A DNA stretch of 19,822 nt from Pseudomonadota bacterium (GTDB taxonomy: Bacteria; Pseudomonadota; Gammaproteobacteria; SZUA-229). How positions within the stretch are numbered: the first letter of the stretch is position 1; the number at the start of each line of letters is the position of its first letter. This document shows, piece after piece, positions 1 to 19,822 of this stretch. The position numbers and the translations under genes were made by a program. Where the stretch lies: assembly GCA_015222965.1 (NCBI GenBank), contig JADFWF010000170.1, positions 1 to 19,822 of the forward strand, in the 5' to 3' direction. A model generated the notes under the pieces. The model ran no database searches. It worked only from the letters and a program-made list of their open reading frames with translations, and was not told where the DNA came from.

Positions 1-81
1 AGTGCCAATAACCACTTTCTGGCCGGATTCATAGCTATACGATTTAATGTACTAATTAATAAACATGAATATTTGACTAAA

Positions 82-106
82 CGCACCAACTCGATAGTTA
101 GGTGCG
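82..106 (-). terminator. hairpin downstream of hisD, possible terminator
   Basis: The six-base arms CGCACC (82-87) and GGTGCG (101-106) pair perfectly. Inside them AACT and AGTT also pair, leaving one bulged base and a CGAT loop. On the minus strand, the direction of hisD transcription, the stem is followed by TTTAGT, a weak T-rich run. It lies about 60 nt past the hisD stop, so it could end the hisG-hisD transcript. The short T tract makes intrinsic termination uncertain. Confidence 0.4.
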
Positions 107-135
107 GCCACGCCAGATTAAGTGAATGTTGTTTT

Positions 136-155
136 TGCTGTATCGAGCTACAGCA
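136..155. repeat. short perfect hairpin just after hisD
   Basis: The seven-base arms TGCTGTA (136-142) and TACAGCA (149-155) pair perfectly around a six-base loop. The stem lies 8 bases beyond the hisD stop. On the minus strand an A run follows rather than a T run, so a simple intrinsic terminator for hisD is unlikely. It may protect the transcript 3' end or belong to the same 3' structure as the hairpin at 82-106. Confidence 0.35.
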
Positions 156-163
156 GAGAGGCT

Positions 164-1465
164 CTATTTTTTGATACGGTATTCCGCAGAACGAGCGTGC
201 GCAGTTAGGCCTTCGCCGTGCGCGAGTGCTGATGCTGTTTCACCCAGTTTGGAAGCACCCTTCGCTGAGCAGCCAATCAGGCTGGTCCGCTTTTGAAAGT
301 CGTAGACGCCCAGTGGTGATGAGAAACGTGCAGTGCCCGATGTTGGCAACACATGATTTGGACCAGCGCAGTAATCACCTAATGCTTCAGCGGTATAACG
401 GCCCATAAAGATGGCGCCTGCATGACGGATCTTCTGTGCCCATTGCTGTGCATCGTCGATAGAAAGCTCTAAATGCTCAGGCGCAATGTGGTTTGCAACT
501 TCGATCGCCTGCTCCATATCAGCTACCGAAATAATAGCCGCACGATTTTCTATTGAGGTTTTGATGATGTCTTTTCTAGGCATCTCCTCAATCAGGCGTT
601 CGATGCTCTGTTTTACCTGATCGATAAAACTTTCATCAGGACAAACCAGGATCGATTGTGCTTCTTCATCGTGTTCCGCCTGCGAGAACAGATCCATGGC
701 GATCCAGTCCGGGTCTGTCTTGCCATCACAGACAACCAGGATTTCTGAAGGCCCTGCGATCATGTCAATACCGACTACACCAAACACCATACGCTTGGCT
801 GTTGCTACGAAAGAATTTCCCGGTCCGGTAATCTTATCTACCTTTGGAATAGTCTCCGTACCATAAGCCAGTGCCGCAACCGCCTGCGCACCACCAATGG
901 TGAACACGCGATCAACGCCTGCGATAGCAGCAGCAGCCATCACCAGATTATTAATCTCACCATCAGGCGTTGGTACTACCATGATTAACTCAGGGACACC
1001 TGCCACTTTTGCGGGTATCGCATTCATCAAAACTGAAGAGGGATATGCAGCTTTACCACCTGGCACATACAAACCTACCCTGTCCATCGCGTTGACGCTC
1101 TGCCCCAGCACCGTGCCATCATCCTCGGTGAATGACCATGATTCCACTTTCTGGTGTTCGGCATAATGGCGTACACGGGAAGCGGCAATTTCTAAAGCTT
1201 CACGCTGATTCGAATCTATCGACTCTAGCGCCTGTTGTAACCGTGTTTTATCTACTTCGAATTCACTGGCGTCCGCTAATGACATGCGATCAAATCTATT
1301 GGTATATTCGATTACTGCAGCATTACCGCGCTGTTTCACATCAGCTAGAATATCCGCCACGACCTTAGCGATATCGCCATCGATGCTGGCTTCCCATGCA
1401 AGCACGTTATCAAGCTGCTGGTAAAAATCAGCGTCAGCATAATTGAGAGAAGTTATATTTAACAT
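164..1465 (-). CDS. hisD: histidinol dehydrogenase
   Basis: HisD performs the last two steps of histidine synthesis, oxidising L-histidinol to L-histidine with two NAD+ in the cytoplasm. The 433-residue product has the usual full length. The zinc ligands known from E. coli are recognisable as Q262 and H265 ([10 protein letters not shown]), D364 ([11 protein letters not shown]) and H423 near the C-terminus. The catalytic Glu-His pair is E330-H331 (APEHLEL). The NAD-binding stretch around 131-240 includes [14 protein letters not shown] and TGPGN. The ATG start has no clear Shine-Dalgarno sequence. The gene lies 129 nt after hisG on the same strand, with a pair of palindromic repeats in the gap. 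The murA-hisG-hisD order is the one I know from Pseudomonas-type gammaproteobacteria. hisC is not seen immediately downstream within the window. Confidence 0.97.
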
Positions 1466-1498
1466 AAGGATTTAATAATACTGTTATCTTATGGATAT

Positions 1499-1576
1499 GT
1501 CATGCCGGTATGTTTCTAACCGGTATCTATATTTTATGGTAGCAATGGACTCCGGCTACAAACATGCCGGAATGAC
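1499..1576. repeat. inverted pair of CCGG palindromic units (REP-like)
   Basis: Two 32-nt copies lie head to head. One reads on the plus strand at 1499-1530 and the other on the minus strand at 1576-1545. By hand alignment 25 of 32 bases agree. Each copy folds by itself, with CCGGT/ACCGG pairing in the first and CCGGC/GCCGG in the second, around a nine-base loop starting ATGTTT. The changed stem pair (T-A versus C-G) is compensatory. The copies can also pair with each other. The pair fills most of the hisG-hisD gap. It resembles dispersed palindromic units common in proteobacterial intergenic DNA, which I recall but have not checked. Confidence 0.7.
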
Positions 1577-1594
1577 GACATGCTTGTCAGTTTT

Positions 1595-2218
1595 TTAGGA
1601 AACAGCTGCGCTGATCTGATCGATGATAGCGCTGATTTTTTCGTGTTTCATCTTCATCGAGGCTTTGTTCACCACCAGGCGTGAACTGATATCGGCGATA
1701 TGATCAACAGGTTTTAGCCCGTTGGCTTTTAAGGTATTACCGGTATCGACGACATCTACGATCAGATCAGACAAACCCACGATCGGACCCAGCTCCATCG
1801 AACCATAAAGCTTGATGAGTTCTATCTGCTCGCCACGGGATTCAAAATAGCGTTTAGCCACATTAGTAAATTTAGTAGCAACGCGCAAACGTCCACTCAC
1901 TCTCGGCTTAGCATCAACCAGACCAGCCGTCATTAATTTACACTTGGCGATTTTTAAATCCAGTGGTTCATACAAACCTTCACCACCGTGCTCCAGTAAA
2001 ACATCTTTACCGGCCACGCCCAGATCAGCGGCACCAAATTGAACATAAGTTGGCACATCAGTGGCACGGATAATTACCAGTTTTACATCATCATGATTGG
2101 TATCAAGAATTAACTTGCGGCTTTTATCCGGATCATCGGTGGGCACTATGTCGGCTGCTGCCAATAGGGGAAGCGTTTCTTTGTAGATGCGTCCTTTAGA
2201 AAGAGCGATGGTTATCAT
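1595..2218 (-). CDS. hisG: ATP phosphoribosyltransferase, short form
   Basis: HisG commits carbon to histidine synthesis by joining ATP and PRPP to give phosphoribosyl-ATP. The 207-residue protein is the short form. It has the catalytic domain, including ALSKGR at the N-terminus and the PRPP-binding loop [10 protein letters not shown] at 158-167 with E142 upstream. It lacks the C-terminal regulatory (histidine-binding) domain of the E. coli type. Short HisG proteins of this family work as hetero-octamers with HisZ, a HisRS-like regulatory subunit. No hisZ lies in this window, so it must be encoded elsewhere if the enzyme is active. The start codon is an ATG with only a weak GAAG upstream. The inverted-repeat element carrying the four-helix-bundle gene ends 10 nt before this start and separates hisG from murA. 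Confidence 0.96.
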
Positions 2219-2228
2219 GACTTCGTGC

Positions 2229-2712
2229 CAATGAATAATGAATAATGAATAATGAATAATAAAAAACGCATTAGCTTGTTTTTATGTTCTCTTTAGCAGT
2301 ATTGATACTGGATGTTAGCAACTTAATTAACTCGTTTGTTTGCGGCTTAATGCTATCAAACATGATCTCAGAGATATAGCCGCCATCATGTAAAAGCCTT
2401 AGCCAGTAGTATGTTTCGTTCGCTTCTTTTAGCCCAATACTTAACTTATGAATAAAATCCAATTTAGACTGAGCGTATTCAGCTTCACAAATCAACGCAC
2501 CGACAGAAGTACCCGACCTCAAAATTTGTTTACTAATCACATATTCTTTTTTACGGCAATTAAGGTACTGCGCAAGTTTAACTACTCGTAAAGCAAAGGT
2601 GAAACTTTTCTTTTTTAAAATGTTATCCATAACACTTACTCTCCCTATTTTACTCACTTAATTAACAGTTTTTTCTTCTCTATTATTCATTATTCACTGT
2701 TCATTATTCATT

Positions 2713-2713
<1 letters not shown>
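2229..2713. mobile_element. 485-bp heptamer-armed element carrying a four-helix-bundle gene
   Basis: Inverted arms of 33 nt lie at 2229-2261 and 2681-2713 and agree at 31 of 33 positions. Each arm is a C followed by four heptamers of the type AATGAAT and then AATA. The left arm has four identical units. The right arm has two substitutions, giving one AATGAAC and one AGTGAAT. Between the arms is one gene (2271-2630) in the same direction as murA and hisG. The element starts 18 nt after the murA stop and ends 10 nt before the hisG ATG. No transposase is present and no clear target duplication is visible. Two non-coding relatives lie at 10076-10196 and 17708-17891. That it is mobile is an inference. 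Confidence 0.6.
2271..2630 (-). CDS. four-helix-bundle protein (S23/IVS, Avd-like family)
   Basis: A 119-residue all-helical protein that matches the small four-helix-bundle family TIGR02436. That family was first met in intervening sequences of 23S rRNA and is related to the Avd accessory protein of diversity-generating retroelements. Typical signatures are visible: [19 protein letters not shown] near residues 26-44, then [23 protein letters not shown] and [11 protein letters not shown]. The biochemical role of stand-alone members is unknown; positively charged members have been proposed to bind nucleic acid. I chose the ATG at 2630, which has AGGGAG about 10 nt upstream. A longer reading from a GTG at 2657 adds nine residues and covers that Shine-Dalgarno sequence. 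The gene sits inside the heptamer-armed element between murA and hisG and looks more AT-rich than its neighbours. Confidence 0.9.
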
Positions 2714-4329
<1,616 letters not shown>

Positions 4330-4351
4330 CCGGTAACCCTTCTACTGTCTT

Positions 4352-5008
4352 TTAAGATTCTGCATTCTGGTTAACCTTGCTGGCTAACTTGCTATTTTTA
4401 TCGCGCATGTATTTTAGCAGACCATCCATGCCGCTTTTACGTATTTCCTGACTAAATGTACCGCGGTAACTGGTGACCAGGCTGATGCCATCAATCTTGA
4501 TATCGTAGACCTTCCAGGCATTATTTTTGATGCGCACCCGGTATGCCATCGGTATAGAGGGACCACCGGGTTGAACCACTTCAGCTTTTACCGACGCCTT
4601 ATGTGTATCAGCAGCTAACTTCACCGGGAAAAAATAGATCTCCTGATCGCTAAATTCGAGTAATGATTTACTGTAGGTTCTCACCAGTAAATTTCTGAAT
4701 TCAACAACGAACGCTATCTTTTGTTCTCTTGACGCTTTTTTCCAGTTCTTGCCCAGCGCCAGTTTTGCCATAGTGACATCATCAAGATGCGGCAGGATAT
4801 ATTCGTCGATGATTTTGTATACGCGCCGAGGTTCCTTCTGAAGCAATTCATGATCATCTTGAAGTATTTTTATAACCTGCCGTGACGTTCTTTCCAGCAG
4901 TACTGAAGGTGATTCTATAGGCTCCGCTTGAACGACTTGAGACCAGGCCACGCCGGCCACCATCAAAGTACCTGCTGTTGCCGTCAATAGTGTTTTAAAT
5001 ATATTCAT
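4352..5008 (-). CDS. mlaC: periplasmic phospholipid-binding protein MlaC
   Basis: MlaC is the soluble periplasmic shuttle that carries phospholipids between the outer-membrane MlaA-porin complex and the inner-membrane MlaFEDB complex. The 218-residue product begins with a typical signal peptide: the N-terminal MNIFK, a hydrophobic core to about residue 22, and a likely cleavage after VQA near residue 28. The rest matches the Ttg2D/MlaC domain, including the segments YILPHLDDVTMAKLALGKNW, REQKIAFVVEFRNLLVRTYS and a C-terminal YDIKIDGISLVTSYRGTF. AAGG lies about 10 nt before the ATG. It is spaced 11 nt after mlaD and 22 nt before mlaB in one operon. Confidence 0.96.
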   Translation of the reverse strand: MNIFKTLLTATAGTLMVAGVAWSQVVQAEPIESPSVLLERTSRQVIKILQDDHELLQKEPRRVYKIIDEYILPHLDDVTMAKLALGKNWKKASREQKIAFVVEFRNLLVRTYSKSLLEFSDQEIYFFPVKLAADTHKASVKAEVVQPGGPSIPMAYRVRIKNNAWKVYDIKIDGISLVTSYRGTFSQEIRKSGMDGLLKYMRDKNSKLASKVNQNAES

Positions 5009-5019
5009 AATATTCGACC

Positions 5020-5484
5020 TTATTCTTCCTCGTCGGCCTTACTGTATAAAAACTGGCCGATAATCTGCTCCAGCACAAGTGCTGATTGCGTTAGATCAAT
5101 CACATCACCCTGTTTTAAAAATTCTTCCTCGGCGCCCGGTTCAAATCCAACAAATTGCTCGCCTAATAAACCAGATGTAAAAATACTGGCTGCGGTATCG
5201 ACTGGAAACTTATCGTATTTCGTTTCGATTGCCATCACCACAACCGCTTCATATGACTCACTATTATATTGGATACCCGTAACACGCCCGATGGTTACGC
5301 CACCCGCCGAAACCGGTGAACGTACCTTGAGACCACCAATATTGTCAAAACGTGCACTTAATTCGTAATTTTCACCACCACCATAACTGCTCATATTGCT
5401 CACCTGCATCGCCAGCATAAAAAATGCAGCAATGGCAGCAGCGACAAACAAGCCGACCAGAATTTCAATTTTACGAGATGTCAT
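5020..5484 (-). CDS. mlaD: MlaD, MCE-domain subunit of the phospholipid transporter
   Basis: MlaD is anchored in the inner membrane by one N-terminal helix and forms a hexameric MCE ring in the periplasm, through which lipids pass between MlaC and MlaE. The 154-residue protein shows the membrane helix at about residues 8-27 after KIEILVGLF. The MCE domain follows, with FDNIGGLKVRSPVSAGGVTIGRV at about 46-68 and the strand TSGLLGEQFVGFEPG at about 104-118. The C-terminal hydrophobic helix is at SALVLEQIIGQFLYSK. A good AGGA Shine-Dalgarno sequence lies 7 nt before the ATG. The length is slightly shorter than the E. coli protein (183 residues), mainly at the C-terminus. Confidence 0.96.
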   Translation of the reverse strand: MTSRKIEILVGLFVAAAIAAFFMLAMQVSNMSSYGGGENYELSARFDNIGGLKVRSPVSAGGVTIGRVTGIQYNSESYEAVVVMAIETKYDKFPVDTAASIFTSGLLGEQFVGFEPGAEEEFLKQGDVIDLTQSALVLEQIIGQFLYSKADEEE

Positions 5485-5500
5485 TCGTTTTCCTCATAAC

Positions 5501-6319
5501 CTATTTGGTAAACATTAAAGCAGTAAGTACAAAATCTAAAAACAATATCGCCAGTGAGCTGTGAACCACGGTCCGTGTCGTCGCCTGGCCCAGACCTTCT
5601 GATGTCGGTATGCAGTCATAACCTTCAAATACCGCAATCCAGGTAGCAACCACGCCAAATACAACACTTTTAATTATTCCATTATATAGATCCAGGTACA
5701 GATCCACCTTATTTTGCGGCTGCGACCAGAATGGACCGGAATCCAGCCCCAGCAATTCTACCGCAACCAGGTAGGCACCGATAACACCTACTGCGCTAAA
5801 GATCGTTGCCAGCAGCGGCATGGATATCACCCCCGCCATGAATCGTGGTGCCACAATGCGCTGCATGGGATTAACGGCCATCATCTCCATGCCGGATAAC
5901 TGCTCGGTGGCTTTCATCAGACCGATCTCAGCCGTCAAGGCAGAACCAGCACGGCCGGCGAACAACAGCGCGGTCACTACCGGTCCTAACTCACGCATCA
6001 ATGATAACGCGACCATCACGCCAACTGAATCCTCAGCGCCAAAATCAATCAGCGCATAATAGGACTGCAGAGCCATCACCATGCCGACAAATAGACCGGC
6101 AACAACGATAATAATCAGTGTTTGCACACCAACGGAATACAGCTGTTTTATCAATAACCGTGGGCGCGTAAACAGGCTGGCACAGCTGGCAATGACTTCC
6201 AGTAAAAACACGCTGCCACGGCCCAGCCGTCGAAAGCTGTGTATGGTTGCCGCACCAAGGTGCGCTACCCTGTCTATCAGGCCGCTAAACAAGCTTTTTT
6301 CCTTCGAGGGCCAGCTCAC
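5501..6319 (-). CDS. mlaE: MlaE, permease subunit of the phospholipid transporter
   Basis: MlaE is the integral membrane dimer of the MlaFEDB ABC-type lipid transporter. The 272-residue protein is hydrophobic from about residue 60 onward, with the conserved permease stretch MRELGPVVTALLFAGRAGSALTAEIGLMKATEQLSGMEMM at about 109-148. The helix PRFMAGVISMPLLATIFSAVG and a final helix near the C-terminus follow. The most plausible start is a GTG at 6319, nine bases after the mlaF stop; no in-frame ATG precedes the first helix. It is about a dozen residues longer at the N-terminus than the E. coli protein, so the exact start is not certain. Translation is probably coupled to mlaF. Confidence 0.95.
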   Translation of the reverse strand: MSWPSKEKSLFSGLIDRVAHLGAATIHSFRRLGRGSVFLLEVIASCASLFTRPRLLIKQLYSVGVQTLIIIVVAGLFVGMVMALQSYYALIDFGAEDSVGVMVALSLMRELGPVVTALLFAGRAGSALTAEIGLMKATEQLSGMEMMAVNPMQRIVAPRFMAGVISMPLLATIFSAVGVIGAYLVAVELLGLDSGPFWSQPQNKVDLYLDLYNGIIKSVVFGVVATWIAVFEGYDCIPTSEGLGQATTRTVVHSSLAILFLDFVLTALMFTK

Positions 6320-6328
6320 ACAAACTAA

Positions 6329-7123
6329 TCATCTGCACAAGTCTTCCATAATCGGGTCTGCCGGATAGTGAAAAGGTACCGGGCCATCGGCATCACCGTG
6401 AATAAACTGGTGCGTCCATTTAGACTGACTTTCTCTCAGCGCTTCAGGCGAACCACTCTCAACCACTTTTCCTGCAGAGATAAAATGCACGGTATCCGAG
6501 ATAGACAGCGTATCCGGCACGTCATGTGATACCACGATGCTGCAAATATTTAAGGCTTTATTTAGTTCACTTATCAACGATACCAGCACGCCCATCGAAA
6601 TGGGATCCTGCCCGGTAAACGGCTCGTCATACATGATCATCATCGGATCCAGGGCGATCGCCCGTGCCAGTGCCACACGCCGTGACATGCCGCCGGATAA
6701 TTCCGAGGGCATCATCTGCGCTGCGCCGCGCAGACCTACAGCGTTTAACTTGAGCAATACCAGGTGGCGAATCATGGCATCATTTAATTTAGTGTGCTCA
6801 CGCAACGGGTAAGCCACGTTTTCGAATACGGACAAATCCGTCAGCAGGGCGCCACTCTGAAACAGCATGCCCATACGCTGGCGTAATTCGAACAGTTTTC
6901 GTGTCGATAGCTGATGCACGTTCAAGCCATCGACTTCGATAGACCCCTGGTCCGGTGTTAACTGACCACCAATCAACTTCAACAAAGTCGTTTTACCGCT
7001 ACCGCTTGGCCCCATGATGGCAGTAATACCCCGCCGTGGAATATCCATTGATAAACCATCAAAAATTTTTCGATCACCACGACTGAAGTGTAAATCTCGA
7101 ATTTTGACCAGAATGTCGCTCAA
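6329..7123 (-). CDS. mlaF: MlaF, ATPase subunit of the phospholipid transporter
   Basis: MlaF is the cytoplasmic ABC ATPase that powers phospholipid movement by MlaFEDB. With the start chosen here it has 264 residues. The Walker A GPSGSGKT is at about 38-45, the signature LSGGMSRR at about 142-149, the Walker B MYDEPFTGQDP with the catalytic glutamate at about 167, and the switch histidine at about 200. The open frame extends to a GTG at 7183, but the extra 20 residues are not family-like. The family begins with xDxLVKIxxLHFSRG, which fits a TTG at 7123 preceded by AAGG. It is the first gene of the mla-murA operon; I see no convincing promoter in the 121 nt before it. Confidence 0.95.
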   Translation of the reverse strand: MSDILVKIRDLHFSRGDRKIFDGLSMDIPRRGITAIMGPSGSGKTTLLKLIGGQLTPDQGSIEVDGLNVHQLSTRKLFELRQRMGMLFQSGALLTDLSVFENVAYPLREHTKLNDAMIRHLVLLKLNAVGLRGAAQMMPSELSGGMSRRVALARAIALDPMMIMYDEPFTGQDPISMGVLVSLISELNKALNICSIVVSHDVPDTLSISDTVHFISAGKVVESGSPEALRESQSKWTHQFIHGDADGPVPFHYPADPIMEDLCR

Positions 7124-7244
7124 GCCCGCTGCCTTATATAGAAATATTATTATTTTTGCAGGATTGTAACACGCCAAACCCACCGCTACGCTTAGATGGC
7201 ACAGATTTACTAACGTTCCATAAAAACAATCATGAAATTCTGCA

Positions 7245-7928
7245 TCAATGCCCCATAATATCCAGGACCGAGCGAAATTTACTCAGATTATCCGCCTGTA
7301 ATCGCGGATGATCTACGATAATCGTTGCCTCTGAATCAGCCACATCATCACTGATAACCGATACAAATTGTTCGACCATGGTTCTGGCTGATCTTAGATC
7401 AGACAGATCATCCTCGATAAAAGCAAAATTTGAGAACCCAGACAGATCTTCTGAACCACCTGCCTGCCCATCAGATCGCCAGATTTTATTGACCTGCACC
7501 GGCATAGCTGAATCAGCTGCCAGCCCGGCCAGCTCGATGCCCAGCGAATCGGCCAGTGTTAAAAACTGCCCTTTAACATCATCCGAAATCAACTGATTCT
7601 CATCCAGAAAAATCAGCGCCGATAACTGTGGTGCCAGTATCTTTAACGCTGCTGTTAGATCTGCCAGTGAGATCCTTTCAAACATACCCGCATGACACTC
7701 TACAAAAAATCGAAACTCTGAGTGCACACTGTCCAGCCAGTCTTCATATTCATTAACAGACTCACTCTGCCAGTAGTCAACTGGCACCAGTACCGCACTA
7801 AATTCATTACTGTAATAGGCCAGCCGCCAGTCTTCATCATCATCTACCGGTAGATCTTCCGGGTAAAAAGACGATAACCAGTGTTTATGACGCCAGCCAT
7901 TGGCAGCTAAATTAATCGATGGTTTCAC
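7245..7928 (-). CDS. diverged DUF72-like (YecE-like) protein
   Basis: I do not know a characterised homologue. The N-terminal part carries the pattern of DUF72/YecE TIM-barrel proteins: NGW...HW...FYPEDLP with G11 and W12, then DWRLAYYSNEFSAVLVPVDYW, and WLDSV...FRFFVE. The late segment FAFIEDDLSDLRSARTMVEQF resembles the family's closing strand-helix. The middle motif with the conserved arginine-histidine pair that I expect in DUF72 is not visible, so catalytic residues may be lost. I chose a GTG at 7928 (227 residues) with AGGTG five bases upstream. A longer frame opens at a TTG at 8012 (255 residues). The gene is divergent from yrbG and runs into mlaF, a place where E. coli has no gene. 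The product is rich in acidic residues and has no signal peptide or membrane helix. Function unknown. Confidence 0.75.
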   Translation of the reverse strand: MKPSINLAANGWRHKHWLSSFYPEDLPVDDDEDWRLAYYSNEFSAVLVPVDYWQSESVNEYEDWLDSVHSEFRFFVECHAGMFERISLADLTAALKILAPQLSALIFLDENQLISDDVKGQFLTLADSLGIELAGLAADSAMPVQVNKIWRSDGQAGGSEDLSGFSNFAFIEDDLSDLRSARTMVEQFVSVISDDVADSEATIIVDHPRLQADNLSKFRSVLDIMGH

Positions 7929-7970
7929 ATTCACACCTAAAATATTCTCTAAAATAAAAGCGAAGGTTTC

Positions 7971-7999
7971 TTGGCGAACCAATTCACATAGCGTATTCT
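7971..7999 (+). promoter_or_regulatory. candidate sigma-70 promoter for yrbG
   Basis: TTGGCG (7971-7976) and TATTCT (7994-7999) are separated by 17 bases in the divergent gap between the DUF72-like gene and yrbG. Each hexamer keeps four of six consensus bases. It would initiate about 80 nt before the yrbG ATG. The match is modest and the call rests on position and spacing. Confidence 0.3.
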
Positions 8000-8046
8000 T
8001 CGCACCTGACAAAAATAATAAAAATCATCCGGGATCACACCCCGCA

Positions 8047-8083
8047 TTTACAGCCCGTGTTTACAGCCCGTGTTTACAGCCCT
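8047..8083. repeat. 13-bp tandem repeat directly before the yrbG start
   Basis: The unit TTTACAGCCCGTG occurs at 8047-8059 and 8060-8072, and its first ten bases recur at 8073-8082. The ATG of yrbG begins at 8084, immediately after. The repeat replaces the Shine-Dalgarno region, and no AGGAG-like sequence is present. Each unit contains a GTG, so alternative starts shift with copy number because 13 is not a multiple of three. Confidence 0.85.
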
Positions 8084-9052
8084 ATGTTAATAGATTGCGT
8101 CGCCATTATTGCCGGTTTTATCATGCTTATCTGGAGCGCCGACCGTTTTATTATTGGCGCCGCTGCCACCGCACGTAATTTTGACGTGCCGCCACTGATC
8201 ATTGGCCTGACCATTGTCGGCTTTGGCACCTCTGCACCGGAGATGATGGTTGCTGGTTTCGCCGCCTATGATGGCAGCCCGGCACTGGCGATCGGTAACG
8301 CGCTGGGCTCCAACATTACCAATATCACACTGGTGCTGGGCGTTGCTGCATTAATTTCACCGCTAGATATCCATTCACGCATCATCAAAAAAGAACTGCC
8401 GATACTGTTGTTTGCCACATTGATGGCACTGGCACTGATGCGAGATATGACTTTGAGCCAGCTCGACGGCTTCATTTTGCTCAGTCTGCTGTTCTTGCTG
8501 ATGTGGTGGATAACTCGGGCCGGGCTGCGCAGCGCCGGCGAGGAAGCATTAACCGATGAAATCATCGAAGAGCTACCGGCGAAAATGTCCACCTCACACG
8601 CCCTGTTCTGGCTGGTCGCCGGCCTGGTTCTGTTAACCATCAGCTCCAAGATACTGGTGTGGGGGGCGGTTAATATCGCCATCGAATTCGGTGTCAGCGA
8701 ACTGATTATCGGCCTGACCATCATCGCCATCGGTACCAGTCTGCCGGAATTAGCCGCTTCCATTACCGGTGCGCTAAAGAATGAACACGATATCGCCATC
8801 GGCAATGTCGTGGGTTCAAACCTGTTTAACACCTTAGGCGTATTAGCCATACCCGGGTTAATAAGTCCCGGTGAACTGCAGCAGGACATTTTAAATCGCG
8901 ATTTGCCCATCGTTTTAATTCTCACCATCAGCCTGTTTGTCATGGCGTATGGCTTTAGAGGCGAAGGCAGAATCAACCGATTTGAAGGCAGCCTGCTACT
9001 CGGCGCTTTCATTGCCTACCAAATACTGTTATTTTTCAGCATCAATTCGTAA
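8084..9052 (+). CDS. yrbG: calcium/sodium antiporter, YrbG family
   Basis: An inner-membrane cation exchanger of the Ca2+/cation antiporter superfamily, 322 residues, close to the 325 of E. coli YrbG. The two inverted alpha-repeats that form the ion site are plain: GFGTSAPEMMVAGF with GNALGSNITN in the first half, and AIGTSLPELAASITG with GNVVGSNLFN in the second. About ten hydrophobic helices are seen, with a charged cytoplasmic loop near residues 150-180. I start at the ATG 8084 because MLIDCVAIIAGFIMLIWSADR aligns with the family N-terminus. A GTG at 8057 would add nine residues encoded by tandem repeat. It is the first gene of the plus-strand envelope block, as in E. coli. Its substrate in vivo is not shown by sequence. 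Confidence 0.94.
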   Translation: MLIDCVAIIAGFIMLIWSADRFIIGAAATARNFDVPPLIIGLTIVGFGTSAPEMMVAGFAAYDGSPALAIGNALGSNITNITLVLGVAALISPLDIHSRIIKKELPILLFATLMALALMRDMTLSQLDGFILLSLLFLLMWWITRAGLRSAGEEALTDEIIEELPAKMSTSHALFWLVAGLVLLTISSKILVWGAVNIAIEFGVSELIIGLTIIAIGTSLPELAASITGALKNEHDIAIGNVVGSNLFNTLGVLAIPGLISPGELQQDILNRDLPIVLILTISLFVMAYGFRGEGRINRFEGSLLLGAFIAYQILLFFSINS

Positions 9053-9089
9053 GATCACCATAAGAAAACGTAGGTTTAGGACGAAATTC

Positions 9090-10070
9090 ATGCCCGCAGA
9101 CAACAAAATCGATTTCCGCAAGCTTGGCAGCGAAGTTATCAGTATCGAACTCGCAGAGATCACCGCACTGCAGACCAGAATCGATGAAAGCTTTGCCGAT
9201 GCCTGTGAGCTGCTGCTGAACTGCAAAGGCCGCATCGTCGTTACCGGCATGGGGAAATCAGGCCATATCGGTGGCAAAATTGCCGCCACACTCGCCAGCA
9301 CCGGCAGCCCGGCATTTTTTGTGCATCCCGGTGAAGCCAGCCACGGCGATCTCGGCATGATCACCAAAAATGATGTTGTTATCGCCCTGTCCAACTCCGG
9401 CAATACCGCTGAGATCACCACCATCATCCCGATCCTGAAACGATTTGCCGTGCCGTTGATCAGTATGACCGGTGATAAAAATTCCACGCTGGCGACCGAA
9501 GCCAATATCAATCTGGATGTCAGTGTCAGCAAAGAAGCCTGTCCGCATGACCTGGCACCAACATCGAGCACCACGGTAGCACTGGTCATGGGTGACGCAC
9601 TGGCAGTCGCACTGCTTCAGGCTCGCGGTTTCACCGCAGAAGACTTCGCCCTTTCCCACCCCGGCGGCAGTTTAGGCAAGCGTTTATTACTGCATGTATC
9701 AGATATCATGCACACCGACGAGCGTATTCCTAAAGTGCCTGAAAATGCCACCGTCTCTGAAGCCCTGCTGGAGATGAGTAAAAAAGGTCTGGGCATGACC
9801 GCTATCGTCGATGCGCAGGACAAGGTACTGGGTTTATACACGGATGGTGATCTACGCCGCTCGCTGGATAAAAACATCGATGTGCACAGCGCCTCCATCA
9901 GTGACGTAATGACACAAAATTGTCGTACGACGACTGCGGGTGAACTGGCGGCAAGCATCGTAAAGCTGATGGACGACCACGGCATCAACGGGCTTTTGGT
10001 CACCGATACAAATAATAAATTAATCGGCGCTTTTAATATGCACGATATACTACGCGCTGGTATCGTTTAA
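9090..10070 (+). CDS. kdsD: arabinose-5-phosphate isomerase
   Basis: KdsD converts ribulose 5-phosphate to arabinose 5-phosphate, the first step toward Kdo, the inner-core sugar of LPS. The 326-residue protein has an N-terminal SIS domain (about 35-175) and two CBS domains (about 205-326). By alignment to E. coli the active-site residues are K56 (GMGKSGHIG), E108 (SNSGNTAE), E149 (SKEACP) and H190 (ALSHPGGSLG). The ATG at 9090 has AGGA eight bases upstream. The open frame extends upstream into yrbG, but that part is not protein-like. It lies 37 nt after yrbG and is followed, five bases past its stop, by a heptamer inverted-repeat element. Confidence 0.97.
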   Translation: MPADNKIDFRKLGSEVISIELAEITALQTRIDESFADACELLLNCKGRIVVTGMGKSGHIGGKIAATLASTGSPAFFVHPGEASHGDLGMITKNDVVIALSNSGNTAEITTIIPILKRFAVPLISMTGDKNSTLATEANINLDVSVSKEACPHDLAPTSSTTVALVMGDALAVALLQARGFTAEDFALSHPGGSLGKRLLLHVSDIMHTDERIPKVPENATVSEALLEMSKKGLGMTAIVDAQDKVLGLYTDGDLRRSLDKNIDVHSASISDVMTQNCRTTTAGELAASIVKLMDDHGINGLLVTDTNNKLIGAFNMHDILRAGIV

Positions 10071-10075
10071 CAAGC

Positions 10076-10196
10076 CAATGAATAATGGATAGTGAATAAT
10101 GAATAATTTAAAAACACAAGCCAGAAACCATTCACATATCGCTTTCTATTTTCACTCGCTTTTCATTATTCATTATTCACTATCCATTATTCATTG
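10076..10196. mobile_element. 121-bp non-coding heptamer-armed element in the kdsD-kdsC junction
   Basis: Perfect 32-base inverted arms lie at 10076-10107 and 10165-10196 around a 57-base AT-rich spacer. Each arm is a C, four heptamers (AATGAAT, AATGGAT, AGTGAAT, AATGAAT) and AATT. The two variant heptamers are the same in both arms. The element starts 5 nt after the kdsD stop and ends 8 nt before the kdsC ATG. It has no open frame of note. An RNA copy would form a very stable stem. AGC flanks both ends, which could be a 3-bp target duplication or chance. Related elements lie at 2229-2713 and 17708-17891. Confidence 0.65.
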
Positions 10197-10204
10197 AGCG
10201 ATAT

Positions 10205-10738
10205 ATGCAAAACATTATAGAAAAAGCAAAAAACATCGAGCTCGTAATCTTCGACATCGACGGCGTCATGACCGACGGCAGCCTGTTCTTTGATAACAGT
10301 GGCGAAGAATACAAGGCCTTTAACTCACTCGACGGCCATGGTCTGCGCATGTTGCAGGAGTGCGGGGTAAAAGTCGCCGTTATCACCGGCCGTAAATCAG
10401 AGCTGGTCAAACACCGGATGAATGACCTGGGTATCACTATTCTGTACCAGGGATATCGAGACAAAGTGCCTGCGTTTAAATCCCTGCTCAAAGAAGTTAA
10501 GCTGGAAAAAAATCAGATCACCTATGTCGGTGACGACGTGGTTGATCTGCCGATCATGTCGCAGCTGGAATTTGCCATCGCAGTACAAAATGCCCATCCC
10601 TTCGTAAAACAGCACGCACACTGGATAACCGACCGCAGTGGTGGCCACGGCGCGGTTCGTGATGTCTGCGAATTTATCCTCGAGGCAAAAGGCCTGCTCA
10701 ATGACAAGCTTCACTCCTATCTCTACTCACAAAAATAA
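10205..10738 (+). CDS. kdsC: 3-deoxy-D-manno-octulosonate 8-phosphate phosphatase
   Basis: KdsC removes phosphate from Kdo-8-phosphate to give Kdo for LPS. It is a 177-residue C0-type HAD phosphatase without a cap domain. The nucleophile motif FDIDGVMTDG places the catalytic aspartates at D17 and D19. Motif II is TGRKS at 61-65, the conserved lysine is about K87 and motif IV is GDDVVDLP with D110 and D111. The segment RSGGHGAVRDVCEFIL at the C-terminus is the substrate-closing tail of the family. The start is ATG 10205, eight bases after a heptamer-armed element, with only a weak GAGCG before it. lptC follows after 9 nt. Confidence 0.97.
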   Translation: MQNIIEKAKNIELVIFDIDGVMTDGSLFFDNSGEEYKAFNSLDGHGLRMLQECGVKVAVITGRKSELVKHRMNDLGITILYQGYRDKVPAFKSLLKEVKLEKNQITYVGDDVVDLPIMSQLEFAIAVQNAHPFVKQHAHWITDRSGGHGAVRDVCEFILEAKGLLNDKLHSYLYSQK

Positions 10739-10747
10739 AACTGCGGT

Positions 10748-11302
10748 ATGAAACGGCTTATCAGCCTCATCGTATTTATCGCCGTTGCCATCATCGTCTG
10801 GTGGTCGATTACGGCTAATTTTGGCGACGATGACCTTTTACAACAGGCACAAAGCAGCCGTTATGTCGAAATTTTCATGAATGATTTCGAGATGACGACG
10901 ATGGACGAAGACGGAACACCTGCCTACATACTCAACGGCAAACATCTCGAACGTTACAATGATTCTGACGACACAAAAATTGAACTGCCGGTGATCCAGC
11001 TACTGGAAACAGGCAAGCAATGGATAGTCAGTGCTGATTTCGCATTTATCAATGATAAAAAAAACACCATACAGCTGAATGACAATGTAATCATGCAGCA
11101 GCAGAATATTGAACCTGCAGTCACTATCCGCACTCAAAGCATGCTGATGCATACCAGAACGCAGATCGCAGAAACCCGGGCACAGGTCGATATAACGCAG
11201 GGAAAATCACAATTAACATCAACCGGTATGATTTATAATAATAAAACCAGCGAGCTGGAGCTCAACTCAAGCGTAAGCGGTTTTTATTTACCTTATGACT
11301 AA
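10748..11302 (+). CDS. lptC: LPS export protein LptC
   Basis: LptC is a bitopic inner-membrane protein whose periplasmic beta-jellyroll receives LPS from the LptB2FG transporter and passes it to LptA. The 184-residue product has one N-terminal membrane helix at about residues 4-20 (LISLIVFIAVAIIVWWS). A periplasmic domain follows, with the alternating strands typical of the YrbK family, such as ERYNDSDDTKIELPVIQLL and TSTGMIYNNKTSELELNSSVSG. LptC is poorly conserved, so the call rests on topology, length and position between kdsC and lptA. Its stop overlaps the lptA start by 8 nt. Confidence 0.93.
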   Translation: MKRLISLIVFIAVAIIVWWSITANFGDDDLLQQAQSSRYVEIFMNDFEMTTMDEDGTPAYILNGKHLERYNDSDDTKIELPVIQLLETGKQWIVSADFAFINDKKNTIQLNDNVIMQQQNIEPAVTIRTQSMLMHTRTQIAETRAQVDITQGKSQLTSTGMIYNNKTSELELNSSVSGFYLPYD

Positions 11303-11834
11303 TTTTTTCAGATATAGCTTATTAACCGGATTGTTGTTTTTCATTCAGACAAACAGCTGGGCAACCGAAGTCGTGGAAAAGATCCATATCGACGCCGACC
11401 ACATGCAGCTGAATATAGAGACAGGCTTCAGTGTCTATACCGGCAATGTAAAGATCGCCCAGGGCGAGCTGAAATTGACCGGGGACAGAGTCACCCTGCA
11501 GCAGAGCAACAAAGAGGTTGAACGCATAACCGTGACCGGCAAACCCGCACATTACAACCACGTCACGGAAAACGGTGAAAACATACAGGCAGAAAGCGAA
11601 TACATGGTTTATACCGCCAACCAGAACAAACTGGTGATGACGGTCAATGCAAAATTAAAACAACCAGGGCATCAGGTCAGCAGCCAGAAAATTGTTTACG
11701 ACACTGAAAAGAAAATCGTCATCGCCGGCGATAAAAGTGGCTCGCCTTCACCCCTCGATGACGGTTCGAACGCAAACCAGCGGGTAAATATCACCCTGAC
11801 ACCGAAAAAAGAGCCCGTCACAGAAAAAAAATAA
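11295..11834 (+). CDS. lptA: LPS transport periplasmic protein LptA
   Basis: LptA forms the periplasmic bridge of beta-jellyroll (OstA/LptA) units between LptC and the outer-membrane LptD. The 179-residue protein has a signal peptide, with hydrophobic core [16 protein letters not shown] and probable cleavage near residue 24. It continues with the family pattern [37 protein letters not shown] and later [28 protein letters not shown]. The C-terminal tail is short and charged. The ATG lies inside the end of lptC, and lptB begins one base after its stop, so the three lpt genes are tightly coupled. Confidence 0.95.
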
Positions 11835-11835
11835 A

Positions 11836-12561
11836 ATGCCGACATTGTGTGCTAATAATCTATTCAAGGCCTACAAATCACGCACCGTGGTGGATGACGT
11901 ATCTTTTGAAGTCAATAGCGGTGAAGTCGTCGGCCTGCTCGGACCCAACGGTGCGGGCAAGACCACCAGCTTCTATATGGTGGTGGGACTGGTGCGCGCA
12001 GACAAAGGCAGCATAACACTGGGTGATCAGGACATTACCCGCCTGCCGATGCACGCCAGAGCACAACAGGGACTTGGCTATCTGCCACAGGAAGCCTCGG
12101 TTTTCAGAAAACTGAGCGTCGAAGACAATATCCTGGCGGTGCTGGAAGCTAAAAAAGAACTCACCAAGCAGCAGCGCAATGAAAAACTTAACGCATTAAT
12201 CGATGATCTGCAGATTGACCATATCCGCCAGAACACCGGCATGAGTCTCTCCGGTGGTGAACGCCGGCGCGTTGAGATTGCCCGTGCACTCGCTTCTCAG
12301 CCTGCTTTTGTTTTACTCGATGAGCCTTTTGCCGGCGTCGATCCGATATCCGTCATCGAGATCCAAAAGATCGTCAAACACTTGATAGAGCGCAATATAG
12401 GCGTACTCATCACCGACCATAATGTACGCGAGACACTGGGAATCTGCGATAGAGCATACATCCTCAGTGCGGGTAAAATTATAGCCAAAGGACAGCCCGA
12501 AGAAATTCTTTCTAATGAAGAAGTACGAGAAGTCTATCTTGGCCGTGATTTTCGTCTATAA
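11836..12561 (+). CDS. lptB: LPS export ABC transporter ATPase LptB
   Basis: LptB is the cytoplasmic ATPase that drives LPS extraction by LptFG. The 241 residues match E. coli exactly in length. Walker A GPNGAGKT is at 36-43, the Q-loop region [16 protein letters not shown] carries the coupling phenylalanine F90, [15 protein letters not shown] begins at 138, Walker B ends in D162-E163 and the switch histidine is H195 (ITDHNVRET). It starts one base after lptA. rpoN follows after 129 nt, the same neighbour as in E. coli. lptF and lptG are not in the window, as is usual. Confidence 0.98.
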
Positions 12562-12611
12562 ATAGGGGTAAGAATTAAAAATTGATGTTACGGAGAGATA
12601 ACGACGCATTT

Positions 12612-12673
12612 ATTCATTCATGCTGCAAACCCCACCTGATAAAGACACTGCAGCACCACTATTACGAATGAAT
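12612..12673. repeat. nested dyad in the lptB-rpoN gap
   Basis: ATTCATTC (12612-12619) pairs with GAATGAAT (12666-12673). Just inside, TGCTGC (12621-12626) pairs with GCAGCA (12650-12655). The inner stem encloses a 23-base loop and the right side has a 10-base bulge between stems. It lies in the 5' leader of rpoN, ending 17 nt before the ATG. No sigma-70 promoter is obvious in the 129-nt gap. It may be an mRNA structure or a chance dyad. Confidence 0.3.
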
Positions 12674-12690
12674 CTGTCAACAGAGTCACC

Positions 12691-14187
12691 ATGAAGCCCA
12701 CCCTTCAGTTAAAACTCGGTCAACACCTCACGATGACCCCGCAACTGCAACAGGCAATACGCCTGCTGCAGCTGTCTACGCTCGAGTTACAAAGTGAAAT
12801 TCAGCAGACACTGGAAGAAAACCCCATGCTGGAGCAGGAAGAAGACAGCGTAGAAAGCACCGTCGATGCCAAGAGCCAGGCAGAAAAACAGGAACAGGAA
12901 AACCTGAATAGCGTCAATGAAAAAAGTGCTGAAAACGATGATCCGCATATGGACATGGAAAACAAGCAGGAGATGCCAGACGAACTGGCGGTCGACTCCA
13001 ACTGGGAAGACACCTACGACATCACCACCGCCACAGCGCCCAGCAGCCAGTCTAGCAGCGATTCAAACAATGATTTTCTGGAAAACCAGAGCGTCCAGGG
13101 CGATAAGCTGAGTGAACACCTGCTCTGGCAACTACACAATTCACAGTTTAGCGACAACGACCACATTATTGCCATCGCCATTATCGACGCCATCAATGAC
13201 GACGGCTACCTGACAGAATCGGTTGAAGAAATATACGACGGTCTGAAAAATGATCTGGATATAGAACTCGATGAAGTCGAAGCCGTATTACGCCGTATTC
13301 AGCACTTTGACCCGGTCGGTATCGCAGCCCGCGACCTGAGAGAATGTCTGCTTTTGCAGCTGGAACAGTTCGACCCGCAGACACCGGGGCTTGCCGATGT
13401 TAAAAACATCATCGAACACCATCTTGACCTGCTCGGCGCCCATGATTATGCGCGCCTGCAGAAAAAAACCCGACGCGACGAAGAACAGCTGAAAAAACTG
13501 ATCACTTTCATACAGGCACTCAACCCGAAACCCGGCGCCAGCATTTCGAACAACAATGCACAATACGTAATACCAGACATCTTTGTCCGTAAGATCAATG
13601 GCAAATGGCATGTCAGCCTGAACCCGGAAGCATCACCCAACTTGAGAATTAATGCTATTTATGAAAATCATCTGAAAAATGCCGGCCGCGGCAAAGACAC
13701 CAGCTATCTGCGCAACAGCCTGCAGGAAGCACGCTGGTTCCTGAAAAGCCTGCAGAGCCGCAGCGATACCCTGCAGCGTGTGGGTAACGCCATCGTCGAG
13801 CGCCAGCGCCTGTTTCTGGATTATGGCGACGAAGGCATGAAACCCATGGTGTTACGCGATATCGCTGAAGAACTTGAAATGCACGAATCGACCATCTCGC
13901 GTGTAACCACCAATAAATTCATGCATACCCCGCGCGGCGTATACGAATTCAAGTTTTTCTTCTCCAGTCATGTCGGCACCGCCGATGGTGGTGAATGCTC
14001 AGCAACCGCCATCCGATCAATGGTCAAAAAGCTGATCGAGAACGAAAATCCCAAAAAACCGATGAGCGATAACAAAATTTCTTCATTATTAGTTAAAGAA
14101 GGTATTAATGTTGCACGTCGAACTGTGGCAAAATATAGAGAGTCAATGTTGATACCGCCTTCTAATGAGCGAAAACGACTAGCTTAA
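12691..14187 (+). CDS. rpoN: RNA polymerase sigma-54 factor
   Basis: RpoN directs RNA polymerase to -24/-12 promoters that need AAA+ activators. The 498-residue protein has all regions. The glutamine- and leucine-rich activator-interaction region begins LQLKLGQHLTMTPQLQQAIRLLQLS (1-50). An acidic linker follows (about 51-125), then the core-binding domain (about 125-315). A helix-turn-helix lies around LRDIAEELEMHESTISRVTTNKF, next to the -12 recognition segment. The RpoN box ARRTVAKYR is at 475-483 near the C-terminus. The linkage lptB-rpoN-hpf-ptsN is conserved in proteobacteria. No strong Shine-Dalgarno sequence precedes the ATG. Confidence 0.98.
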   Translation: MKPTLQLKLGQHLTMTPQLQQAIRLLQLSTLELQSEIQQTLEENPMLEQEEDSVESTVDAKSQAEKQEQENLNSVNEKSAENDDPHMDMENKQEMPDELAVDSNWEDTYDITTATAPSSQSSSDSNNDFLENQSVQGDKLSEHLLWQLHNSQFSDNDHIIAIAIIDAINDDGYLTESVEEIYDGLKNDLDIELDEVEAVLRRIQHFDPVGIAARDLRECLLLQLEQFDPQTPGLADVKNIIEHHLDLLGAHDYARLQKKTRRDEEQLKKLITFIQALNPKPGASISNNNAQYVIPDIFVRKINGKWHVSLNPEASPNLRINAIYENHLKNAGRGKDTSYLRNSLQEARWFLKSLQSRSDTLQRVGNAIVERQRLFLDYGDEGMKPMVLRDIAEELEMHESTISRVTTNKFMHTPRGVYEFKFFFSSHVGTADGGECSATAIRSMVKKLIENENPKKPMSDNKISSLLVKEGINVARRTVAKYRESMLIPPSNERKRLA

Positions 14188-14226
14188 CCGTACTAGTTAA
14201 CGCAGGGAAACTTGACCTGTGAGTAC

Positions 14227-14256
14227 TTGACAAAGCGATGTCTGCCCTAATATAAA
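14227..14256 (+). promoter_or_regulatory. candidate sigma-70 promoter for hpf-ptsN operon
   Basis: A perfect TTGACA -35 hexamer lies at 14227-14232. Downstream, the overlapping -10-like hexamers TAATAT (14248-14253, spacer 15) and TATAAA (14251-14256, spacer 18) give good candidates. The site sits in the 102-nt gap after rpoN and about 40 nt before hpf. It would let hpf, ptsN, hprK and rapZ be expressed apart from the lpt-rpoN transcript. Confidence 0.5.
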
Positions 14257-14295
14257 GGTGTACAACATCCCATCAACAAAAGTGGAGAAATGCCC

Positions 14296-14628
14296 ATGCA
14301 AATAGAACTGACAGGTCATCACATCGAAGTAACCGATTCATTAAGAGATTACGTAGACGAAAAAATGGCACGACTGGAGCGCCACTTCGATAAGGTCAGT
14401 AACATCCACGTCATCCTCGAGGTCGAGGGCGGACGTCACAAAGCCGAAGCCACCGTTCATATGAGCGGCCACGATATCTTTGCCAATTGCACCGAAGATG
14501 ATATGTACGCTTCGATTGATCGCCTGGTCGACAAACTCGACCGACAGGTGAAGAAACATAAGGAAAAGATAACCAATCACCTGCACAATAAACACAACAA
14601 TGATTTCAGCCTGGAAGAATCAGAATAG
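14296..14628 (+). CDS. hpf: ribosome hibernation promoting factor, short form
   Basis: HPF binds the 30S decoding region of idle ribosomes and supports their dimerisation in stationary phase. The product is 110 residues from the start I choose, the size of short HPF. It has the typical MQIELTGHHIEVTDSLRDYVDEKMARLERHFD opening and the DMYASIDRLVDKLDRQVKKHKEK helix, and lacks the C-terminal dimerisation domain of long HPF. Short HPF in the family acts with RMF to make 100S particles. Two ATGs occur, at 14290 and 14296. The second is better spaced from GGAG (about 8 nt) and matches the family N-terminus. It lies between rpoN and ptsN, as in E. coli. Confidence 0.95.
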   Translation: MQIELTGHHIEVTDSLRDYVDEKMARLERHFDKVSNIHVILEVEGGRHKAEATVHMSGHDIFANCTEDDMYASIDRLVDKLDRQVKKHKEKITNHLHNKHNNDFSLEESE

Positions 14629-14654
14629 CCCGGCAAATAAATCCTGACACAAGC

Positions 14655-14733
14655 AACAGCATTCGAGATTGAATATTTTAAAGGCAACAGCAGCAACATG
14701 AACCTTGATACCTTAATCAGCTCGAATGCTGTT
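14655..14733 (+). promoter_or_regulatory. 13-bp stem enclosing the ptsN start codon
   Basis: AACAGCATTCGAG (14655-14667) and CTCGAATGCTGTT (14721-14733) are perfect inverted copies. The 53-base loop between them contains the ptsN leader, its AAAGG and the ATG at 14698. In mRNA this would hold the start region at the top of a stem and could affect initiation or stability. The second arm is inside the ptsN coding sequence. A regulatory role is inference. Confidence 0.4.
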
Positions 14734-15195
14734 ATTTGCAACAACGATATAAAAAGTAAAAAACGTGCGTTAGAACTGCTTGCCGAACAATTGGCTAACG
14801 AAGCCAATCAGTCCACGGACAATCCCTCTGAAGAACCCATCGATGCACTGGAGATATTCCAGTTACTTACCGAAAGAGAAAAATTGGGTTCAACCAGCAT
14901 GGGGCATGGCGTCGCCTTGCCACATACCCGCACCAGCCTGACCGAACAAGCCATCGGCGCATTTTTAAAGCTCGATAATGGTATCGATTTTGACAGTCCC
15001 GACGATCAGAAAACAGACCTGATCTTCGCCCTGATGGTGCCAGAACATTTCACCGATGAACACCTGCAAATACTGGCTTACCTGGCATCACTGTTTAACA
15101 ATGCCAATTTCTGTAAAGAGATACGCAGCAGCAACGACACTGACGAGATATACAAACACCTCATCAACTGGCAGATAACATCCCAGGCATCATGA
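14698..15195 (+). CDS. ptsN: nitrogen-PTS enzyme IIA (EIIA-Ntr)
   Basis: PtsN is the terminal phospho-acceptor of the regulatory PTS. In studied proteobacteria its phosphorylation state controls potassium transport, nitrogen and envelope functions. The 165-residue protein is a single PTS_EIIA type-2 domain. The phosphorylated histidine is H76 in the motif GHGVALPHTR, equivalent to H73 of E. coli. The rest follows the family: FQLLTEREKLGSTSMGHG, then LIFALMVPEHFTDEHLQILAYLASLF. An acidic insertion near residues 35-50 is slightly longer than usual. Its stop overlaps the hprK start as ATGA, so the two are probably translated together. Confidence 0.96.
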   Translation: MNLDTLISSNAVICNNDIKSKKRALELLAEQLANEANQSTDNPSEEPIDALEIFQLLTEREKLGSTSMGHGVALPHTRTSLTEQAIGAFLKLDNGIDFDSPDDQKTDLIFALMVPEHFTDEHLQILAYLASLFNNANFCKEIRSSNDTDEIYKHLINWQITSQAS

Positions 15196-16133
15196 AAGAA
15201 GTTCTTTCCGCCGAATCGATCATCGTCAATCTTGCCAGCAAGATTGAACTGAAATGGGTCGCCGGTGCTGAAGACCCTAAACGTCCTCTGCACGAAGTTG
15301 ACGTTAACGACCATGCAACATTGATCGGCCACCTCAACCTGATCCACAACAACATCATCCAGGTGATCGGCAAAACCGAATGCGACTACCTGCAGTCACT
15401 GGACGATGACTTTAGAAACAGCACACTGACCCAGTTATTCACCAACAAAACCGTTGCCATCATCTTATCCGATGATCTGCCGGTACCTGACCTGCTCTCC
15501 GAGTACGCCAACGAATACAGCGTGCCGGTATTGAGCTGTAAAGCCGAGAGCAACGACGTTGTCGATATCGCCCGCTATTACCTGCACAAGTTATTTTCTA
15601 ACAAAGAGATCCTGCACGGGGTCTATATGGAAGTACTGGGAAACGGCGTATTGATCACCGGCGAAAGCAGTGTGGGTAAAAGTGAACTGGCACTCGAACT
15701 AATCTCACGTGGTCACCGCCTGGTCGCTGATGATGCACCGGAATTTACCCAGATAGGTCCTGATATTCTCGATGGACGCAGCCCGAGCATCCTCCAGGGT
15801 TTCATGGAAGTACGCGGTCTGGGGGTATTAAATATTCGTGAGATGTACGGTGACAACGCGATAAAAATTAATAAATACCTGCGCCTGATCATCCACATGG
15901 AAAAGATGAATGACGATAACATCAGCAGTTTTAGCCGGTTAACTGGCCATAGCAAAGTACAGAAGATACTCAACGTCGAAATACCTGTTACCTTGATCCC
16001 GGTAGCACCGGGACGAAACCTCGCGGTCATCGTCGAAGCGGCAGTGCGCAATCACATCTTACGTAACAACGGTTATGACGCCAGTCAACAGCTTATCGAT
16101 CTGCAGAAACAGGCTATCGAGAACGATAGCTAA
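15192..16133 (+). CDS. hprK: HPr kinase/phosphorylase
   Basis: HprK phosphorylates or dephosphorylates a serine of HPr, linking metabolism to PTS signalling. The 313-residue product has the usual length. It has an N-terminal domain (1-130) and a C-terminal kinase domain: LHGVYMEVLGNGVLITGESSVGKSE with H142 and the P-loop G157-S164, then RLVADD (D180-D181). The HprK signature EVRGLGVLNIREM is at about 206-218, and APGRNLAVIVEAAVRNH carries the late catalytic arginine. Enterics lack hprK, but many other proteobacteria have it beside ptsN and rapZ. Its likely substrate, HPr with S47 in GKSIMG, is encoded three genes downstream. The start ATG overlaps the ptsN stop. Confidence 0.97.
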   Translation: MKEVLSAESIIVNLASKIELKWVAGAEDPKRPLHEVDVNDHATLIGHLNLIHNNIIQVIGKTECDYLQSLDDDFRNSTLTQLFTNKTVAIILSDDLPVPDLLSEYANEYSVPVLSCKAESNDVVDIARYYLHKLFSNKEILHGVYMEVLGNGVLITGESSVGKSELALELISRGHRLVADDAPEFTQIGPDILDGRSPSILQGFMEVRGLGVLNIREMYGDNAIKINKYLRLIIHMEKMNDDNISSFSRLTGHSKVQKILNVEIPVTLIPVAPGRNLAVIVEAAVRNHILRNNGYDASQQLIDLQKQAIENDS

Positions 16134-16145
16134 CACACCTCAGCC

Positions 16146-17030
16146 ATGAAATTAATCATCATCAGTGGATTATCAGGCTCGGGCAAAACGGTTGCACTGC
16201 ACACCCTCGAAGATGAAGACTATTACTGCGTAGATAATTTACCCATCGGGCTGCTGCCACAATTTGTCGAGCGCATCCTGAGCCGTAAGGTACAACTGTA
16301 TGATCACATCGCTGTCGGTATCGATGCGCGAAGTGATTCAGAAGACCTGCGTGATTTCGGCACCATCCTCGAATGGATACAGCAGCGTGACGCAGACACA
16401 GCGATCGAAATTGAAATAATCTATCTGCAGGCCGAGCTCGACACCCTGATCAAACGCTTCAGCGATACCCGGCGGAAACACCCGTTAACCAAAAAGGGGC
16501 TGCCTCTATCTGAAGCCATCGAGGTAGAACGCAACCTGTTAAAAGATGTCGCCACTGCGGCAAACCTGTACATAGACACCACCTATACCAATATCCACGA
16601 ATTAAGAAGCTACATCAAAGAACGTGTCGTCAGACGGCCTAAAACCAAACTCTCTCTGCTGTTTAATTCATTCGGTTTTAAAAATGGCGCACCAGCAGAC
16701 TCTGATTTTGTTTTCGATGTACGTTGCCTGCCTAATCCGCACTGGGAACCTAACCTGCGCTCGTTGACAGGCCAGGATCCGGAAGTCATCGCTTTTTTGC
16801 AGGACCAGGAAGATGTTCAGCAGATGCTCGAACACATAAAAAACTATCTGGATTTTGTGATACCAAAATTTATAAAACAGAACCGGTACTATATAACCGT
16901 GTCTATCGGCTGCACCGGCGGGCAGCATCGCTCAGTATATATCGCAGAAACCTTGCATGACGATTTCAGAGACAATCACGACCTGGTCTCTGTTCACCAT
17001 CGCGAGATGGGCTACGAAGAACAGCAATGA
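16146..17030 (+). CDS. rapZ: RapZ (YvcJ-type) nucleotide-binding protein
   Basis: The 294-residue protein has an N-terminal P-loop GLSGSGKT at about 8-15, IDARS near 59, and the C-terminal domain with FDVRCLPNPHW, LRSLTGQDPEV and IGCTGGQHRSVYIAETL. In E. coli RapZ delivers the small RNA GlmZ to RNase E and so sets GlmS levels. The basic residues used there for RNA binding lie in the last 15 or so positions. Here that tail reads SVHHREMGYEEQQ, acidic rather than basic, and the lysine of GGKHRSV is glutamine. The conserved fold is clear, but a GlmZ-like RNA role is doubtful. It lies 12 nt after hprK and overlaps the next gene by 4 nt. Confidence 0.96.
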   Translation: MKLIIISGLSGSGKTVALHTLEDEDYYCVDNLPIGLLPQFVERILSRKVQLYDHIAVGIDARSDSEDLRDFGTILEWIQQRDADTAIEIEIIYLQAELDTLIKRFSDTRRKHPLTKKGLPLSEAIEVERNLLKDVATAANLYIDTTYTNIHELRSYIKERVVRRPKTKLSLLFNSFGFKNGAPADSDFVFDVRCLPNPHWEPNLRSLTGQDPEVIAFLQDQEDVQQMLEHIKNYLDFVIPKFIKQNRYYITVSIGCTGGQHRSVYIAETLHDDFRDNHDLVSVHHREMGYEEQQ

Positions 17031-17422
17031 GCATCGCGTTATTTTTTATAACCCATGAAGGCATCGCCAGCAACCTATTAACGATCGGCGAAGCGATTAT
17101 TCAAAAAACGAATAATAACCTCTCGTACTTCGAGATCCCCATGGACGCAAACAACCATTTAATGATCGAAGGTATCGAAAAAAAACTCGATCAGCTCGAT
17201 ATAGAAGATGGCTTATTATTTATTACTGACATCTATGGCAGCACGCCCAGCAATATCGCGCAGCAGATGGCCATTAAACACCACACAGATCTGATCAGTG
17301 GCGTTAACCTGCCGATGATCATCCGCCTGCTTAATTACCGCGACGAAAACACAGGATCACTGATACAGAAAGCACTGGACGGCGCAAAAAAAGGCATACA
17401 ACACAACACCCATATGACCTGA
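17027..17422 (+). CDS. PTS EIIA, mannose/fructose-sorbose family
   Basis: A 131-residue single-domain EIIA of the mannose family. The expected phosphorylated histidine is H10 in FFITHEGIA. The segment GLLFITDIYGSTPSNIAQQM at about 62-81 and SGVNLPMIIRLLNYR match EIIA-Man and the similar DhaM N-terminal domain. No EIIB or EIIC gene is adjacent. Lone EIIA-Man proteins beside HprK, RapZ, HPr and EI occur in other proteobacteria lacking sugar uptake PTS and are thought to be regulatory outputs. The ATG overlaps the rapZ stop. HPr follows after 9 nt. Confidence 0.92.
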   Translation: MSIALFFITHEGIASNLLTIGEAIIQKTNNNLSYFEIPMDANNHLMIEGIEKKLDQLDIEDGLLFITDIYGSTPSNIAQQMAIKHHTDLISGVNLPMIIRLLNYRDENTGSLIQKALDGAKKGIQHNTHMT

Positions 17423-17431
17423 TTAAAAATT

Positions 17432-17704
17432 ATGAGCATAAGCAGAAATATAGAGATCATTAACAAATTAGGTTTACACGCAAGGGCTGCAGCACAGCTA
17501 GTACAGCTTGCCTCCAGCTTCTCATCACACATCGAAATAGAAAAAGACAAGCGTCGGGTAAACGGCAAAAGCATCATGGGCGTGATGATGCTGGCTGCCG
17601 GCAAAGGCAGTGAGATCACCCTTTACATTAATGGTGATGACGAAGAAGAGAGCATGAATAAAATTGAAGATTTAATCAATAAACGTTTCAATGAAGACGA
17701 GTAG
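17432..17704 (+). CDS. ptsH: phosphocarrier protein HPr
   Basis: HPr passes phosphate from EI to EIIA proteins. The 90-residue protein has the EI-dependent histidine H16 in NKLGLHARAA and a regulatory serine S47 in NGKSIMGVMML, the site that HprK modifies. Having both supports two-way control: phosphate from PEP at H16 and kinase/phosphorylase action at S47. The gene may be annotated ptsH or ptsO (NPr) in relatives; the intact GKSIMG motif and nearby HprK favour HPr. It has no clear Shine-Dalgarno sequence. Three bases past its stop begins a heptamer-armed element that separates it from ptsI. Confidence 0.95.
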   Translation: MSISRNIEIINKLGLHARAAAQLVQLASSFSSHIEIEKDKRRVNGKSIMGVMMLAAGKGSEITLYINGDDEEESMNKIEDLINKRFNEDE

Positions 17705-17707
17705 AAG

Positions 17708-17891
17708 CAATGAATAATGAATAATTTTAGATGTCAGCAATATTTTTACAACAATCTCGCACTGTACGATAAAACTATATAAATCAAAACATAGAAAATA
17801 AATTATAAAAATATGAAAATACAATCACACGCACAAGCCAGCACTTTGCCACGGTTTGCATTATTCATTATTCATTATTCACTATTCACTG
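17708..17891. mobile_element. 184-bp heptamer-armed element in the HPr-ptsI junction
   Basis: The right arm (17859-17891) is a full 33-base array. On the minus strand it is C, two AGTGAAT, two AATGAAT, then AATG. The left arm (17708-17725) has only C, two AATGAAT and AAT, so 17 bases can pair with the inner part of the right arm. The spacer of about 133 bases is AT-rich and holds no convincing gene. It shares CACAAGCCAG (17832-17841) with the spacer of the element at 10076-10196 (10115-10124). It starts 3 nt after the HPr stop and ends 7 nt before the ptsI ATG. It looks like a shortened or decayed member of the family. Confidence 0.55.
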
Positions 17892-17898
17892 TCTTTTT

Positions 17899-19632
17899 AT
17901 GAGTATATACATCAGTGGTATCGGCGTATCAAAAGGCATCGCAATTGGCGAAGCTTTTGTGCTCGCGCGCGAACAAGTTGATATCACGCAACGAACCCTG
18001 GCAGCCTCCGAGATAAAGTCAGAAATAAAACGCTTTAAAAAAGCGATGAAACTGGCGAATAAACAGTTACACGATATCAAAAAGAAGATCGCGAAGAACA
18101 CCGCCGACGACATTCTTGTCTTTATCGATACCCATCTGCTGATGCTCGAAGATCCGGCATTTGATGAAGGCACCATCGCCAATATCAGAGAATTTTCCTG
18201 TAATGCTGAATGGGCGCTGCAGATGCAGGGAGAGCGTCTGGTACAGGTGTTCGATGAGATGGAAGACCCGTATCTTCGCACCCGTAAAGATGACGTATTA
18301 CATGTCGTCAAACGCATTCAGACTGCACTGCTAGGCAAGGAAGACGTCCATGACGGCATATCTTATAAAGGAAAGATAATCATCGCCGATGATCTGACTC
18401 CCGCCGACACCATCATGATGCAACATCAAAAAGTTGCCGGCTTCATCACTGAATACGGTGGCCCACTCTCGCACACCGCTATACTTGCCAGAAATCTCGG
18501 CATCCCGGCAATCGTCGGCCTGCATCACGCCCGACATCTCATCCATCGCGATGAAACACTCGTCATCGACGGATTAACCGGCGTTGTCATCAATGAACCA
18601 GATAAAAAATCACTTAAGTATTACCGTGCAGTAAAACGTAACGAAACAGCAAAACGCAACCTGCTAAATGATCTGAGCGGAAAACCTGCGGTCACGCTTG
18701 ATAACAAACAGATCACACTGCACGGAAATATTGATCGGCCAGCAGATATACGCACGATAAAAAAATACGACAACACCGGCGTCGGTTTATATCGAACTGA
18801 GATGCTGTTCATCGAGCTTAATCAGTGGCCAGACCAGCAAACGCATTTCAAAACCTATAAACGCGCAGTAAAAGCACTCGAAGGAAAACCACTAACGATC
18901 CGTACCATGGACCTGGGAGCCGATAAAGAGATCCAGGATACCATCGATCACGGTCCGATGGCACACAACCCTGCGATGGGACTACGCGCCATCCGCCGCT
19001 GCCTGAAAGAACCACAGGATTTCATGCCACAGCTGCTCGCCATATTGCGCGTCTCTGCGTTTGGCCCGGTACGTATCATGATCCCGATGCTGACCAATAC
19101 CGGTGAGCTAGATCAGGTACTGGCTTTGATCGAAGATGCAAAACAATTACTGACAAAGAAAAACATCGCCTACGATAAAAAAATACCCGTCGGTGCCATG
19201 ATAGAAGTACCAGCCGCAGCACTAGCCGCAGATGCATTTGCCAGCAAACTTGATTTTCTTTCGATCGGCACAAACGACCTGATCCAGTACACGCTGGCAA
19301 TCGACCGTATCGACGATGAGGTCAACTACCTGTTTAATCCATTGCATCCCGCAGTATTGAAATTGATTCAGATGACGATAGACGCAGGCAAAAAAGCAAA
19401 CATCCCGGTATCGATGTGTGGCGAGATGGCCAGCGATACTTTATACACTCGCCTGCTGCTTGGCATGGGTCTGGAATATTTCAGCGTTCAGGCGAACTCG
19501 CTACTAGAGGTTAAGCATATTATCGTTCATAGTACGCTGACAACTTTGCAGCCTGAAGTTGAGGCGATCATGCATATTCATGATGAGGAAGAAGTTAAGT
19601 CGCGGGTTCAGCAGTTGGTTAATTTGTTGTAG
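17899..19632 (+). CDS. ptsI: phosphoenolpyruvate-protein phosphotransferase (enzyme I)
   Basis: EI takes phosphate from PEP and gives it to HPr. The 577-residue length is standard. The N-terminal HPr-binding and phosphohistidine domains include GGPLSHTAILARN with H192 (H189 in E. coli). The PEP-binding barrel follows, with GVGLYRTEMLF, the segment RTMDLGADK, IGTNDLIQYTLAIDR, and the catalytic cysteine C507 in MCGEMASD. There is no N-terminal GAF domain, so this is EI and not EI-Ntr (PtsP). No Shine-Dalgarno sequence precedes the ATG: the right arm of the heptamer element ends 7 nt upstream. No further gene is recognisable downstream in the window. Confidence 0.97.
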   Translation: MSIYISGIGVSKGIAIGEAFVLAREQVDITQRTLAASEIKSEIKRFKKAMKLANKQLHDIKKKIAKNTADDILVFIDTHLLMLEDPAFDEGTIANIREFSCNAEWALQMQGERLVQVFDEMEDPYLRTRKDDVLHVVKRIQTALLGKEDVHDGISYKGKIIIADDLTPADTIMMQHQKVAGFITEYGGPLSHTAILARNLGIPAIVGLHHARHLIHRDETLVIDGLTGVVINEPDKKSLKYYRAVKRNETAKRNLLNDLSGKPAVTLDNKQITLHGNIDRPADIRTIKKYDNTGVGLYRTEMLFIELNQWPDQQTHFKTYKRAVKALEGKPLTIRTMDLGADKEIQDTIDHGPMAHNPAMGLRAIRRCLKEPQDFMPQLLAILRVSAFGPVRIMIPMLTNTGELDQVLALIEDAKQLLTKKNIAYDKKIPVGAMIEVPAAALAADAFASKLDFLSIGTNDLIQYTLAIDRIDDEVNYLFNPLHPAVLKLIQMTIDAGKKANIPVSMCGEMASDTLYTRLLLGMGLEYFSVQANSLLEVKHIIVHSTLTTLQPEVEAIMHIHDEEEVKSRVQQLVNLL

Positions 19633-19646
19633 TTTTTCCCCATACC

Positions 19647-19676
19647 TGTAGGAGCGGATTTTTTCCATTCCGCGAT
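19647..19676. repeat. REP-like palindrome after ptsI
   Basis: TGTAGGAGCGGA opens the unit and TCCGCGAT closes it. GCGGA (19654-19658) pairs with TCCGC (19669-19673) around a ten-base loop. This form resembles the GTAGGAGCGG...CCGCGAT repetitive extragenic palindromes common in Pseudomonas and related gammaproteobacteria, as I recall. It lies 15 nt past the ptsI stop and may protect or end that transcript. Confidence 0.5.
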
Positions 19677-19774
19677 TTAGGTTTATCTGGAGTAGATTGA
19701 GTTAGGGATAGGTTGAGCAATAGTTACTGTAGATGTTTTGTTAGGCATTGCGGTATTCGCACCGCGGGCGAGGC

Positions 19775-19800
19775 ACTTTTTTTCTACAGCCAAAAAAAGT
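19775..19800. repeat. AT-rich perfect hairpin at the window end
   Basis: ACTTTTTTT (19775-19783) and AAAAAAAGT (19792-19800) are perfect inverted arms around an eight-base loop. GC-rich sequence precedes it and another A run follows. The rest of 19677-19822 shows no gene I can support. The block resembles a dispersed non-coding repeat seen in other proteobacteria, but I cannot check this. Confidence 0.4.
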
Positions 19801-19822
19801 ACCCAAAAAAGGCCGTCGCTAC

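Follow-up and report, generated by a model that had tools for sequence, protein, structure and literature searches.

Introduction

The closest described counterparts of the element reported here are the intervening sequences (IVSs) of 23S rRNA. The Coxiella 23S IVS carries an S23 open frame in sense and a 28-bp stem that is cut by RNase III in vitro; in its 5' region, where the cut falls, there are heptamers in tandem (PMC4990558). The authors of that paper consider that the Coxiella S23 protein is probably not made in vivo; according to the same source, rRNA IVSs have no effect on growth in E. coli and S23 proteins have no known function. An exception is provided by the Avd relatives, which serve in diversity-generating retroelements (PMC10053308). 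In the part of the literature covered, no link was found between S23 genes and flanking heptamer arrays in operon junctions, and a prior description is possible.

Results and discussion

An S23 gene between inverted heptamer arrays

The window, which is the whole stretch of 19,822 nucleotides analysed, contains the only S23 gene detected in its assembly (75% complete; genome G000). The gene lies in the junction between murA and hisG, and the features of this junction and of two related elements are as follows.

1595..2218, minus strand: hisG, the downstream neighbour in the direction of transcription, with a HisG family match
2229..2266, no strand assigned: left arm, four AATGAAT heptamers reading inwards, followed by an A-rich inner boundary
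2271..2630, minus strand: S23 / 23S rRNA-IVP four-helix-bundle gene (PF05635, TIGR02436), 119 aa, ATG at 2630
2639..2646, minus strand: probable ribosome-binding site, AGGGAGAG, ahead of the S23 ATG, as judged from the sequence
2676..2713, no strand assigned: right arm, an inverted array whose outer 33 bases match the left arm at 31
2713..2760, no strand assigned: hairpin with 23-nt arms (91%) that spans the stop codon of murA and directly adjoins the right arm
2732..3991, minus strand: murA, the upstream neighbour in the direction of transcription, with an EPSP_synthase family match
10077-10195, no strand assigned: short inverted AATGAAT element without S23, between the kdsD and kdsC readings
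17709-17888, no strand assigned: short inverted AATGAAT element without S23, between the ptsH and ptsI readings

The EPSP_synthase-family neighbour is taken to be murA, and the genes around the two short elements are, judging by their translations, presumably kdsD and kdsC in the first case and ptsH and ptsI in the second. Transcription runs from murA through S23 to hisG, with all three genes on the minus strand. The S23 frame scored 91.5 bits against PF05635 (cut-off 33.8) and 101.5 bits against TIGR02436 (cut-off 24), which places it in both families; its solved relatives are PDB 2rld, found by sequence and profile, and 2gsc, found by profile, with five chains each. A start at GTG 2657 would give a protein of 128 aa (ORF 2271-2657, minus strand); judged from relatives, the ATG at 2630 is more likely to be the true start. 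A second hisG-like gene, 68% identical to that of the window, was seen elsewhere in the assembly (G000:C146:1619-2230) and is either an extra copy or contamination, which is estimated at 4.35%.

A reading made from the sequence alone (the sequence-only reading) had described an S23/IVS-type gene bracketed by inverted AATGAAT-type arms, and this was borne out. Of the 33 bases in each arm (2229-2261 and 2681-2713), 31 are matched by the other arm; when the hisG-murA stretch was shuffled 40 times under a Markov-1 model, the best inverted 33-mer match reached 25 of 33. A repeat search extended the arms to 38 nt, 89% complementary and 409 nt apart. Folded as RNA, positions 2220-2722 gave a predicted energy of -126.8 kcal/mol (z -4.6). 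The two arms pair in this predicted fold, so that the terminal inverted repeats close a long stem as they do in an IVS. The S23 frame is in sense with the host transcript, a feature of some IVSs. The element sits in the hisG-murA junction and not in a 23S rRNA gene; no rRNA match was found in positions 1500-3200 of the window.

Packaging and orientation of S23 genes across bacteria

S23 genes were searched for in 145 genomes, comprising the own genome and its relatives; 40 genomes were positive, with 53 matches, of which 50 were used including the own locus. A species-spread set of 80 loci was kept from at least 590 confirmed relatives, one genome per species, and includes Planctomycetes, Clostridia, Bacteroidetes, Acidobacteria, Chloroflexi, candidate phyla and one archaeal bin. 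The resulting 130 loci were picked irrespective of their flanks and 129 were usable for the arm test.

With 640 mismatched pairs as the reference, arm complementarity lay above their 95th percentile in 107 of 129 loci (66 of 79 in the species-spread set), leaving 22 below that threshold; it exceeded the 99th percentile in 76 of 129 and the largest mismatched pair in only 9 of 129. The sequence-only reading had proposed such a survey of homologues, and was not refuted by it. Among arrays scoring at least 10, a best tandem period of 7 was found for 59 of 69 on the upstream side and for 73 of 79 on the downstream side, compared with 13 of 225 distal windows. A period-7 array of this score was found behind 51 of 111 genes lying upstream of S23 and behind 19 of 259 other genes of the same loci (p 1e-16). 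The units of the two arms differed at no more than 2 of 7 positions in 63 of 67 loci, against 21% of mismatched pairs. The inward-reading strand was richer in G than in C in 72 of 81 arrays upstream and in 78 of 91 downstream, and poorer in 3 and 7 respectively; in the species-spread set alone the corresponding counts were 43 against 3 upstream and 46 against 6 downstream. At one locus (L094) the S23 gene has TAACTGA-like arms, and at six (L181, L187, L189, L199, L213 and L221) the best flank period is 8 or 9 on at least one side. No rRNA match was obtained at any of the 40 loci searched out of the 80 in the species-spread set.

A second recurrent home of S23 was seen behind an rpsI-like gene end (..SKR) at L100, L109, L112, L115, L119, L125, L134 and L140, where the upstream gene is taken to be rpsI. 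A tRNA-like sequence follows downstream where readable, and several of these loci have fold-back hairpins of the gene end.

Orientation relative to both neighbours, taken as long open frames, could be called in 69 of the 130 loci. S23 ran in the same direction as both in 58, same/opposite in 6, opposite/same in 3 and opposite to both in 2 (n=69; 13 loci share the murA-hisG junction). Between co-directional neighbours the sense arrangement thus prevails by 58 to 2 (p 3e-15, uncorrected for relatedness), and by 33 to 1 in the species-spread set. The match to S23 starts a median of 87 nt after the upstream stop codon (111 loci). By analogy with the rRNA IVSs, we infer that S23 usually relies on host transcription.

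Twenty-one plasmid records had an S23 match; eight were fetched, of which seven are annotated loci. Seven of the eight exceeded an arm score of 24, the 95th-percentile mark from slightly different windows, with L301 (23) falling below it. Five of the seven annotated loci had S23 in the direction of both neighbours and two (L296 and L301) opposite to both. A further S23 element, L299, is from Azospirillum lipoferum 4B. Two S23 elements of cyanobacterial plasmids lie within CRISPR operons: L298, from Picosynechococcus PCC 7003 and with period 8, separates cas10 from cmr3, and L297 separates cas6 from cas4. The common packaging may explain the presence of S23 genes in such operons. A figure legend in PMC10910872 also lists a 23S rRNA IVP.

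Occupied and empty murA-hisG junctions

Within the genus, an S23 gene with arms occupies the murA-hisG junction in G000 (the own genome), G003, G004, G005, G009, G010, G012 and G013; the copy in G012 has an internal stop. The element of G003 (L117, L232) has very long complementary arms, with a score of 148, which include a non-heptamer extension. G008 has an S23 tail at a contig edge in the same junction, and in G006 the arms are kept and the S23 gene is mostly deleted. The junction is empty in G007, G014 and G015, where murA and hisG are separated by no more than 18-19 nt. In genomes outside the genus it is occupied in G018, G030, G033 and G074 and also, viewed from the murA side, in G070; in 14 other genomes murA lies beside hisG without S23, G021 and G029 among them keeping short array remnants. 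The comparison of close genomes that had been suggested on the sequence alone therefore finds a junction that is polymorphic in the genus, not fixed.

The S23 genes at this junction fall into two supported clades (100/98), mostly with 58-67% DNA identity between them; G008 and G006 were placed in a clade by identity alone. The murA + hisG tree rejects S23 clade A including G070 (AU p 1.7e-8) and clade B (p 0.0013); without G070, clade A is not rejected (p 0.11). The host sisters G070/G074 and, with weak support, G000/G008 bear different S23 clades. The simplest account of the conflict is that the element was replaced, transferred or repeatedly inserted at this one site; ancient coexistence followed by losses is a possible alternative.

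One further genome, G068 (6% contamination), has two S23 elements that are 94% identical over 422 bp. Their homology ends at the arrays on the upstream side; one of the two contigs ends inside the downstream array, so that one flank was compared. The pair suggests duplication into a new site. Recurrent arms at S23 genes, a genus with both occupied and empty junctions and the copies in G068 all speak for the IVS-like unit of operon junctions that the sequence-only reading had envisaged.

Short elements and heptamer dialects

A 21-mer of three AATGAAT units, with up to 3 mismatches, gave 190 overlapping matches genome-wide compared with 5 for its reversed control. Pairing was carried out on 33 fetched array stretches and the window, and gave 25 mirrored pairs and 13 unpaired arrays. 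Of the pairs, 24 are short elements (89-225 bp) that could not hold an S23 gene and the 25th is the S23 element. The sequence-only reading must here be broadened, since 24 of the 25 pairs of such arms detected enclose no S23 gene. The elements share traits with MITEs, being short, having terminal inverted repeats and occurring in many copies, and an A-rich inner boundary is common to them. Array length ranges from 14 to 76 nt. The interiors of the 25 elements gave no mutual blastn match better than E 0.03, and no target-site duplication was visible by eye in the 25 pairs, empty sites having been compared at few junctions. Five contigs of the own genome (C100, C188, C196, C284 and C315; L062, L068, L071, L078 and L082) start within about 20 bases of a heptamer array; the assembly is therefore probably broken by arrays, and longer array-bounded elements may be missing from it.

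The heptamer itself, AATGAAT in the window as the sequence-only reading had it, proved not to be fixed but to vary among species. Array patterns were counted in 18 genomes of the genus; since matches overlap within arrays, these are not counts of elements. With one mismatch allowed, matches to the AGTGAAT array were most frequent in G010 (133), G012 (47) and G001 (41), with 1 in G000; those to AATGAAA in G009 (108), G003 (35) and G016 (31), with another 28 in G013 and 23 in G000; and those to GTTGTAA in G007 (40), G006 (13) and G012 (10), with 0 in G000. With two mismatches, AATGAAT matches numbered 144 in G000, 80 in G011, 30 in G016 and 28 in G009. Genomes have a predominant, though not pure, dialect. 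G014 and G015 gave zero matches to all four patterns and G017 one array, and none of these three has S23; arrays without an S23 match occur in G001, G002, G011 and G016 (67-85% complete).

At kdsD-kdsC, array traces were seen by eye in 12 of 14 genomes of the genus, mostly in the genome's own dialect; those of G002 are weak and those of G006 one-sided, and none were seen in G014 and G015. Between ptsH and ptsI, G000, G009, G003 and G010 carry an element; the two genes are 21-41 nt apart in G001, G002, G004, G005, G008, G012 and G013, and in G006 they are 155 nt apart with no evident array. Own arms scored higher than arms swapped between species at both junctions: 54.3 vs 30.8 at murA-hisG (n=13, p 2e-4), where the own partner was the best in 8, and 37.5 vs 23.1 at kdsD-kdsC (n=11, p 6e-4), where it was the best in 5. 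Within an element the arms thus stay complementary while the unit changes between species. How dozens of dispersed arrays hold to one predominant dialect is a question that this raises; one type may have spread recently, or arrays may undergo exchange with one another. In-place conversion of the arms was considered at kdsD-kdsC and rejected: the interiors looked homologous when compared with shuffles, but the orthologous interior from the own genome ranked only 2nd to 19th of 24 when set against the other elements.

Relatedness of heptamers and of S23 proteins gave a Mantel r of -0.14 over all pairs, beyond 1000 permutations. Once shared junctions were removed r was -0.075, within the null range, and heptamer-protein specificity was rejected. 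As the heptamer drifts almost freely with respect to the S23 sequence, recognition, if any, would be of structure, period or the G-rich strand. An explanation of the heptamers by stop codons found no support either, with 65 of 105 units against 58 expected (maximum 68 in 200 shuffles).

Fold-back hairpins at gene ends

The hairpin at 2713..2760 is an imperfect inverted copy of the 3' coding end of murA (17/19). Its match to RF03816 (30.5 bits, cut-off 114) is below threshold and most likely due to chance. Perfect hairpins flush with the outside of arrays were found, under a strict score, at 12 of 61 own-genome flanks and in 4 of 1960 control windows. Fifteen hairpins were inspected, namely 14 flush ones of the own genome and the imperfect one of the window, and 10 of them contain, or are no more than 3 nt away from, the stop codon of an open stretch of at least 70 codons. 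For this reason the hairpins resemble a gene end followed by its inverted copy.

Stems of 8 or more were found at 8 of 111 ends of genes upstream of S23 and at 1 of 297 other gene ends (p 2e-4; the cases are not independent). Four of the eight are at rpsI-like ends (L109, L112, L115 and L125) and two at murA (L104 and L131). A 16-bp copy of the murA end is present in G070, and neither this copy nor that of the own genome is found in the empty G007, G014 and G015. Seven other occupied genomes have nothing longer than 4 bp at the murA end, and the S23-less G029, G026 and G021 have hairpins of 6-7 bp there. With automatic array starts, flush hairpins occurred at 7 of 164 arrays of S23 loci and at 18 of 2410 controls, a weaker effect than in the own genome. 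The long fold-backs may be read as a trace of hairpin-primed copying; alternatively, a selected mRNA hairpin is possible.

Proposed explanation and its rivals

The explanation favoured here, with slightly better than even confidence, is that the element is a messenger-borne analogue of the 23S rRNA IVS, that is, a read-through-transcribed RNA stem that spreads by DNA-level copying. In the operon transcript the element would form a long stem whose loop contains the S23 frame. The stem would isolate the frame from both neighbours and, by analogy with rRNA, would probably be trimmed by RNase III, making the insertion nearly harmless; S23, if made, would arise by read-through. For the DNA-level copying, hairpin-primed template switching is suggested by the fold-backs of the target gene end together with the mutually matching arms. 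S23 would recognise the hairpin structure and not a fixed heptamer; an S23-related crystal structure is a pentamer. Both the RNA processing and the movement of the element are what we infer from these data. Several observations count against this explanation: no target-site duplication was visible, 22 of 129 loci fall below the complementarity threshold, two of the seven annotated plasmid loci have S23 opposite to both neighbours, four genomes of the genus have arrays and no S23 match, dialects are mixed, fold-backs occur at a minority of loci, heptamer and S23 sequences are hardly linked, and the Coxiella S23 is probably not made. The short elements could alternatively be tied to another, unseen mobilising system.

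A bolder extension, which we offer only tentatively and consider rather doubtful, is a messenger-borne class found throughout bacteria, with S23 genes as its autonomous members and with mirrored arms that would be held in trans to a largely uniform genome-wide dialect. Special cases or S23-less derivatives of this one system would then include the rRNA IVSs and the heptamers of Xanthomonas, Beggiatoaceae and Nostoc, and S23 would be a structure-reading factor that promotes fold-back copying at gene ends, with no need for a transposase or reverse transcriptase. That related genes in many bacterial groups share the packaging is itself a sign of a hitch-hiking class of elements that is widespread and has been little described; the common packaging gives the S23 family a testable role and could unite repeat families that have been described separately.

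MITEs are short intergenic elements with inverted ends. It is unlikely, though worth serious consideration, that the present elements are DNA-only and MITE-like, moved in trans by an ordinary arm-reading transposase with S23 as cargo or a domesticated accessory. In favour of this are the terminal inverted repeats, the many short S23-less copies, the empty sites in relatives and the near-identical copies of G068. A randomly oriented transposon would not, however, be expected to show a sense bias of 58 to 2. Period, polarity and the agreement of the arms are constant while the unit is not the same from one species or element to the next, and the interiors lack significant blastn matches (none better than E 0.03), although the A-rich inner boundary is common. 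The absence of visible target duplications in the 25 pairs also counts against this account, as does a search of 50,697 phage records, in which there was no match at E 1e-5 and hence no sign of a phage vehicle.

A purely mutational origin, in which 7-nt slippage and hairpin template switching near stop codons build the mirrored arrays and S23 hitch-hikes, is quite improbable. It would explain why array length varies so greatly (14 to 76 nt) and why fold-back hairpins, the classical products of template switching, are present beside the arrays. It would not explain why arrays lie behind the gene upstream of S23 so much more often than behind other genes (51/111 vs 19/259), why the unit is present or absent as a whole at murA-hisG or why the G-rich polarity is constant.

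The arrays might instead be host-useful RNA hairpins, acting as signals for mRNA processing or stability, with S23 a host regulator that reads the dialect. The persistence of array traces at kdsD-kdsC (12 of 14 genomes of the genus, by eye) and the regulatory role proposed for the related Beggiatoaceae repeats (PMC4679880) are consistent with this, but the empty junctions in relatives, the patchiness of S23 (40 of 145 genomes), the conflict between host and S23 trees and the arrays in genomes without detected S23 make it very doubtful.

Finally, a reverse-transcribed element served by a trans-acting reverse transcriptase, with S23 as an Avd-like partner, is most improbable: the resemblance of Avd to PF05635 (PMC10053308) and a sense bias compatible with an RNA intermediate are outweighed by the finding of no RVT_1, which a DGR accessory such as Avd would call for, in the own 75% complete assembly, and by the lack of association between RVT_1 and S23 (12 of 40 S23-positive vs 30 of 105 S23-negative genomes, Fisher p 0.84).

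Comparison with known systems

The elements resemble MITEs in being short and intergenic with inverted ends, and differ in that the ends are arrays of variable length with a unit that varies from species to species, the interiors have no significant homology and no target duplication was seen.

Three other heptamer systems are comparable. In the tRNA-Leu intron of Nostoc, the P6b stem is likewise formed of complementary heptamers, of the interchangeable classes TDNGATT or NNTGAGT; these lie inside a group I intron, and the relevant passages of the paper mention no S23 gene (PMC4476775). The TAACTGA repeats of Beggiatoaceae are, like the present ones, abundant intergenic heptamers near genes; they are described as direct repeats with one inverted case, and neither 'S23' nor 'helix bundle' occurs in the main text (PMC4679880). 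The GGGAATC heptamers of Xanthomonas are also intergenic and G-rich, with 70 convergent inverted pairs in one genome and 75 in another; the genes that border the pairs are mostly the same, and the sequence varies. That paper concerns G-quadruplexes, and 'four helix' is absent from its main text (PMC4692102).

The nearest likeness is to the 23S rRNA IVSs of Leptospira and Coxiella, in which a sense S23 frame also lies in a loop closed by terminal inverted repeats (PMC4990558). The sizes are similar, at 428 nt for the Coxiella IVS (PMC4990558) and 485 nt for the window element. Unlike these IVSs, the window element lies in a protein-coding operon junction, its arms are repeat arrays shared with many short S23-less elements and cutting by RNase III is putative. 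Although IVS-like in its working, it is therefore, given its location outside rRNA, not a 23S rRNA IVS; it is best described as a messenger-borne, array-armed S23 element with short S23-less relatives.
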